Assembly: GCA_006503475.1 (NCBI GenBank)
Contig: RSEH01000017.1
Span: 62,001 to 126,000, forward strand
DNA length: 64,000 bases
Direction of reading: 5' to 3'
Source of the DNA: Stentor roeselii
Taxonomy: Eukaryota > Ciliophora > Heterotrichea > Heterotrichida > Stentoridae
Positions 1 through 64,000 of the stretch are shown piece by piece. The notes beneath the pieces were generated by a model that ran no database searches, was not told the origin of the DNA, and saw nothing but the letters and a program-made list of their open reading frames with translations. The position numbers were made by a program, and so were the translations under genes. Positions within the stretch are counted from its first letter, which is position 1; every line of letters starts with the position of its first letter.

Positions 1-623
1 CCGGAAGTTACTTAAACTACATCGATTTCCACTCAAAGTACCAAGACTGTAACAAAAAATGCGAAAAAGAAAAGTCCAAAGCTTATTTCGATTTTTTATT
101 TGAAAATTCAGGACTTTCTGACTCACCTTCAGGAATTTTAACGATAGTTGTTAGTTCTGAGTTTCTTTTTGAAGAAATTATTAAGATTTCTAAATGTACA
201 GTGGAATTTCAGGAGGTTTTTGATGGAGGGAAGACTGGGGTTGTTGTGATGCAGGATGGACTTATGAGGTCTGATACTGTTTTTTATGTGGAAAGAATGG
301 TTGTGCCTGGATTGACTAGGGCTAAGTTTGTGGTTGAAATTGATATCAATGGGACTCATCAGAATGGCGTGGATATTTTGGCTAGTCTTAAGTATGAGTT
401 TGAAGATAATATTCATCCTGAGTTCTCTGTCAATGGCATCTTGAGAAAATCTGAAATTTCTGAGAAAGAGGAAAAAAGTTATTTACTTCCTGTTATCTTG
501 AGTATTTCTCTTGGACTTGTTGTTTTAGTGGCATCGATTGTTGTTTATCATAAATGCAAAAAGAGAATTTATGAGAATCCTCCTCAACAAGATGCATCGT
601 TTAACAAAACTAGCCAAATTTAA
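1..623 (+). CDS. Type I membrane protein, 3' part only
   Basis: The frame is open from base 3 to a TAA at 621-623, and no start codon is visible, so the gene begins upstream of the window. About 206 residues are seen. The first part has three cysteines and looks like an extracytoplasmic domain with beta-strand-like alternation and an N-glycosylation sequon (NGT). A single hydrophobic segment near residue 165 (around bases 480-550) is followed by a basic stop-transfer stretch (HKCKKR) and a short polar tail of about 20 residues. This is the layout of a type I single-pass membrane protein. I do not recognise the family; it does not resemble the sorting receptor at 35.9-37.3 kb beyond the topology. 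No intron is evident. Confidence 0.75.
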   Translation, partial: GSYLNYIDFHSKYQDCNKKCEKEKSKAYFDFLFENSGLSDSPSGILTIVVSSEFLFEEIIKISKCTVEFQEVFDGGKTGVVVMQDGLMRSDTVFYVERMVVPGLTRAKFVVEIDINGTHQNGVDILASLKYEFEDNIHPEFSVNGILRKSEISEKEEKSYLLPVILSISLGLVVLVASIVVYHKCKKRIYENPPQQDASFNKTSQI

Positions 624-768
624 GGATGATAGCTAAAATTATCGCAATCTTAATTTGTATAGAATATATGATAATATAGATTTAAGGTCTCAAGTCAATC
701 AAACCATGATAAATCCCGTTCAAACAACTCTTATCTATCACTAAACCATATTATCTCATAATTAACAT

Positions 769-1551
769 ATGATGAACCTATTTCGATTCCCATCCGATCT
801 AGCAACCCCTCCCTACATCAACAAGGCCATATCTCTGATCTGCATAATAATCTACCATCTAACCTTCCTTCAAAGTTACCAAATATCAATCTACATAGCC
901 CAGCCTCGTTCTCTACTAGAAAAAAATTCCTGGCAACAACTACTAACCTATCCATTCCACCATCTAGGTCTAGGCCACTTATTCTTCTCCCTTCTGTCCT
1001 TTTCTCACTTTTCAAGCAAGATTGAGTCTCAAAAAGGTTCCTTAAAATTTTTGATTAGTTTTCTGCTGCTGACCTTGATTCTCGGCCTTTTCTCTTCAGT
1101 TTCGCTTTACTTGGCAGGGTCTCTATGGAAAAACAATGCGAAATACCTGAAGGCTTATCCAGTTGCGGGTCTTTGGCCTATCACTTCAGTTTACATGGTT
1201 GAAACTTTCACTCGGCAACCTGAAAGCAAGACTCAGTTTTTAGTTTTGCCTTTTGAGATTAAAGCTAAGTGGTATCCAATTTGTTTTTTGTTGTTCTGGG
1301 CTTTTAGTTTAGAATATGTTTGGGATATTGGGGTTGGGGTGATTGTTGGATATGCTCGTATGTTTTATTTAGGGTTTTCTAATGCTATTGATTTGGTTTT
1401 GAATAATTCTTTTCTTAATGAATCGGCGGAGAGGTTGAGCAGCAGCTGCTGGGATTTCTTGCAGAATGTTCAAGAAAAATTTCAAGGGTTGGACGTGCGA
1501 GAATCAAAATTAAAAAACATAAAATCATCAAGTCTAGATTCAATAACTTGA
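769..1551 (+). CDS. Rhomboid-like pseudoprotease (UBAC2/derlin type)
   Basis: A 260-residue protein with about five or six hydrophobic segments. The order of features resembles UBAC2 and other derlin-like rhomboid relatives: an N-terminal helix, a loop with W..LTYPFHHLGLGHLFF, then a GLWP turn, and a late helix followed by a short tail. In active rhomboid proteases the catalytic serine sits in a GxSx motif. Here the matching place reads PVAGLWPIT, so I infer a non-catalytic family member, probably in the ER. The C-terminal 60 residues are polar. ATG ATG at 769-774 opens the frame. The TGA stop lies only 11 bp before the ATG of the next gene on the same strand. Another rhomboid-fold family such as TMEM115 remains possible. 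Confidence 0.6.
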   Translation: MMNLFRFPSDLATPPYINKAISLICIIIYHLTFLQSYQISIYIAQPRSLLEKNSWQQLLTYPFHHLGLGHLFFSLLSFSHFSSKIESQKGSLKFLISFLLLTLILGLFSSVSLYLAGSLWKNNAKYLKAYPVAGLWPITSVYMVETFTRQPESKTQFLVLPFEIKAKWYPICFLLFWAFSLEYVWDIGVGVIVGYARMFYLGFSNAIDLVLNNSFLNESAERLSSSCWDFLQNVQEKFQGLDVRESKLKNIKSSSLDSIT

Positions 1552-1562
1552 ATAATTTAAAA

Positions 1563-2924
1563 ATGTTTATCCTGTTAATCGTTAAAGCCTTATCATCTGC
1601 AATAATCGAACTAGAGCAAGAAAACGAAGAACTCCGTCTAACAAATGAAATTCTCCACAAGCAACTAAAGGACCTAGGTAAGTTTTCAAACATTCAACTT
1701 CTAGTCGAAGAAGACTACGAGTACAACAAAGTAAAACTAAAAGCCTTACTAGAAGAATTCGATGAAAGCCTCAGTCATTCCATCAAGCTTTCCCTATGCG
1801 AGCAAGTTCTTTACTACCTAGAAGTCCTAAATCTAGACCTTCAAATCTTAAATTCTCCTCCAGACCCAATCGAAAGCGAGTCACTATCTTCATTCACTTC
1901 CTCCCTTCGCCAACAAATAGAAAACCTTCAAACAGCGCAAGTCAACCAAGAGTTCAAACAAGCCTACTCAAGCCTTCGACTTTCCATCAGTCAAAAAGAC
2001 GAGTCAATAAAATCTCTTCAGTTAGAAAATGCGAAACTTCTCGGAAATCTCGACTCTTCACATTCAGAACTGGAAAAACTCACCCAGCGCCTTGATCACG
2101 AAAACTCAAAACTAGAAAATCTAACAAAATCACTGGAATCTACAAAATCAGGACAAACAGATCGTCTTGAAACCTTAAAAAATTCACTTTCGAATGAAGA
2201 AAACTTGTCAAAATCGAAGGAAATTTCAGATTTTCAGAAAATTCAGAAAAATCAGGATGAATTGATCTTGAAGCTTCAAACAAGTAACACCCAGCAGAAT
2301 TTAAAAATAGAAGAACTTGAAATGCAAAAAGTTAACCTTTTGGCGAAAATTCGAGGACTGAATAACTCGATTTTGAGATTGGAAAATGAAATTCAAACAA
2401 GAGACTTGCAGGTTCTTGAGTCGCAGAAGAAGTTTGAAGAGTTTAGAAGAGATGTCGAGTTGGAAACGAATAATGAAATCATCAGCTTGAGGAGAGAAGA
2501 GGAGTAAGAACCAATCAGAGTCCTTAAACAAGAAGTTGAAAGTATTCAAAGCAAACAGATGAAGTTACTTGAAGACCTTACTAACTGCTCTAAAGAACTT
2601 GATACGCTCGAAATGGAAAAAAGACAAAAAGAAAATGATGTCAAAGAACTCGAAGTCGCAATCGAAGAAATCAGAAACAGCATCAAAAGTGCAAAAGAAA
2701 CCAGCAATCAAGAAATCGAGATGATGAAGGCAAAGTTAAAAGAAAATCAAAAAAACCTTGAAAACCTCCAAAATCAACTCGATGAGGCCTTAGTGAAAGT
2801 TTCATCCCAAAACTCAGAAATTAAAACTCTTAATGAAAAACTCTCAGACCTGCATTACTTCAAAGAAAATAATTTGCAGGGTAAAGGAAATCTTCGTGGT
2901 TTTCCCTATCGTCAACACAGCTAA
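1563..2924 (+). CDS. Coiled-coil protein, two exons
   Basis: The first exon (1563-2503) and second exon (2519-2924) join in frame across a 15-nt intron, giving 448 residues. From about residue 15 to the end the sequence is rich in E, K, L, Q and S with heptad-like leucines, so most of the protein should be coiled coil. The stretch around residues 60-120 is less charged and may be globular. The family is not recognised; ciliates have many such structural proteins. The ATG at 1563 follows the previous gene's stop by 11 bp, so the leader must be extremely short or overlap that gene. The stop lies 5 bp from the stop of the convergent transporter gene. Confidence 0.75.
2504..2518 (+). other. 15-nt intron
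   Basis: GTAAGAACCAATCAG interrupts the coiled-coil gene. Read unspliced, it brings an in-frame TAA; removed, the frame runs on for 134 codons of the same composition. A is at position 10. Confidence 0.9.
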
Positions 2925-2929
2925 TTTAA

Positions 2930-3877
2930 CTAATCCGATTTTTCAATCTCTACAACTAAACTAGTGGTAGTTCCTTTCATGATCTCCTGAGTTCTACTCA
3001 CAACATTTTTCCCTTCTCCATGAACCTCGACTTTAAAAGAGCCGATGACATCACTAGAATTAATCATCCAGAACTTTTCTTCTTTAACAGCAACGACGCC
3101 TTCAACTAAAGAGATTTCTCTAATCTTTTTATGAATATTTTCACGAGTTTTTCCAGAAGGTGAGCAAAGAAGTAAAATATTTCCATTTCGTATCAAGAAA
3201 GGACGAATAAGCAAGCATGCGACGATAATCCAGATAATGTTAAGAGCTGCTTCTGTGTGATACAAAGGATACGCTAAACATTCAAACTCAAAGTAAAGAC
3301 TAAAAACCCTAATCAATTCAGTCACCAGCAGCCCTAAGCAATGCAAGGCAACTACTCCAAGATTATCATTCAAAAACCGAAATTTCCCAAAAAGATAAGG
3401 CCAGAGATGAATGAAAAACAAGGAGTGAATCAAAGATTTCACTGAAAAAATTTTCAAAAGTTCTTGATTCGAGTCAGAAGCTTCTCCTGATAGAATTTCG
3501 TGAGCGGCTTCAAAAAATGAGTAGAAACTGATGAAAAGGATGAAGATCGAGTTGCCGAAGGCTGTAATTATTTGAGCTCGAGAATACCCGAATGGGCAGA
3601 AGTGGTCTGGGGACTCGTGCTTTGATGTGTAGGATAAAGCGATCATCGCTGCCCAGATGCATAAAGCGTGGAATAGCGTGTGGAAACCTTCGGATACCAC
3701 GTGACTGTCGGATGTGCTAAAACCGTAAAATACCTCGAATATACTTGAGGTCACCAGGATTGATGAGTATATTATCAACACTTTTCCTTCGTAAGTTGTC
3801 CAACCTGTTGACGCGTAGGTTATGAAAAACTTTAAAGATGTTTCTGAGTGGTGATGATGGTGGTGATGGTCACACAT
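2930..3877 (-). CDS. CDF/SLC30-type transporter with altered metal site
   Basis: This 315-residue protein begins with seven consecutive histidines and has about six membrane segments and a soluble C-terminal domain, the layout of cation diffusion facilitators (zinc transporters, ZnT5/7 and Msc2 branch). A segment reading FGYSRAQIITAFGN matches the conserved region before the third helix. The usual zinc site is HxxxD in helices 2 and 5. Here helix 2 reads HTLFH and helix 5 reads HCLGL, so both aspartates are missing. The family includes non-transporting partners such as ZnT6, and this may be one; a changed metal preference is the alternative. The membrane would be Golgi or ER by family precedent. 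The start lies 90 bp from the divergent TMEM164 gene. Confidence 0.75.
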   Translation of the reverse strand: MCDHHHHHHHSETSLKFFITYASTGWTTYEGKVLIIYSSILVTSSIFEVFYGFSTSDSHVVSEGFHTLFHALCIWAAMIALSYTSKHESPDHFCPFGYSRAQIITAFGNSIFILFISFYSFFEAAHEILSGEASDSNQELLKIFSVKSLIHSLFFIHLWPYLFGKFRFLNDNLGVVALHCLGLLVTELIRVFSLYFEFECLAYPLYHTEAALNIIWIIVACLLIRPFLIRNGNILLLCSPSGKTRENIHKKIREISLVEGVVAVKEEKFWMINSSDVIGSFKVEVHGEGKNVVSRTQEIMKGTTTSLVVEIEKSD

Positions 3878-3905
3878 ATATAATAGATTGGATTTAGAAG
3901 ATTAA

Positions 3906-3935
3906 AGGGTTTGAGGGGTTTGAGGGGTTTTAAGT
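3906..3935 (+). repeat. Short G-rich direct repeat between divergent genes
   Basis: Three G runs separated by TTTGA (GGGTTTGAGGGGTTTGAGGG and following bases) lie in the 90-bp spacer between the transporter and the TMEM164 gene. The repeat is too short to be an internal telomere block. It could be a promoter element or a three-run G-rich structure. Function is unknown. Confidence 0.5.
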
Positions 3936-3967
3936 GATGAATACTGATTTACAAAAGTACCTCATAA

Positions 3968-4840
3968 ATGTCTGACTTCCAAGATATCCTCCTCACTCTA
4001 AAAAATATTCTCATAGGCAAGACCTACTCCCCAGACCGTGAAATCTTGGAAGACGGAGGCGAAAAATGTTACAACCAGCTTTCAAACACCTTTCGTTTTT
4101 CAATCTATTTCGGTATGGTAACCAAAAAATAGTTTTTCTTTCACCTTCTTCTCTACATATTCAAAACGAAGTCTCACATAAAAAATCTAAAACCATCCTC
4201 TCTCCCATCATCATTACCAGAAAAAATCCTAGGCTGGCTTCAACTCCTAATCTTTTTACTTCAAATGCTAGGTAAAGGAATGAGCCACCGTTTAATATTC
4301 TTTTTCAACCACTGCCACTTATGCACTTTCCTTCAAGGTTACTTATTGATAAGCAAATCAACAGCAACCAACACAATTTTATTTGCAGATACAATAGTTT
4401 GGAGCACAGGCGCGTAAGAATTAAGAAGTTTTCTTGCTTTACTCAACCCACAGACAGGTTTTATTTCTTTTCCAGGAGAACTTGAATTGTTTTGGGTCCA
4501 GCATGTTTTGACAGGGTTTTTAGTGCCCTTGGCCTTGGTTTATTTCGGAAGGTATTCTTGTGAACCAAGTGTTTGGAATATTCTTTATGTGAAAAAAATT
4601 TAGGGATATCGAAGCTTTTCTTGGTATTGCAGAATTGTGCAAGGACCTTTGTCTGTCATTACATGGGCTAATGTTAATTTTCAGCTGTGCTTTCCTGAAA
4701 TGCATCCACTTTACTTGTATTTTGGAAAATGGTTTTTACTTGTTGGAGAACTTAGTGTTATTCTTTTGAGCTTTGTGTTTGTTAAGGGGATTCATTTTTT
4801 GGCTTTGGCTTTTAGGGGAAGAAAATTAAAGAAAATGTAG
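3968..4840 (+). CDS. TMEM164: TMEM164-like membrane acyltransferase, four exons
   Basis: Three 15-nt introns split the gene; splicing gives 275 residues. Without splicing every frame is soon blocked. The protein has about seven hydrophobic segments. It carries FNHCHLCTFLQGYLL, which matches the NPCH block of animal TMEM164, and FPGELELFWVQHVL, which matches its FELEIYYIQHV block. The cysteine and histidine of these two blocks are the conserved pair thought to be catalytic in TMEM164, an ER/Golgi enzyme that moves polyunsaturated acyl chains to ether phospholipids. A further match is the region after WANVNFQLCFPEMHP, equivalent to the animal EVNLNNMLCPAISDP. The ATG at 3968 gives a soluble N-terminus of about 45 residues. 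Confidence 0.85.
4118..4132 (+). other. 15-nt intron 1 of TMEM164-like gene
   Basis: GTAACCAAAAAATAG, phase 0 after codon 50, A at position 10. A 20-nt GT...AG alternative begins at 4113; the 15-nt version fits the other introns and keeps the frame. Confidence 0.85.
4414..4428 (+). other. 15-nt intron 2 of TMEM164-like gene
   Basis: GTAAGAATTAAGAAG, phase 2. Removal joins TGGSTGA-type turn residues to FLALLNPQTGF, a block conserved with animal TMEM164. A is at position 10. Confidence 0.88.
4589..4603 (+). other. 15-nt intron 3 of TMEM164-like gene
   Basis: GTGAAAAAAATTTAG, phase 0. It is the only intron in the window with GTG instead of GTA at its 5' end. A is at position 10, and removal restores the frame into the last two membrane segments. 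Confidence 0.85.
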
Positions 4841-5158
4841 GATTTAGGTTAGAAGTAAGGTTTGGAAGATTTTATGGGTTTTGGGAGGGTTTGGGTGGGT
4901 TTTAGGAATGATTGATTTGGATTTTGTGAGATTTTGGTTAGAATTTGTAGTATTAACGATTTTGTGAATGATGAATTTTTAGATATGAATATGATTTCAG
5001 TATTCCTTTCTATAAGCTGAATTATCTGACAAGATCTTTGATATTAAGTAATCCTAGATATTCTTTGAAAATAATCTTTTAAGCAATATAATAAAAAAGG
5101 CAAATAAAGAGTCAGGTAAATAAAATTCTCAAATTCCAAACTCATAATTTTCTACTAA
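4841..5158. other. Intergenic, convergent genes
   Basis: This 318-bp spacer lies between the TMEM164 gene and the first RNase gene. The left half is rich in G and T on the plus strand, the right half in A and T. No coding relic, hairpin or repeat worth naming was seen. Confidence 0.6.
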
Positions 5159-5752
5159 TTAAGAAATCGGCATCACAAATCCACTACTACACCCAGACTG
5201 ATTTACCTTACAATCAATCCAATTAAAACTATGATCATAGCAAAACATGATTGACGCCAGCAAGTAGCTATTTCCAACTCGTGAGCAATAAAACGTTGGA
5301 ACATGACTAAAAGCACTAGCGGCTTTACCAACCTGATAAACATTTGTATTACTTGGAACAATCCCTTGAGATGCAAGAACACCCTGCGGGTTGAGTATCT
5401 GAAACAAGTTAACAGTTTTAGAGAAATAAACATCACAAGGCAAAAGAGGGTCAATACAAGTTCCATGCTTAGTCCATTCATGCTGCCAAAAAGAGAGATT
5501 GTCTCCCGTGTAAGAAATCCAGCAAGTCAACAAAAGGTTTTGAGTCTGCTGAGTGATGCTAAAAGGTTGATTTCCACAGAATGAAGGATAAGTTCCATCC
5601 CAATTATCAGTCCACATGCCATGAATATTGAAGGCATTAGAAAGATACCCTGCTGGACATGTAAGAGTGATACAATTAGTCGGCTTCCACTCAATCATCA
5701 AAGCATTGAAGTCGTATCCTAAAACGACGCAGATAACAACTGACAGCCACAT
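5159..5752 (-). CDS. Secreted RNase T2, copy 1
   Basis: A 197-residue RNase T2 family endoribonuclease that cleaves RNA through 2',3'-cyclic phosphate products. A short signal peptide ends near residue 12. The two active-site segments are present: FNIHGMW with H44, and HEWTKHGTC with H91, E92 and H96. All residues needed for catalysis are therefore in place. The usual proline after HGLW is threonine here. Eight or more cysteines fit the family's disulfide pattern. It would act in the secretory route, food vacuoles or medium. It is the last of three tandem copies on this strand, with 169 bp to the next. Confidence 0.93.
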   Translation of the reverse strand: MWLSVVICVVLGYDFNALMIEWKPTNCITLTCPAGYLSNAFNIHGMWTDNWDGTYPSFCGNQPFSITQQTQNLLLTCWISYTGDNLSFWQHEWTKHGTCIDPLLPCDVYFSKTVNLFQILNPQGVLASQGIVPSNTNVYQVGKAASAFSHVPTFYCSRVGNSYLLASIMFCYDHSFNWIDCKVNQSGCSSGFVMPIS

Positions 5753-5921
5753 TTATAATACTGGCTTAGTAATGACGTCATCAGGACACGGAATATAAGA
5801 AACTTACGAGAAAAACTTAAAAGTTAGCCATGATCATAATAATTATAAGTAAAAAATGTCAATTTTACCTTTGATGCCATATTCGATGATCAACTAGGCT
5901 TAATTTCGAATAACTAATTAT

Positions 5922-6521
5922 CTAAGCCGAGGGCATCAAGAAATCAACTCCGCATCCTTTTTGAGTAGTTCTGCAGTTAATCCAATTGAATGACTTGTCA
6001 AAGCAGAATGTCACTTCTGATAACAAAACTCGTTTACTCGCGTCTGTCAAGCAGTTCATGGTTGTATTTCTTGAAAAAGCTGTCAAAGCTTTAGAAACTT
6101 GATATTTCGTTGAGTTGCTTGGAACGATTCCAACACTTGAAAACTGTGTCACGATGTTGAGGGCGAAGAAGAGATTCGCGGTGTCTAAGAAGTAATCATT
6201 GCAAATCAACGAAGGTGTGACACAGGTTCCATGTTTCGACCACTCATGATACCAGAAATCAGTCACGTTTGGGTTGTAAGAAAGCCAGCACTCTAAAAGG
6301 ATGGCTTTGGTTGAGTTGGTTATGGTAAACGTGTCAGTTGTTGGACAATTCGAAGGGTAAGTACCGTTCCAGTTATCAGGCCACAGTCCATGGATGTTGA
6401 AGTTGTTTGAAAGAAAACCATTCACACAGCTATGCAAAGCGCACTGAGAAGGCTTCCACTGAACGACAAGGCTGTTGTAGTCATAAGCAAAAGCAGTGCT
6501 AATCAACAAAAGAGCCCACAT
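5922..6521 (-). CDS. Secreted RNase T2, copy 2
   Basis: A 199-residue RNase T2 with signal peptide (MWALLLISTAFA), active-site segment I FNIHGLWPDNW with H44, and segment II HEWSKHGTC with H92, E93 and H97. It is the most canonical of the three copies. Several NxS/T sequons suggest N-glycosylation. The spacing to copy 3 is 105 bp. The three proteins share length, cysteine layout and the unusual NWDGTYP/NWNGTYP stretch, so the cluster most likely arose by local duplication. The duplication is not recent, because the DNA differs widely between copies. Confidence 0.94.
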   Translation of the reverse strand: MWALLLISTAFAYDYNSLVVQWKPSQCALHSCVNGFLSNNFNIHGLWPDNWNGTYPSNCPTTDTFTITNSTKAILLECWLSYNPNVTDFWYHEWSKHGTCVTPSLICNDYFLDTANLFFALNIVTQFSSVGIVPSNSTKYQVSKALTAFSRNTTMNCLTDASKRVLLSEVTFCFDKSFNWINCRTTQKGCGVDFLMPSA

Positions 6522-6626
6522 TTATACACCTCCTTATTCACTACATATTCTTCTCCAAGAAACTTTAAACTACTGAGAAAATTTTCAAGTTTTTCATCAT
6601 GTCTTCCTATTCTATCTAATTAATAT

Positions 6627-7223
6627 CTAATTCGCAGGGATCAACATAAAACCATTCCCACAAGTCCCTTGAGTCCCTTTACAGCTTATCCAGGTAAAAC
6701 TCGCATCATAGCAGAACTTGACCTCATTCAAATAATAAACATTTCCCAGTCTACTACACCCAACAATCGGTGTTCGAGTAAAGGCTCCAATAAACTGATT
6801 CACTGTATAAGTCGCAGAAGTACTCGGAACGATTCCGAACACTGACAAGATTTTTAAAATGTTTCTAGCAACGAAAATATTCACTGTTGTATTAAAATAA
6901 ACGTCACAAGTCAAAGCTGGACTTGCACAAGTCCCTCGCTTTAACCATTCATGTTCCCAGAAACCCTGCGGGTTTCCTTGACTTGAAAGCCAATAAATCT
7001 GAAGCAAGTCTTGGGTTTGACTCGTTATGTTGAAGGTGGAGTTGCTGCAGAATGTTGGAGATGAACCGTCCCAAAACTGAGGCCAGAGACCGACTATGTT
7101 GAAGTCTGTTGAAAGGTAACCTGAAGTGCAACTTGACAGCTTGCAGACTGTTGGCTTCCATTGAATAATAAGACTGTTGTCGTCGTAGGCTGATGACAGG
7201 GAAAACAAGATTAGCAGGAACAT
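6627..7223 (-). CDS. RNase T2-like pseudoenzyme, copy 3
   Basis: A 198-residue paralogue that aligns almost residue for residue with copy 1 and keeps the signal peptide and most cysteines. Both catalytic histidines are replaced: residue 44 is valine (FNIVGLW) and residue 96 is arginine (HEWLKRGTC). H91 and E92 remain. The cysteine at position 77, which is C in copies 1 and 2, is tyrosine here. RNase T2 cleavage needs the two lost histidines as acid and base, so this protein should not cleave RNA. The open frame, intact signal peptide and preserved fold residues argue against a simple pseudogene. It may bind RNA or act as a decoy, inhibitor or secreted scaffold; that is inference. Confidence 0.9.
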   Translation of the reverse strand: MFLLILFSLSSAYDDNSLIIQWKPTVCKLSSCTSGYLSTDFNIVGLWPQFWDGSSPTFCSNSTFNITSQTQDLLQIYWLSSQGNPQGFWEHEWLKRGTCASPALTCDVYFNTTVNIFVARNILKILSVFGIVPSTSATYTVNQFIGAFTRTPIVGCSRLGNVYYLNEVKFCYDASFTWISCKGTQGTCGNGFMLIPAN

Positions 7224-7463
7224 TTTTATAGTCTTGTTATGGCTTGATTAATGGCAGGGAATTGAAGAAATCTTCGAAAATTATAAGAAAAATCTGAGAT
7301 TTTATGAGAAAGTTTTAGGGTTTTTAGTAAAATATAAGAGATGTTAAGATGAAAGAATGAGAAAAAGTTTGATTTTAGGAAAAATCAATGAAATTAGAGG
7401 AAAATATGAAATTTTAACTTTTTAATGAATAAATTGTGATAAGTTAATAATAGCTGAAGATAA

Positions 7464-8090
7464 ATGAAAAAAGCTACTGTCGCGATTTTAGGAGGAAGTT
7501 TCGACCCGCCCCATTCAGCTCATTTATTCGTGGCTGAGTTGGTGAAAAACTTTGCTGATGAGGTGTGGATTATTCCATGTGGGCCTCGACCTGACAAGCC
7601 AAAGCTAACGTCTTATGATATGAGACTTGAAATGTGTCGGCAGGCTTTTCCTTCTTTTTTTGTTTCTAACTTCGAAGAAGAAAAATCGATGATTCCGACT
7701 TACTTGTTGATTAGTCAGATAAGCGAGATTTACAATGACAAAATATTTTCGTTCGTGATTGGAGTTGATTTACTTGAAAGTCTTCACACTTGGCACTCCG
7801 CTGGTAGACTTATTAATGAAGTCAACTTCTTGGTAGTCAACAGGGGAGGATATAACTTGACATCTAGAATTCAAGAAGAATACATGTCGAGAACAAATTT
7901 CACTCTAGTTGATTCTCAGTTAAAATTTGAACTTTCTTCAACAGCTATCAGACTGAAAGCCTCAGAAGTGCTAAAAAATGAAGAAGACCAAGATGAAAAA
8001 GTGGCTAAAATCAATTCAATCCTTGGAATTCCTCAAGTTTCTCAGTTTATAGTTCAAAACAATCTATACATCAATTACTCCAGCAACTAA
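7464..8090 (+). CDS. NMNAT: Nicotinate/nicotinamide mononucleotide adenylyltransferase
   Basis: A 208-residue protein of the NadD/NMNAT family, which joins ATP to nicotinate or nicotinamide mononucleotide to make the dinucleotide in NAD synthesis. The nucleotide-binding motif GGSFDPPHSAHL lies at residues 10-21, matching GxFxPxHxxH. The C-terminal SSTAIR near residue 160 matches the ISSTxxR signature. A central VIGVDLLESLHTWH resembles the family's conserved GxD..xxxxxW block. Length is typical of the compact bacterial-type or small eukaryotic enzymes. It is divergent from the RNase cluster (240 bp apart). No targeting peptide is obvious. Confidence 0.9.
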   Translation: MKKATVAILGGSFDPPHSAHLFVAELVKNFADEVWIIPCGPRPDKPKLTSYDMRLEMCRQAFPSFFVSNFEEEKSMIPTYLLISQISEIYNDKIFSFVIGVDLLESLHTWHSAGRLINEVNFLVVNRGGYNLTSRIQEEYMSRTNFTLVDSQLKFELSSTAIRLKASEVLKNEEDQDEKVAKINSILGIPQVSQFIVQNNLYINYSSN

Positions 8091-8223
8091 ATAATCAACA
8101 TCATAAAACTCATGCATCTTGCCCTTAATCCTCTTAAAATTCCAATTTCCCCTTCAAAATTTCCCTTAATCCCCAATTTTCCCACTTCTAGAACATCTTC
8201 TTCCATATCTTAACACGTAATAA

Positions 8224-9711
8224 ATGAAACTAATCCTTTTATCTTTTCTCTTATTTCTCTCTCTGGCAGGTGAAGACTATTACAAAATTTTAGGAATTTC
8301 TCGAAACGCAGATGAAAAAGCCATAAAAAAAGCCTTCAAAAAGCTGACCTTAAAATACCACCCAGACAAAAACCTGGACAACAAAGAAGAAGCTGAAAAG
8401 CAATTCATGAAAATAGCAAACGCCTACGAAGTCCTCTCCGATGCCGAAAAGCGTAAAATATACGACGCTCACGGTGAAGAAGGTTTAAAGCAAAATGCCC
8501 AAAATCATCAACATTCAGGTCACCCTTTTTCAGCTGAAAACATTTTTTCTCAGTTCTTCAGAGGCGGTGGAGGAAAAGGAGGAGGTTTTCATTTTAACTT
8601 TGACATGGGAGGAGGTGGCTTTCAACAAGGATTTCAGCAGAACTTCCATCAACAACAAGAGACTCACGATCCTTTATACGAAAAGTCAGACGTCATCGAG
8701 TTAAACTTGGGAAACTTGAAACTTTTATACAAGCGGAACGAGGTCTGGATGGTAAAGTTCTACAAACTTTCAGATAAGAAGTCAAGAGACTTGAAAGACG
8801 AATGGACCAACCTCGCTAATAAGTTATACGGAATCGTCAAAATCGCCGCTGTCAACTGTGACGATGAGGAAGAACTCTGTGAAGAATACGACGTCAAAGC
8901 CATTCCAACAATTCTTTACTTCCCTGAAAACACTGCACAAAAACATGAGGTCTATAAAGGTGAAAAAAATTATGCAAAAGTCTCAGATTTCGCTGTCTCG
9001 AAAATGCAAAGTTTCGTCAGGTTTGTCAATAACAACAATTTTAATGAATTCTTGGAAAGTGAACCTGAGTCTTGCAAGATTCTTTTATTCACTGAAAAAA
9101 AAACTACTCCTCCTCTGTTGAAAGCTCTTTCGAAGGAGTTTAAAGGGAAGGTTTTGTTTGGAGAGGTCAGGGCCAGTGATTCTGAATTGGTTTCAAGGTT
9201 TTTGGTGAATAAATTTCCTAGTTTGATTGGAATTTCTGATGACGGGGAACAGAGGTTTAATGGGGAATTTAATCGTGATAAGATGGAAAAGTGGGTCAGG
9301 GATTTCATGTATAAAAATTCTGGAAAGAAAGTAGTTGTTAGGGAATTGACTAAAAGTGTTGGACTTTCTGGAAAGTGTGGAATTAATGACTCAGCTCTCT
9401 GCTTTATTTGGTTTATGGAAAAGGATGATAGAATCAGTAAGGATGCACTTGGTAAAGTTGCTAAAAGCTTTGAAAAGGACGCTAGTATCAACTTTTATTG
9501 GCTGGATGTTAACAGGTATAAGAAATATTATGAGAAATTTGAGGGAGATATTGTGGTTTTGAGGGGGAAAAGGAAAAAGTATGTGAAAATTGATTGTGAA
9601 GGGAAAATTGAATGTATTAAGGAAACGGTCACAATGGTTTTATCTGGACTTGGGGATTATAAGAAACTTGAATCGTTACCTGAACTAGTAGAGAGTAAAT
9701 CAGAACTATAA
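8224..9711 (+). CDS. ER DnaJ protein with inactive thioredoxin folds
   Basis: A 495-residue co-chaperone. A signal peptide (residues 1-16) leads directly into a J domain with HPD at 46-48, which would stimulate a lumenal Hsp70. A Gly/Phe/Gln-rich linker follows (about 95-150). Then come what look like three thioredoxin-like folds. The first has [14 protein letters not shown] where the redox CxxC should be, yet keeps the cis-proline region AIPTILYF. The second has FPSLIGI and also no CxxC. So it is not a disulfide enzyme; ERdj5 and DNAJC16 are the closest known layouts. The C-terminus KSEL resembles a KDEL-type retrieval signal. A decayed copy of its 3' end lies about 350 bp downstream. Confidence 0.88.
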
Positions 9712-10059
9712 TAATTTATGAATAATAGTAAATGAATAAATAGGGAAAATTTTAGTGTTTAAGTTCATTGATTATATATGATTTGATCATCTTGATTATT
9801 AGGTTTTTTAAATTTTAGTGTTCTGAAGCTTTTAATATAAACCACTTGAAATCTCTAATTCAAGTATTGCTTGAATATTTTAAAGATTAACTTATTTACA
9901 TTATGAGATTAAGGGATTTGGTGCACCTCTAATGAATTAATAATTTATTGAGTAATTGCTATTATTGATTAATGAAACTATTATTAAATTGAAGGTAAAT
10001 ACAAGTAAAACTATAAATAACCATTTAATAAATTAAGTATGTGGAATTGGGAGCAATGA
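9712..10059. other. AT-rich spacer downstream of DnaJ gene
   Basis: Very AT-rich DNA with no open frame and no clear repeat. It separates the DnaJ-thioredoxin gene from the relic of its own 3' end. Confidence 0.6.
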
Positions 10060-10490
10060 TGGCTGAAGCATGACCTTTATGTTTTGCATCAACCAGCTAC
10101 CTTGCTCAGTTGAGGTCACTGGAGAAGATGAAACTATTTTAAATGGAATACTTGAATTGGAAGTTGTGGAAAATTGACTAGTGACTTGGTTGAAATCATT
10201 TATGAAAAAAAAGTACTGTTTAAGTAATTAACCAGAAGTAAACAACTTTCTGGAAAATGTGATATTAGTGATGAAGGGCTTTGGTCTGTTTGGGTTATGG
10301 ATAGTATTATTGAATTAGAGTCTTTAGCGGAATTGCTTATATATTTGAAAATAAGATTAGAATTGGATTTTATTGGTTGGATTTTCAACGGTATCAGAGG
10401 TTTGCTTATGGATCCAAGGCGCAAGTTGTGGTTTTAAATGGAAAAACCATTAAGAGCTTTAAGGAAGATTGTGAAGGTTAGAGCTGAAAC
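10060..10490 (+). pseudogene. Decayed copy of DnaJ-thioredoxin 3' end
   Basis: The DNA from about 10235 to 10480 follows 9355-9610 closely. For example, TTTCTGGAAAATGTGATATT matches TTTCTGGAAAGTGTGGAATT, and later TTTTATTGGTTGGATTTTCA matches TTTTATTGGCTGGATGTTAA. Weaker similarity reaches back to about 10060, matching the region around 9220-9330. The copy has several in-frame stops and indels and lacks the J domain, so it cannot make the protein. It is a truncated tandem duplication of a host gene. Confidence 0.75.
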
Positions 10491-10732
10491 TCATAACCTA
10501 AATTCTACAAATTGGCATTTCAGTCATTAACTTCTCATAATATTATCATCAAATATTAACCTCTTTAAACTTCACGAAACCTTCTCATATAAATTATCAA
10601 CCTTTCACCTGAAGTAAAACTTAGCTAGATCAAAAAAGTCATCTCACAACTTCTCTCAGGTGAAGCTATTTCCATATCCTCTAATCACTGCCCTTCTCTT
10701 CAATCTCCTCCAAAAATAACTTTAATAATCAA

Positions 10733-11275
10733 ATGACTTCAAAGCAAAGTCCAAACCCAAGAAAAATCAAGAAAATTTCTTTAAGACTTCCAAAAATCCG
10801 TGGTTTCGCAATAGACAGCATCACAATTTTGCCAGACATCGAAGAGCCTAAGGCCTGTGATCCACCTTCAGAAATATCAGAAGCCTGCCAAACCCCATTG
10901 AAATTTTCGAACGCGTGCACATCAACCTCTGCTAATTTCCTTCCCGATCAGAGCCAGTCGCCCTCTAGTAAAATTATCTGGACTTTCATTTCTAACCTTC
11001 ACCACAAAAACGTAAGTCCGAAAAGCGAGCCGCTCAATTTCTGTGTGAAAGGTTCCAACTTTTCAATGCGGAACCTCTCAAAAGACCTGAAAAACTTGAG
11101 AGAAAAGAAGTCATTGAGAAAAGATCTAAGTATTCAAAATTGTAGTTCTTGTTCTGTGACCAAGTCACTCGTAAGAAACCTAAGCTGCAAGTCAGCAGGT
11201 CCAAAAATCTCAGCAGAAGGCAGCCGAAGGCTAAAGAAAAGAATCTGGAAGATTCGAGGATCCCTTGTAAAATAA
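10733..11275 (+). CDS. Small basic unknown protein
   Basis: A 180-residue open frame with many K, R, S and N residues, little hydrophobic content and ten or so cysteines in the C-terminal two thirds. No domain is recognised. It is probably intrinsically disordered in part, with helical basic patches such as NLREKKSLRKDL. The codon use resembles neighbouring genes and no competing frame on the other strand is convincing, so I take it as real. Its TAA stop at 11273-11275 touches the stop codon of the convergent RpiB gene with no base between. Confidence 0.65.
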   Translation: MTSKQSPNPRKIKKISLRLPKIRGFAIDSITILPDIEEPKACDPPSEISEACQTPLKFSNACTSTSANFLPDQSQSPSSKIIWTFISNLHHKNVSPKSEPLNFCVKGSNFSMRNLSKDLKNLREKKSLRKDLSIQNCSSCSVTKSLVRNLSCKSAGPKISAEGSRRLKKRIWKIRGSLVK

Positions 11276-11278
11276 CTA
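11273..11278. other. Abutting convergent stop codons (TAA|CTA)
   Basis: The plus-strand gene ends with TAA at 11273-11275 and the minus-strand RpiB gene ends with TAG, read from CTA at 11276-11278. Each 3' UTR and poly(A) site must therefore lie inside the neighbour's coding sequence. Confidence 0.85.
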
Positions 11279-11731
11279 AGTTTTAACTAACAAGTTATCC
11301 AAGATTCCCACACGTCTCGCATGGTTGGTGCCATTGCCATCGAATTCCGTGTTGAGAAACAAGTCAACCGCGTCGAGTGCGACTCCAAACCCGACGACTC
11401 TTTCTCCCAAAGCGATGACATTAGCATTATTGTGCTCCCTGCACATCCTGGCAGTATACGCGTCATGAATCAGCGCACAACGAATCCCTGGGTGCTTGTT
11501 GGCAGCGATGGACATGCCGATCCCTGAGCCACAGACGAGGATGCCTCTTTGAAAGTCTCCTCGTGTGATACTTTCACAGACCAGTTTAGCGAAATTCGGG
11601 TAATCGACTGACTCAGGAGAATTTACTCCGAAGTCGTTAAATTCAATGTTTTTTGAACGTAGGTGGTTCAAAATGTGGTTTTTTAAAGTGATTCCTGCAT
11701 GGTCACAAGCGATTGCAATCCGAAGCGACAT
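11276..11731 (-). CDS. rpiB: Ribose-5-phosphate isomerase B
   Basis: A 151-residue RpiB/LacAB family sugar isomerase, interconverting ribose 5-phosphate and ribulose 5-phosphate in the pentose phosphate route. The N-terminal IAIACDHAG block, the catalytic-cysteine loop LVCGSGIGMSIAANK and the following RCALIHDAYTARMCREHNNANVIALGER are all as in bacterial RpiB. I start at the ATG of MSLRIAIACDH; the frame is open three codons further but only from a TTG. RpiB is common in bacteria and protists and absent from animals. The gene is divergent from the cyclic-nucleotide-binding gene (114 bp apart). Confidence 0.95.
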   Translation of the reverse strand: MSLRIAIACDHAGITLKNHILNHLRSKNIEFNDFGVNSPESVDYPNFAKLVCESITRGDFQRGILVCGSGIGMSIAANKHPGIRCALIHDAYTARMCREHNNANVIALGERVVGFGVALDAVDLFLNTEFDGNGTNHARRVGILDNLLVKT

Positions 11732-11845
11732 TAATATCAAGAGAAACTTAATGAATTTAAGAAGTTATCAAAAGAAGCCTTCTCAACAACTGCTAAATGA
11801 TTTAAATAACTTTCTTCATTAATTCTCGAATAATTTCCTTATAAT

Positions 11846-13195
11846 ATGCAAGATCCTCTATTAATTCACAAGGTTATCACCATTTGCAACAAAAAGCCAA
11901 ACGAGCGTCTTCCCAGCGAAATCAGTACTTTAGTAGAATTAACAAAAACCTGTAAAATATTTAAAAGTCTTATCGAGGAAAACGGGAAAGCCTCTCATGT
12001 TCAATGCTGTAAATATCTTCAGTACTATTTCGGTCAACAAGGAGAATACGTTTTTCGTTATGGGGAAAAAGGTTCGAAATTCTACGTGATTATCAGCGGG
12101 CTTGTTGCAGTTGAAATTCCTAAAAAGTCAGCAAGAGGAGACACGATCTTCACTGAAGCCATCACTCTTGCAACGGGAGCTTCTTTTGGAGACTTGGCTC
12201 TTGAAAGCTCGAAGCCGCGAGCGGCGAGTATTAAGTGCAAAGAAGACTCGCATTTTATTTTCCTTGAAAAACAAGATTATGTCTCTCTTATTGCAAAACT
12301 TGTTCAAGATAAAAGAGATGCTTCTGTTAATTTTTTGCAAAGTCTTCCTATGTTTAATACTTGTACTAAAGGAACTCTTACTAAACTCACTTATGCTTTT
12401 AAGGAAAAAAACTTTAATAAGGGGCAGATTGTTTATAATGAAGGCGATAAAGCTGATGATGTTTTTTTGGTTAAAAAAGGTGAGTTTGAATTTTTTAAAA
12501 TTATCAAAAAACAGAGAAAGGAGAAAAATGTGCTGATTTATAAGGAAAAGTTTAAACATTGCAAAATCGCGAATTATGGAATTGGAGAGATTTTTGGAGA
12601 AGAAGATGCTTTTCGAATGCTTCCTAGAGCGAATACTTGCAAGTCAGTTTCAAACAACTCCTTAGTCCTCGTAATCCTAAAAAACGTAAAAAAAACTTAG
12701 GACCTAGTGAAGCTGATCTCTCCTTATCCAGCAGTAGTCGAATTCATCCACTTACGAATTAACGAAAAAACAAGTGAATTTGAAAAACGTGAAAAAATGC
12801 TGACCTACATCGAAAACAATCCAGGAAAAAAAGAAAAAAGCACTGGAAGAAAACCATTACTTTGTATAGACTTGGAAAAAGAGTCAAAATGCATCATCTA
12901 TCATTCGAAAACTACTTCTACGCCGAATCCCAATTCAAAGCCGTCACCAATTAAAGCTGAAAATCAGATACTTCGGAGTTTCCAGCGCCCATCTATTCAA
13001 AAAAGCAAGACATACAGAACACTTGAGAAGTTCAAACTTCCTGAAGTCTTTAAACTGCAAGCGCGAAAGCAATCATTAGGAGTACTTAATTCAGATAGAG
13101 TACTTCCTCATTCATTAAACGAGAATATGTTTAGAGCAACGAATGGTTTATCAATAAAATCTTTTAACACAACACAGACAAGCTCTTTTAATTAA
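11846..13195 (+). CDS. Protein with two cyclic-nucleotide-binding domains
   Basis: Exons 11846-12685 and 12701-13195 give 444 residues. Two tandem cNMP-binding folds occupy about residues 50-160 and 175-290. The first has a canonical phosphate-binding cassette, FGDLALESSKPRAAS (near 112-126), including the Glu-Leu-Ala-like turn with D for E and the sugar-phosphate-binding Arg. The second cassette, FGEEDAFRMLPRANT (near 248-262), is less regular. The C-terminal 150 residues are basic and disordered. No kinase domain, docking helix or kinase-inhibitor sequence is seen, so it is not an ordinary PKA regulatory subunit or PKG. Its role could be a stand-alone cAMP/cGMP sensor, perhaps in cilia; that is inference. 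Confidence 0.88.
12686..12700 (+). other. 15-nt intron in cNMP-binding gene
   Basis: GTAAAAAAAACTTAG, phase 0, inside the end of the second cyclic-nucleotide-binding fold. Splicing joins VLVILKN to DLVKLISPYP and removes an in-frame TAG. A is at position 10. Confidence 0.9.
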
Positions 13196-13268
13196 TCATG
13201 TCTGTTAATCAATCATGTCTGCTATTAATAATATCTTCAAATAAATAATCTCTTAATTAATCATGTCT
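13188..13268. repeat. Three copies of a 16-bp repeat spanning both stops
   Basis: TTAATTAATCATGTCT occurs at 13188-13203 and 13253-13268, with a one-base variant at 13205-13220. The first copy contains the TAA of the cNMP-binding gene and the third contains the TAA of the convergent helical-repeat gene. The spacer between the genes is thus largely made of copies of one short sequence. Confidence 0.85.
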
Positions 13269-15773
13269 ATCAACTCTTAATATATATTTCGCGATTTTCA
13301 CAATAGTCGGTTCATAATTTTCCGGACCGAGTGCAATTTTTTTCATCAAATCAAAAAAGGTAGTGTTCTTCGCAAGTTTCAAATTTTCAGGTGTTTGCAA
13401 AAGGACTTTTAAAAGAGTGAAAATATTTTTCATTAAGTCCTGATTAACATCACTTTGTACCATCTTAACAAGAGGTTCTATGAGTATTTGTCCAAGTAAA
13501 TTTCGTTTAGTTGTAGTCCTTTCCGCAAGAAGCTCCAAGAACCAGCAGACATTAGGAACTTCGTCTTCAAATCGCTCAAGATGATTGATGCTGGCTTGAA
13601 TCAAGTCAGTTTGTCCCGAGTGCGTTTCAATCGAGATGTGATCTTTCGACGTGATGGTGATCAGGGCGAGGTACACGTTGTTGAGAACCTCAGGCGATAG
13701 AAAGTCAAGTTCTATTATATCTCCTTTGATGATTTTACAGAGAGGTTCACGGACCTCATTAGCAATAACTTTTCTTCGTGAAGTCTCAGTTGCCAGGTTG
13801 TTTAAAATAAAGATCGTGTAGCTTAAAAGCTTCTGATCACGAGTAGATAAGCGAGAAATGATTGTTTTTCGCTCTTTGAAGATAGTTTGCTTGTTTTCTC
13901 GGTTGGAATGTGTCAGGTTTATCAGAGATATCGCTGCTTGAGTGGCTAGTTGGTAGTTTTTGTCTTTGAAGATCTTTAAAAAGTAAGGAATCAGCTGTTT
14001 GAAGATGTTTATGTCGCCTGAATCGTCGATGTTCACTGTCACTCTGCAAATCGCTGACTTGAGCTCAATGCTTGAATAGGGATTCTGCAGAAGGTGGATT
14101 AAAAGACTAGGATAAACATTCACGTCACCACTGATGTCCAGTTCTCTTTGAAGATAAGAGGTTTCTATCAGAGCGATCATCACTTTTTCATTGAAAGTCC
14201 AGCGTTTTGAGTCATATCGACGATTTTTACAGTCTTTTAACAAAATGCTTATCGGCTCGTAAAGGTCTTCAGAGTTACTCTGGTTGAAGTTCGGAATAAC
14301 TCCTTGATTTTTATCTTCCGGGGTGTCTTCAAGTTTTCTTATATGCAACAGAAGTTTAATGCATCTTTTCAGGGTGCTAAGTTGTGAAATGTCTCTTAAA
14401 CTTCCATCTTTCGCACACTTGATCACATCTTCTAAAGTAAATCGACTCTGAAACAATCCTCCATCAACAGCATAAGCAAGATACCTACAAACCTTTTCCT
14501 TCCATTTAATAACTCCAGTTTCATTTTTCCCACTATAAACATTTACGAACTTTTCAATGACATGGCAAGGGTCGAGCTCTGCATCTTCTTTTCGAAAATC
14601 ATTTCTTGCTTCAATCTCTGAAATAAGCTTCTGCTGCTCAGTCTGTTTATGGTCGTGACTGATGATCCTAAGAATAGACCGAATGAAAAGATAAGCCAAG
14701 GCCTTGTTTTCCGGTTCCATCTTCAGCTGAACTCTGAAAAAGTCGCAAGTTTCTTCATCCATGATCAAAGCGTTGCATCTACTGATAAGGATTTCTTGGT
14801 ACAACTCACTTGTGATCGCATTAGTGAAAATGGAATCCGCTGGCTCTGAAGACACTTTTAAAGCGTTTTTGCCTCCGTTAGTGATGAATATGAAGTCTTG
14901 GCCAGTGTCGACGAGTGGCGGGATGAACTTGCGTCGAAGGACAATGACCGCGGTGTAGTTCTGGTCTTTTTTAAGCACTACTGACCAGCCCTTCCAACTG
15001 GCCCAGTCAATTAACAGGTTCATTTTCCTTAAATACGGCGCGTTTTTGACGATAGTGAACTTTTCTTCTGTTCCCATAAGTGACTCAGCTATTTGTTCAG
15101 TTTTACTTCTGAGGTCGTCTTTTATGAATTCTAATTGCACCGGGTCTTCAATGATAACTTTTAAAAAATAATTAATTTCATCATCAGATCCTTTGAACTC
15201 TCCAGCAAGTCTTTCTTTTTTCATGAAATCAGGGCAAATATAAGTGTATCCTTTTTGTATTTCTTTACTCGGATTATTCGAAAAGTAACTAAAAATGTTC
15301 TTTTCATTAGCATTCGTTTTTTTCGTTTTGTATTTTCGCATGTCGATAAATTCTTGGTCAACTCGAAGCAGAGCATATTTAGAAACTCGCCACATGTAAT
15401 CAGTTTCCCAGTAACACCTGAGATGTTTCAGCAAATTGTTCTTTTCAGACGAAATCACTGTGATTTTCGCAGGGATACCCGCAGGTCTGTCGTCATTGAT
15501 TTCAATTCGCATCACATCCATCTGGCCTTTGGAATTTGGGTCTTGCTCGACGAGCATGATGATGTGCGCGTAATAAATCTCGCCTTGAACGTCCTTCATC
15601 TGCCGGTCTAGCAAGAACATCGAATGTTCTCCTAAGCAAAAAATGACAGGCTCTTGAAATGGGTTCCCGTCGCTGATGCCCACGTGGGTCACTTGGCAGA
15701 AGTAACGGATTGGGCATTTTAATTTTGACTTTAAAGCTTCTAAAATTGCTTGAGACTGAAGTTTGGATGTCAT
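13257..15773 (-). CDS. Large helical-repeat protein, unknown family
   Basis: An 838-residue protein read from the ATG at 15773 (MTSKLQSQAIL); the frame continues 16 codons upstream but only from TTG. The N-terminal 150 residues alternate strands and turns and could be a PH-like fold. The middle and especially the C-terminal 350 residues consist of helices of the armadillo/HEAT kind, with phrases such as ATQAAISLINLTHSN and SYTIFILNNLATETS that are typical of ARM repeats. No enzyme motif is seen. It is probably an adaptor or scaffold. Its start codon overlaps that of the divergent gene at 15772. Confidence 0.8.
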   Translation of the reverse strand: MTSKLQSQAILEALKSKLKCPIRYFCQVTHVGISDGNPFQEPVIFCLGEHSMFLLDRQMKDVQGEIYYAHIIMLVEQDPNSKGQMDVMRIEINDDRPAGIPAKITVISSEKNNLLKHLRCYWETDYMWRVSKYALLRVDQEFIDMRKYKTKKTNANEKNIFSYFSNNPSKEIQKGYTYICPDFMKKERLAGEFKGSDDEINYFLKVIIEDPVQLEFIKDDLRSKTEQIAESLMGTEEKFTIVKNAPYLRKMNLLIDWASWKGWSVVLKKDQNYTAVIVLRRKFIPPLVDTGQDFIFITNGGKNALKVSSEPADSIFTNAITSELYQEILISRCNALIMDEETCDFFRVQLKMEPENKALAYLFIRSILRIISHDHKQTEQQKLISEIEARNDFRKEDAELDPCHVIEKFVNVYSGKNETGVIKWKEKVCRYLAYAVDGGLFQSRFTLEDVIKCAKDGSLRDISQLSTLKRCIKLLLHIRKLEDTPEDKNQGVIPNFNQSNSEDLYEPISILLKDCKNRRYDSKRWTFNEKVMIALIETSYLQRELDISGDVNVYPSLLIHLLQNPYSSIELKSAICRVTVNIDDSGDINIFKQLIPYFLKIFKDKNYQLATQAAISLINLTHSNRENKQTIFKERKTIISRLSTRDQKLLSYTIFILNNLATETSRRKVIANEVREPLCKIIKGDIIELDFLSPEVLNNVYLALITITSKDHISIETHSGQTDLIQASINHLERFEDEVPNVCWFLELLAERTTTKRNLLGQILIEPLVKMVQSDVNQDLMKNIFTLLKVLLQTPENLKLAKNTTFFDLMKKIALGPENYEPTIVKIAKYILRVDRHD

Positions 15774-15783
15774 GATTATAATG
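15771..15783. promoter_or_regulatory. Overlapping divergent start codons
   Basis: The minus-strand ATG is read from CAT at 15771-15773 and the first plus-strand ATG is 15772-15774, giving CATG. If the plus-strand gene uses its second ATG (15781), the gap is still only 7 bp. Any promoter must lie within coding sequence of one or both genes. Confidence 0.5.
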
Positions 15784-16269
15784 ATATTGTTTGTTGATGC
15801 TGATCTTACTTTACTTGTCAATCTTGCACTTTTGATTGGTGAAGGAACTTGCTTGTTTAAGAAGGATTCAGCTTTGAAGAACTGGGGAAAGGGAAATGAT
15901 GATGCTTTGGATAGGGTTTTGGTTTTGGTTTTTCGTGATTTTGATGAAATTCAAGAGTTTTTAGCGGGATTTCACTTGATTGAGAATAAGCCTAGGACCT
16001 TGTTTGTGGATCTTGGAATTGTTAAAAGGAAAGAAGTTATTTGGGTTGTTGGGCTTCTGGCCAGTCTGCAGCAGGTTTGCCCTGTGAAAGTATTTTGTAT
16101 TGGAAAAGGCTTTGGTAATCATGCTGAAATTTGGAATGGACTGGGAAGGTTTTTTGATCAGGTTTTCATCGCTCATCATTCTAGTCTAGCAGAAATCAAA
16201 TCTGAAAAAGGAGCAGTTTCTATGAATTTGGTTGGGGATTTAATGCAAAATTTAGCGAAAATCGGTTAA
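15772..16269 (+). CDS. Unknown 165-residue protein
   Basis: The frame from ATG 15772 (or ATG 15781) to TAA 16269 encodes a protein with alternating hydrophobic strands and helices: a hydrophobic start (MILFVDADLTLL), then DRVLVLVFRDFDE, then RTLFVDLGIV and EVIWVVGLLASLQQV. The pattern suggests a Rossmann- or RecA-like alpha/beta fold, but no P-loop or metal motif is present, so I do not assign a function. The G/T-rich plus strand and lack of stops over 165 codons support it being real. It converges on the EF-hand-like gene with 123 bp between. Confidence 0.65.
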   Translation: MIIMILFVDADLTLLVNLALLIGEGTCLFKKDSALKNWGKGNDDALDRVLVLVFRDFDEIQEFLAGFHLIENKPRTLFVDLGIVKRKEVIWVVGLLASLQQVCPVKVFCIGKGFGNHAEIWNGLGRFFDQVFIAHHSSLAEIKSEKGAVSMNLVGDLMQNLAKIG

Positions 16270-16392
16270 GATTAAACTAGTACTACTCCCAAAGAACGCC
16301 TTAAAATTTTCCGAATAAAGGAAGGTTGTATCGAATCGCAGGAATTAGTATTAATTATCTGTAAATATGCTAAGTTATCCAAATAAATAATT

Positions 16393-17175
16393 TTACTCCA
16401 ATGAATTCCTTTTTTTAGAATTATTCTGAGCAAGGCCTAGCATCTCCACTTGCATTTTATAATTCTTCTCATTATTTAAGTAATAATCCGCAGTCAAGGC
16501 AGCCCTTTCAATCATACTAAAAATCCTTTTAGTAACACGTCTGAAGCTTTTAACCTCTAAAATCTCTTTAACCTTCCTTTTCATCGTCAATTCTTTAAAC
16601 TCATCTAAAGAAATTTCTTCCCCTTCAAAGTCCTCAAAAATTAAGTTGACCAAATGATTGCAAATCCCATTTTTCATAACTCCAAGTCGATTCTTATATC
16701 TTTCAATTGAATCTTTCACAAATCCGACAGAGTTCTTAGAAGCAAAAGCAGGAATGCAAAAGCAAGAAACATAAAAAATGTCAATAATCATGCTTCTGAC
16801 CTGATCTCTGCTAAGTTTTCTGTTCGTGTCATCATCATAGTTCTCAAACAATAAACTAGCTTTTTCTTTGACTTCAGCCAGACCGAGTAAAATTCCAGTG
16901 GTTGAGAGAAGTCGAGTTTCGTAAGTTTGCGATTCATGATCATAAAAAAGACGGAAAAAATTCTTCACGTTATCTTTTGATTCAATTTTCTTCAGCGAGT
17001 CAAAAAACCTCTCGAATTGAGTTTCAGACATTCTCTTGTTTCGACTGTTTCGATAAGCCAAACGATCCATGTATGCTGATGAGTACTTGAAAATTTCGAG
17101 TTTTTCTTCGAAGTCTTCAAGAATTATCTCGATTTCGCTTTCTTTGCTCATTTCCCTCACGTTGCAGCAGCCCAT
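16393..17175 (-). CDS. EF-hand-like protein with N-terminal acylation signal
   Basis: I choose the internal ATG at 17175 because it gives MGCCNVREMSKE, a strong N-myristoylation start with two cysteines for palmitoylation. The upstream part of the frame has hydrophobic low-complexity codons typical of leader DNA. The 260-residue product is helical. Two segments resemble degenerate EF-hands: YDDDTNRKLSRDQV (near residue 125-140) and FEDFEGEEISLDEF (near 200-215). Both lack some calcium ligands: the first has Q instead of the final E. The layout is like calcineurin B-related membrane-anchored sensors. A role in calcium signalling at the cell membrane is inference. Confidence 0.7.
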   Translation of the reverse strand: MGCCNVREMSKESEIEIILEDFEEKLEIFKYSSAYMDRLAYRNSRNKRMSETQFERFFDSLKKIESKDNVKNFFRLFYDHESQTYETRLLSTTGILLGLAEVKEKASLLFENYDDDTNRKLSRDQVRSMIIDIFYVSCFCIPAFASKNSVGFVKDSIERYKNRLGVMKNGICNHLVNLIFEDFEGEEISLDEFKELTMKRKVKEILEVKSFRRVTKRIFSMIERAALTADYYLNNEKNYKMQVEMLGLAQNNSKKRNSLE

Positions 17176-17440
17176 ATTTGAATAATTATCACAGAAGTTA
17201 AAAATGGTTCCGCATAAAATTATTTCAGTTCTATTGAGGGGAAGTAAATTTCGATTGATTAGGAAATATTTAATAAGTTGGATTTGCATTTTTTTTTATA
17301 GGATATTTAAAGATTTTAGATGCATTGGAAAAAATAAGTGATTGAAGGGTTTTTAAAGGTTTTTCAAAGTGGCTGGAATACGAAACTACTGCGAAAATTT
17401 AAAAATTTAAGCTTGACATAATTTAAAAATTTTATGCATA

Positions 17441-17827
17441 TTAAAATAAGCGTCTTGTGTGTGTTCCTGTGATGTATCTTCCTGTGTTATAAATAAACGC
17501 TTTCTTTTGGTCTCGGAAGATCTTGACTGCATTGGCAATGTAATTTTCATCATAAAACCTGATAGTTTTCCTTTTTCCCTCGAGTCTTCCAATATCATCA
17601 GAAATTTCTCGATCAATTTTATTGATTCTTTCTTTTAAATGCTTTCCAATCACAATCTGACTGTCACAGTCATTTAAAATTCTGCTAATTGTATCATTTG
17701 AAGGCGAGCGAATACTTCTAGAGCCTCTTGCCAGTGTCCTAGATGTAAAAAGACTAGCTTTCGTAGAACTTCGAGTGAAAGACCTTCTTGTATCATTGAA
17801 AGTTTTGTAGCTTCTTTCGAATTGCAT
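17441..17827 (-). CDS. Small basic unknown protein
   Basis: A 128-residue open frame. The first 55 residues are Ser/Thr/Arg-rich and probably disordered (RRSFTRSSTKASLFTSR). The rest is more folded in character, with a helix around KHLKERINKIDREISDDIGR and an aromatic C-terminus. No family is recognised. Its ATG lies 32 bp from the ATG of the divergent PARP gene, so the two may share a very short promoter. Confidence 0.65.
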   Translation of the reverse strand: MQFERSYKTFNDTRRSFTRSSTKASLFTSRTLARGSRSIRSPSNDTISRILNDCDSQIVIGKHLKERINKIDREISDDIGRLEGKRKTIRFYDENYIANAVKIFRDQKKAFIYNTGRYITGTHTRRLF

Positions 17828-17859
17828 AATCGTTAGGTTTTTACAATACCCTTAATAAA

Positions 17860-20800
17860 ATGTCAGAAAATTTGAGAAGATCTTCAAGACTTGCAGGTAA
17901 AAAAATTGAAGAACTCGTTTTAGAACCTCCTGCAGGACTCAAGTACCTCAAAGGTCAGGGGCTTGTGTTGAAATCAGAACCTTTTTATAGACTTGCTGTC
18001 ACTTCTCAGGACATTCCTGCTAACGCCCAATCATTTCTGGTAAATCTTTTAGAAGAAGCTGGAAATGAGCTCAGGTTTGTTCTTTCACAGCAGGTCACTG
18101 TCAATGCTCAGGATGTAATTGATTCTTTAAATCTCAGAAAAGAAGCGAAATTCTTTAAAATCACTCAGAATCAACTTTCTGCGATTAATTCTTTGTTGTC
18201 GTCTGGGGATGAAGAAGAAGAGTCAGAAGCTGAAATTCCGGTTAAAAGAACGGCTAAGGGTCAGGATAAAGGAACTGAAAAAAGACCGAAACAGGTTAAA
18301 AGTGTGAAGGTGAAGAATTTTAAGGTTCCGAAAGGACTGACTGAATATAAAAAAGGAGTTTTTAATCCGAGGGTTAAGGAAAGTAGAGGAATACCTTTAC
18401 TTGAAGACCTGAGTGATGAGTGCAACTTTAAGATTTCTCTCAGAATCAATAATCTCAACTTTCATCGAGCAGCTGTCACGAAAAATAAAGAGCTGCTGAA
18501 AAATCTGTTGAAGTCTAATTATAAAATTTCGAATGTTCTGGAGTGCTGGGGTCCTGAATGTTTGACAACCAGTCTAGATAGAGCGATTTTTTGTGAAAAT
18601 GATATTTTTACCCAAGAAATTTTCAAAGTAATGCAAAACCAAAGCATGTCAAAAATTCAAGAACCTCCAAGTGGTTTAACTTATGTTGACACCGGGCATG
18701 TTTCAGTGCAAGCATACGGTGTACGAACACGAAAAGTGAATATGTCAAGAGGAGGTCGAGAAGGTAACAACGCCTTGATGGGTACTTCAGCAATAAAAGA
18801 CGACTATAACAACTTAATTCAATCAGGATTTATCAAAAATCTCGTAGAAAAGCAAGTCTCAGTAAAAATGCTAAAGCTTCTAATCACACTAGATTCAGAT
18901 ATCGAAAGCATGTTAGGCATGTGCATCGGAGACGCAGTTCGAACAGGAAACTCCGACCTTTCCCTATTTTTAATAAATTATTTCAACAAAAAAGGCGGGT
19001 ACGGGCTGAACTTTTTACACGAACAAGTCTTACTACCAGGTCCTTTAGACCCATTCAAAAAGCCTTCAATAACAAAAAAGCCAATAGAAAACTTTCTGGT
19101 AGCTCCTCTGCATGTCGCCTGCATCAACGAAGACTCAAAACATCTTTCTACCCTTCTAGGAAACTGCGACGAAATCACCTACGCGGACCAAGAAGGTCGT
19201 AAGGCAGTTCACTACGCAGCAGCATGTCGATCGAGTAGTAGTCTTTCAACATTGCAACACTACGGATGTAACTTAAGTGAATTAGACAAGTTCAAAATCA
19301 CTCCCTTGATGATTGCAGCGAAGTACAATCGAGTTGAAGCCGCTCGATTCTTGGTTGAACAACATGTTCCTTTGAATCTTAAAAGTAAAGATGGAAGGGC
19401 TGCTGTTCACTTCGCTGCTGAAAATGGAGCTGTTGAAGTTTTTAGGATACTTGTTGAGGCAGGGTGCAAAGTTGATATGCCTGGGACTGATCGAAAGACT
19501 CCTCTTATGTTCGCTGCTATTGAAGGACATTATGACCTTGTGCTGGAAATCTTGAATTTAGGAGGGAAAGATACGAAGAAGGATAAATGTAGAAGGTCTG
19601 GGCTTATATGGGCTGTCAAAAATGGACATTCTAATGTTGTTAGTCTTTTATTGGCTCGAGGGTCACCGTTTGATGAACCGGATTCTTCGAAAAATTATCC
19701 TATTCATTATGCTGCTGCTTTTGGATGGCTTGATTGCTTGAAACTCTTAGTACAGGCTGGAGCTGATGTAAATGTCTGCAATGACTGGAAAATCCAGCCT
19801 CTATTAGTAGCGATGCTTCAAGGTCAGAACGGTTGCGTGAGTTATTTACTAGAAAACACTCCAGTTGACGTAAACGGTAAAGATGAGCAAGGTCGAACCT
19901 TAGTATCCAGAGCGATAGACGTTCTAACTTCAGACAGTTTCCAGCAGTTCGAGCATTTAGTGACTGTAAAACTCGCTGACGTGAACATTCCTGACATGCT
20001 AGGACTGACCCCTCTTCACTATTTATGCAAAAAAAGCAGACCAGTTTGTTACTTACAACGAATAAGCCAAAAAGAGAAGGAAGAATGGGAACGTGAACAA
20101 CTTGAACTCTTGTTAAAGGCTTGTAAGATACTTATTGAATACGGGTGTCAAGTTAATGCTTGCGCTAATGATGGAACTCCTCCTGTTATGTTCGCGATTC
20201 AAACGAAAAACATGTTTTTAACTGAATTGCTGATGAGGAATGGGGCTGATTTAACTGTTTGTCCTACTGGTGGAGGCGTTTTTCATTATTTAACGAGCTT
20301 TGAAGTTGAAGTCTTGAACTTGTGTGATAAACTTCTTGATGATCAGGAAATTGTAGAGAAAAGTCTTTTGTCTTTAGATGAGCAAGGTTTTTCTCCTTTT
20401 TTGAAGTTTGTGGAGTTTTATGCACTTAATCATACCAGTCGACATGGAATTCTTTACTCACAGATTAGAAATGATATGGAAATCGAACTTGCTAATAAAT
20501 TAAAAGAGGAAAGAATTAAAGCAGCAGAAGAAGCTGAAAAAGCTTTAATCGCTTCAAAAAATCAAATAGAAGCAAATATTATTCAAACCACAACTGAAAG
20601 TTCATTGTTCTCCCCAACTACGCCATTATTAAACCAGCAGCCTTCTTCATTATTCTCCCAATCTCAAGCGATTTCCATTTTCCAACCTCAGCCAGTTTCA
20701 TTCGTTTCTCCCCTCAGCGAATACCTGGACAACACCCCATCTCTTTCAAACTACCTAAACCCATCACTCCAACGAAAGACAATAGACTACTCAGAAGTCA

Positions 20801-23800
20801 ATCGTCGAGCATCTGAAAAAATGGAAAGTGAAAAAGACTTTTTCCTGAAAATTATGCAAAAAATGATAGCAAAAGGAGCAGATCCTCATGGAAAAGTAGA
20901 TAAACTTAAACAATTCAGAGAAAATCCTTTAACTTTTGAACTTGCTGAGAATTATTTCACAGATTTTGATGGGGTTAAAAGGCTGAAGGAATATGGTCCG
21001 AAAGGTCTTTTTAATGCCTTGCATTTGATTTCATCTTGCACGGACCGAAAAATTTTTGAATTATTTCTCAATCTCGGTCTTAGTATTTATGAATGCGACT
21101 TTTCCAGAAATTCTCTTTTAATGAACTTTTACGTCTCCAAGTCAAGTTTCACAAATGAACTGATCGACTTAGGAGCTTCTTTAGACGTTCAGAACCACTT
21201 AGGAGAGACCTTAATGCAGAAAGTTGTTGAAGCCCAAGATCTTTCAACAGCTGAAAAGATTCTAAAACTCGGAGTTGATCTAAAATTAAAAGTATCTCTG
21301 AAAAAAACCATTTTAAACCTGGCAGTCGAGAAGAAAAACCTGAAACTAGTCAGAATGCTTTTAGACCACGGAGCAGACCCGAACCTTCCTGACGGTAAAG
21401 GCCTGACAGCTCTTCACATGGCTTTCAACCTGGCAGAGTCAACAGCGGACGCTTCTTTCGACATGGAGTCCTTGCTTCTACTTTTCAAAGCCGACATAAA
21501 CCTACAAGACGAAAAAGGTCGAACTCCTCTTCACTACTCTTTCATAAAACTAGGGCGAATCAGCGAAATTTCTCACATCGACCCGATCGAGGCAGTGAGT
21601 TCCGCTTGTTCCTCTAAAAAAATCAACGTAAACATTCAGGACAGGTTCAAAAGGACGCCTTTGCACTACGCAGCTCAAAGAGGAGCAATCACATCAACAA
21701 TGTTCATGCTTTCAAAAGGCGCTGATCTGGAGATCGCTGACAGTCAAGGCAACACTCCTCTTGCCATTTCAATCAAATCAGGACATGCGAACTATGCCGT
21801 GATGCTTGTCCAGCAGTCAGCTGATGTGAACAAAGACGTTTTCGTGTTGAGGGACCCTGAGTACGACTTAGAAGCAGCAGAGTACTCAGGGTACCCGGCG
21901 AGTTATTCGAATTCAAATAGCTGTTTCGGGAATTATTACTACTCAGGCTATCAGCAGGCGACAAGTCTTCAAATCGGCACTTACAGCATGTTTAAAGCTG
22001 CAATCATTCAAGGCTGGCAAGGCCTCGCTTACCTGCTCATCTTCAACGGGTATCCTTATATGCTTGCCATGCAGGACGCGATGACTCAGGGAAAGTTCAT
22101 GCTTGTCAAGACTCTCCTCGCGAAGGTCTCTGAAAATGCTGACTTGCAGAAGGCTAATGAAAAAGGACAGAACCTTTTTCATACCTTGGCGCAGTATGGA
22201 CGACATGCTGACTATGAAGTCACTAATTTGATCTGTGAACAACTCATCGACCGAGGCGTTGACCTGCATTTAAAAGACTCGCAGGGGAAAAGTCCTTTAC
22301 ATTATGCAGTGATGTCTGATTATATGGTCTTCGCGAGCATCTTAGCCAATAATAACGTCAGTGTCAATGATCTGGACTCTAGCAACTTAAGTCCTGTGGC
22401 TTATGCTGTCCAAGGCGCTAGAATCAGTTCAAGTCTTCCTTATCTTCAACTTTTTGCATCTTTTGGAGCGGATTTTCGATTCAGGTTTCAAGAGAGACAA
22501 GTTAGTTTGACTCCTATTTTACATGCTATTAAATCGATTGCTCCTCGAGAAGTTATCAAGTTTTTGTTGGAACATGGGTCGTCTTTACAGGAAACTGATA
22601 GTCTTGGGCAAAATGCTTTTATTTATGCGGTTTTGAATAAAGACTTACCACTTGTGAAAGCTTTGATCTATGAAGGAACTCTTGACTTGGCACAGGCTGA
22701 CTTGACAGGGAAGACTGCTTTGATTTATGCAGTGATGAATAATGACTTGCCTATTGTTTCTGAGATTGTTCGGTCAAGTAATAGGGGAATTGATCAGGTT
22801 GACTGTGAAGGAAAACATGTTTTGCATTATGTAGTTCAGCCTTTTGATTATGGATCTTATGAAAATTCTGAAATGCTTGAATTGTTGTTGCCTCTTCATC
22901 CGCAGCCTTTTAGCAATGATAAGGAAGGGAATAGTATTTGGACTTTTGCACAAAAACAAAGATCTGGGGTTATGATCAAAGTTATTCGAGATTTTATCAA
23001 TAAAACGAATATTGATCCTGGTCAGTTTATGGATGTTGAAAGGAGGTTAAGTGTTTATGAAGAAAATGATTTTCCTTTTGACTACTTGCATGATGCTGAA
23101 GATTATGTGAAACTCCAGTCCGAGATCATTGATACCACTCAAGTTGAAAGAAGCCCAGATTCAAACGGCGAGTTCCCCAATTACTACAAAGTTCTTGATG
23201 ATTTCGATCTGCTTATGACCAAGGTGGACCTCGGGTTCGGTCCATATTCTAATTATGTTTTTTATAGAATGCAACTTTTACATGATACGAATAGAGATGT
23301 TTTTGTGCTCTATACAAGGTGGGGGAGAATTGGAGAAGTTGGAGCTTCTCAAAGGACTCCTTTTAGTGAAAGAGATGAGGCGGTTAAGGAATTTTGCAAG
23401 ATTTTCAAAGCCAAAACATTCAATGAATGGGGACAACCCTTCGAAAAGAAAAGAGGAAAATACCTGCCAATGAAATCCACTAAAACTCGTCCAAAATACA
23501 AAGAATACATAAACGAATTCAAACCCGAACTTCATCCAAAAACAGATCTTCAAGAAGCAATCCTAACAGCAGTAAAAGACTTTACCTCCCAAAACATGTT
23601 CAAAAGTTTCTTCCATACTAACTCCCTCGATATAAACGTTTTAAACTTTTCCAACATTTCACGTGATATTCTTTATTCAGCAGAAAAAGTCCTTTACGAT
23701 CTTTTAAATTACGTCAAACTTTTCGAATCCGAAACAGAAACCGACAAAAAGCTTGACTTGATTTCTCAGATGCAAGAACTAAGTTCAAGGTACTACGAAT

Positions 23801-24594
23801 TGATTCCTTTAATCCACCACCAAGACTCAGCAATTCCTCCAATAATGACTCAATCAGAAATCCAAACCCACCTTGAAAGACTTTTAACATTAAAAGACCT
23901 AGAAGTGGCAAGTAAAGTGATTTTAGCAGCTTTGCATAGAGAACGTGAGGTGAACCCATATGAATATATTTTAAAGTCTTTGAGAATTAACCTGAAAGTT
24001 GTGCCTTTTGATTCTAGTGAGTTTAAGTTGATTCAACTTTATATGAAAACAGGTCAAACAAGGATTCTTTCAGTTTTTAAAGTCAACCGCAAAGGGGAAG
24101 ATGAAAGAATTGAGAAGTTTAAAGATGTGAAAAATCGGAAATTACTCTGGCATGGTACTCGCTCAATGAACCTTATAAGTATTTTACAGCAGGGTCTTAA
24201 AATTGCTCCCCCTGAGGCTCCTTCTACAGGGTATATGTTTGGAAAAGGAGTTTACTTTGCGGATACTTTTGTTAAGAGCTTAGGGTATTGTAATGCAAAT
24301 TATTCTTCTACTTGTTTCATGCTTCTTTGTGAAGTGGTCTTGGGAAATATGCTGGAAGTTTCCCATGCACAGTATATCGAAAAGTTACCTGAAGAATATT
24401 TGTCTACTAAAGGAGTTGGGTACCAACAACCTGATCCTAAACAGTCAATCTTCACACCTGAAGGAATCGAAGTGCCTATCGGTGATATCATCAGTAATTC
24501 TAATTATTATAGTGGAGGGCTGAGCCAAAATGAGTACATCGTTTATAACACTTCTCAGATTAAACTGAGGTACTTACTTCATTTAAAAAGATAA
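17860..24594 (+). CDS. Giant ankyrin-WGR-PARP ADP-ribosyltransferase
   Basis: A single uninterrupted frame of 2,244 residues. A basic nuclear-type start (RRSSRLAGKK) leads to a poorly defined region with an acidic patch (near 110-125). At least three blocks of ankyrin repeats follow, at about 410-730, 1090-1330 and 1430-1680. A WGR domain (YTRWGRIGEVG, near 1815) and a helical PARP regulatory domain come next. The catalytic domain at the C-terminus carries WHGTRS (His near 2097), FGKGVYFAD (Tyr near 2131) and QNEYIVY (Glu near 2223), the H-Y-E triad of enzymes that make poly(ADP-ribose). Human tankyrases have ankyrins but no WGR; nematode PME-5 has both, and is the closest known layout. No intron. 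Confidence 0.95.
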   Translation: MSENLRRSSRLAGKKIEELVLEPPAGLKYLKGQGLVLKSEPFYRLAVTSQDIPANAQSFLVNLLEEAGNELRFVLSQQVTVNAQDVIDSLNLRKEAKFFKITQNQLSAINSLLSSGDEEEESEAEIPVKRTAKGQDKGTEKRPKQVKSVKVKNFKVPKGLTEYKKGVFNPRVKESRGIPLLEDLSDECNFKISLRINNLNFHRAAVTKNKELLKNLLKSNYKISNVLECWGPECLTTSLDRAIFCENDIFTQEIFKVMQNQSMSKIQEPPSGLTYVDTGHVSVQAYGVRTRKVNMSRGGREGNNALMGTSAIKDDYNNLIQSGFIKNLVEKQVSVKMLKLLITLDSDIESMLGMCIGDAVRTGNSDLSLFLINYFNKKGGYGLNFLHEQVLLPGPLDPFKKPSITKKPIENFLVAPLHVACINEDSKHLSTLLGNCDEITYADQEGRKAVHYAAACRSSSSLSTLQHYGCNLSELDKFKITPLMIAAKYNRVEAARFLVEQHVPLNLKSKDGRAAVHFAAENGAVEVFRILVEAGCKVDMPGTDRKTPLMFAAIEGHYDLVLEILNLGGKDTKKDKCRRSGLIWAVKNGHSNVVSLLLARGSPFDEPDSSKNYPIHYAAAFGWLDCLKLLVQAGADVNVCNDWKIQPLLVAMLQGQNGCVSYLLENTPVDVNGKDEQGRTLVSRAIDVLTSDSFQQFEHLVTVKLADVNIPDMLGLTPLHYLCKKSRPVCYLQRISQKEKEEWEREQLELLLKACKILIEYGCQVNACANDGTPPVMFAIQTKNMFLTELLMRNGADLTVCPTGGGVFHYLTSFEVEVLNLCDKLLDDQEIVEKSLLSLDEQGFSPFLKFVEFYALNHTSRHGILYSQIRNDMEIELANKLKEERIKAAEEAEKALIASKNQIEANIIQTTTESSLFSPTTPLLNQQPSSLFSQSQAISIFQPQPVSFVSPLSEYLDNTPSLSNYLNPSLQRKTIDYSEVNRRASEKMESEKDFFLKIMQKMIAKGADPHGKVDKLKQFRENPLTFELAENYFTDFDGVKRLKEYGPKGLFNALHLISSCTDRKIFELFLNLGLSIYECDFSRNSLLMNFYVSKSSFTNELIDLGASLDVQNHLGETLMQKVVEAQDLSTAEKILKLGVDLKLKVSLKKTILNLAVEKKNLKLVRMLLDHGADPNLPDGKGLTALHMAFNLAESTADASFDMESLLLLFKADINLQDEKGRTPLHYSFIKLGRISEISHIDPIEAVSSACSSKKINVNIQDRFKRTPLHYAAQRGAITSTMFMLSKGADLEIADSQGNTPLAISIKSGHANYAVMLVQQSADVNKDVFVLRDPEYDLEAAEYSGYPASYSNSNSCFGNYYYSGYQQATSLQIGTYSMFKAAIIQGWQGLAYLLIFNGYPYMLAMQDAMTQGKFMLVKTLLAKVSENADLQKANEKGQNLFHTLAQYGRHADYEVTNLICEQLIDRGVDLHLKDSQGKSPLHYAVMSDYMVFASILANNNVSVNDLDSSNLSPVAYAVQGARISSSLPYLQLFASFGADFRFRFQERQVSLTPILHAIKSIAPREVIKFLLEHGSSLQETDSLGQNAFIYAVLNKDLPLVKALIYEGTLDLAQADLTGKTALIYAVMNNDLPIVSEIVRSSNRGIDQVDCEGKHVLHYVVQPFDYGSYENSEMLELLLPLHPQPFSNDKEGNSIWTFAQKQRSGVMIKVIRDFINKTNIDPGQFMDVERRLSVYEENDFPFDYLHDAEDYVKLQSEIIDTTQVERSPDSNGEFPNYYKVLDDFDLLMTKVDLGFGPYSNYVFYRMQLLHDTNRDVFVLYTRWGRIGEVGASQRTPFSERDEAVKEFCKIFKAKTFNEWGQPFEKKRGKYLPMKSTKTRPKYKEYINEFKPELHPKTDLQEAILTAVKDFTSQNMFKSFFHTNSLDINVLNFSNISRDILYSAEKVLYDLLNYVKLFESETETDKKLDLISQMQELSSRYYELIPLIHHQDSAIPPIMTQSEIQTHLERLLTLKDLEVASKVILAALHREREVNPYEYILKSLRINLKVVPFDSSEFKLIQLYMKTGQTRILSVFKVNRKGEDERIEKFKDVKNRKLLWHGTRSMNLISILQQGLKIAPPEAPSTGYMFGKGVYFADTFVKSLGYCNANYSSTCFMLLCEVVLGNMLEVSHAQYIEKLPEEYLSTKGVGYQQPDPKQSIFTPEGIEVPIGDIISNSNYYSGGLSQNEYIVYNTSQIKLRYLLHLKR

Positions 24595-24597
24595 TTA
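24592..24597. other. Abutting convergent stop codons (TAA|TTA)
   Basis: The PARP gene ends in TAA at 24592-24594 and the minus-strand sensor gene ends in TAA, read from TTA at 24595-24597. The junction is the palindrome TAATTA, the second case in this window of convergent genes with no spacer. Confidence 0.9.
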
Positions 24598-27441
24598 AGT
24601 CACTAAAGAACTACTAACATATTTTTTAATCTCCTCCTCGCAAGAGTGAAAAGATCTCTCCTCAACTAAAATCCTTTCACCATCAAGGTCTTCAATAAAA
24701 ATTTCTAAATCAAGACTAAAAATTTCTCCAAAACTCACAAAAATGATTTTTGTGTTTTTTCCTATTTTAGGCTCTATTCCTTGCATAGTCAACAAACTCG
24801 GAATTTCCCTACTTTTCTTGAAAAAAACAATAAGAAAATTTTTCTCTTCATTATAATTTTCCAAGGAGTTTAAAAGATCTGCAGCTCTTCCAAGACTATC
24901 AAACAAATGTTCTTGATGATTCAAATTTCTTGACTGAATAATAAAATTTTCCATATCAAGAGGAGGAAAGTCTCTTTCAATAACATCTAAAACTTTATCA
25001 ACATTATTTTTACTGATGGCTCCAAGTCTAGAATTTTCATCAATGATTGTCTGGACGAACTGAATGATGAAGGTTGAGAGTTTTTCTTCGAAAATCAAGT
25101 CAAAAGCGAGGGTGATGACAAAATTTGTCTTTGGTTCTGAGTAATAGTTGTAAATTGTTTGTAAGTCATTAGCGAGGACTTCTAATTTATACCGATGGAC
25201 AAGGCCATAAAGTTCTTTTATGCTTTGCTTTCTGATCTCTGGGTCGAAGTACGTCCCGACTAACTAAGTGGACCTTACGATTGCTTGTTGAAAGTCTTTT
25301 CCAGCCTTATGATAGTTTTCTTTATCCAGGTTTAGTTTTCCTTTGATGTAAAAAAGCTTCTGGGTTAAGATGTCGAGTTCGAACTGTTCAGGATTCACAG
25401 AAAAATGTTCTTTTTTCTTGGATTCTTTGATGTCTAGCCCGAACTTTTGAAGTCTTCCAGAGTCGATGTCGATTTTTGACTTATGGTTAGAGCGTAACTG
25501 GGAAAGATCGACTTGAACTATATCTAGAAGTCCTTTCGCGGTATGATAATAGTTTAAAATTTGAAAAACCTCTGCCAGGTCAATCAGCAGATCTAAGAAA
25601 TCAGCGCAGTTTTCCTTTGAATCCATGTAAAACTGAAGGACTTTCGTGTATAGTTTGATAATTTCTTTCCATTTCTTTCGATTTAAGGGAAAAGATCCAG
25701 ACCCGTTCTCTTTGATCCTGGTGCTCATAGCAAAGATAATTTGAAGTTGCTGATCTTTAATGTTTTCAAGGACCAATTTTTTCTTTTCATCCCAAAAACA
25801 ATCATCTTCTAAAATTCCAAGTTTTTGCTTTTCTTTATCTTCAAGTTTACTTTCACTTTCCTCTTGCACTTCTAGTTCATTCATAAGAAGTTCAAGGACT
25901 TCAAGAGCTTTTCGGTAATGCTCTTCAGCTTCTTTCATCTTTTTGTCAAGGAACTTGATATTTCCTAAAAGATTTAAAACTAGAGCCCATCCTCGTTTAT
26001 TGTCGATATTTTTAAAAAGCTCAGAGATTATTTCTAGGTTTTTTATTCGATTTTCTGTTATCGGGTCTTGTAGAAATAGCGGGTCAATCATTTTTTCAAT
26101 GATTTCGATTTGTCGAAGGTTATTTAGAATAGAGTTAAGTTGGCAGTTGTAAGAGTCTTGAATCATGTAAAGTGTCGGGTTTCCACATTTCATGTAACCT
26201 GAGATTGATTCTATTGGAACTGCCACTCGATGGTCAATAACAAGCGCCAGTCGCCATGCGATGATAAATGTTACGATTAGAAAGCCTGCATAAATGCAGG
26301 CTTGGATAATCATCACTATAAGGACTTCATCGTTGAAATTATTCCAGGCATTGAAAACATCGCTTCGACTTCGATAGGTGCAGACAGTGTAATTTATTTC
26401 ACTAATTCCATTGACTGTGAAATTTAAAGTGTCAAAAGCAAAAAAAATCTCTTGTGAGTCAATAACTACAATAAATGCGTCTTGATCAGATGAATTGAAA
26501 TTCTTAAGAACATTATCCCTGAAGTCACGTCTAGCATTATTGTTATTTTTATACAAAGCTGCTGAAATCTCTCGATTATCGTCTATAAAGTCCTGGACAA
26601 CTGAGTCACTCTTTACCACTGTCCAACTCCCTTTTTTTTCACATACAAAAGTAGTGTATCTAGTATCCTTCAACAATCTTCCAGTAAAAGATTCTTGAGG
26701 AAGTATCAAAACACTCGCTTTTGGGGTATCGTCTAAAAAGTTCAGATAAATGTTTAAATTCTGGTTTTCATAGTAAATCAAGAGATACATGTCTTTACCA
26801 AACAAGTACTGATAAGAATCAGTACATTCAGGGCGATAATCCGAATTTTCTTCCTGGCAGGTTTCGCTATAATTAAAAGTTTCTGATAGAAAGCTCATGT
26901 TTTGTATTGGGTAAAGGTAAAACATGTCATCACCATCGTTTGTCAAGTACCCGGCTTGTAGAAAAGAGTTGGTTGAGTAATAGTAAGAACGTAAAAATGC
27001 ATCAGGGACTTGGATTTGCTCGGAATCTGGACCTGTACTCTCAGAATCTCCTGATACCCATACTGATGATGAATTATCAGGGTAATTATCTGATAATGTA
27101 CTGTATGCGTTTTTGAATATCGCCTGCTGAAGATTTTGTGAAGCCTCGATTTCGTTTGTCTCTTTCTTCTTGTATATCTCGGAAAAAAGGTTTAGAGCAA
27201 CGCTGTATGTTAGCATGGATACTTCTTGGGTGTATTTTACTGAATTGATATAGTTTTGCATAAACCACAGTTCTTGATCTTGAATCGTTTTTTCTGTATC
27301 GGATACCCAGTCTTGCTGAGTGATAAAAACTGCAGCTATAACAATGACTGAGCAGATAATAACTGCAAGTATTAAAGGAATAATGAGTAAAAGTTGAAGT
27401 CTTTTTCCAATGGGTCTGTCTTTTTTAGGGGCTTCAATCAT
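24595..27441 (-). CDS. Membrane sensor: Cache-like, TPR, VWA-like
   Basis: Exons 27441-25279 and 25263-24595 join to 943 residues. Membrane segment 1 is at about 15-40. The extracellular region of about 325 residues has paired cysteines, many NxS/T sequons and the size of a Cache-type sensor. Membrane segment 2 lies near 368-392. The cytoplasmic part has a helical stretch and TPR-like repeats (near 490-720, e.g. LNLLGNIKFLDKKMKEAEEHYRKALEVL). After the intron comes a von Willebrand A-like fold (FVITLAFD, FVQTIIDE..RLGAIS, KIIFVSFGE), but the metal site DxSxS is not kept. Ciliates have many proteins of this general kind. It may sense small ligands; its output domain is not an enzyme I know. 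Confidence 0.8.
25264..25278 (-). other. 15-nt intron in membrane sensor gene
   Basis: On the minus strand GTAAGGTCCACTTAG, phase 0. Removal joins KDFQQAI to LVGTYFDPE and fuses two long open frames into one gene. A is at position 10. Confidence 0.92.
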
Positions 27442-27705
27442 TTATAGTTCAAAATAATTTATAACTAGGGGAATTAGGTTTTAAAATACACGATAAACTA
27501 TTGTAGCTTTAAAATAAATTTAATAATATTTCATATCTCCCTTAATCAGCCTGTTATGCTCTTTCAAGTGTCAGTTATTCATTAATTCTAATAAAAGAGA
27601 CTTTTCTTTATGCATAAATAAAACCTATATAGTGAACCTTAAATAAGCAATGAAAATTTTTCACTATTAATCTAACTCAAATCTAAATTTAAATATAATC
27701 TATTA

Positions 27706-28932
27706 CTAACTTATTTCAAGTTCCATTGCATTTTCCAGCAGTTCTTTCGGCACCTTCTGGAACCTGACAGCTTCAGGGTTAAACTCAGGTATTTCAATAA
27801 ACTGCAAAAACAGATTTGCAAGTCTTTTCCTAAGTCCTTCAAGACTAGTTTCACTTCTCCCTCTATTAAGCATATCAGCTTCCCTATCAATCAAGTCAAC
27901 AATTTCCCTAGTCAAATTACAGTCAAATTCCTTGACAGTCCACTTAGTATGCAGCAGAACATCAAGTCTTTCATCAATACTAAGATGTTTCATCTTCAAT
28001 CCATTATAAAGGTCCATGAGTTCCTTAGCCCTGGTAGTAAAAGGAGTGTGAACTTCCGTCTTTCTGCCATCAGAAATATTCCATTTCTTAGGATTACTCA
28101 TAGATTTCAAGAACTTCTCAATTTTCTGGTCCTTATTGATATGAAAAGCTTTAATTTTTAACCGGTCAATAGTCTGAAGCAATTTCGTTTCCTTATGCAA
28201 GAGCTGTTCAAGAGCCTTATGCTTGTCCTCATCATTCAAAATATTACTGGTCTTAATCCTTTCAGTTTCCTTCAACCTCCACATTTCCAGTTCCTTAAAC
28301 AAAATTTCAAAATCTTCCTGTGACCTTGGTTCCATTCTTCTTTCAATTTCCGCTTTATGTTTTTTTTCCTCTTCTTTTCTCAATTCTTCCTGCCTTTTAA
28401 GTATTTTCTGATCATTTTCATCTCTAATAGCTTTCAATTCTTTCCGTCTCTTGACTGCGAACCACCTTCTGGTGCATCTTTGAATATAAAGAGCGGCTTC
28501 TTCTCTCTGCATGAGCCACTCTTCACTAGTGAAGTAAGGCTGAGGGAGTACTTCGCGGTCCTTGCGGGGGTCAAGCCAGACGACTCCAATTTTGTCCATT
28601 TGAGTTCCGAGTTCTCTTTTCATGATAGTGCTGCGGGTGCGGAACTGATAGCTTTGGACCTCTCTGTGAAACTTTTCCTTGTACTGCCGGTGGAACTGGT
28701 CAGTGTTGGTCGCTGCGTGGAGGTAGTCACGGTCGTTCGACCTGTGCTTGAATCCGCCGATGTAAGGCTTCGATCCTTTAGGCTTCACTACTGAGACTGT
28801 AACTGTCTTGGTACTACCGTCTGAAGTCGTCACCTCAACTTCCAAGACGTCAGGAATCGGCTTTTGTTCTACTTGAATCGTTTCGAAATACTCTTTGTGC
28901 TCTTTCTGGTCTTCCAAAACTGCTCGACTCAT
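27706..28932 (-). CDS. IQUB: IQUB-like radial-spoke protein
   Basis: I start at the ATG of MSRAVLEDQKEHK (28932); the frame extends upstream only from TTG. The 408-residue protein matches IQUB after its ubiquitin-like domain: GGFKHRSNDRDYLHAATNT, then MDKIGVVWLDPRKDREV, then PYFTSEEWLMQREEAALYIQRCTRRWFAVKRR, which contains an IQ-like calmodulin-binding motif, followed by a long charged helix and a folded C-terminus. Animal IQUB is nearly twice as long and carries an N-terminal ubiquitin-like domain that is absent here. IQUB is an adaptor for radial spoke 1 in motile cilia. Its start codon lies 4 bp from that of the divergent OB-fold gene. Confidence 0.82.
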   Translation of the reverse strand: MSRAVLEDQKEHKEYFETIQVEQKPIPDVLEVEVTTSDGSTKTVTVSVVKPKGSKPYIGGFKHRSNDRDYLHAATNTDQFHRQYKEKFHREVQSYQFRTRSTIMKRELGTQMDKIGVVWLDPRKDREVLPQPYFTSEEWLMQREEAALYIQRCTRRWFAVKRRKELKAIRDENDQKILKRQEELRKEEEKKHKAEIERRMEPRSQEDFEILFKELEMWRLKETERIKTSNILNDEDKHKALEQLLHKETKLLQTIDRLKIKAFHINKDQKIEKFLKSMSNPKKWNISDGRKTEVHTPFTTRAKELMDLYNGLKMKHLSIDERLDVLLHTKWTVKEFDCNLTREIVDLIDREADMLNRGRSETSLEGLRKRLANLFLQFIEIPEFNPEAVRFQKVPKELLENAMELEIS

Positions 28933-28939
28933 AATTATG
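28930..28939. promoter_or_regulatory. Divergent start codons in a 10-bp palindrome
   Basis: CATAATTATG is its own reverse complement and holds both start codons, with AATT between them. The IQUB-like gene reads left and the OB-fold gene reads right. There is no room for a separate promoter or usual leaders. Confidence 0.6.
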
Positions 28940-30403
28940 GAAGTTAAGCTCACTGATGAAGAAAATCGACACATTAAAGAAGTTGGTATGTTGAAAGATC
29001 TTGCTGATAAAAAAGAGTTTTTGCATAAACTCACGGTTTATAAGGATAGGACTTATGTTGTTGTTGGGAATGTGAAGAGAAAGTATTGGATTAAACATGA
29101 ATTTCAAGCGATTTGTGCTGAAATTAGAGTTTTAAATGAACCTGAATTTGATTTAGTTGTTTTTTTCAAGTTTTTCAAGAATTATGAAAAAATTGATGGA
29201 CTGGTTAGAGTCACTCGACTCATGATTCACTTTGATAGTCAAGGAAAGTTTCAAATGAAAGACAGAAAAGACTCGCAAGTGATTAACTTGATTCCAGATA
29301 TCGTTGACTATTCGAAAGGTCCAAGAAAAAGCAAAGTGCTGATGTCTACTCCGAAAAGCAGAAGAGTCAGCATTTACTGTTTAGAAAGCACAAATGTCGC
29401 TTACCCTTTGTGGAAAGTTTTGATAGTGAATCTTTCGAAGTTCGCGATAAGATTCAAAGATGACGTGAAATTCGATTTCAAAACACTTGTCAAGATTTCA
29501 GATTCAGTGCGATTTTCAGGAATTGTCTTATCAGGTGAAATCAAAAATGCAGCTTTCACAGGCTGTTTTCGATTTGTTATCAGAGATATGCTGACGAATG
29601 ATTCAGTAAACTTATACGTGAATTTTCCTAATAAAGACCAGAAGTGTCTGGATTATTTGAGAACCGTTCAAGAGCTGGATGTGGTCCATGTCCAAGCGTC
29701 TCGAATGATTTCTCAGTCGCTTTCAATTTACTGCAAACTCTCTTTAAACCAAACCTTTTCTAACTTTTCACTTGAAAGAAAACATTTGAACTGCAAGTCG
29801 CTTCTTTGCCCATGTGCTTTAAAAACAACTCAAAGTTTTACACCGAACTTTGCACCTTTTACAATGTTTTTTGAAATTGATCCTTGCACCCTGTTTAGGG
29901 CTATGATTAAAGTTCAGGTCAGGGTGGCTTGTGTTAATTTACTTTATTTTACACCTAAATGTGGGAATTGTGGAGTTTCTTTAGTCAAGGTTATTAAGAA
30001 ATGCTGTCAGAACTCTAGGGTGTTAAGTGATATTGCAATGATTTTCATGGCTGATGACTCTTCACAGGTCGCTGAGTGTCAGGTTGTTGGAATTGATAAT
30101 ATTTGTTCTTTGCTTGAATTGAAACAGGATTGTGTTGATGAATTGAATTTGTTGGCGAGGGATAGTAATGCAGGTCTTATGATAGGGAACTCTTTTCCTC
30201 CTCTTTTTAAAAAACATCTGAAAAATCTTGGACCTATTTTAAAATTTTGCTGTGCCAGGCCCCAAGGAAAGACAAAAGCTCGTAGATCTTCACTAATGTA
30301 TAAGGAGTGCCTAAATGGAAATATGAAAGAAGAGTATATAAAACTGAATAGCGAAAGAGATGGTGTTTGTATTCATTTGAAAATATATAAGGTTTATGAT
30401 TAA
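28937..30403 (+). CDS. OB-fold/zinc-ribbon protein, POT1/TEBP-alpha candidate
   Basis: A 488-residue protein from the ATG at 28937. The first third has a strand-rich block ending LVVFFKFFKNYEKIDGLVRVTRLMIH, which resembles the telomere-binding OB-fold of POT1/TEBP-alpha at the GDIIRLHR site. A second OB-like block follows (FRFVIRDMLTNDSVNLYVNF). The C-terminal third contains a likely zinc ribbon, KCGNCG with later KKCC, then DIAMIFMADDSSQVAECQVVG, like the zinc-bearing OB-folds of POT1, CTC1 or RPA70. Three OB-folds with a zinc site fit a ssDNA-binding telomere protein. CTC1 or an RPA1 relative is an alternative, and I saw no decisive single motif. Confidence 0.6.
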   Translation: MEVKLTDEENRHIKEVGMLKDLADKKEFLHKLTVYKDRTYVVVGNVKRKYWIKHEFQAICAEIRVLNEPEFDLVVFFKFFKNYEKIDGLVRVTRLMIHFDSQGKFQMKDRKDSQVINLIPDIVDYSKGPRKSKVLMSTPKSRRVSIYCLESTNVAYPLWKVLIVNLSKFAIRFKDDVKFDFKTLVKISDSVRFSGIVLSGEIKNAAFTGCFRFVIRDMLTNDSVNLYVNFPNKDQKCLDYLRTVQELDVVHVQASRMISQSLSIYCKLSLNQTFSNFSLERKHLNCKSLLCPCALKTTQSFTPNFAPFTMFFEIDPCTLFRAMIKVQVRVACVNLLYFTPKCGNCGVSLVKVIKKCCQNSRVLSDIAMIFMADDSSQVAECQVVGIDNICSLLELKQDCVDELNLLARDSNAGLMIGNSFPPLFKKHLKNLGPILKFCCARPQGKTKARRSSLMYKECLNGNMKEEYIKLNSERDGVCIHLKIYKVYD

Positions 30404-30552
30404 TTCGTTCACAGTAAAATGCAATGATTGATATAATCCTCAACCTTACCGAACAAAAAACCCAAGACAATTAATTTTCTATTTCTTAAAACCTTGCTAT
30501 TTTCCATAAGCAAGCTATTTTTAAATGATTTCCATTAATCCTCTAATAATAA

Positions 30553-31164
30553 ATGTGCAAGCTAAACCTTCTTTGTCCCAAAGAGGATGGAGAGTGTAAT
30601 TGCCACAAAACAGGGTCAAGTTTCATCCAAAACACAAAAAATTCCAACAATTTGTTATGCTCTATCCTGTCCCTCATCAAATCACAGCCAGAAATTATGT
30701 CAGCCTTGTCAACTAAACAAGAAGAGTCCATCGACTTGTTTCAATTCAAAACTTCTGATAAAAACGAGGAATCCCCTGAAATGTCTTCAAAGTACAGGGT
30801 AAATATTCTCAGTGACCTGCCTTCCGTCATTTTTGTTGGACGCGGCTTTCCTTTGATGGCTGAAGTTGTTGATAAAGACTCCAATCGACCTCAAGTCGGA
30901 GAAATTTCATTCAAAGTCGCACTTTTGGATAACCTTGGAAATGAAAAAATCGCTCTTGGACTTGTTAAGACTGAACAAATCGCGTTTTTTAGGAAACTTG
31001 TGCCCAGTCATGAGGGAAAAGATTTGAGTTTAGTCGTTTCTGCTGTTGTTGATGACTTGGAAATCGCGAGCTTTTGCAAGAAAGTTACTGTTAAGTGCCG
31101 TAAGTCGAAAGATCTAACATCGAAAAAAAAGAAAAGCCAAGAGGAGATAATTCTAAATGAATAA
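30553..31164 (+). CDS. Unknown protein with beta-sandwich-like C-terminal half
   Basis: A 203-residue open frame. The first 80 residues hold a short cysteine group (CKLNLLCPKEDGECNCHK) and polar linkers. Residues 80-180 have regularly spaced strands (YRVNILSDLPSVIFVGRGFPLMAEVVD, ISFKVALLDNLGNEKIALG, LSLVVSAVVDD), suggesting an Ig-like or similar sandwich. The C-terminus is lysine-rich. I do not recognise the family. Codon use matches neighbours. It follows the OB-fold gene on the same strand by about 150 bp. Confidence 0.65.
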   Translation: MCKLNLLCPKEDGECNCHKTGSSFIQNTKNSNNLLCSILSLIKSQPEIMSALSTKQEESIDLFQFKTSDKNEESPEMSSKYRVNILSDLPSVIFVGRGFPLMAEVVDKDSNRPQVGEISFKVALLDNLGNEKIALGLVKTEQIAFFRKLVPSHEGKDLSLVVSAVVDDLEIASFCKKVTVKCRKSKDLTSKKKKSQEEIILNE

Positions 31165-31388
31165 TGAAGAAGGTAGAAGTATTGTTTAAAAATGTTGAAT
31201 TTAATAACTCAATTCAAAAATGAAAATAATCTTCTAATAAAATATAAAAATCTCCCAAACACTCACTAAAAACCTTTCTAATTCCCTTCAAGCAACCCCT
31301 AAATTCAAACCCTTTCCAAAATAAACCTAAAATAAACCCCCACTTTCAACCCATTCTAAAAAAAAACCCTAAATCCCAACAAAAAAAT

Positions 31389-31598
31389 ATGGAAGATCCA
31401 AACAGGTCACTTCTCTCCCGCAATGACGACCCAAGTTCAAACACGGTGATGAACATGAAAAAAATCAGCTACATCTGCGGGTGGTGTGGAAAAGAAAACG
31501 AATTCAACGCAAGAGACGAGCTAAGCTGCATCGGATGTGGTTACCGAATATTTTACAAGAAACGTTTACAAGGTGGTGCGAATTACGAGGCCCGTTAA
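31389..31598 (+). CDS. RPB12: RNA polymerase subunit RPB12 (ABC10-alpha)
   Basis: A 69-residue protein, the smallest subunit shared by RNA polymerases I, II and III. Four cysteines bind zinc: C30 and C33 in YICGWCGKENEF, and C47 and C50 in CIGCGYRIFYKKR. The conserved block after the second pair, CGYRIFYKKR, and the final AR match the family closely. The N-terminal 25 residues are a variable extension. The gene's stop is 11 bp from that of the convergent Mad3-like gene. Confidence 0.96.
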   Translation: MEDPNRSLLSRNDDPSSNTVMNMKKISYICGWCGKENEFNARDELSCIGCGYRIFYKKRLQGGANYEAR

Positions 31599-31609
31599 TA
31601 TCTGACCAT

Positions 31610-32320
31610 TTAAATAATACCTAAAGGTAATCTGCCATGAACCATTGCCGGCGCTTGAGGCTCTACTTTCGAGTCACAAGGGCTGTGATAAAGTCTTTCA
31701 ATATCAGGAGTCCTCTTAAAAGCTGAGAGATTTATACGGCTCTGGCTCTTTTGAATCACAGGCGTCGTATGAGGCGACGCCGTGGGTGTTAAATCTTTTC
31801 GAAAAGCGAGTTCTTTCAAATAAGGAATCGATTTAATCTCTTCCATAGAAATCGGTTGTCGATATCTTGTTTTTCCTGTTGTTTTCGCTTTGAACTTCTC
31901 GTAGCATTCATGAAGTTTGCTTTGAGGTTCTGCCTTTGAAAGGAAAGCTCTGAGATAAACTAGTTCAGCTAAGTCATGCCAAGAGTACCCTTCGTAGATA
32001 TCTGCTAAAGCCACATGAAGCAGACTAGAAGATTTTCCGATGTTTCTATCGAGTAGGTAGTTGTAAATCTCTTCAGGTCTTCCTGTTGAGTCAGCGTAAA
32101 TAATCCATAGCTTTATGTAACGACTGTCGTTTTCGTAATAAGGAACATGTAAAAATTTGTGAAGGACTGGGTGGAGCAGGTTGGTTTTTGTGTCGTTTAT
32201 GTATGGAAGGTAAGCTGATAAAGGGTCTGGGTGACCTGCTGAGATGGTCTCCAGGTACTCCAGAAGGTTCGCTGGGGACTTGTGCGAAAATGAGTTTTCT
32301 TTCCAGACTTCTGAATACAT
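31610..32320 (-). CDS. MAD3: Short Mad3/BubR1-type checkpoint protein
   Basis: A 236-residue protein. Residues about 40-160 match the TPR region of the Bub1/BubR1/Mad3 family: DSRYIKLWIIYADSTGRP, IYNYLLDRNIGKSSSLLHVALADIYE and RAFLSKAEPQSKLHECYEKF parallel the human blocks step by step. A KEN box lies at residues 7-9 (VWKENSF), the position used by BubR1 and Mad3 to bind and block the anaphase-promoting complex with Cdc20. There is no kinase domain, no second KEN box and no clear Bub3-binding motif; the C-terminal 75 residues are basic and disordered. It should act in the spindle assembly checkpoint. Its start lies 169 bp from the divergent channel gene. Confidence 0.88.
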   Translation of the reverse strand: MYSEVWKENSFSHKSPANLLEYLETISAGHPDPLSAYLPYINDTKTNLLHPVLHKFLHVPYYENDSRYIKLWIIYADSTGRPEEIYNYLLDRNIGKSSSLLHVALADIYEGYSWHDLAELVYLRAFLSKAEPQSKLHECYEKFKAKTTGKTRYRQPISMEEIKSIPYLKELAFRKDLTPTASPHTTPVIQKSQSRINLSAFKRTPDIERLYHSPCDSKVEPQAPAMVHGRLPLGII

Positions 32321-32489
32321 TTGAATATTTTCGTTAAGTATTTGAAAAAATGGCCTTGCAGGTTACCTGGAAATCATCGATTATTGAAAATCGAAAGTTT
32401 TAAGGTGTTGAAGGTTTTGGCTTTTTTTACTGTGAGGAAATACTTGAGATTTTTATTATCTGGGTTAAATCGGTACTCTCGTCTTATAA

Positions 32490-35400
32490 ATGGAAAGAAA
32501 GGGAAAAAAATCGATAGTTGATAAAATTGATGAAGGAAAAAGTTCGAAGTTAGAAAAGAATTCAAATCTTTCTGGAAATAATTTTAAAGGACATTCCAGA
32601 GAATCCAGTCAAGAATTTCTTAATCAAATGCTTCATGACTTACGTCAAAATCGATTAACTCGAGTCAATTGCCTGATTTCAAACCCGATCAATTCAAAGT
32701 CACTGAAAGAGTCAAAGAAGCCGATAAAGACAGCGATTTTTTCAGGTAACTTTTTGACTGCTCAAGAGTTGAAGCAAAAAGGTTTTTATGTCTCGCCTAG
32801 ACTTTTTCTTGAAGTAATAAAAAAGAAAGACCAGTGCTTGATAGAGAATATCATAAAACATAATCTTTATTCACCTGAAAGTCTTCAGTTGGCTTTCTGG
32901 TCATTGCTTTACAATCGCTTCGTACAGTCAGCTCATGACTTGTTTGACGAGGAAGACTCTTTAAAGATTTACTCAACTAGGACGAGTTTTATTGGAGAAC
33001 AGGAGATAGAAGTGATTATTCATAATAAAGACCTGCTAGAAACCGCTTTTGAACAAGCTTTAATATTCGGTGAAGACGAGACTGCCTGTTGTCTCCTTCG
33101 GACTTCTGTGAATTTGATCAAGATTAACAGAATTAAGCAGGGCTTAGAAACTGGCTGCGTCGATTTGCTTAGAATGGTTTGGAGTGGAGACCTTTCGACT
33201 GAGGTGAAAAAAATATCGAGTAAAAAAAATGAGTCAATTGTTTGGAATCACTTGAAATCAGTTGAATCTTCTGATGACCTTGAACAAATTCATGACTTTT
33301 TATCACCTTTGAGTCTTTTAAACTATTATCTTACTGTTAAAAAGCTGCAGCCTTGTCTTAAAATCATTCAATGGCCGGGTGTTAAAGATGACTATGAAGC
33401 TCTTCAGATAATTCTAGAGAATAGTGATAGTACTGAACTTGCTGTTGAGTTCATTTCGAACACACATGTAAAACTAACAACTGAGGATCTTTTCACTGCT
33501 CTTTCTAAAAAACAGTACAGGGTCTGTATGGCTATTTTAAGGAAAATCAGCAGACATATTCACTTAAATTCAAATGAATTTGTAAAGGAACTCATTAAAA
33601 TGCTAGATACTTCAGAAACTTCACTACTATCAATAGAAATCTTGTCTAGAATGAATTTAAAGAAAATTAATCCATTACTTTACCGACAAATTAACATTAC
33701 CCTCAGCACTTTTATTAAAAAAAAAATTGACTTGATGTACTGTGAAGCTCCTGTATTATTTTGTGTTTTAACTGCAGAGTTTTTAATCAAATTAAGTCAT
33801 TTCACCAAGCAGTATAAAAGTCGATGCATTAGAACTTCTGAATTATTTATCGATCTTGGAGTTTCTTTTGAAGATTCAATATCTGATGAGAAGTCCTTGA
33901 AGTATTACATGACTCACACTGACACTCGAAACCGCAGCGTATTAGAAATAATTGCAAAAAACCGATTTTACGACATGTTAAACCACGACAACATCGGAGT
34001 GTTAGTGACAAAGTTGTGGATAGGTTCAGAAAGTGACTTCGGTATCCACAAAGCTCCAAGTCTAATGGCGAGTCTTTTAGCTCCAGAAGGTTCTGACGAG
34101 TCAAATCAGTTCATGAAAGGAATAGACACTTCAAAGCCTTACTCGTTTCAATTCGAGAAGTGGACCCAAGCCTGCAGTCATCGATACATGGCAAACAGTT
34201 TTTCAGTCCTTGTGCTGATAATCGTTTACCAGTTGTATCTATATGCTTTAGTGGACAGTAAAACGATGTTAAAGTACGAAGGCAACAGCTATGATATGGG
34301 CTTGTACATCTTTATCTTAGTCATGGTTTTCGGAATTTCCTGTGAAAATCTACTGAGGATCATTTTTATGGTTAAAACTCGAGGAAAGGTCAGGTTTGAC
34401 ATGTGGCAGGTGAATGACTGGATCATCAGTCTTCTCATTGTCTTTATTTCAGTGGAAATCCCTGAAAAGTGCTTTAAAAACGGGTGGGTTTCATATGAAC
34501 GAGCGTATCTAGGAAGTGGAATAATTCACAGTGTGATGCTCTGCATGTTATGCATGAAATACGTGAACATGATAATGACCTCTAAGTCATTCGGTCCTTT
34601 TTTAAGCATGATTCTTCTGATCTTCAAAGAGATCTTTACTTTTTTAATGATTTATACAGGAGTGACTTTATGTTTCAGTGGAATCTTCACTTTGCTCTTC
34701 GGCGACACTCCCGGGTATGAAAGTCTTGACGTGTCACTTCGGACGATGTACATGGCAGCGATAGGCCCGTTTGTAATCGATACTTTCACTGAGAACAAAC
34801 TTGCCTTCGGAGCAGTGATGCTTGCCGTTTACCTTCTTTTGTCACATGTCTTGTTATTGAACCTTCTCGTCGGAATCGTGACGAATGTTTTCACAGTCTT
34901 TCAACAGAAGATCGAGAGTGACTACAGAGCGACTTTGATTAACACTTACTACGAAAATCTTTGGAGTGAACGATGCGGGATACTTGTCTTCCTGCCTACT
35001 CCGTTCACTGCCGTCTCAGTCATACTCGCACCGCTGGTCCTTGGCCCGGAAAGTGAAAAGACCAACAAGCGAATTGCGCGAATTCTTTACTTAGTCTACG
35101 GAATTCCTTATTTCATTGTTTTTCTTTTCCTTAGTCTTGTTGCTTTGCCTTTCATTTTCTTAAAAGGCTTCTTGATATATGGAAAAACTGGAAAACAAGT
35201 CCAAGAAGTCCTTCATACAAATATTTTTGAAGTGATTGATGAAGCTCCTCGTGAAATTGTCACAAAATTCAGTTATGGGAAAAGCTTCTCGTGGATGGTC
35301 ATTGGAATACCTTGGCTTTTTTTCGCTGTTGTTAGAGATTCGGTGCAGTTTTGGAAAATTGCGTATTTCGAGACTCCAGTAACTGCTGATCTTGGAATTA

Positions 35401-35909
35401 CAACAGTTGTTGACCAGAACTTTTTGAGAAATTTTCAAAAAACTTTGAAATTTATTCAAAGTGAGAAGGTATCTTGTGAAGAGTTTTACAGGATTTTTCA
35501 GCAGTTTGATGAAGTCACGGATCCTGATATTAATCATGAAAGAGAAGAGGAAATCATGAAAATCTTGAAACAGTTTTCATCTCCTGTCTTTGATTACAAC
35601 ATTGAAGTCTTGAAAATTCGGAAAATTTTTCCTAAGAAAGTTGTAGGTTTATATGAAATGAAAGATTTGGAGAATTTTTCTCAATTTAATCTTCCCTGGA
35701 TTTGTAAAGGTTTAACTTCCTTTCAAAAGAAAAACGGGACTATTGTTAAGTTAAAAAAGATGAAAATGAAGAATCAAAATTATCATTTAAAATTCGACCA
35801 GGAGATAGAAAAAGTTGAAAATGCTGTTAAAGTTCACAGGAAGAAGATCAGGGAAGCACTTAGAGACTGCAGGGTTATTTTCAGAAGATTTAATAAAGAA
35901 ATCACTTGA
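32490..35909 (+). CDS. TRP-like ion channel with helical N-terminal repeats
   Basis: A single frame of 1,139 residues. The N-terminal 500 residues are helical, with degenerate ankyrin-like units. Membrane segments start near residue 567. The fifth segment, pore and sixth segment (about 700-810) read FGPFLSMILLIFKEIFTFLMIY, a pore loop around LRTMYMAAIGPF, and LLLSHVLLLNLLVGIVTNVF, which resembles the LLNLLIAM end of TRP channel helix 6. The fourth segment lacks a regular Arg ladder, so voltage gating is unlikely. An extra hydrophobic pair lies after helix 6 (about 865-900), which is unusual. The C-terminus is lysine-rich. A role in mechano- or chemosensation is inference. Confidence 0.83.
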   Translation: MERKGKKSIVDKIDEGKSSKLEKNSNLSGNNFKGHSRESSQEFLNQMLHDLRQNRLTRVNCLISNPINSKSLKESKKPIKTAIFSGNFLTAQELKQKGFYVSPRLFLEVIKKKDQCLIENIIKHNLYSPESLQLAFWSLLYNRFVQSAHDLFDEEDSLKIYSTRTSFIGEQEIEVIIHNKDLLETAFEQALIFGEDETACCLLRTSVNLIKINRIKQGLETGCVDLLRMVWSGDLSTEVKKISSKKNESIVWNHLKSVESSDDLEQIHDFLSPLSLLNYYLTVKKLQPCLKIIQWPGVKDDYEALQIILENSDSTELAVEFISNTHVKLTTEDLFTALSKKQYRVCMAILRKISRHIHLNSNEFVKELIKMLDTSETSLLSIEILSRMNLKKINPLLYRQINITLSTFIKKKIDLMYCEAPVLFCVLTAEFLIKLSHFTKQYKSRCIRTSELFIDLGVSFEDSISDEKSLKYYMTHTDTRNRSVLEIIAKNRFYDMLNHDNIGVLVTKLWIGSESDFGIHKAPSLMASLLAPEGSDESNQFMKGIDTSKPYSFQFEKWTQACSHRYMANSFSVLVLIIVYQLYLYALVDSKTMLKYEGNSYDMGLYIFILVMVFGISCENLLRIIFMVKTRGKVRFDMWQVNDWIISLLIVFISVEIPEKCFKNGWVSYERAYLGSGIIHSVMLCMLCMKYVNMIMTSKSFGPFLSMILLIFKEIFTFLMIYTGVTLCFSGIFTLLFGDTPGYESLDVSLRTMYMAAIGPFVIDTFTENKLAFGAVMLAVYLLLSHVLLLNLLVGIVTNVFTVFQQKIESDYRATLINTYYENLWSERCGILVFLPTPFTAVSVILAPLVLGPESEKTNKRIARILYLVYGIPYFIVFLFLSLVALPFIFLKGFLIYGKTGKQVQEVLHTNIFEVIDEAPREIVTKFSYGKSFSWMVIGIPWLFFAVVRDSVQFWKIAYFETPVTADLGITTVVDQNFLRNFQKTLKFIQSEKVSCEEFYRIFQQFDEVTDPDINHEREEEIMKILKQFSSPVFDYNIEVLKIRKIFPKKVVGLYEMKDLENFSQFNLPWICKGLTSFQKKNGTIVKLKKMKMKNQNYHLKFDQEIEKVENAVKVHRKKIREALRDCRVIFRRFNKEIT

Positions 35910-35930
35910 AGTCAGTATTATTTATTCTAA

Positions 35931-37280
35931 CTAGTTTTTTGACATTTCTGCTAATTGGAAGTAACTTGCCACTGCTTCTCCCACTTGATGTTTCATGTCT
36001 TTTTTTAACTCTCTTCCCAGCCAAAGTCGGTAAATCGCAAGGATCGCGATGATAATGATGATAACAGCGATAACAACGAACCAAAGCCAGCCTGATTTCG
36101 CTTTAGTAGTCCTCGGACTGGGTTTTTTCTTATCTTGGCAATACTCCGGTAGGAATTCCGTGTAATAAGTGGCACAAAGTGCCTCAAGTACCAAGTCAAT
36201 TTCAAGATCACCTCGATAAGTAAGGTTGTTAATGATAATCGCAGGATTGAAAGGGATCCTTTCCTGTCGGTACCAAAGATCCTCTTGTCTCATGACAGAA
36301 TTATCATCAAGATACAAGTCATTCCCTTCAACACTATTTTCAATACACTCCTGCACTTTCTTAACATTAACTCCTGAATTTTTCATGGCCTGTTGAATGC
36401 ATTTATTATTCAAGTCTTGAAAACACTTCTCATAAAACTCGCTGATATAATCGAACCAAATCGAGTAGTCTTTTCCAGCAACTCTATGAATACAAAGCTG
36501 CCTCAAGTCCTCAACGATTGTGTCTTTGCCTTCTAAAGATTCAGTTCCGTCAGGATCATATGCACAGTACCTGCCTCCTGATATGCACTCGTTTTTTAAT
36601 TGACTGAAACCTGACTCTCGGCAGGGTCGACATTCAAATATTGAGTAGTGAGGGGTGAATGTTAATTTGGGAAAAAAACTGATGTATTCTCGAAGGTCTT
36701 TTAATATTTCTAGGGCTGTGTTACTTGAACTTTGCATGAAAATTTTTAGGTCTAGATTCTTGTTTATTGATTTGTTTACTGTGAAGGTTATTGTTAGGAC
36801 TACTTCTGTTTGTCGTGATAAACCGACGAAGTCTCGGATTAAGGAACCGTCTTCTTTTGAGATTAGAAGGGCTGGAATGTTTAAGTTACCTGCTGAGCCG
36901 TTGTCGGACATTATGAAGGAATTTATTTCTTCGTCTTGGTTGTCTACGATTATTACGGCTTTTGCACCGATCTCTTGAGCGTGACGCACTTTTAGGACGA
37001 ATGCGCAGTCCCCTCTATCGATCATCAATATATGAGATGAAAACTGTTCGGCATCTAAAGGCATTAATCTAGAACAACCTAAAGAGTAGCTTCCTTGTTC
37101 CACAACTAATTGACCAGTCAATGTCCTTCCATATTGAGGATTTCCAAAGTTTCCTAATGATACGGGGATCTCACCTTGAGGGTATCTGTTTCTGAACTTT
37201 GTGCTAAGGGTTGATGGTGCGAAAATACGAAGAAATCCTTGAACTTGAGAGAGGAGAAAGATAACTAAGTAGACTCTCAT
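35931..37280 (-). CDS. VSR: Plant-type vacuolar sorting receptor
   Basis: A 449-residue type I membrane protein. Signal peptide 1-16; protease-associated (PA) domain about 40-175 (MIDRGDCAFVLKVRHAQEIGAKAVIIVDN); then a cysteine-rich region diagnostic of VSR/BP80 receptors (FTPHYSIFECRPC, ECISGGRYCAYDPD, VEDLRQLCIHRVAG). A single membrane segment lies near 398-421, and the cytoplasmic tail carries SYFQL, a YxxPhi sorting signal in the place of the plant YMPL. The EGF repeats of plant receptors are missing. It should carry soluble cargo from Golgi to lysosomal or vacuolar compartments. Similar receptors sort proteins to secretory granules in other ciliates and in apicomplexans by sortilin-type systems, so a link to granules is possible. 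Its stop is 21 bp from the channel gene. Confidence 0.92.
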   Translation of the reverse strand: MRVYLVIFLLSQVQGFLRIFAPSTLSTKFRNRYPQGEIPVSLGNFGNPQYGRTLTGQLVVEQGSYSLGCSRLMPLDAEQFSSHILMIDRGDCAFVLKVRHAQEIGAKAVIIVDNQDEEINSFIMSDNGSAGNLNIPALLISKEDGSLIRDFVGLSRQTEVVLTITFTVNKSINKNLDLKIFMQSSSNTALEILKDLREYISFFPKLTFTPHYSIFECRPCRESGFSQLKNECISGGRYCAYDPDGTESLEGKDTIVEDLRQLCIHRVAGKDYSIWFDYISEFYEKCFQDLNNKCIQQAMKNSGVNVKKVQECIENSVEGNDLYLDDNSVMRQEDLWYRQERIPFNPAIIINNLTYRGDLEIDLVLEALCATYYTEFLPEYCQDKKKPSPRTTKAKSGWLWFVVIAVIIIIIAILAIYRLWLGRELKKDMKHQVGEAVASYFQLAEMSKN

Positions 37281-37493
37281 TATTATTACTTATACAACGA
37301 ATATTATAATATGAATTTATCTGAAGGCATAATAAGATGAATGTATGTTGATGAACTTTATATAAGGGTTATTTTAAATATTGATATTAGTCTAAGATAG
37401 GATCTATTGATTATCTTATCATTATTAACAGATGCAAAACAATCTTCATTTATTGATTATAATTCTTCCCATTTATGCAAAATATAACTAATA

Positions 37494-40400
37494 CTAATCA
37501 TCAGACATATAATCTTTGCTCCTATTACTTGAATTTCTACTTCTTCGACTTGAATTTCTACTTCTTCGACTTGAATTTCTGTCTCTGCTACTTGAATTTC
37601 TTTCTCTACCTCTTGAATTTTTACTTTTTTCACTAGAGCTAGAATTTTGCCTATGCGATGAATTAACTTTATTATCATAAGGCCGTGCATCTACATTCTT
37701 TTTCCCAATTGAAACTTTAGAAGCATTAATAAGACTGAGTGGTCTTTTTTTATTGACTTTAATAGGATCCTTAAACTGCTTGAGTTTTTTCTTAAGATCC
37801 TTTACATTAAGTGAAATATCAGTATAATCAAAAAATTTCGCCACAGCTTTTACACCACTTTCCTCAACATCCAGTTTTTCTTTTCCTATATTCGCAATTA
37901 ATATAAGTGATTTGGTGAATTCTTCAGAGTTAATAACAGGTGCACTTTTCCTTTTAGTCAAAAAGTTAAAAACATTCTGACATTGTTCTTTCGAAGTAAT
38001 TTCAAATACTGAAAAATCTTCACAAAACTTATTAAAACAAGTGGTATTGATAGAAGTATCATTCGAGAGTTCATTTCCCATCTTAAAAAGGTAAAAAGCA
38101 AAGATATCCCCAATCTGATCAGTAAACCTATCACAAAACTTCTTGATTTCATAATTATTAATCAGAAACAAGAATTCCTTTTTATTATCTTTCTGCTGAT
38201 TCTGTTCTTTGGCTTTATTTTCATAATAATGCTGAAGCCCGATCTTTTTTTTCTCTTCTTTTCCTTTAATAATCTGTTTCAATCTAAGAGTTTCTTCATC
38301 CTTTTGCTTTTTCACTTTATTTTCCCTATTTTTCAATTCTTCCATCAACCTCTGCATGTTTCTCTTGCGAGACTCTTCACCTTTATGCACATCATCAGAT
38401 ATTTTTCTTTTAAACTGGTCTTCAAGTTCTTTTTGTTTACTTTCTTCATCTTTTTTCTTCTGCCAGTTTTCAATGAGTCTTTTTTTCTCTTCCTTCGCTT
38501 TTTTCAGTCTTTCTTCTGCGACTTTCTTTTGAAGTTCGTCGAGAAAATCTTGATTTTTTCTCTTTTCTTCTTCTTCTCTTAACATCTGTTGTCTTGCAAG
38601 CTTCGCCTTGCGAATCTCTTCCTGAAGCTCGATTTGGCGAAGGCTTCGTTTTCGGTCTTCTTCTGTTTTTGACTTGTCCTGGTCTTTTCGCTGAATTGTT
38701 TCAACTTTTTCAGCAAGGGCTGCGAACTTTGAAGATTTTTCAGGAGAAAGGTTGGAAGATTTGATGGGCTCTTGTTTTAGCTCTGATCGAAGAAGAGCTG
38801 TTGATTTTGCTGGATTTTTTTCGGTATTTTTGATGTTTGAATCGTTTTTTGATGGTTTTTCAGGCTCTTTTTTTTCACTTTGGAGGCTTTTAAGAGGTTC
38901 TTTGGTGTTGATTTCTTTTAAAGTTTTACTGTCTTTCAGATTTTTTGTTTCTTTTCTTTCCATAGTTCCTTTTTTTTCTAAAGCTTCTTTTTTATCCAGA
39001 GCTTCTTTTTTATCCAAGGATTCCATTCTTTCAAGTAATTTTTTATCGTTTTTTTCTTCTTTTTCTTGAGTTTTCGACTCGAATTTCTGAGATTTTTTCA
39101 CGGCAAGGTCGTTTTTTTCCTTAGGCCTGATGGTTTCTGAGACTCTTTCATAGATAGGAGGCTGGGTCTTGACTTCTTTTTTCACAGGTTTTCCCTTGAC
39201 TCGATAAGAGACAGTTTGAAGAATTTGAGGTTCCAAGAACCTGATTCCAAGAGTTTTAAAGATGACGTCATCAAGAATCTCAACAGCGTACCTCATAGGT
39301 TTGGAAAGTCCTGCATTTTCAGGAACAGAGAAGAAAACCGTGACATCTTTATCAGTGATTTTTTCATACCCTTCAGGAATCACTGTTTTAGGGTCTTTTA
39401 AAAGAGCTTTATTGAGACTTCTGACCAAGTCCTTATCACCCGTGCCAGGGTCAGGTTCATCGAAGATTTCAGTGTTTTTTCCTTGGTTCTTATAAGCCTC
39501 TTTCATGAAATCAAGAAGACTTTTCAAAGAAACGACAGGAGGAAGATGGCTGTAGTCATGAGATTTCCTTGAGTAAACAAAAAACGCGATTTGGAGAAAA
39601 ACTCCTTTGAAAGACTTGTAATCGACAAACCACTGTTCAGGTTGTTTTGCGATTTTCAGGTTGTAAGTCCTCATAATTGCCCGAAGCTCTTCTTTGACCA
39701 TGAGTTTAGGGATGATTGAGAAGTCTTTTAACATTTTAATGTACTCCGCGTCGTTTAGTTTTGATTTTCGTTCAGCGTGAAGATCAAAGTCAGTCTTTGC
39801 ATGATTTCTCTTTTCAAAGCCAGTTCCAGAGTACTTAAAGAACAGTAGTTTAAACACTCTTGAATACCTTCCCATCATCAAAGCGACACTTTCCTCTAAA
39901 TCGCTTTCCTCAGCTGAAAACACGCGAAGGTTGACTTCATCTTGAGTGATGTACTTCTGAACAATTCCTTCCTTATAAACCAAAGAACTGGCACCATTGC
40001 GGTTAACACCTTGTTCAACTTTTCTTACTTCAAGTTGTTTTTTTAGTTTTTTCTTTTTAATTTCAAGATTTTTCTGCATTTTTTCTTCTTCTTCTTTCAT
40101 TTTTCTATCTTTTTCTTGTTTTCGTTTTTTCGCTTTTTCGATATCGTCATTTATCCTTTCCCAAGGAAAAGCTCCAGGTTTGACTTTTCTGACAGTGACT
40201 GTTTCGACTACTGGAACAAGTTGATAATTTTCAATGTTTTCCTGCACCGGGTCAGTTGTTTGAAGCCCTGCGAGTAAATCAGCGAGTTGAGCAGCTCGAG
40301 AGTCTTGAATAATGGCCTGGGCATCGCCAAGGAGGTCAAGAAGAACGATAAGTCCATTAAATTCTGCTGCGTTTGCCGTTTTAAACTCGTTGATAAGTTT

Positions 40401-42287
40401 TAAAAGCAAAGTTTTGTACTTTTCATTTAAACTATCTTGCCATTGCTGAATGATCCAATAAACCATGTCTAAAATTTTATTTCGTTGTTGAAGAGCTTCT
40501 TCGAGTTCAGCTGGTTTTTTTCCTTTTTTCACTTTTTTCGACTCGGCGCTAACGGCGAGGTTGAGGCCGTATTCAGAGAAGACAAACAGGTAGTCTTGCA
40601 TTAGTCCTTGAGAAATGAATCTTGAGGCAAGGTAAGTGAAAGGCACGCCTGAGAGCTTTGAATAGACCAGGTCGTTTAAGTAAGACTTGCCGAGCAAGTC
40701 GATGATTTGAATGCCTTGCTTGAGACTTAAGGTGGGGTACTGCGAAATGACGATCAAGAACTCGAAGTCAAAGATTTCCAGAGGCAAGTCGTTAACCTGA
40801 AGTCTTTTTATATAAGGCTCGACCAGGATGCCAATAGGAATATTTTCCGTTTTCTTGAAAATCATTGAAAAGTTATCTTGAATGAATTGTCTTATTTCTG
40901 AGAAAGTATAAGTCTCTACTAATAAAAAGGTCAAAGTTCTGTAAATGACTGGAGCGAATGAACTTTTATTGTCTGTTAAAAGTTCAAACAAATGAAACAT
41001 TACTCCAATCGACAAGAACTTCAAAATCTTGTTATCGTCTCGGCAGGTCCTGTTCAGAAGACTGAGGATGTTGTTCATTTTCGACTCGTTCATCTCGAAA
41101 TAGCTCCAAAAGACAGAAACTATTTTTCCCAAGAAAATTAAACCTGAAGCTCGACTGTCCCTCGGCTTTCCATATCCGAAGTCAGAGTCCTTCGCAGCCA
41201 TTTCGCTCCAATACGCGATCACCCCGCTATCAGCGAGTTCTTCAATAGACGAGGAACTTTCTCTTAAGTGGTCTAAGACCTGGCAGATGATTTCGTAGTA
41301 CTCTCGGTTGTCAGTGAAGACGTTTCTGAGATGAACAGTGAAAAATTCTATTAAACTGAACTGACTCACTTGAATCATGAAGTCAATCGCGTGAGAAGCG
41401 ACTTCTGTTCCGAGTCTTTTCATTGAAAGGACGCAAATTTCTGTCAGGTTTTCGTCAATAAACCACTTCCAGACATCTGCTAACATCTGCTTTTCGCTTA
41501 GGTCTAGAATTATACGAGATAGAACTCGGAAAGTCCATTGGACCACCTCGAAGTCCTTGCTTAGAACTCCTGGCTTTAGAGCTGATAAAACGAATTGAGC
41601 ACTGCCTGAGTCTTCTTCGGTTGAGATCAGGGAAGAGAGATGGTCGTTGTTTACGTAGATGTCTTGTAACCAGTTGCGAACTGGCTCAAAGTCGCCTTTC
41701 AGGCCTTTGGCGATGATATGCGCCAGATATTTGCATCCCTGTGCAAGAAGCCCGGTGGCTTGCTTAGTCGACAAGTGAAAGTTATGTGTAAACGACAGAA
41801 TAAAGAACTCCAGGCAAGATTCTGATTCATTCATCGCCTTTTCTTCATCAATCTGATTAATATCCAGGCCCTGTGTTTGCTTTTTCAAAGTCGGGAATCC
41901 AGAATTCTCAGAATCTTGCAGTAGTCTTAAAATTTCTACAATCGGTTTGGCATCTCCTGCAATTATAAGAGTTCTGGCATCTTGATCCACCTGCACCGAG
42001 AACAATTCAAAGGCTTCAGTAAGAATTTTCCAATTATGCAAAAGATTAGAAGGAGTTTTTACTGTCTTGAGTTTAGAAAGACTAGAAATAGGAGATGGAG
42101 TCTCCGAGTCTGAAGACTATTTAGCAGTTACTTTTAGTTGATTCATTCGTTTTAGCAATGGAACAAAACCATGACCGACAATCAAAGAGTCAACCACTTC
42201 CAATGGTAAATTGAATTTTCCTTTAGCAAGAGGCAACTGAAGTCCAGTACTTCTGAGCCAAGAATAAACATTTTCTGGTACATCCAT
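37494..42287 (-). CDS. CH-like, ARM, charged scaffold with SR tail
   Basis: Exons 42287-42132 and 42116-37494 give 1,592 residues. The N-terminal 100 residues (MDVPENVYSWLRSTG... NWKILTEAFELF...) look like a divergent calponin-homology fold, which the intron splits. About 100-560 is helical and ARM/HEAT-like. A charged coiled region (near 620-680) is followed by a folded part, a long K/E-rich helix (about 960-1330) and another folded part. The last 50 residues are an SR-type tail of seven-residue repeats (RNSSRRS). CH-like and long charged helices suggest binding to microtubules or axoneme parts; this is inference and I cannot name the orthologue. Its ATG is 12 bp after the stop of the SHIPPO gene on the same strand. 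Confidence 0.75.
37529..37633 (-). repeat. 21-bp coding minisatellite (SR tail)
   Basis: Five copies of a 21-bp unit containing TTGAATTTCT (plus strand) begin at 37529, 37550, 37571, 37592 and 37613. They encode the seven-residue Arg/Ser repeat at the C-terminus of the preceding gene. The period is a multiple of three, so copy-number change keeps the frame. Confidence 0.85.
42117..42131 (-). other. 15-nt intron in CH-like scaffold gene
   Basis: On the minus strand GTAACTGCTAAATAG, phase 0. It ends exon 1 after 52 codons; removal joins LKRMNQLK to SSDSETPSP. A is at position 10. Confidence 0.9.
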
Positions 42288-42299
42288 TATATATCTTAA

Positions 42300-43406
42300 C
42301 TAATCTAAAGGACTTCTTGGAGGTTCAGTTTCCCTTCCAGTGGTAGGAATAGTCCACCTGGGTTCACTTTCATAAACAACTTCAGAATCGAGTCTATAAG
42401 TTCCAGGTCCCTACATATTTAATACAGGGGTGGTCATCGTCTTCAGTTTCGGAAGCTTTTTACGAATACTGAATCTAGGACCTCCAAGACTAGTCGGAAT
42501 AAAGTATTCACCTGGCCCAGGACTAGAAGAACGAGGAGCCTGCCCGTTACGTTTCGAGCTTCCAAACCTGTATAAATTTTTACACACTGCTTTTTGACTG
42601 AAGGCCTTCGCATCAGGATCATACGTTCCAGGTCCTGGAGTCGTGTTAAAGACCTTTGTTTCTCTTTTTCCTGTCCCTATCACAGGTCTAGGTGATTTTT
42701 CAGAATTCGTTGGACTATAAGTCCCAGGTCCTGGAGTCTCATTGATTTTTTTTATACTTTTACTTGGAGATATTGAATATGATACACCAGTATTAGGTGG
42801 AGGAATTTTGTAAACATCTGGTCCTGGCGTCTCACTCATTCGAAACATTTTTCTTACAGAGTTGCCAATTTTCCATTTGGGACCTGATAAAGTACTGAAG
42901 TCGAGACTGTAGCTGGCGGGACCTGGACCGTTAAATCTATTAAAGTTCATCTCTCTTTTTGAAGTACCTATTCGATAACTTGGGAATTTTTCTATTGAGA
43001 AGTCGATTGATGGGTAATAAGATGAAGGACCTGGCATTGTTGATTGCTTTTGATTGATATTTTTACCTTTCATTGAGTAACTTGGACCTGTAAGAGAGAA
43101 CTCTTGAGATGGGTACTCTCCTGGACCTGGAGTCGAGTTTTTTAATGTTTTTGAATCTCTTAAGGACTTTGGAAATCTGATTTTAAGTTACGATATTTTT
43201 GGAGAACTCTCTGATAGTGATGGAGAATAACTGCCTGGTCCTGGGTTTTCTAGGCTTGATCTTACACCCGCACGACTTGCTGTTGACAGGTAAAAACGGA
43301 TGGGCTCTGTTTTGGTTATTGTGTATTCTCCTGGACCTGGACTCAAGGTCTTTCCTCGGCTCCTGAATTTTGAATTCTGAGAAAATGACTGGGAAATGTT
43401 TTGCAT
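42300..43406 (-). CDS. SHIPPO (PGP-repeat) microtubule-associated protein
   Basis: Three exons joined across two 15-nt introns give 358 residues. About ten PGPGxY-type motifs (SPGPGEY, NPGPGSY, TPGPGTY and variants) recur every 25-40 residues, the hallmark of the SHIPPO/ODF3/CIMAP/STPG family. These proteins line microtubules, including the inside of ciliary doublets in several species. Both introns fall next to repeat units, and the last exon (36 codons) contains the final PGPGTY, so splicing is needed for the full set. The start is the ATG at 43406. The next gene on this strand begins 12 bp after the stop. Confidence 0.9.
42411..42425 (-). other. 15-nt intron 2 of SHIPPO gene
   Basis: On the minus strand GTATTAAATATGTAG. 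Removal turns TTPV-stop into TTPGPGTYR, completing a SHIPPO motif across the junction. A is at position 10. Confidence 0.93.
43177..43191 (-). other. 15-nt intron 1 of SHIPPO gene
   Basis: On the minus strand GTAACTTAAAATCAG, phase 2. Removal joins SESSPKIS to FPKSLRDSK and leads into the next TPGPGEY motif. A is at position 10. Confidence 0.92.
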
Positions 43407-43649
43407 TTTTATTGGAACATTTTTTCATGGGGTTGATCATGGTTATGAGGATTGCAGAAATTTCAAGTGATTTTTTTAGTTTAGAGGATTATAAAAAGAC
43501 ATGGTATTAATTTTTTTAGTGGTTTGAAATATTGAAAATCTGGTAAAAGGACTTTAATCTAAATACTAAGACTATCTCAAACCATACTCACATCAGGTTT
43601 TTCTAAACATTGAAAATTTCTTAATCTTCATATCAACCAGGTCTAACTA

Positions 43650-43853
43650 TTACCTTAATCTTCTAGCTTCTCTTTCACTTTCAAGCAAAGCAAGCATGTC
43701 ACCTTCTCTTACAGGCCCTTTGACATTTCTTACAAGAGTTCTTCCATTTTCATCACCGTGAAGAACAACTCTCACCTGAGTGATGCCTCCGCGAGATCCA
43801 GTCCTTCCAAGTAATTTTTGAACAGTGGCAAGAATAGGTCCTTGTTCTTCCAT
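43650..43853 (-). CDS. RPS28: Ribosomal protein eS28
   Basis: A complete 67-residue eS28, a small-subunit ribosomal protein at the head near the mRNA exit. The conserved blocks [42 protein letters not shown] are essentially the eukaryotic consensus. No intron. The 5' end lies 44 bp from the stop of the upstream coiled-coil gene on the same strand. Confidence 0.98.
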
Positions 43854-43897
43854 TTATAAGAAAATAAGGCTGTCGTTTAATTTCCAGATAACATACA

Positions 43898-45163
43898 TTA
43901 ATCAAACTCGCCGAACTCAAAAGTCTCAGGTCCATCCAAGTCTTCAGGAAGTCCAACAAGACTTCCAGATTCGCACCCATTGAAAAAAGGTTCTTTCATG
44001 ACCGACCTGGGTGGAAAAGTTTTATCATAAAGGAGTGTCAAGACCCTTTCCTGTGACAAAAGGATTTCAATGACCTTTTCCATGTCATCCACGCTTTTTT
44101 CACTAAGATGCATTCTCTGCTCACTTCTCTTCTTACTGATGTGTGACTTGACATCATCCACACAGGCCCGAAGAAGACTTTCCAGTTCTTTTTTCGCTTC
44201 CAACTCACGAGCGTAGGCAGTGCGCGCTGCTCGAGTATTCTTCTGTTCAAGTTCAATCATTCGCTTTAATTTGCTGATGACGACTTGGTACTGGTTGGAC
44301 ATTTCGTTGTTGGAAGAACGGCTTACTGCAGATTTGACTCTTGCGCTTTTTCCTCGGACCATTGTTGATGATGCTGGTCTTGAAGGTGTTGATCGGAGAA
44401 GATCTAAAGATCGTTTTAGCTTTTGGTTGCTTTCTCGTAGGGATTCGATTTGACCTTCGAGGATTCTCTTGTCTTGGTCGTGGGACTTGAAGGTTATTTT
44501 TAACTCGTTGTTTTTTTGGGTTAGACGCTTGTTTCGCTCGTCGATTGCGTCGATTTTTGATTTGTTGGTTTCTAGTTCTTCGTATAACTTGTTTTCTTTT
44601 AGGTTTAGCTCGCCTTTTTCGGAGTCTTTTTTTCGCTCTACTTCGAGTTCTTTGCACTTGTCACCTAGTTTTTCGTTGAATTCTTTTACGATTTGTACTT
44701 CTTGTTCTTTTAAAAGGGTCATTGTTTTCTTCTGAACCGTTGAGATCTTATCGATGATCTGTCCATGATACTGAGAAATTCTTTCAAGGTTCTTAGAAGT
44801 GGTATCCAAAATCCTTGGATCTTTTGGCGCAACTCCTTCATTAAGCTTCTCTTCAAAGTCAATAATAGTAGTTCTGTACTCCTGTTCTCTCTTAACATAT
44901 CTTTCTTGTCTCGAATGAATAGCATCTCTCAGTTCTCTGCACCTTTCCTGTTCTCGTTCAAGTTCCTTATTCAATTCGAGCAAGTCATTTTCACTTTCAA
45001 TAGCTTTAACTTTCTGAGCTTTTCTCTTATTATTAGGAATAACAGTCTGAGGCCGAGAGTCTTTCCTCGGTTCATATATTGAAGTGCGTGACTTATGACT
45101 GAGTTCCTGCAGTTCTTCCCGTTGTTCTTCGATTTTGCTTTTAAGTCTGCTTAAAAATGACAT
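43898..45163 (-). CDS. Coiled-coil protein, unknown family
   Basis: A 421-residue protein. Charged heptad-like helices dominate from about 55 to 260 and again from 300 to 365, with a basic Ser-rich break near 265-295 (PASSTMVRGKSARVKSAVSRSS). The N-terminus is basic. The last 40 residues are acidic with glycine and contain GLPEDLDGPETFEFGEFD. This looks like a cytoskeletal or basal-body component, but I cannot name a family. It is divergent from the calcium-channel gene with 85 bp between starts. Confidence 0.75.
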   Translation of the reverse strand: MSFLSRLKSKIEEQREELQELSHKSRTSIYEPRKDSRPQTVIPNNKRKAQKVKAIESENDLLELNKELEREQERCRELRDAIHSRQERYVKREQEYRTTIIDFEEKLNEGVAPKDPRILDTTSKNLERISQYHGQIIDKISTVQKKTMTLLKEQEVQIVKEFNEKLGDKCKELEVERKKDSEKGELNLKENKLYEELETNKSKIDAIDERNKRLTQKNNELKITFKSHDQDKRILEGQIESLRESNQKLKRSLDLLRSTPSRPASSTMVRGKSARVKSAVSRSSNNEMSNQYQVVISKLKRMIELEQKNTRAARTAYARELEAKKELESLLRACVDDVKSHISKKRSEQRMHLSEKSVDDMEKVIEILLSQERVLTLLYDKTFPPRSVMKEPFFNGCESGSLVGLPEDLDGPETFEFGEFD

Positions 45164-45248
45164 TATTTTTGAAGGATGTTGTTTAAACCGGGATATGTTT
45201 TCCAGTTTTTTTAAGAAAATTTAAGAATTCACTTTAACACCCTGCTTT

Positions 45249-48200
45249 ATGTTTAAAGAAATTATTTTCATTCGAAATAATAATTTAATGAATATAAATC
45301 CATTAACCAAACGTTTTGGCTTTATTAGAGACCCTCACAAATCGCTTAGTAGCGTATCTGACGACTTTTCATCTGAAGTGCTCATCTCAGAAGTTAGGTC
45401 TTCAAGTCAACTATCAAAACTATACAAATCAAATTCAAGTAAGTCGAAACATTCGAAAGAATATACTCGAATGCTTAGTATGAAAGACCTGCAAGGATAT
45501 CTTCGACTAAGGATTAAAAATCGCTTTGAACTTTTAGACTTTGAGAAGGACAAGTTTCCTTTATTTGAAATAAGATGCAGTGTAAAAAGGATTTATTCAG
45601 CAATTTCAGAAATTTTCTTATTCATTATTAGCACCTGGTTGTTTGAGTTAATTACTTTAATGGTAATTATCTTAAATACCTTGGTGCTTTCACTTGATGG
45701 ACAACTTGATAACCAGAGCAGTTCATTAGAGATGTTTTTTATCTATTTTTATTCAATTGAAAGTTGTATGAAAATAATCGCTCTTGGCTTGATTTCAGGA
45801 AAATCATCTTATTTTAGAGATATTTTAAATATTATCGATTTTATCATTGTTGTAACTTCTTGGGTTGAAATCAATGCAGGAGCTGGGATAAAATTATCAG
45901 CTCTTAGAATTTTCAGAATAATTCGCCCTTTAAAAAGCATAAGTTCTGTGAAAGGTCTTCGATCAATAATAAAATCTCTCGGAAATTCTTTGCAACCTTT
46001 ACTCTCAGCTTTAGTCCTGATAACATTTTTCGTATTAATATTTTCAATAATCGGTTTACAACTGTGGCTTGGTTACTTTACTCAAAGATGTTTCGACATC
46101 CATACAGGAACATTTTCTTCTCAACTTTGCGGATCTGAAGACTGTCCAACGCCTTTCATCTGTGCAAAGTCTTTAGAAAATCCAAATTTCGGAACAGTGA
46201 ATTTCGACAATATTTTTTCATCATTAATAAATGTTTTCATGTGCATAACCCTTGAAGGTTGGACAAATATCATGAACTATGCGACAGACACTTATAGTTT
46301 TTATTCTTTTATTTATTTCGTGATGCTTGAGTTAATCGGGGCGAATATCATCGTGAATCTGACTCTTGCAATCATCACAAGTTCCTTTTGTGGGATTATC
46401 TCTGAAGAAAGCAATAAAAATTCACACGTCTCTGAAGAAATCAAGGAAAAAGTTGAATTGAAAATCAAGGAAATGTTGAAAAGTCTTGTTCGAGGATTGG
46501 ATAAGACTGAAATTTATGCTTTTGATAATGAGGAAAAGCTTTTTACGAAAAAATTTCGAAGAAGGCCGGGAATTTCGAATACTGTCAGAGAACCTAATAG
46601 TTTTTCCATGCTTGCTGAAGAAAATCAAGGTTTTCATGATGATGAATTCAGAACCAAGAAAAATTTAACTGTTTCAAATCGCGCTATTAGGGGATTCCCT
46701 GATTCTAGCAAAATCATGGAGTACTCTTTTGAATATCCTCATGATTTCAAAGCGAAACTTGGCGATTTCCGCACCTTAGCTGAAGAAAGAAGTGAAGAAT
46801 CGAAAAATGTTATGATCTTCTTGAAAATGTACGTAAAGACTTTAAAAATCAACAAAGAAACAGCGGAATTTGTGATTAATGAGCGAATTTCTCTGAAAAT
46901 TTTGGTTTTCGAGACAGATCTAGAGTTTAAACTAGAACCAGACAGTAAATCCGATGTTTTATTTTCAAATTCAATTCAGGATCTAAAGTCAGATCCAGTT
47001 TTTTACTCTTTTCAAAACATCCCCTCCTTTCTTCTCGCACGGCAAGAAAACCTAGAAAAACTAAAAAATCATTACAACGAACACAAAACAACTTTAAGTC
47101 TATTCCACTATCTTTCAATGTCTCACCAGCGAAAACAAGTATTTTCTATAATGGTCTTCAACGTTCAGAAGTTAATTCGAAGTCTCAACAATTCAAACGA
47201 CACCCAAGACAAAAACATCTACAAAGAGATAAACCCAGAAGCTCCCATCATTTACAATGACTCTTGGTTTATTTTTCCTTCACCAAACAGCACTTTTTTG
47301 AATAAGTTTCAAGAGTTTGTAGGAAAAATCATGAAAACTAAAACTGCGAATTGGCTTTCAACAATTGCGATTATTCTTAATACTGCTACCTTGGCTGTTG
47401 ACCATTATGGGATCTCTGAAGCGATGAGCAAGGTTTTGTTTACTACAAACTCGGTTTTTACTTATCTTTTTGTTGTGGAAACAAGCTTGAGACTGGTTGG
47501 AACTGGCTTTGTTGAGTATTTTCGAGATAAAATGAATTATTTTGATACAGTTGTCATCATTTTAAGCATTATTGAGTTTTTTATAGCATCTGGAACAAGT
47601 TTTTCGGCTTTTAGGGTTATTCGTGTTTTTCGTATTATCAGAGTATTGAAGATTGCAAGGATTTTTAGATATTTGACGTCGATTTCGCTTATTTTGCAGA
47701 CTTTGTCGAATTCGGTTTCGAGGTTTTTTTATCTTATTTTTTTCTTGGCTATTCTTTTGATTGTTTTTAGTTTACTTGGAATTCAGATTTTTAGAGGGAA
47801 TTTTGAGTTCTCGGAAGGACTTCCTAGAGCTAATTTTGAGAATTTTTATTCAGCTGTGCTTGCGATGTTTCAAGTTTTGTCTACTGAGAATTGGAATGAT
47901 GTATTAACTTCAAGTATTAGGTACCATCCCGCAAGTTCAATTTTTTTAGTTTCCTGGATAATTCTCGGTAACTTCATATTCATGAACCTCGTGCTAGCAA
48001 TTCTAATCCAAGGTTTTGACGAATCAGAAGAAGTAGAAAACGAGAATCTTCTATTTAAACCAAACAAAAACAAGTTATTAACTTTTTTCCAGCGAGACCA
48101 TTCAAATGTCTACGATAGCCGCGGTTCAGTCTTTATTTCTTTGAACTCCTTACGAACAATAAACGAATACAGCCCAAAAAGTTTATTCCTCTTCGAACAG

Positions 48201-50447
48201 CAAAACAAATTCCGTTTATTATCCTTAAAAATCGTATCAAACAAGCGATTTGAGCAGATAATCCTCATTCTAATCGCGATAAGTTCCCTTAAACTAGTCT
48301 GGGATACCTACAACATAAAAGAAACAAATCCAATTTCAATAGAAATTTCTTACTACTTCGATTTTTGCATCACTTTGGTCTTTGCAGCGGAACTTCTTCT
48401 GAAATCCATTAGTTTTGGTTTTGCCTTAAGCGAGTTTTCTTATATAAACGACCATTGGAACAAGTTAGACTTTCTCATTGTTATTATTTCAATCGTCGAC
48501 ATCTCAACTAAAACTTTCAGTCTTCCCGCTATCAAGTCTTTAAGACTTCTAAGAACTTTAAGACCTTTGAAGCTAATCAAGCATAATAATTCCATGAAAG
48601 TTGTAGTGACAGCTTTACTTGACTCACTAGCAGCGATTTTTAACGTTCTTCTTGTGATCATTATTTTTTGGCTTGTTTTTGCAATAATCGGAGTTGATTT
48701 ATTCTCTGGGAAACTTTACTGTTGCAATGTTGAAGGTTATAATAACAGAGAAGAATGTGAAAGCAGCGGATTTGAATGGGTGAACTCGAGGTTTAACTTT
48801 GATAATATAGGAGAAGCGATGATAACTTTATTTGTTGTTATTTCTCAGGAGTCCTGGCCAACGAGGATGTACGAAGGGATTGATGCGAAAGATGCAAATG
48901 TTTGTCCTGAGAAGAATTACAACCCTTTGGCCTCGATTTACTACATCACTTATCTCGTCCTCGGGAACTTCTTCCTCATCAACCTTTTCACAGCAGTGGT
49001 CTTCGAAAAGTTCAACAATGCGAAAAAAAAATCAGTCTCTCCTGCTTACTCTTTTATGAACAAGTCTCAGATACTTTGGATGGAAATGCAAAAACTTATA
49101 TTGGAATCTAGTCCTACTGTAGAAATGCTTCATGTTCCAAGTAATTCTATCAGAAAATGGTTTTATATGATCAGTAAAAGTAAAAGTTTTGAGTTGTTTG
49201 TGATGGTTGTTATTATTTTGAATATTGTTGTCATGTGCTTGCCTTTTGCAGGGGCAAGTTCGGGGTATACTGAAACTCTTGAAATTATTAACCAGTCTTG
49301 TACTTATTTTTTTATTTTGGAGGCAGGGATTAAGTTTGTGGCTCTTGGAAAACATTATTTGAAAAGTAATTGGAACAGATTAGATTGTTTTGTGGTTTTA
49401 TTTTCTATTCTGGAAATTATTTTAAGCAAATTTTTAACGCAGGAAGTGAAGTTGATTAAACAGATACCGCAGATAGTTAGGTTGTTGAGGGTGCTTAGAA
49501 TAGCGAGGATAACTCGGTTGCTGAAAATGTTTATTTATATTCAGAACCTTGTATTTCTACTTGCTCATTCAGTAGGCGCTATTTTAAATGTCCTATCTTT
49601 GCTGTTACTAGTCATGTTCATCTTCGCAATAACGGGAGTCTTTCTATTCTACTCAATTGAAAAAGGCGAGGTTGTGAACGACTTTTACAACTTTTCCAAC
49701 TTTTCATTCGCAATGTTAATAATCTGGAGAATCAGCACAGGTGAAGACTACCCAAGCATAATGTTAGACTGTTCCGAAGGACTAGGTTCAAAATTCGCCG
49801 TTCTTTACTTCATAGTTTTCATAATCACCGTTGACTTCATCGTTCTAGAGTTATTTGTTTCAGTAATTCTTCAGAACTACGAAGATTTTTCAACAAATCC
49901 AAACAGTGTCTTCAAAGTTTTTCACTTCTACTACAAGAAATTCATGAGAATCTGGATAAAGCACTCTTCAAATGAACTTGGAAGAAGAATGCATGACTCA
50001 CACTTAGCCCAGTTCATCTCTGAGATCTCAGCTGAATTCGAATTGAATCAAAATAATTCAAGGGCTTCAATGGTTCTTTTTAAATCGTTGAACCTGGAAA
50101 AAGACAAAAAAGGTTTTCTTTACTTTAACAATGTTCTTTATTACTTGATGAAAAAGAAGTTCTTTCAAAAAGCTTTACCTGAACAACACTCGATTGTTAA
50201 TAGACTTATAAGGAAAAATGAGGAAAGCTCTTTGGTTCAAATGAAAAAAATCAGGAAAAAAATTCTAGCTGAACTTGACGAGATTAAAAAAGAATATGAA
50301 CAGAAAAAGAATAAGTTTTTTTCTATTATTTTAGTCAAAAATGTTTTTACTAGTTGGAAGAAGTACTCGAAAAGGAATAAAAGTTGTGTTAGTGTCACTC
50401 CTTTGTTTACGGAAATTGAATTTCCTGGATATAATTCATTTAATTAA
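45249..50447 (+). CDS. Four-domain voltage-gated calcium channel alpha subunit
   Basis: A single frame of 1,732 residues with four repeats of six membrane segments. Each repeat has an Arg/Lys ladder in its fourth segment, for example ALRIFRIIRPLKS in I, FRVIRVFRIIRVLKI in II, LRLLRTLRPLKL in III and VRLLRVLRIARITRLLK in IV. The selectivity residues read TLEGW (near 334), STENW (near 879), SQESW (near 1199) and STGEDY (near 1497), giving E-E-E-E, the calcium-selective pattern of Cav channels, not the DEKA of animal sodium channels. In ciliates such channels sit in the ciliary membrane and drive reversal of beating. No clear IQ motif is seen in the short C-terminal tail. No intron. Confidence 0.94.
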   Translation: MFKEIIFIRNNNLMNINPLTKRFGFIRDPHKSLSSVSDDFSSEVLISEVRSSSQLSKLYKSNSSKSKHSKEYTRMLSMKDLQGYLRLRIKNRFELLDFEKDKFPLFEIRCSVKRIYSAISEIFLFIISTWLFELITLMVIILNTLVLSLDGQLDNQSSSLEMFFIYFYSIESCMKIIALGLISGKSSYFRDILNIIDFIIVVTSWVEINAGAGIKLSALRIFRIIRPLKSISSVKGLRSIIKSLGNSLQPLLSALVLITFFVLIFSIIGLQLWLGYFTQRCFDIHTGTFSSQLCGSEDCPTPFICAKSLENPNFGTVNFDNIFSSLINVFMCITLEGWTNIMNYATDTYSFYSFIYFVMLELIGANIIVNLTLAIITSSFCGIISEESNKNSHVSEEIKEKVELKIKEMLKSLVRGLDKTEIYAFDNEEKLFTKKFRRRPGISNTVREPNSFSMLAEENQGFHDDEFRTKKNLTVSNRAIRGFPDSSKIMEYSFEYPHDFKAKLGDFRTLAEERSEESKNVMIFLKMYVKTLKINKETAEFVINERISLKILVFETDLEFKLEPDSKSDVLFSNSIQDLKSDPVFYSFQNIPSFLLARQENLEKLKNHYNEHKTTLSLFHYLSMSHQRKQVFSIMVFNVQKLIRSLNNSNDTQDKNIYKEINPEAPIIYNDSWFIFPSPNSTFLNKFQEFVGKIMKTKTANWLSTIAIILNTATLAVDHYGISEAMSKVLFTTNSVFTYLFVVETSLRLVGTGFVEYFRDKMNYFDTVVIILSIIEFFIASGTSFSAFRVIRVFRIIRVLKIARIFRYLTSISLILQTLSNSVSRFFYLIFFLAILLIVFSLLGIQIFRGNFEFSEGLPRANFENFYSAVLAMFQVLSTENWNDVLTSSIRYHPASSIFLVSWIILGNFIFMNLVLAILIQGFDESEEVENENLLFKPNKNKLLTFFQRDHSNVYDSRGSVFISLNSLRTINEYSPKSLFLFEQQNKFRLLSLKIVSNKRFEQIILILIAISSLKLVWDTYNIKETNPISIEISYYFDFCITLVFAAELLLKSISFGFALSEFSYINDHWNKLDFLIVIISIVDISTKTFSLPAIKSLRLLRTLRPLKLIKHNNSMKVVVTALLDSLAAIFNVLLVIIIFWLVFAIIGVDLFSGKLYCCNVEGYNNREECESSGFEWVNSRFNFDNIGEAMITLFVVISQESWPTRMYEGIDAKDANVCPEKNYNPLASIYYITYLVLGNFFLINLFTAVVFEKFNNAKKKSVSPAYSFMNKSQILWMEMQKLILESSPTVEMLHVPSNSIRKWFYMISKSKSFELFVMVVIILNIVVMCLPFAGASSGYTETLEIINQSCTYFFILEAGIKFVALGKHYLKSNWNRLDCFVVLFSILEIILSKFLTQEVKLIKQIPQIVRLLRVLRIARITRLLKMFIYIQNLVFLLAHSVGAILNVLSLLLLVMFIFAITGVFLFYSIEKGEVVNDFYNFSNFSFAMLIIWRISTGEDYPSIMLDCSEGLGSKFAVLYFIVFIITVDFIVLELFVSVILQNYEDFSTNPNSVFKVFHFYYKKFMRIWIKHSSNELGRRMHDSHLAQFISEISAEFELNQNNSRASMVLFKSLNLEKDKKGFLYFNNVLYYLMKKKFFQKALPEQHSIVNRLIRKNEESSLVQMKKIRKKILAELDEIKKEYEQKKNKFFSIILVKNVFTSWKKYSKRNKSCVSVTPLFTEIEFPGYNSFN

Positions 50448-50756
50448 TGGAATTTTTGGATTTGCACTGACTTGGTCGAGTGCGAAAGAGACTCATAGAT
50501 CTCTGCATGGATCTCGTTGGATCTGTGCTAAATTATATGAGAGAGCTCATTAGTCACTTTGGGTTGGGATTAGGAGTTTTTATGAAGGGGTAGGATTGAG
50601 CAGGTTTCATCAACTTAAAATATCTAGGTGTTTTCGCTGGATTTAAGAGAGAGATTAGTTTTCTTCAAAATACTTTTAGAGGTGAAAGGTAGAATGTCGT
50701 CAAATCGACTTATTCGTGAACTTCTAGAAATTTTATTCTTTGGCTAAACATGTCAA
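50448..50756. other. Intergenic with small hairpins
   Basis: A 309-bp spacer between convergent genes. The first 110 bp are less AT-rich than other spacers and contain two short inverted repeats: GCACTGACTTGGTCGAGTGC near 50465, and AGAGA...TCTCT near 50486. These could belong to a small RNA or a shared 3' end signal. No known RNA family was recognised. The rest holds nothing I can support. Confidence 0.4.
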
Positions 50757-51317
50757 TTAATTACTAAGCCAGTCGATTTCTTCACTATTCTTAATAATCC
50801 TCTTCAGATGATTTTTCCTTTTAACTACCTTAGAAATCATTAGTTTCCTTTTATTAGTAGCAAGTCCCTGATGAATCCTGGCCCCTTTATCAGGACCATT
50901 GAAAAATTTCAACTGTAAAGTTTTCATCGAGTAGCTTTCTTTACTCGCCCCAGTCCTAAAGTGAATCATTTTATTCCTAGCAAGAATTCTTTCAGACAAC
51001 AAAGGAATACTTGAAATACTTTCAGTGCAAGATTTAGTCTTATAATGCAAAACGTGAGGTTCAACTTTTTCAGGTGATTTTGTCTGAATAGCATTATTTT
51101 TGCTATTTTCTTCTGCATGGTACAGTTTTCTTTCTAATCCTGTCCTGAAAAGAGATGCAGAAGTTAAAGGATTCGTCTGAAGTGAAACAATTCTAAGAAA
51201 AGGGTTCACATCTCGAGAAGTCTTCGGCCTGTTCTCAGAGAGTTTCCTGACATGGGTGAAATCAGAGAAGTTCCTTATCATAATATAATCATTATTCCAT
51301 ACTTCTGAAGAAAACAT
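50757..51317 (-). CDS. Small basic unknown protein
   Basis: A 186-residue basic protein without hydrophobic segments. It is rich in K, R, S and N and contains scattered aromatic residues and a conserved-looking stretch KFFNGPDKGARIHQGLATNKRK. Probably disordered in part. The family is not recognised. Its ATG lies 59 bp from that of the divergent CEP135-like gene, so they may be expressed together; that is inference. Confidence 0.65.
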   Translation of the reverse strand: MFSSEVWNNDYIMIRNFSDFTHVRKLSENRPKTSRDVNPFLRIVSLQTNPLTSASLFRTGLERKLYHAEENSKNNAIQTKSPEKVEPHVLHYKTKSCTESISSIPLLSERILARNKMIHFRTGASKESYSMKTLQLKFFNGPDKGARIHQGLATNKRKLMISKVVKRKNHLKRIIKNSEEIDWLSN

Positions 51318-51376
51318 TGAATCAGTTTTAGTTTCATATCTCTTCAGTCATTCAAACAAGTTTCTTAGAGCCATAA

Positions 51377-54300
51377 ATGGAAGAACAACGGAAATTCAAA
51401 TTTTTGAAAAACAAACTTGAAGCCATGAACTATCATCAGCACCTTTCTTTTGATTCTATTCCTTTAGTGGAAGCTTTGCTTAGTGATATTATCAATCTTA
51501 ACTCGAGTCTTTCAAGGGTTAGGCTACAAAAAAGCGACCCTGAAGCTATTCGTGAGTTGTCTGAAAGAATTGAATTTTTGAAAAGAGAAAAACTTGCATT
51601 GGAAGATGAAATTAAGAGAGGAGGGTTCTCGTATAATGATAGGGATAGTTTGGCCTTGACTGTTGAGGATTTGAGAAGGGAGAACAAAATTCTTAGTCAA
51701 AAGATTCAAACTTTTAACCCTATCCGGGCAACAGAGCAACGTGAGCAAGTGGATAAGCTTTATTCAGATTTCAATTATATAAAGCAACAGCTTGAGTCGA
51801 GTGAAGAAAATGTTCAGAAATTATCTTTTGAGAATAAATGTCTGCAGGATCGCCTTCGATCTGCTGAAAGTCAGGTTGTCAGCCTTCGAAAAGACTTGGA
51901 TGTCTCTTCGATGACTATCAAAGATATCACCAGCGAGAACAGATCAACAACTGAGGAGTTCTACTCATTAAAAAAAGTAATAACCTCATACGAAGCCAAA
52001 ATCAACTACTACGAAGAAGAAATCAACTCTTTACGACTAGAAAGCCAAAAAACTTCTCACTTCAGCCGAGGACTAGAACAACAAATCTCAAGTTTAAACA
52101 AAGAGCTGAGCAAAAACAGAAGTGAGCTCGAAATGGCAACATCATCTAAAACACGTCTCTCATCTCAAGTCGATTCCCTTCAAAGACAACTAGACATAAT
52201 CCAATCCGAAAACGACAAACTCCACACATTACGAGACGAAGACCGAGGAATAATCAGCGATTTAGAAGAAAAATGCAAAGAATTAGAAGAAAACTACAGA
52301 AGTCTTCAAGAAAAACTCCGAGTCGTCCAAAGAGAAAGTCAAGGATTCTGCGAAGTGATTCGTGAAAAAGGTGAAGAACTTCGAGGAAAAGAACAGATAA
52401 AAAAATCTCTTGAAAAAGAAATAAAAGAACTTAGAGCTGTTACTTTAAAATTCGAAGAATCTCTTCAAGAAAATAGAAAACTTCGAGATTTAAATGAAAA
52501 TATCAACCATGAAAATAAATCTCTTCAAAATAACATCCGCGACCTTTCCTTGGCAATCAAGTCAAAAGAAGAGGACTTTCGATGTTTAAAGAACTCTTTC
52601 GACCTCTCAAATAAAGAAATAGAAGCTCTTCGTACAAGACTTGACGATGAACAACAAAGAATTTTCACTCTAACCTCCTCCCTTCGACAAGCTGAAAAAA
52701 CCGAGGAAAACCTGAGAACAACAAAAAACTTTTTAGACGATTCTGAAAAACGTGAGAAAAAACTTCAAAAAGAACTAGAAAACCTTCAGATGGTCCTTTT
52801 AAAGACTGAAGAAAAATCGAATTTCAATCAAAAAGCGCTGGAATCAGCGCATTCAACGATTCATTCTTTACAAGCCGAATCAAGTAAACTTCAGAAAAAC
52901 TTATCAGATATGAACAACCGGGATAATATCAAGTCGATTGAAATAACAAGATACGAGTCGCGTGTTCAGCACCTAGCAGCTGAAATCGACGATTTAAAAA
53001 GAAAACTTGCAGAAGTCGAACATTCAAAACTCCATCTCGCTGAAGAGCTCAGAGACAGACAAAAGGCTTTAAACGCTGAACAAGGCCAAGTCACAAGAAT
53101 TTCTGATCAGCTCTTGCATTTAAAAGACCTGCTAGCGTCTTCAGAAAGTTCAAGAAACGAGTATTTAAGAAAAATCGAACTTTTTCAATCAGGTGACCTT
53201 GAAAAAGAAGCGATTATCAAAAGGTTAAAAGAAGAAGTCAATACTTTAAAGAAAATTTTACATCAACATGAAAGAACTATTAATGATGCTGCTAATGAAA
53301 AAGATAAACTTTTCAAAGAAATCGAATCATGTAAATATGAAAATTCCAGAAAAAATGATGAAAACTTGCAAGGATTAAATAATCTTAAAAGAGCTGCATC
53401 GGAAATTGAAGACTTGAGAACTAGGAATAAAAATTTAGTTGAAAGTGAAGAAAATTTCAAGAGAAGTTGGCGTGATAGTGAAATTGAAAGGTCAAGAATT
53501 CATGAAATTAACTTGGCTTTGAATCATCAAATTGAAGATTTAAAGAAAAACTGTGAAAAGTTTCAAAGACAGTTTCAGGACTTGACGAAAGAATTTGGAA
53601 TAAATGAAGGAAGACTTAAAAATTTAGAAGATCGATTTAATCAGGTTAACTTTGAAAAAGAAGGACTTTTTAATAAGTGTGAAGAATTGACTAGAGACCT
53701 CAGAGCGAAAATAGAATTTTCTGCTGGTATTACAAGAGAAAAGGAAGATCTGAGTATAAAAATCAGGTGTTTATCTGAAGAATATGATAAACTTCTCAGA
53801 GCGTATGATTATCTCAATCTTGACTTCAAAAAACTCTCAGGAAAAGCTTCAGCATCTGAATCTTTAACAGAAAACTTAAAAAAACAAGAAGATCTCTACC
53901 TAAGAAAAATAAAAGAACTCGAAGACCAACTTCGAAACCTTTTCAGAACCTGCGAAATGTCAGAGTTTAAAAGAATCGAAGCTGAAAAAACCGCAGAAGC
54001 TTTTATAAACGACGTGAAAACCTCGAAAAATATGAACCGCGAACTGGATAATGCTCGAGAAGACCTACATCGAAGATTAAACTCAATTGAAAATGAAAAG
54101 TTGTTTTTTGAGACAAGAGCCAGAAGTGCTGAAAATGAAATTTCAAATTTAAAAGCTCAACTTGATTATGAAAAGAAAAAAACTTTGGAATATGAATCAA
54201 GAAGCTTTTCTATTAAGGAGTCTATGAAAAGACAAGAACTTGAAGATGAAAAAAATAGAAGTCTTCAGATGCAGAACTCGGATCTGGTTTCTGAGCTTCA

Positions 54301-54442
54301 TAAACAGATTGAGATGTATAAGGTTGAGGGACTTAGGGTGGAAATGAATTATATGAAATTGTTGGATGAGTTGAATTTGACGAAACATAAACTTAATAGA
54401 GCTGAGGCTCGGGTTGCTGATCTGGAGTTGTCTTTAAGATAA
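51377..54442 (+). CDS. CEP135: CEP135/Bld10-like basal body protein
   Basis: A 1,021-residue protein that is coiled coil from about residue 55 to the end. The N-terminus, KFKFLKNKLEAMNYHQHLSFDSIPLVEALLSDIINLNSSLSRV, follows the conserved start of CEP135 and TSGA10 (RKRLDQLGY..TL..E.LPLVEKLFSDL). The remainder has uniform heptads rich in E, K, L and R with repeated phrases such as SLEKEIKELRA. CEP135/Bld10 links the cartwheel spokes to the triplet microtubules and is needed for basal body assembly in ciliates and algae, fitting a cell covered in cilia. No intron. Confidence 0.83.
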   Translation: MEEQRKFKFLKNKLEAMNYHQHLSFDSIPLVEALLSDIINLNSSLSRVRLQKSDPEAIRELSERIEFLKREKLALEDEIKRGGFSYNDRDSLALTVEDLRRENKILSQKIQTFNPIRATEQREQVDKLYSDFNYIKQQLESSEENVQKLSFENKCLQDRLRSAESQVVSLRKDLDVSSMTIKDITSENRSTTEEFYSLKKVITSYEAKINYYEEEINSLRLESQKTSHFSRGLEQQISSLNKELSKNRSELEMATSSKTRLSSQVDSLQRQLDIIQSENDKLHTLRDEDRGIISDLEEKCKELEENYRSLQEKLRVVQRESQGFCEVIREKGEELRGKEQIKKSLEKEIKELRAVTLKFEESLQENRKLRDLNENINHENKSLQNNIRDLSLAIKSKEEDFRCLKNSFDLSNKEIEALRTRLDDEQQRIFTLTSSLRQAEKTEENLRTTKNFLDDSEKREKKLQKELENLQMVLLKTEEKSNFNQKALESAHSTIHSLQAESSKLQKNLSDMNNRDNIKSIEITRYESRVQHLAAEIDDLKRKLAEVEHSKLHLAEELRDRQKALNAEQGQVTRISDQLLHLKDLLASSESSRNEYLRKIELFQSGDLEKEAIIKRLKEEVNTLKKILHQHERTINDAANEKDKLFKEIESCKYENSRKNDENLQGLNNLKRAASEIEDLRTRNKNLVESEENFKRSWRDSEIERSRIHEINLALNHQIEDLKKNCEKFQRQFQDLTKEFGINEGRLKNLEDRFNQVNFEKEGLFNKCEELTRDLRAKIEFSAGITREKEDLSIKIRCLSEEYDKLLRAYDYLNLDFKKLSGKASASESLTENLKKQEDLYLRKIKELEDQLRNLFRTCEMSEFKRIEAEKTAEAFINDVKTSKNMNRELDNAREDLHRRLNSIENEKLFFETRARSAENEISNLKAQLDYEKKKTLEYESRSFSIKESMKRQELEDEKNRSLQMQNSDLVSELHKQIEMYKVEGLRVEMNYMKLLDELNLTKHKLNRAEARVADLELSLR

Positions 54443-54947
54443 TATAATTATTTAATTTTAGATGTGATTTGTTAAGAGAAGTGAATAATTTAGATGTGAT
54501 TTTCTAAGGAGAAGTAAATAATTTAGATGTGATTTGTTAAGAGAAGTGAATAATTTAGATGTGATTTTCTAAGGAGAAGTAAATAATTTAGATTTGATTT
54601 GTTTTGAGAAGTTAATAATTTCATTTTAGATGTGATTGTTTAAGGAGAAGAGAACATGAGAAGAGTGATTAAAATATGGTTTTTGGTATCTAATGAATGC
54701 TTTAGTGAGAATTTGTTCATTAAACAAACTGAATAAATCTCATAATTTATCTATAAAATTTCACTGTCGCTTTTAATCTTTATATAAATTGGAAACAGAA
54801 AAATAAATCCTCACCAGCAAATAATCAAATTTCCTCCAGACAATAAAACACTTTAAAAATAATCATAATCTTCAAACCCTAAAAAAATCCCATCTCTCTA
54901 ATCCTTAAAATTAATTTCTGAATTACTACTACCCTTTCACTCTATTA
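54443..54947. other. Intergenic with minisatellite
   Basis: A 505-bp spacer between convergent genes. The left 200 bp is the minisatellite listed separately. The right part is AT-rich, with CCCT-like pyrimidine tracts near the minus-strand gene's stop. No coding relic was seen. Confidence 0.6.
54459..54650 (+). repeat. 32/33-bp minisatellite, two alternating variants
   Basis: Six copies of a unit beginning GATGTGATT start at 54461, 54493, 54526, 54558, 54591 and 54629. Two variants alternate, one with GTTAAGAGAAGTGAATAATT and one with TCTAAGGAGAAGTAAATAAT, so the true repeat is a dimer of about 65 bp. The last copies are worn. It lies just after the CEP135-like stop codon. Confidence 0.88.
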
Positions 54948-56153
54948 TTAAGGTTTGATTATCTTCGTAGTGACTCTCTTCGCCCCAGTAACCCCAGCTC
55001 TTCTTCCTCCAAATGAAGCTTCTCCTTTAATCTTAAAAAGAGCCAAGCTAATAATTTCCCTCGTTTTTTCCTTACTCGACCTAGGCACATCAACTAAAAG
55101 TTCATCAATTCCAGAGAAAGAAGGCCTGGGTGTTAAATTCGTAAATCCTTCAGCAGCTTTAACAGAAAGTTCGCTATTATTTTCCACAATTCTTTGATTT
55201 ACCAGTTCTAAATTCTTTTCCCTCTGAGAAGTTTCCATGAGTTTCAAAATTGACTTCTCAAACCCAAGTTTAAACTTAAGCTTATCAGCGTGACTATCAG
55301 CGATTTCCTTGTAAAGTTCTTCAACATTTCTCTTCAACTCATCATTCGTTGCACTAATCGCATCTTTTTCCGCTTCTACTTCGTTGAGCTTGACTCTATG
55401 AAGAGTTGTTTGATTTTTTAACTTGGAGCATTCTTTTTCCAAGGTTTCAAGTTGTTTATTCAAGTTAGTCACTTGTTTCGCTGAGTTTCCAAGTTGTTCT
55501 TCAAGTAGCTTAATAGTCTTGTCTCTGATTTTCAAAGGCTCTTCACAGTCCATCTGGATTTTTTTCTGTAAATTTTCAATTTTTCCTTTTTTTTTATGAA
55601 GTTCTTGAAGATACTCTGAATATTTTTTACCTTTCTTTAAAGTACTCAGTTCATTTCTAAGGTTCTCTTCAGACTTTTTCCTGTTCTCAAGTAACAAAAG
55701 TGCACTTTCCGCTATAAAAAAGAATGGAATTTCTTTATTATCTAGAATCACTTCAGTATGATTTTCGTAAATATTTGATAAAATCTCTTCAGGCACCTCG
55801 ATTTTTTCCTTAAAAATACTTTCACGCACTGATTTAAAAATTATCATCATTTCTTTCTGGTAGATTCCTTCTTCATTTGCACAAAGTTCTAAAGCTTTAC
55901 AGGAATTTTTAGCTTTTTGGAAAAATGCACCTGCTGAGTTCAGGTCTTTGAGTAAAATTGTCAGGTCATGGCGAATTTTATTCACTGAGGACTGGTATCT
56001 TGGAGAGGCTGTTTCGGGCAGTTGATAGCTTTTTATGTTTGTTGGACTTGAAATGTTTCCTCGTGATCTGATTGAAATGCTTGCTTTTGAGAGAATTGGA
56101 GAAATGTGGCCGAATGAGAGTCGGCTGGGTTTTAGCTTTGGTGAGAGATGCAT
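54948..56153 (-). CDS. Coiled-coil protein, unknown family
   Basis: A 401-residue protein. The first 55 residues are basic, Ser/Pro-rich and disordered. A helical, moderately hydrophobic part follows (about 60-160, including FFFIAESALLLLENRKK). Coiled coil runs from about 160 to 310 (NKQLETLEKECSKLKNQT and similar). The C-terminus is basic with SFGGRRAGVTGAKRVTTK, which resembles microtubule-binding tails. The family is not recognised. A cytoskeletal role is inference. Confidence 0.75.
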   Translation of the reverse strand: MHLSPKLKPSRLSFGHISPILSKASISIRSRGNISSPTNIKSYQLPETASPRYQSSVNKIRHDLTILLKDLNSAGAFFQKAKNSCKALELCANEEGIYQKEMMIIFKSVRESIFKEKIEVPEEILSNIYENHTEVILDNKEIPFFFIAESALLLLENRKKSEENLRNELSTLKKGKKYSEYLQELHKKKGKIENLQKKIQMDCEEPLKIRDKTIKLLEEQLGNSAKQVTNLNKQLETLEKECSKLKNQTTLHRVKLNEVEAEKDAISATNDELKRNVEELYKEIADSHADKLKFKLGFEKSILKLMETSQREKNLELVNQRIVENNSELSVKAAEGFTNLTPRPSFSGIDELLVDVPRSSKEKTREIISLALFKIKGEASFGGRRAGVTGAKRVTTKIIKP

Positions 56154-56654
56154 GGATTAATGGGTTTATAACTGAATTCTTTATATTTTTCTTATAACTA
56201 GTGAATATCGTTCTTATGTGAGAGGATGATTTTAGTTGAGGATTATTTGGTTGATGAGGATTTTAGGTTAGATTAGAAGGACTGATGGATAAAGAAATTA
56301 GTTTCAATTAAGAATGATTTAAAAAGAAAATCTTATAATAATATAGTTTAATATTTAGTGAGGTTTTGAAAATGGAAGATTACACATTTAACTGAAGGAA
56401 TCCTTAAAAATTATTTAGGATTAAATCATTTGATTACCTAAAGAATGATTTACTATCAGGACTATTATCATTCAATAGTAAATAAAATTTAATTTGAATT
56501 TATTCAAATTTACAATGAATTGAAAGCTATAAAAACTTAATATTTTAATCTCATTCCTCTGCCACTAAAGATTACTTAATTCACCGAATAAAATTTTTGA
56601 TCCCGCCTAGAAAAGTCATATTTAAAATTCAAAGAGCCGTTTCCAACACTAATA
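56154..56654. other. Intergenic, divergent genes
   Basis: A 501-bp AT-rich spacer, long for this window, between the coiled-coil gene and the secreted heptad-repeat gene. No open frame, hairpin or repeat stands out. Its length may mean a fuller promoter for the secreted protein. Confidence 0.55.
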
Positions 56655-58799
56655 ATGGCTTTAAACACAATTTTTTTTTCTTTACTAATAGTCAAACAAA
56701 ACGCATTTCAAACAGAATCCCAAAGTGCTTTATCACATCTTCTCCTACCAGGAGTCGAATTGATTCAAATGATGCGTTATCCAGAAGACGAATGCGAATG
56801 TGTCGATGAAGACAACTGTCTAAGTCACGTTAAGGTTGAAGTCAAATGTAAAAATGGGATTTGCTCAGTCACGGACAACTCAGAAACTAAAGAATTTCAA
56901 CTTTACTTTGAAATGGAGACGTTAGAAGAAGATGCAGGGAATTGTTGTCAAGTTGAGTCAAGTGCCTCGGAAATTGAATCTTCGAGTTCTTTGACCCTTG
57001 ATTCTCTTGAATCTCAAGAATCTTCTTTGCTTTCTGAACTGGATTCTTTGAAGTCTTTGGAAAGTTCTTTAAAATCTGAACTTCATTCAGTTGAAAGTGA
57101 AGAGGATAGTATTGAGCATACCTTAAGCTCAGTAGAAGATGAGGAAGATGATTTAGAGCATGAGGAGGATTCATTAGAAAGTAGCAAAGATGATCTAACT
57201 AGCAAACTTGATAGTTTAGAATCAGAGGAAGACAGTCTTGAAGATGATCTCGATAGTCTTGAGTCAGAAGAAGATAGCCTTTTAAGCCAATTAAGTTCAT
57301 ATGAGGACTCTTCATTTCAAATCGATTCATCAATATCAAGTGAGGTAGAAAGTTTAAAATCAGAGATAGATTCACTTGAAAATTCTCTTTCTTCATTGGA
57401 TAGCGAAATTTCATCATTAGAAAGTGAGTTAGATTCTATAGAGAGTGAACTTGAGTCATTAGAGAGCCGAGAATCAAGTATCAATAATGAAATTGATTCT
57501 TTGGAAAGTGAAGAGGATTCTTATGAACAATCTATAGAGAGTCACAACCGTGAACAAGACAGTCTTGAGTCAGAAATAGATTCACTTAATAGCGATGAGG
57601 ATAATCTTCAAAGCCAAATCGATTCTTTAGATTCAGAAGAGGACTCGATTGAAAGTGATATCGATTCTTTAAATAATGACGAAGACTCAATATTAAGCAG
57701 CATAAATTCAATAGAAAGTGAAATATCATCAGTTCAGTCAAAAATTTCAGAAATCACAAGTGATATTGATAGCTTGGATAGTGAGCAATCCAGTGAAATT
57801 CAAGAACTTGAAAGTGAGTTAGATTCTCTAAATTCTGAACTTAGCAGCTTGGTTAGTGAAAGGTCAAGTTTTTACTCAGATCTTGATTCTTTAAGAAGCA
57901 TTGAAAGTGAATTGGAATCAACTCTAAGCAGTCTAATTAGTCAAGAAGAAAGTCTAGAGAGTAGACTAAGTAGCTTAGAATCACTTGAAGAAAGTATCGA
58001 GTCCCATGTTTCATCTCTCGAAAGTGAGGAAGACTCTTTAGAGTCTGCTGAAAGTGTGGTTGAGCCTGAAGAAGATTCTTTAGAGTCAGAACTAGATTCA
58101 TTAGAGAGTCATGAAGATTCACTTGAATCCAAAGAAAATTCTTTAGAGTCACTTTTATCGAGTCTAAAGAATGATGAAAGTGAAATTGAAGAACAAATTT
58201 CAAGTCTTGAGAGTGATCTCGATTCAATTTTATCTGATGAAGACTCTCGTTACAGTATTCCTTCATCCTTACAAAGCGATTTCGATTCATTAGTAAGTGA
58301 AATTAGCTCAATAAATTCAGAAGAAGATGATTTGATAAGTAGGATTGAGAGTCTCGACTCAGAGGAAGATAGTCTTGAAAGTGAAATTGAAAGCATTGAA
58401 AAAGATATCGACTCAATTCAGTCAGATGAAGATGAAGTGGAGGATGAAGAAGATTCAATTGAAAGCTCACTTGAATCAGTCGATCACGAGGAAGATAGTC
58501 TTCAAAGCCGAATAGAATCCTTAGACTCAGAGGAAGATTCAATTGAAAGCGAAATCGAGTCAATAAACTCTGAAGAAGATAGTTTAAAGCATGAAAGTTC
58601 TGAATCAAGTTCTACTTCTTGTGATTTTCCATACCTGAAGCTGGTTTGTGAAGGATTTAAATGCAGGGTAACAGATGAAAATGGAGAAAGAGAGATTTCT
58701 TTGGCAGAAGTAGGACAAGATTGTGTGAATCAATACACTCTTCAAGTAGTTTGCGATGAACATGGATGTGAAGTTGTGGCTGTACCAATGAGACATTAG
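56655..58799 (+). CDS. Secreted acidic heptad-repeat protein with Cys domains
   Basis: A 714-residue protein with a hydrophobic start (MALNTIFFSLLIV) that suggests a signal peptide. Residues about 45-98 are Cys-rich. Residues about 100-650 are some 75 nearly unbroken heptads of S-[LI]-E-S-E-[EIL]-D type (SLESEED, SLDSEID, SIESELD), so almost only S, E, D, L and I. Hydrophobics fall at coiled-coil spacing, often in alternate heptads. Residues 650-714 hold two more Cys units. The three units share C-x4-C after a V/L-rich strand: VKCKNGICSVTD, LVCEGFKCRVTD and VVCDEHGCEVV. The repeats contain dozens of S-x-E sites, the target of Fam20C-type secretory kinases. Family unknown; a granule, mucus, cyst or mineral-binding scaffold is inference. 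Confidence 0.85.
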   Translation: MALNTIFFSLLIVKQNAFQTESQSALSHLLLPGVELIQMMRYPEDECECVDEDNCLSHVKVEVKCKNGICSVTDNSETKEFQLYFEMETLEEDAGNCCQVESSASEIESSSSLTLDSLESQESSLLSELDSLKSLESSLKSELHSVESEEDSIEHTLSSVEDEEDDLEHEEDSLESSKDDLTSKLDSLESEEDSLEDDLDSLESEEDSLLSQLSSYEDSSFQIDSSISSEVESLKSEIDSLENSLSSLDSEISSLESELDSIESELESLESRESSINNEIDSLESEEDSYEQSIESHNREQDSLESEIDSLNSDEDNLQSQIDSLDSEEDSIESDIDSLNNDEDSILSSINSIESEISSVQSKISEITSDIDSLDSEQSSEIQELESELDSLNSELSSLVSERSSFYSDLDSLRSIESELESTLSSLISQEESLESRLSSLESLEESIESHVSSLESEEDSLESAESVVEPEEDSLESELDSLESHEDSLESKENSLESLLSSLKNDESEIEEQISSLESDLDSILSDEDSRYSIPSSLQSDFDSLVSEISSINSEEDDLISRIESLDSEEDSLESEIESIEKDIDSIQSDEDEVEDEEDSIESSLESVDHEEDSLQSRIESLDSEEDSIESEIESINSEEDSLKHESSESSSTSCDFPYLKLVCEGFKCRVTDENGEREISLAEVGQDCVNQYTLQVVCDEHGCEVVAVPMRH
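56955..58605 (+). repeat. Protein-level heptad repeats (21-bp frame)
   Basis: About 75 units of 21 bp encode the S-L-E-S-E-E-D type heptads. The DNA copies are diverged and use several serine and leucine codons (AGT, TCA, TCT; TTA, CTT, TTG), so the regularity is stronger in protein than in DNA. That points to selection on the protein rather than a fresh satellite expansion. Confidence 0.8.
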
Positions 58800-59354
58800 A
58801 ATTAGTAGTATTATGCTTCAGTCTTGAAAAGTACAAAATAAATGGCTTAATTTGATCAAAAAATATTTATCTTATATCCTATATATATAACTAATTTGCT
58901 TTTGGTGTAATGATTATTAATGATTAAGACATTATTATCTATTTATTTGATTGATTCCTCATGAAATGTATTTAATTAAATTAACACCCTAGTAATTGAT
59001 ACAGGAAGAAAAATCAAACTGCTTTACATAAATATCTTAATATAATTAGACTGTAAAGTTAGCTATTTGATAGCAAATTCAATATTGAGGTCTTGTTAGA
59101 GTAATAATTTATTATAATAGGCCAGTCCTGTATCAAGAATTATCTTTTTTAGCTAGATTCTATGCATATCAAGTAAATTAATTGATATTAGATGTGATTA
59201 ATATTCCATCTCGAATATCCTTCATTCAAAATTCCAATTAATTCCCTCTCACAATATACTTAAATAACATCACAGTTATTCATTTTCAAATGTGAAAAAA
59301 AATACTTAAATCTTACTCTTTAAAATACAAAAGTTTACCTATGCAATTAACACA
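58800..59354. other. AT-rich intergenic stretch
   Basis: A 555-bp spacer of very AT-rich DNA between two plus-strand genes. Stops are dense in all frames. I see no repeat, RNA or coding relic. Confidence 0.6.
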
Positions 59355-60212
59355 ATGGAACTAATAGAAACAATTATCGATGATACAGGAGTCTACTTCG
59401 GCCAAACCAAAAACGGTGTTCCTGATGGCAAAGGTATAAAGTCCTACAATTTCGGGATAAAAGTCGAATGCTATTGGGAAAATGGGTTAAAAACAGGGAA
59501 AGGCTACATCGATTTCGGTCTTCTAAGACTAAATGTTAAATTCACTGCAGGTTATCCAAAGCGATTACTTAATATTCCTGAAATCTTCAAATCAGTTCTT
59601 CCTAAACACTTCTCATTCAGATTTCCGATAAGCATCTCTAAAACAGGAGAAAATTATCAAGAAACTTTATCATTTGAAGACAATTATTTCTCACTCTGTT
59701 GTTTTCAGGGAAAAATTTTAAACAATTTAGAGTTTTTAAGGAAAAAAGTAGGAAAGTTGAGAATTTTAGAACAACAAGGAAAAGTTATTGTGACTGAATC
59801 AGAAGATGATACATTAGAAGGCTTTTGTGAAATTAAAGATAGTTTTGAAACAAAATGCGGAATTTTTCATCAAGGGAATGCAGATCGTTTAGTTCATATG
59901 ACTGAACATAATGAATATAAAACTCTAAAAATTTTCCATCAAGGCAATCTAGTTTCTGAAGTAAAAATTTTTTATAATCACAATCTAAAGATTAAAACTA
60001 TAAAATTTGAGACTATAAGAATTACTCATAATCAACTGAAATTCGATTATCTTACAAATGGATCAGGTTATTTTTACATCAGAGGAAATTTTCGAGATAT
60101 GATGTTTTTTATGGAAATGGTTCATTTATTAAGGCCTAATGATATCAAAGATTGCTTGATGAAAATTATAGGATTTATTAGTGTCCAAAATCTCATTTCT
60201 AAAAAATTCTGA
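59355..60212 (+). CDS. MORN-like repeat protein
   Basis: A 285-residue protein. The first 60 residues contain two or three MORN-like units (YFGQTKNGVPDGKGIKSYNFG, then CYWENGLKTGKGYIDFG), of the GxYxGxxxxGxxxGxGxxxxxxG kind but worn. Further strand-turn units with FHQGN follow near 170-205. The rest has no known motif. MORN repeats occur in cortical and membrane-associated proteins of protists. Codons are more A/T-rich than in the genes to the left. An ATG at 59355 opens the frame. Little else can be said. Confidence 0.65.
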   Translation: MELIETIIDDTGVYFGQTKNGVPDGKGIKSYNFGIKVECYWENGLKTGKGYIDFGLLRLNVKFTAGYPKRLLNIPEIFKSVLPKHFSFRFPISISKTGENYQETLSFEDNYFSLCCFQGKILNNLEFLRKKVGKLRILEQQGKVIVTESEDDTLEGFCEIKDSFETKCGIFHQGNADRLVHMTEHNEYKTLKIFHQGNLVSEVKIFYNHNLKIKTIKFETIRITHNQLKFDYLTNGSGYFYIRGNFRDMMFFMEMVHLLRPNDIKDCLMKIIGFISVQNLISKKF

Positions 60213-61259
60213 GTAAAGAAATTCTATAATTTAAGATTTCATGAAAATTTTATTTCTAAAATTTTTAAATAATATGAAGATTTCGTTTTATTCATCCAAC
60301 TTGTGTTGTTTTATTTTTCAGATCATTTACTTGATTAAAATTTGAACCTCAGAGCTCAAGAAGTCACTTTTTGGGTTTTTCTTCAATAAGTATTTCTTCA
60401 ACAATTGAATAACTCTGTCTATTCTTCCCTATAAAATTACTATTTAATGCTGATTAATTTATACTGAGATACTGAAAGCACCTTTCTGATTGTAAAGAAG
60501 TCAACTTTTTCAAGTATTCATTTACTGGATTTCGGCTTTTCCACCTTTGTCAGAAGAAGCTAAGTCTCTGTCTCAGATGATTATTAACTTCAAGGTAGAG
60601 TTAAAAATTTTTCTATCAAAGTTCCTAGAAAGTATGCAGATATTATAGATGATGAAAAATTCAGGTATTAGAGTAAAACTTACATTTTAACTCTGAAATT
60701 ATTGAAAAAGGATTTAGAGCATTTAAAGTAGTTAGATAGTTTTAAACATGATTATTTCCTAAATTTATCTAAGTTTTAGAGTAATGGATGAGGATAAATA
60801 TGATTTCACTTTATCTAAATTCAACACTAATAATAAATCAAAATAGTTTAGCCTTTAAATTATCAGTGATAAATCAATCTCCTTAAATAAGCACCTTTAA
60901 AATACTGAAATATGTCCAAAGTTCTCTCTATTATGTAAAGAATATTTAATCAATTATATTGATTTAAATTTTCTTTGATTAGATTATATTGAATCACTAT
61001 CTAGCACATCAAAATTAATTTAAAATCCAATCTTATATTTTATAAACGAAAGTAATCTTTCTTCTCGTTCAACTATTTCTGTTATCTTTTTCATACGAAC
61101 TAATCCTAATCTTCATCTTAAAAACTTCGAATCTTTTTAAATCAGCTTTTTCTAATTCCCTTGCTTATATCTTTCCAAAGGCTGATACATATTTGACTAT
61201 TCCTCTTGTATTATCCTTGATTTCTAGTTCAACTCAAACAATTTGATCGAATCAATTCA
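60213..61259. other. Gene-poor stretch with a possible receptor relic
   Basis: A 1,047-bp stretch without an intact gene. One short part (see the pseudogene entry near 60.5 kb) still reads like the ligand-binding domain found just downstream. The remainder is AT-rich with stops in all frames. Confidence 0.55.
60499..60660 (+). pseudogene. Possible relic of a periplasmic-binding-type receptor domain
   Basis: One frame reads WISAFPPLSEEAKSLSQMII, similar to the yPyFfR..p.d..qA.al..ll step of the ANF-receptor (periplasmic-binding type I) fold. It is followed by stops. The match is short, so it is only tentative. It lies 600 bp before a longer open piece of the same fold in the same orientation. 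Confidence 0.3.
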
Positions 61260-61925
61260 ATGGCAAAGAATATCAAAGTGTCTAACTTAACCAATTGGAA
61301 ATATCCTGAGTTTTCAAAGAATCGGTTTTCAGCAGTTCTTTCATTATTAGAAGAGGCAAAAGCCTCAACTCAATTATTTTCGGATTTCAATGGCAAGATT
61401 TTACTATTTTCCTTTCAAACTCTTTTCAAAATATTCAAAATGAGACATATCAAAAAGAGTTTTAAAGATTTTAAGGTGAAGACCTGTATTTATGATTCTC
61501 AAACCACAGAAGAAGGACTTGATATGATTGTAAAGAGATACTTAAAAGTCACAGCTGTTAAAATTTTAATTGTTTTGGATGAAGGAGAGTCTTTAGAACT
61601 CCTCATTAAACTGATAAAAAAGAGAAAAATAAACTTATATGGAAGTTATTTATTGTTTAGTACTTCAAGTATTTATTCAGTCGACCTTGAAGGAGCAGTG
61701 ATTTTGTCTCATGAATTCGCGAAAGACTCGAAATCTTCAGAAGATTATCAGTTAAAACTTTTAGAGTATTTGATAGGCAAAACTCAGAAGATCGATTTAC
61801 AAGGATTCAAGAAAAAATGCTTAGATTCGGTTTGTATTAAAGAATTTTCTATTCTCAATCAAATCGAAGGGAAAAAGATTGGAAAAGGAGCCATAAGTGA
61901 TTCAGTTAAATCAATATTCCTTTGA
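61260..61925 (+). CDS. Fragment of periplasmic-binding-type receptor domain
   Basis: A 221-residue open frame starting at an ATG. It reads as the middle and end of an ANF-receptor/periplasmic-binding type I domain: YPEFSKNRFSAVLSLLEE near residue 15 (the yPyFfR step), KILIVLDEGESLELLIKLIKK near 105 (the strand and helix of the second lobe), and FSILNQIEGKKIGKG near 195 (the Y.I.N.q.g..vG end). The first lobe and any membrane segment are missing. The TGA stop overlaps an ATG of a second frame (TGATG) that continues with the start of another such domain. It may be a short real gene, but I think it more likely the longest surviving piece of a decayed tandem-domain receptor. Confidence 0.45.
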   Translation: MAKNIKVSNLTNWKYPEFSKNRFSAVLSLLEEAKASTQLFSDFNGKILLFSFQTLFKIFKMRHIKKSFKDFKVKTCIYDSQTTEEGLDMIVKRYLKVTAVKILIVLDEGESLELLIKLIKKRKINLYGSYLLFSTSSIYSVDLEGAVILSHEFAKDSKSSEDYQLKLLEYLIGKTQKIDLQGFKKKCLDSVCIKEFSILNQIEGKKIGKGAISDSVKSIFL

Positions 61926-63110
61926 TGTTCTCAGGAAACAACAGCAAAACGAGTTCAATATCAATTAAAACCGAAATACCAGTCATTATAGAAAACGGAA
62001 CTCATTATTCGAATAATGAAACTGACAAATATTTAACTTCAATGTACTATAAAGGCACTCTCTATGCAGTTGAGCAGGCGAATGCAGAGTAAGAATCACT
62101 AAATTTTGAATATAAACTTATTCCAACTAACTAGAGATCGTTGATTTAATATAAACGGGAGCAAGGTATATAAAATGTTTTGGCCTTCAACTTACTGAGT
62201 TTTATAGTTTAAGGAGAAAAAATTTCACAATTTTCTCTTAAAGACTAATCAAGAATTAAATAATAAAACAGAATTCCCTGAGTTCTTGAAAATATCAGGC
62301 CATCGAAATAGTACTGAAGACTACATCCTTTGTTTTCAACTTTACGGCTGGAAAGAACATTTCATTTTAATTGGTAAAGATAAAATGAGCATTTTAATTT
62401 ATCAACTTACCAAAGATATAAAAATGAGACTATAATCACTCTTGAAGATTTTGTTTGTTCAGTGAATTATAGTCGTGAAGTCTTCGAGCAAACAGACATG
62501 TTTTAGAGTTTAGAAAATTATATAAAAATCTGATTTCGCTATTAATAGTAAATGATCCTGGACTTATTTTTGAAGGACTTTACGTTGACCTTCGAAAACG
62601 AGATATATGACGATATTAAATCTTTTAAATTACTTCTCACTGATTTCTGATATAGAGGAAAACTATTTAAAAAAAATGAATAAATATGGAATAAGTCTTT
62701 ATCGCTAATATTTTGGAGTATATGGTAGATCTTGGAAATAGATGGAAAAAGAAATGACATAAAACTATAGTTAATAAATAATTCACTTATGATTGTTTTT
62801 TAACTATTAAAAATTCACTCAAGTACCTTTTAGATAAAGGAGAAAATTATAAAACTCCGAGGTACTCATAAGAGTGATGAAATATCAAAGGTTTACAAGA
62901 TGCTCTGGAGATTTTTTTACTCCATCAGAAAACTCTAGAAATTATAACTGGATTGGTGTGATCCAAATAATCATGAACTTAATTAATATAAATTTAAACA
63001 ACTCACAATCTTCGCTCTTAACATATTGGTTGTGAAACGCAGTTAAGGTGTTAAACAAACCTGTTTGGATTACAGGAGAAGAATCAGTCTCAAGCAACTA
63101 AAGAGAAAAG
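61924..63110 (+). pseudogene. Decayed second receptor domain
   Basis: Pieces of one more ligand-binding domain appear in order, in different frames and with stops between them. They include YKGTLYAVEQANAE and then LNFEYKLIPTN (about 61925-62135, the first helix and the gYkL.l.ptD step), EFPEFLKISGHRNSTEDYIL with FQLYGWKEHFILIGKD (about 62270-62390, the yPyf.R and fgW steps), LLIVNDPGLIFEGLYVDL (about 62545-62600), and a weak stretch ending NKPVWITGEES near 63090. The order matches the family. At least four breaks prevent one product. These are host-type receptor sequences. Confidence 0.55.
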
Positions 63111-64000
63111 AAAAGATGTATTTTATACAAAAATAAACAGTTTTTAACATCAGGGATGTTCGATATTCAATTAATTTCAATTGATTTACGCTCTTGATTA
63201 TTTTAAAAGCTTTTTTATCATTCAAATTTCAACCTATACACTCCAGTCTGTCCCTAGAAAGATTCGATATTCCAACGATTTTTTCAACAATTTTTATTTA
63301 TTTGTGAGTTTTTCTGAATATTTTCTTTGGAACTTGCTGAATGACTTATGGAAGAATAGTTAAAGGTTTTCATTTAAGGCTTGGATTTGATATGATAAAA
63401 TCTTTTAAGTTATAATTTGAGAAGTATTAGAAATTTTTTGGATTTTAATATCTTTTATTAGAGCTCATTAATGGCAGTTTTTGTATTCTAATGAGAATAA
63501 ACTTAAGAAAAAATTATAAGTAGTTTAATTAATGAGGTTTTTATATGAATCAGTTTTACACGTAGTGAATTATTTGCTTTTTATACAAATTGGGAGTATG
63601 CTGCTTATTCAAATAAATAGATTTTTTTTTATTAATGCTGCTCAGTATTTGTAAATGTGAAGAGAGAATCAGTGATAGACTACTTCGATCATTTTTTATA
63701 CAGATTGTTAATTATTTTATTACTTCGATCATGATCATAACAAGATCCTTCCTATTTTCATATTAAAAATCTCAAGTTAATTTAAACATAAAAAAGATTT
63801 GTATCCCTATACACAGTTGCTTCAGTTTCTATTAATTAATGAAAATAAACCTCAAGATTTTTAATAGTATTTGAGAATGAACCCTATTAAGATTACAATA
63901 ATTGTGTTGATAGTGATAACAATAATGATACAACCATACAATTATGAAAAATTTCAAAAGCTCAAGTTACTTAATAATTTTATGGGTGATGATTCTAATT
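63111..64000. other. AT-rich right end without recognisable genes
   Basis: Very AT-rich, stop-dense DNA to the end of the window. A 60-codon open stretch at 63181-63363 is rich in F, I and S and looks like chance. No telomeric repeat is present at the edge. Confidence 0.55.

What the first reader, a model, noticed from the sequence alone, without database searches (positions are those of the whole stretch)
56655..58799. Secreted scaffold of about 75 Ser/Glu/Asp/Leu heptads between C-x4-C domains
Seen: a likely signal peptide, one Cys-rich unit, about 550 residues of near-perfect S-[LI]-E-S-E-[EIL]-D heptads, then two more Cys units with the same C-x4-C pattern. Hydrophobic positions fit a coiled coil, but the surface would be extremely acidic and serine-rich, with dozens of S-x-E sites. 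Known: S-x-E is the target of Fam20C-type secretory kinases, and acidic phosphorylated secreted proteins bind calcium. Inference: a calcium-dependent rod or gel protein for granules, cyst wall, holdfast or mucus. I know of no described family with this layout.
Basis: partly seen in the sequence, partly recalled or inferred. Interest (0 to 1): 0.8.

Follow-up and report, generated by a model that had tools for sequence, protein, structure and literature searches.

The report
Ciliate secreted acidic rod protein family
A single-celled ciliate carries a family of probably secreted proteins in which long, strongly negative repeat stretches are held between small cysteine-rich end pieces, likely building material of a secretory granule or an extracellular gel, and no match to the end pieces was found in the protein libraries searched.

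Summary
Window 56655-58799 (+) is one 714-aa open frame: a weak signal-peptide-like start, a Cys-rich N-terminal unit, a 536-aa Ser/Glu/Asp/Leu centre of 76 heptads with three register breaks (530 bits; best of 20 shuffles 85), and a C-terminal unit with two more C-x4-C pairs. "Near-perfect" is overstated: the exact motif occurs 7 times.

It is not isolated. The same genome holds four paralogues (2240, 975, 882, 351 aa) with both ends, limited protein but high synonymous divergence, so the family is under selection. In the 351-aa member plain acidic repeats replace the heptads. A related module caps other low-complexity proteins with hydrophobic starts. Nine of 12 such genes share CGTTT just before the ATG, against 0 of 34 control frames (motif chosen after seeing the family). 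CCCTAACA telomeres and TGA stops suggest a heterotrich other than Blepharisma.

Best reading: co-regulated matrix proteins of a secretory granule or extracellular gel, with cross-linking end caps and a polyanionic, mostly coiled-coil core that packs or swells with Ca2+ or pH. Secretion, calcium binding and location are inferred. Fam20C phosphorylation is not supported as a family-wide mechanism.

The parts
56617..56654 (+). promoter-proximal element: CATATTT at 56617 and CGTTTCCAAC starting 17 nt before the ATG; the GATAAAAG seen in C391, C180 and C94 is not present in this copy
   Evidence: CGTTT in the last 26 nt before the ATG in 9 of 12 module or related genes against 0 of 34 control ORFs (motif picked after seeing the family)
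56655..58799 (+). whole ORF, 714 aa, no interruption
   Evidence: ends under purifying selection
56655..56711 (+). putative signal peptide (about residues 1-19), weaker-looking than in the paralogues
   Evidence: (hydropathy only), alignment
56793..56948 (+). N-terminal Cys module (residues 47-98, C-x4-C at 65/70)
   Evidence: predicted strands 62-66, 69-74, 77-82 in a low-confidence model
56967..58574 (+). centre, residues 105-640: 76 Ser/acid/Leu heptads with 3 register breaks; charge per residue -0.31
   Evidence: helices 116-213, 230-461, 474-532, 537-645 in a single-sequence model (10-residue pLDDT means mostly 56-82)
58620..58769 (+). C-terminal domain, residues 656-705: C-x8-C-x4-C-x19-C-x9-C-x4-C, identical Cys spacing in 5 of 5 paralogues
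   Evidence: predicted hairpins, (low confidence)

Best explanation
A co-regulated family of secreted matrix proteins of a heterotrich ciliate. Small cysteine-stapled beta-hairpin modules at both ends act as caps that fold and cross-link. The centre is a length-variable polyanion, in four of five paralogues an alpha-helical coiled coil with acidic residues at 21-37% of core a positions, tending to alternate with hydrophobic ones in three of the four. Proposed working: when the charges are screened by Ca2+ or protons in a secretory granule the cores pack into dense rods; after discharge they repel, hydrate and extend into a gel or fibre network held together at the caps. Shown: layout, heptad register, selection on the ends, the family, the shared promoter element. 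Inferred: secretion, disulfides and cross-linking by the caps, co-regulation, the Ca2+/pH switch, location in cortical granules (extrusomes), mucus or holdfast.
For: Both ends recur together in 5 genes on 5 contigs; Cys spacing of the C end is identical in 5 of 5. Ends: pN 0.17-0.35 against pS 0.49-0.76 (C end) and pN 0.19-0.49 against pS 0.45-0.88 (N end), 10 pairs each. Hydrophobic N-termini in all five and in four related proteins (9 of 9 examined; no control set). Heptads in register far above shuffles in 4 of 4 heptad members. Ser codons at c and f are mixed between TCN and AGY (43/23 and 28/33), which suggests that serine is kept at the protein level rather than by fresh DNA copying. Centres have a charge of -0.31 to -0.37 per residue and at most 2 Gly+Pro. 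g-e' pairs are acid-acid in 25 of 75 and acid-base in 8 of 75 in the window protein. CGTTT just before the ATG in 9 of 12 genes against 0 of 34 (Fisher 2e-7, optimistic because the motif was chosen from these genes and paralogues are not independent). Whole-protein net charge -149 to -665.
Against: No expression, proteomic or localisation data. The signal peptide of this copy looks weak. Granule cargo is an analogy with Grl proteins. The 14-residue alternation is not significant in the 975-aa member (1016 of 5000 permutations). Between heptads the ratio of protein to synonymous change is not low in the 882- and 975-aa members (0.68 and 0.54). C40 lacks several N-end cysteines. Structure models are single-sequence and low confidence. 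Promoter sharing may partly be plain descent; the element is incomplete here and missing or altered in C40, C347_1398 and C517.
Confidence: 0.6

Rival explanations
1. A Fam20C-type secreted phosphoprotein: serines of S-x-E are phosphorylated in the secretory pathway and the phosphates bind Ca2+ to make a cement, cyst wall or similar layer, as proposed for sabellariid worm cement.
For: 57 S-x-E in the centre against 35.4 (sd 4.4) in shuffles, and 302 against 206.8 (sd 9.8) in the 2240-aa paralogue. Serine kept at c and f despite mixed codon families. PMC12621633 (passages seen) describes S-x-E and polyserine as FAM20C targets and suggests Ca2+ complexation by phosphoserine of the cement proteins.
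Against: S-x-E is not enriched in the 882- and 975-aa members, which are instead enriched in S-x-x-[DE] (72 vs 58.4; 95 vs 75.8); the 351-aa member has 5 S-x-E and 7.7% Ser. No Fam20C match in this genome, though controls were silent too. A search for 'Fam20C' with 'ciliate' (also matching 'ciliated') held 10 papers; of the 8 listed none is on ciliates by its title.
Confidence: 0.15
2. Divergent members of the known ciliate Grl/trichocyst-matrix family (granule lattice proteins), which are acidic, Ca2+-binding and coiled-coil.
For: [quoted passage not shown] PMC9159632 (passages): the Grl core expands during exocytosis. The general properties agree.
Against: No Pfam family matches either end. 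The size (up to 2240 aa), the two-ended Cys caps, the Ser-rich heptad and the heptad-free member are not features I know of in Grls (recalled). No Grl sequence was compared.
Confidence: 0.1
3. An intracellular coiled-coil protein (cytoskeletal or cortical), the N-terminal hydrophobic stretch being incidental.
For: The window protein's N-terminal stretch is short and followed by K-Q-N. Long coiled coils are common in ciliate cytoskeletons (general knowledge).
Against: The four paralogues have signal-peptide-like N-termini ending in ISAS, ISAT, INAT and INAT. Six cysteines in fixed spacing at the C end of all five favour an oxidising compartment. Related caps sit on mucin-like and poly-acid proteins that also start with hydrophobic stretches.
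Confidence: 0.1
4. A low-complexity open frame without function, produced by DNA repeat expansion.
For: Tandem repeats are visible at DNA level: short 21- and 42-nt arrays here, longer 42-nt arrays in the C391 paralogue.
Against: Ends conserved at high synonymous divergence. The centre is repetitive in protein but in DNA only in three short stretches. Shared promoter element.
Confidence: 0.02

Closest known systems
Tetrahymena Grl (granule lattice) proteins / Paramecium trichocyst matrix proteins
   Same: Acidic, predicted coiled coils; Grls are stored as a lattice that expands on release (passages of PMC6189453 and PMC9159632).
   Different: Here: conserved Cys caps at both ends, Ser-rich heptads, proteins of 351 to 2240 residues, one member without heptads. 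Pro-protein processing, stated for Grl1p, could not be tested.
Spidroins and gel-forming mucins (recalled, no call)
   Same: Conserved terminal domains around a long repetitive core that varies more than the ends.
   Different: Different cores (acidic coiled coil); the ends match no Pfam family.
Sabellariid worm cement phosphoproteins (PMC12621633, passages)
   Same: Ser-rich, acidic secreted proteins proposed to set with Ca2+.
   Different: There: phosphoserine identified and FAM20C transcripts in the cement cells. Here: heptads, and no evidence for phosphate or kinase.
Pfam coiled-coil models (DUF7310, APG6_N, DUF3450 and others)
   Same: Score above their cut-offs on the centre.
   Different: Many unrelated models match the same heptads and none matches the ends; composition-driven, not membership.

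Membership tests
Grl / trichocyst matrix proteins | acidic protein with predicted coiled coils | tested here: met
Grl / trichocyst matrix proteins | sequence homology to the family | not tested
   no Grl sequence or profile at hand; the ends match no Pfam family
Grl / trichocyst matrix proteins | Ca2+ binding, pro-protein processing, granule location | not testable with these tools
   needs experiment
Fam20C substrates | S-x-E sites above chance across the family | tested here: not met
   enriched in 2 of 4 heptad members, not in the other two; 5 sites in the 351-aa member
Fam20C substrates | a Fam20C kinase in the same genome | tested here: inconclusive
   no match, but no control genome rang either
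Secreted proteins | N-terminal signal peptide | tested here: inconclusive
   hydrophobic stretches in 9 of 9 N-termini examined, weak-looking in the window copy; hydropathy only, no predictor and no control set
Coiled coils | continuous a/d hydrophobic heptad register beyond composition | tested here: met
   530 bits against at most 85 in 20 shuffles; likewise in the 3 other heptad members
The five-gene cap family defined here | N cap and six-Cys C cap with identical C-end spacing | tested here: met
   C end 5 of 5; N cap in 5 of 5, with fewer cysteines in C40, C180 and C94

The most novel reading that the evidence does not exclude
A heterotrich 'cap and core' polymer toolkit: one cysteine-stapled beta-hairpin cap and one promoter element shared by a set of secreted proteins whose cores are interchangeable polymers (Ser/acid coiled coil, poly-Asp/Glu, Ser-Gly, mucin-like Ser/Thr). 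In the coiled-coil type, acidic residues at core position a of roughly a third of the heptads, tending to alternate with hydrophobic ones, make the rod a Ca2+- or pH-driven switch between a packed and a swollen state.
Probability: 0.35. Interest if true: 0.8.

Novelty: new variant of a known kind. Interest (0 to 1): 0.6.

Why it matters
As far as I know the proteins of heterotrich secretory material (cortical granules, holdfast glue, mucus) are little studied; the one paper on it opened here treats small molecules (PMC9774955, passages). A five-gene family with a shared promoter element and clear caps gives ready candidates. The swap of a heptad core for a plain acidic core between the same caps in one genome is a natural experiment on what the core must be: charged and extended, not necessarily helical. 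A coiled coil with recurrent acidic core positions and few basic residues would be a simple design for a charge-switched protein gel.

Tried and rejected
Whole-protein Pfam hits (83 families up to E 10, 25 shown, mostly coiled-coil or helical models, best DUF7310 3.5e-24) were rejected as heptad-driven: the ends alone give nothing better than E 0.14. PDB by sequence: C end no match up to E 10, N end one at E 0.81. Foldseek of the low-confidence C-end model: best E 0.25, none at or below 0.001. GTDB contigs and IMG/VR scanned with the C-end alignment: 71 and 36 pattern hits, none confirmed; neither collection is meant to hold ciliates. Fam20C in the own genome: nothing, uninformative. Ribosomal protein uL3 against the PDB did not place the organism (the best entries, and 4v8p, which I recall as Tetrahymena and which is near the end of the 60 shown, differ little). 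Tiny-intron pattern: 475 against 255 in the reversed control, suggestive only. In one search (27 matches; 62 of 2287 candidates scored, so a lower bound) the hits on C402, C127, C21, C257, C281, C102, C88 and C441 score 40 bits or less; only C402 was opened, a 224-aa heptad protein in which I see no such caps. Profile-profile match of N end to C end: probability 46.8, E 2e-4 over 25 columns: kinship of the two ends is likely but not proven. The C349 hit (E 1.73) lies in an unlike protein and was rejected. A C348 relative of the mucin-like N-terminus was not fetched.

Full report
WHAT IS THERE. The frame at 56655-58799 (+) is open over 714 codons from ATG to TAG. Residues 5-13 are the hydrophobic run TIFFSLLIV. 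Residues 47-98 hold seven Cys with one C-x4-C. Residues 105-640 are the repetitive centre. Residues 656-705 hold six Cys with two C-x4-C. The protein is 24.6% Ser, 20.0% Glu, 12.5% Leu, 10.4% Asp, has no Trp and a net charge of -188.

THE HEPTADS ARE REAL. A seven-state register model fitted to the centre needs only 3 breaks in 536 residues and scores 530 bits, against a mean of 59 and a maximum of 85 in 20 shuffles. Hydrophobic autocorrelation relative to chance is 2.5 at lag 7 and 2.9 at lag 14. At position a, hydrophobic and other residues alternate in successive heptads (r = -0.45; 0 of 5000 permutations), as in the 2240- and 882-aa paralogues (0 of 5000 each) but not in the 975-aa one (1016 of 5000). 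Acidic residues take 28 of 76 a positions here, 86 of 293, 29 of 100 and 21 of 98 in the others. At DNA level only three short stretches of the centre are reported as tandem repeats, and Ser codons at c and f mix TCN and AGY (43/23 and 28/33). Between heptads pS is 0.745 and pN 0.523 here; the ratio is less telling in the 882- and 975-aa members (dN/dS 0.68 and 0.54). I infer that the pattern is old and held at protein level.

THE FAMILY. The window lies in G000:C91, part of a 44.4-Mb assembly of 522 contigs. Full-length and end-only searches find four more genes with both ends: C391 (2240 aa), C180 (975 aa), C40 (882 aa), C94 (351 aa). Either C-end query finds these five and no others up to E 10 (the tool's first look makes this a lower bound). 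The C end keeps C-x8-C-x4-C-x19-C-x9-C-x4-C in 5 of 5, with 23 of 68 columns invariant. The N end is looser, 16 of 122 columns invariant, and C40 lacks the first cysteines. Over ten pairs at each end synonymous differences are high (pS 0.45-0.88; dS from 0.68 for the closest pair C180/C94 to beyond saturation) and protein differences smaller (pN 0.17-0.49): purifying selection. In C94 the centre is not heptads but acidic repeats such as DGDEDEDEV and EQDEDE; C180 has a stretch of seven GDEDEQE repeats after its heptads. What the family keeps is the caps and a long acidic spacer; the coiled coil is the commoner form of the spacer.

THE WIDER SET. The N-end query also reaches, at E 5.5e-5 to 5.5e-3, modules in C99, C153 and C30. 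The C99 module leads to C395 (4.1e-5) and C347 (0.0036, 0.030), and C347 to C517 and further copies on C395 and C347. Where the start is held, these proteins begin with a hydrophobic stretch, and they carry the module at or within 190 residues of the C end: module with a short lead (C99, 117 aa), Ser-Gly repeats (C153, 374 aa), poly-Asp/Glu (C395, 596 aa), Ser then acidic repeats (C347, 1398 aa), mucin-like Ser/Thr/Asn (C347, 4452-aa open frame; C517, 2096-aa open frame). A profile of the nine non-heptad modules alone scores the five cut-out N ends at 27.4 (C180), 22.6 (C94), 19.3 (C391), 15.4 (C40) and 10.2 bits (window), above all 1000 shuffled copies (best 7.6); against the whole proteins the scores are lower (20.0, 16.9, 12.1, 7.6, 5.7) and only C180 and C94 pass the inclusion threshold, though the best stretch is the N end in each. 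The window copy alone is not significant (E 0.31 for 10,000 sequences) and its link to the wider set rests on its paralogues and. The N and C ends of the heptad family may be the same hairpin (hhalign probability 46.8); the single-sequence model draws three similar strands in both.

A SHARED PROMOTER ELEMENT. Upstream of the start codons lies a common block, fullest in C391, C180 and C94 (and nearly so in C99 and C395): CATATTT, about 5 nt, GATAAAAG, about 6 nt, TCCGTTT, AAC, then ATG 17-18 nt after the C of CGTTT. CGTTT within 26 nt of the ATG occurs in 9 of 12 genes: the five heptad-family genes, C99, C153, C395, three C347 genes (one runs off the contig and is included for its N-terminus) and C517 were counted; C30, the first C347 gene and the second C395 gene were not, their starts not being held. 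It occurs in 0 of 34 control ORFs of at least 200 aa from the window and ten loci; 5 of 39 were dropped beforehand for extreme composition, and some controls may be spurious ORFs. Fisher p is 2e-7, which is optimistic: the motif was picked after viewing these genes, and paralogues are not independent. Misses are C40, C347_1398 and C517; the first two have CCGTTA nearby. The window copy has CATATTT and CCGTTT but not GATAAAAG. Part of this may be common descent, but at such synonymous distances kept blocks suggest constraint and co-regulation.

THE HOST. TGA acts as a stop: 4 of 28 long frames end in it, and seven of the eight longest frames hold no or one TGA when it is read as Trp. Two of 20 contig starts are runs of CCCTAACA (C40, C153), the Blepharisma telomere repeat according to PMC9942806 (passages), which also says that Blepharisma reads TGA as Trp. 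The 15-nt intron pattern with A at position 10, as in Stentor (PMC9505925, passages), is 475 against 255 in the reversed control. A heterotrich other than Blepharisma is likely; the species was not determined.

MECHANISM. Shown: acidic, Gly/Pro-poor cores in heptad register; acid-acid g-e' pairs outnumber acid-base pairs 25 to 8 (of 75) here, 159 to 11 (of 290) in C391, 32 to 5 (of 98) in C40 and 44 to 5 (of 96) in C180. Inference: at neutral pH without divalent ions such coils should repel; protons or Ca2+ would allow packing, a secretory granule can supply such conditions, and release would swell the material. Caps at both ends are natural cross-link points; the window protein has 13 Cys, an odd number, so at least one could bond between chains. 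Phosphorylation is possible but no kinase motif is kept: S-x-E is enriched in two members and S-x-x-[DE] in the other two. Structure models: whole protein, mean pLDDT 60.6, pTM 0.20, four long helices; C end alone, pLDDT 61.5, pTM 0.32, hairpins; too weak to carry weight.

COMPARISON. Works like: ciliate granule matrix proteins (Grl) and, in layout, spidroins or mucins (recalled). Member of: no family that could be tested. Papers seen: PMC6189453, PMC9159632, PMC9505925, PMC9942806, PMC9774955 and PMC12621633 as passages; the rest as search listings. That I found no such family in print rests on open-licence papers only: searches (no paper; 11 listed; 12 of 218 listed; 10 of 438 listed; 10 of 2,306 listed), judged by title and start of abstract, and on Pfam and PDB sequences.

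Noticed in passing
L057, L065, L066 (G000:C347) and L068 (G000:C517): Neighbouring genes for giant mucin-like or acidic proteins (4452-, 2096- and 1400-aa open frames) with a shared N-terminus and the C-x4-C module near the C end; probably an expanding gene cluster.
   Followed up: partly
window 56655-58799; L009, L010, L011: Four of the five family proteins, the 2240-aa one included, contain no tryptophan; the 351-aa one has one.
   Followed up: no
window 54457-54621: Tandem array of 65-nt (or 32-nt) units between predicted genes, 2.5 copies at 96% match.
   Followed up: no
window 45249-50447: Uninterrupted 1732-aa frame with four Ion_trans stretches, a four-domain ion channel type.
   Followed up: no
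window 35931-37280 and 8224-9711: A vacuolar-sorting-receptor-like protein (PA + VSR_TRX) and a DnaJ-thioredoxin protein, both suggestive of the secretory pathway.
   Followed up: no
L042 842-2854 and 3638-4996 (G000:C349): Two neighbouring related genes (670 aa and at least 453 aa) with a sulfatase-like look (recalled, not tested).
   Followed up: no
L009 3033-3616 and 3764-4431: Two 42-nt arrays (13.9 copies at 89% and 15.9 copies at 92% match) inside the 2240-aa paralogue: more recent expansion of the 14-residue unit.
   Followed up: partly
L011 2033-4960: The 975-aa paralogue carries both core types in one protein: heptads, then seven GDEDEQE repeats.
   Followed up: no
G000:C357 and C130 (L069, L070): Two near-equal full-length ribosomal protein uL3 genes (590 and 588 bits to the same profile), so recent duplicates or alleles kept apart in the assembly may exist.
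   Followed up: no
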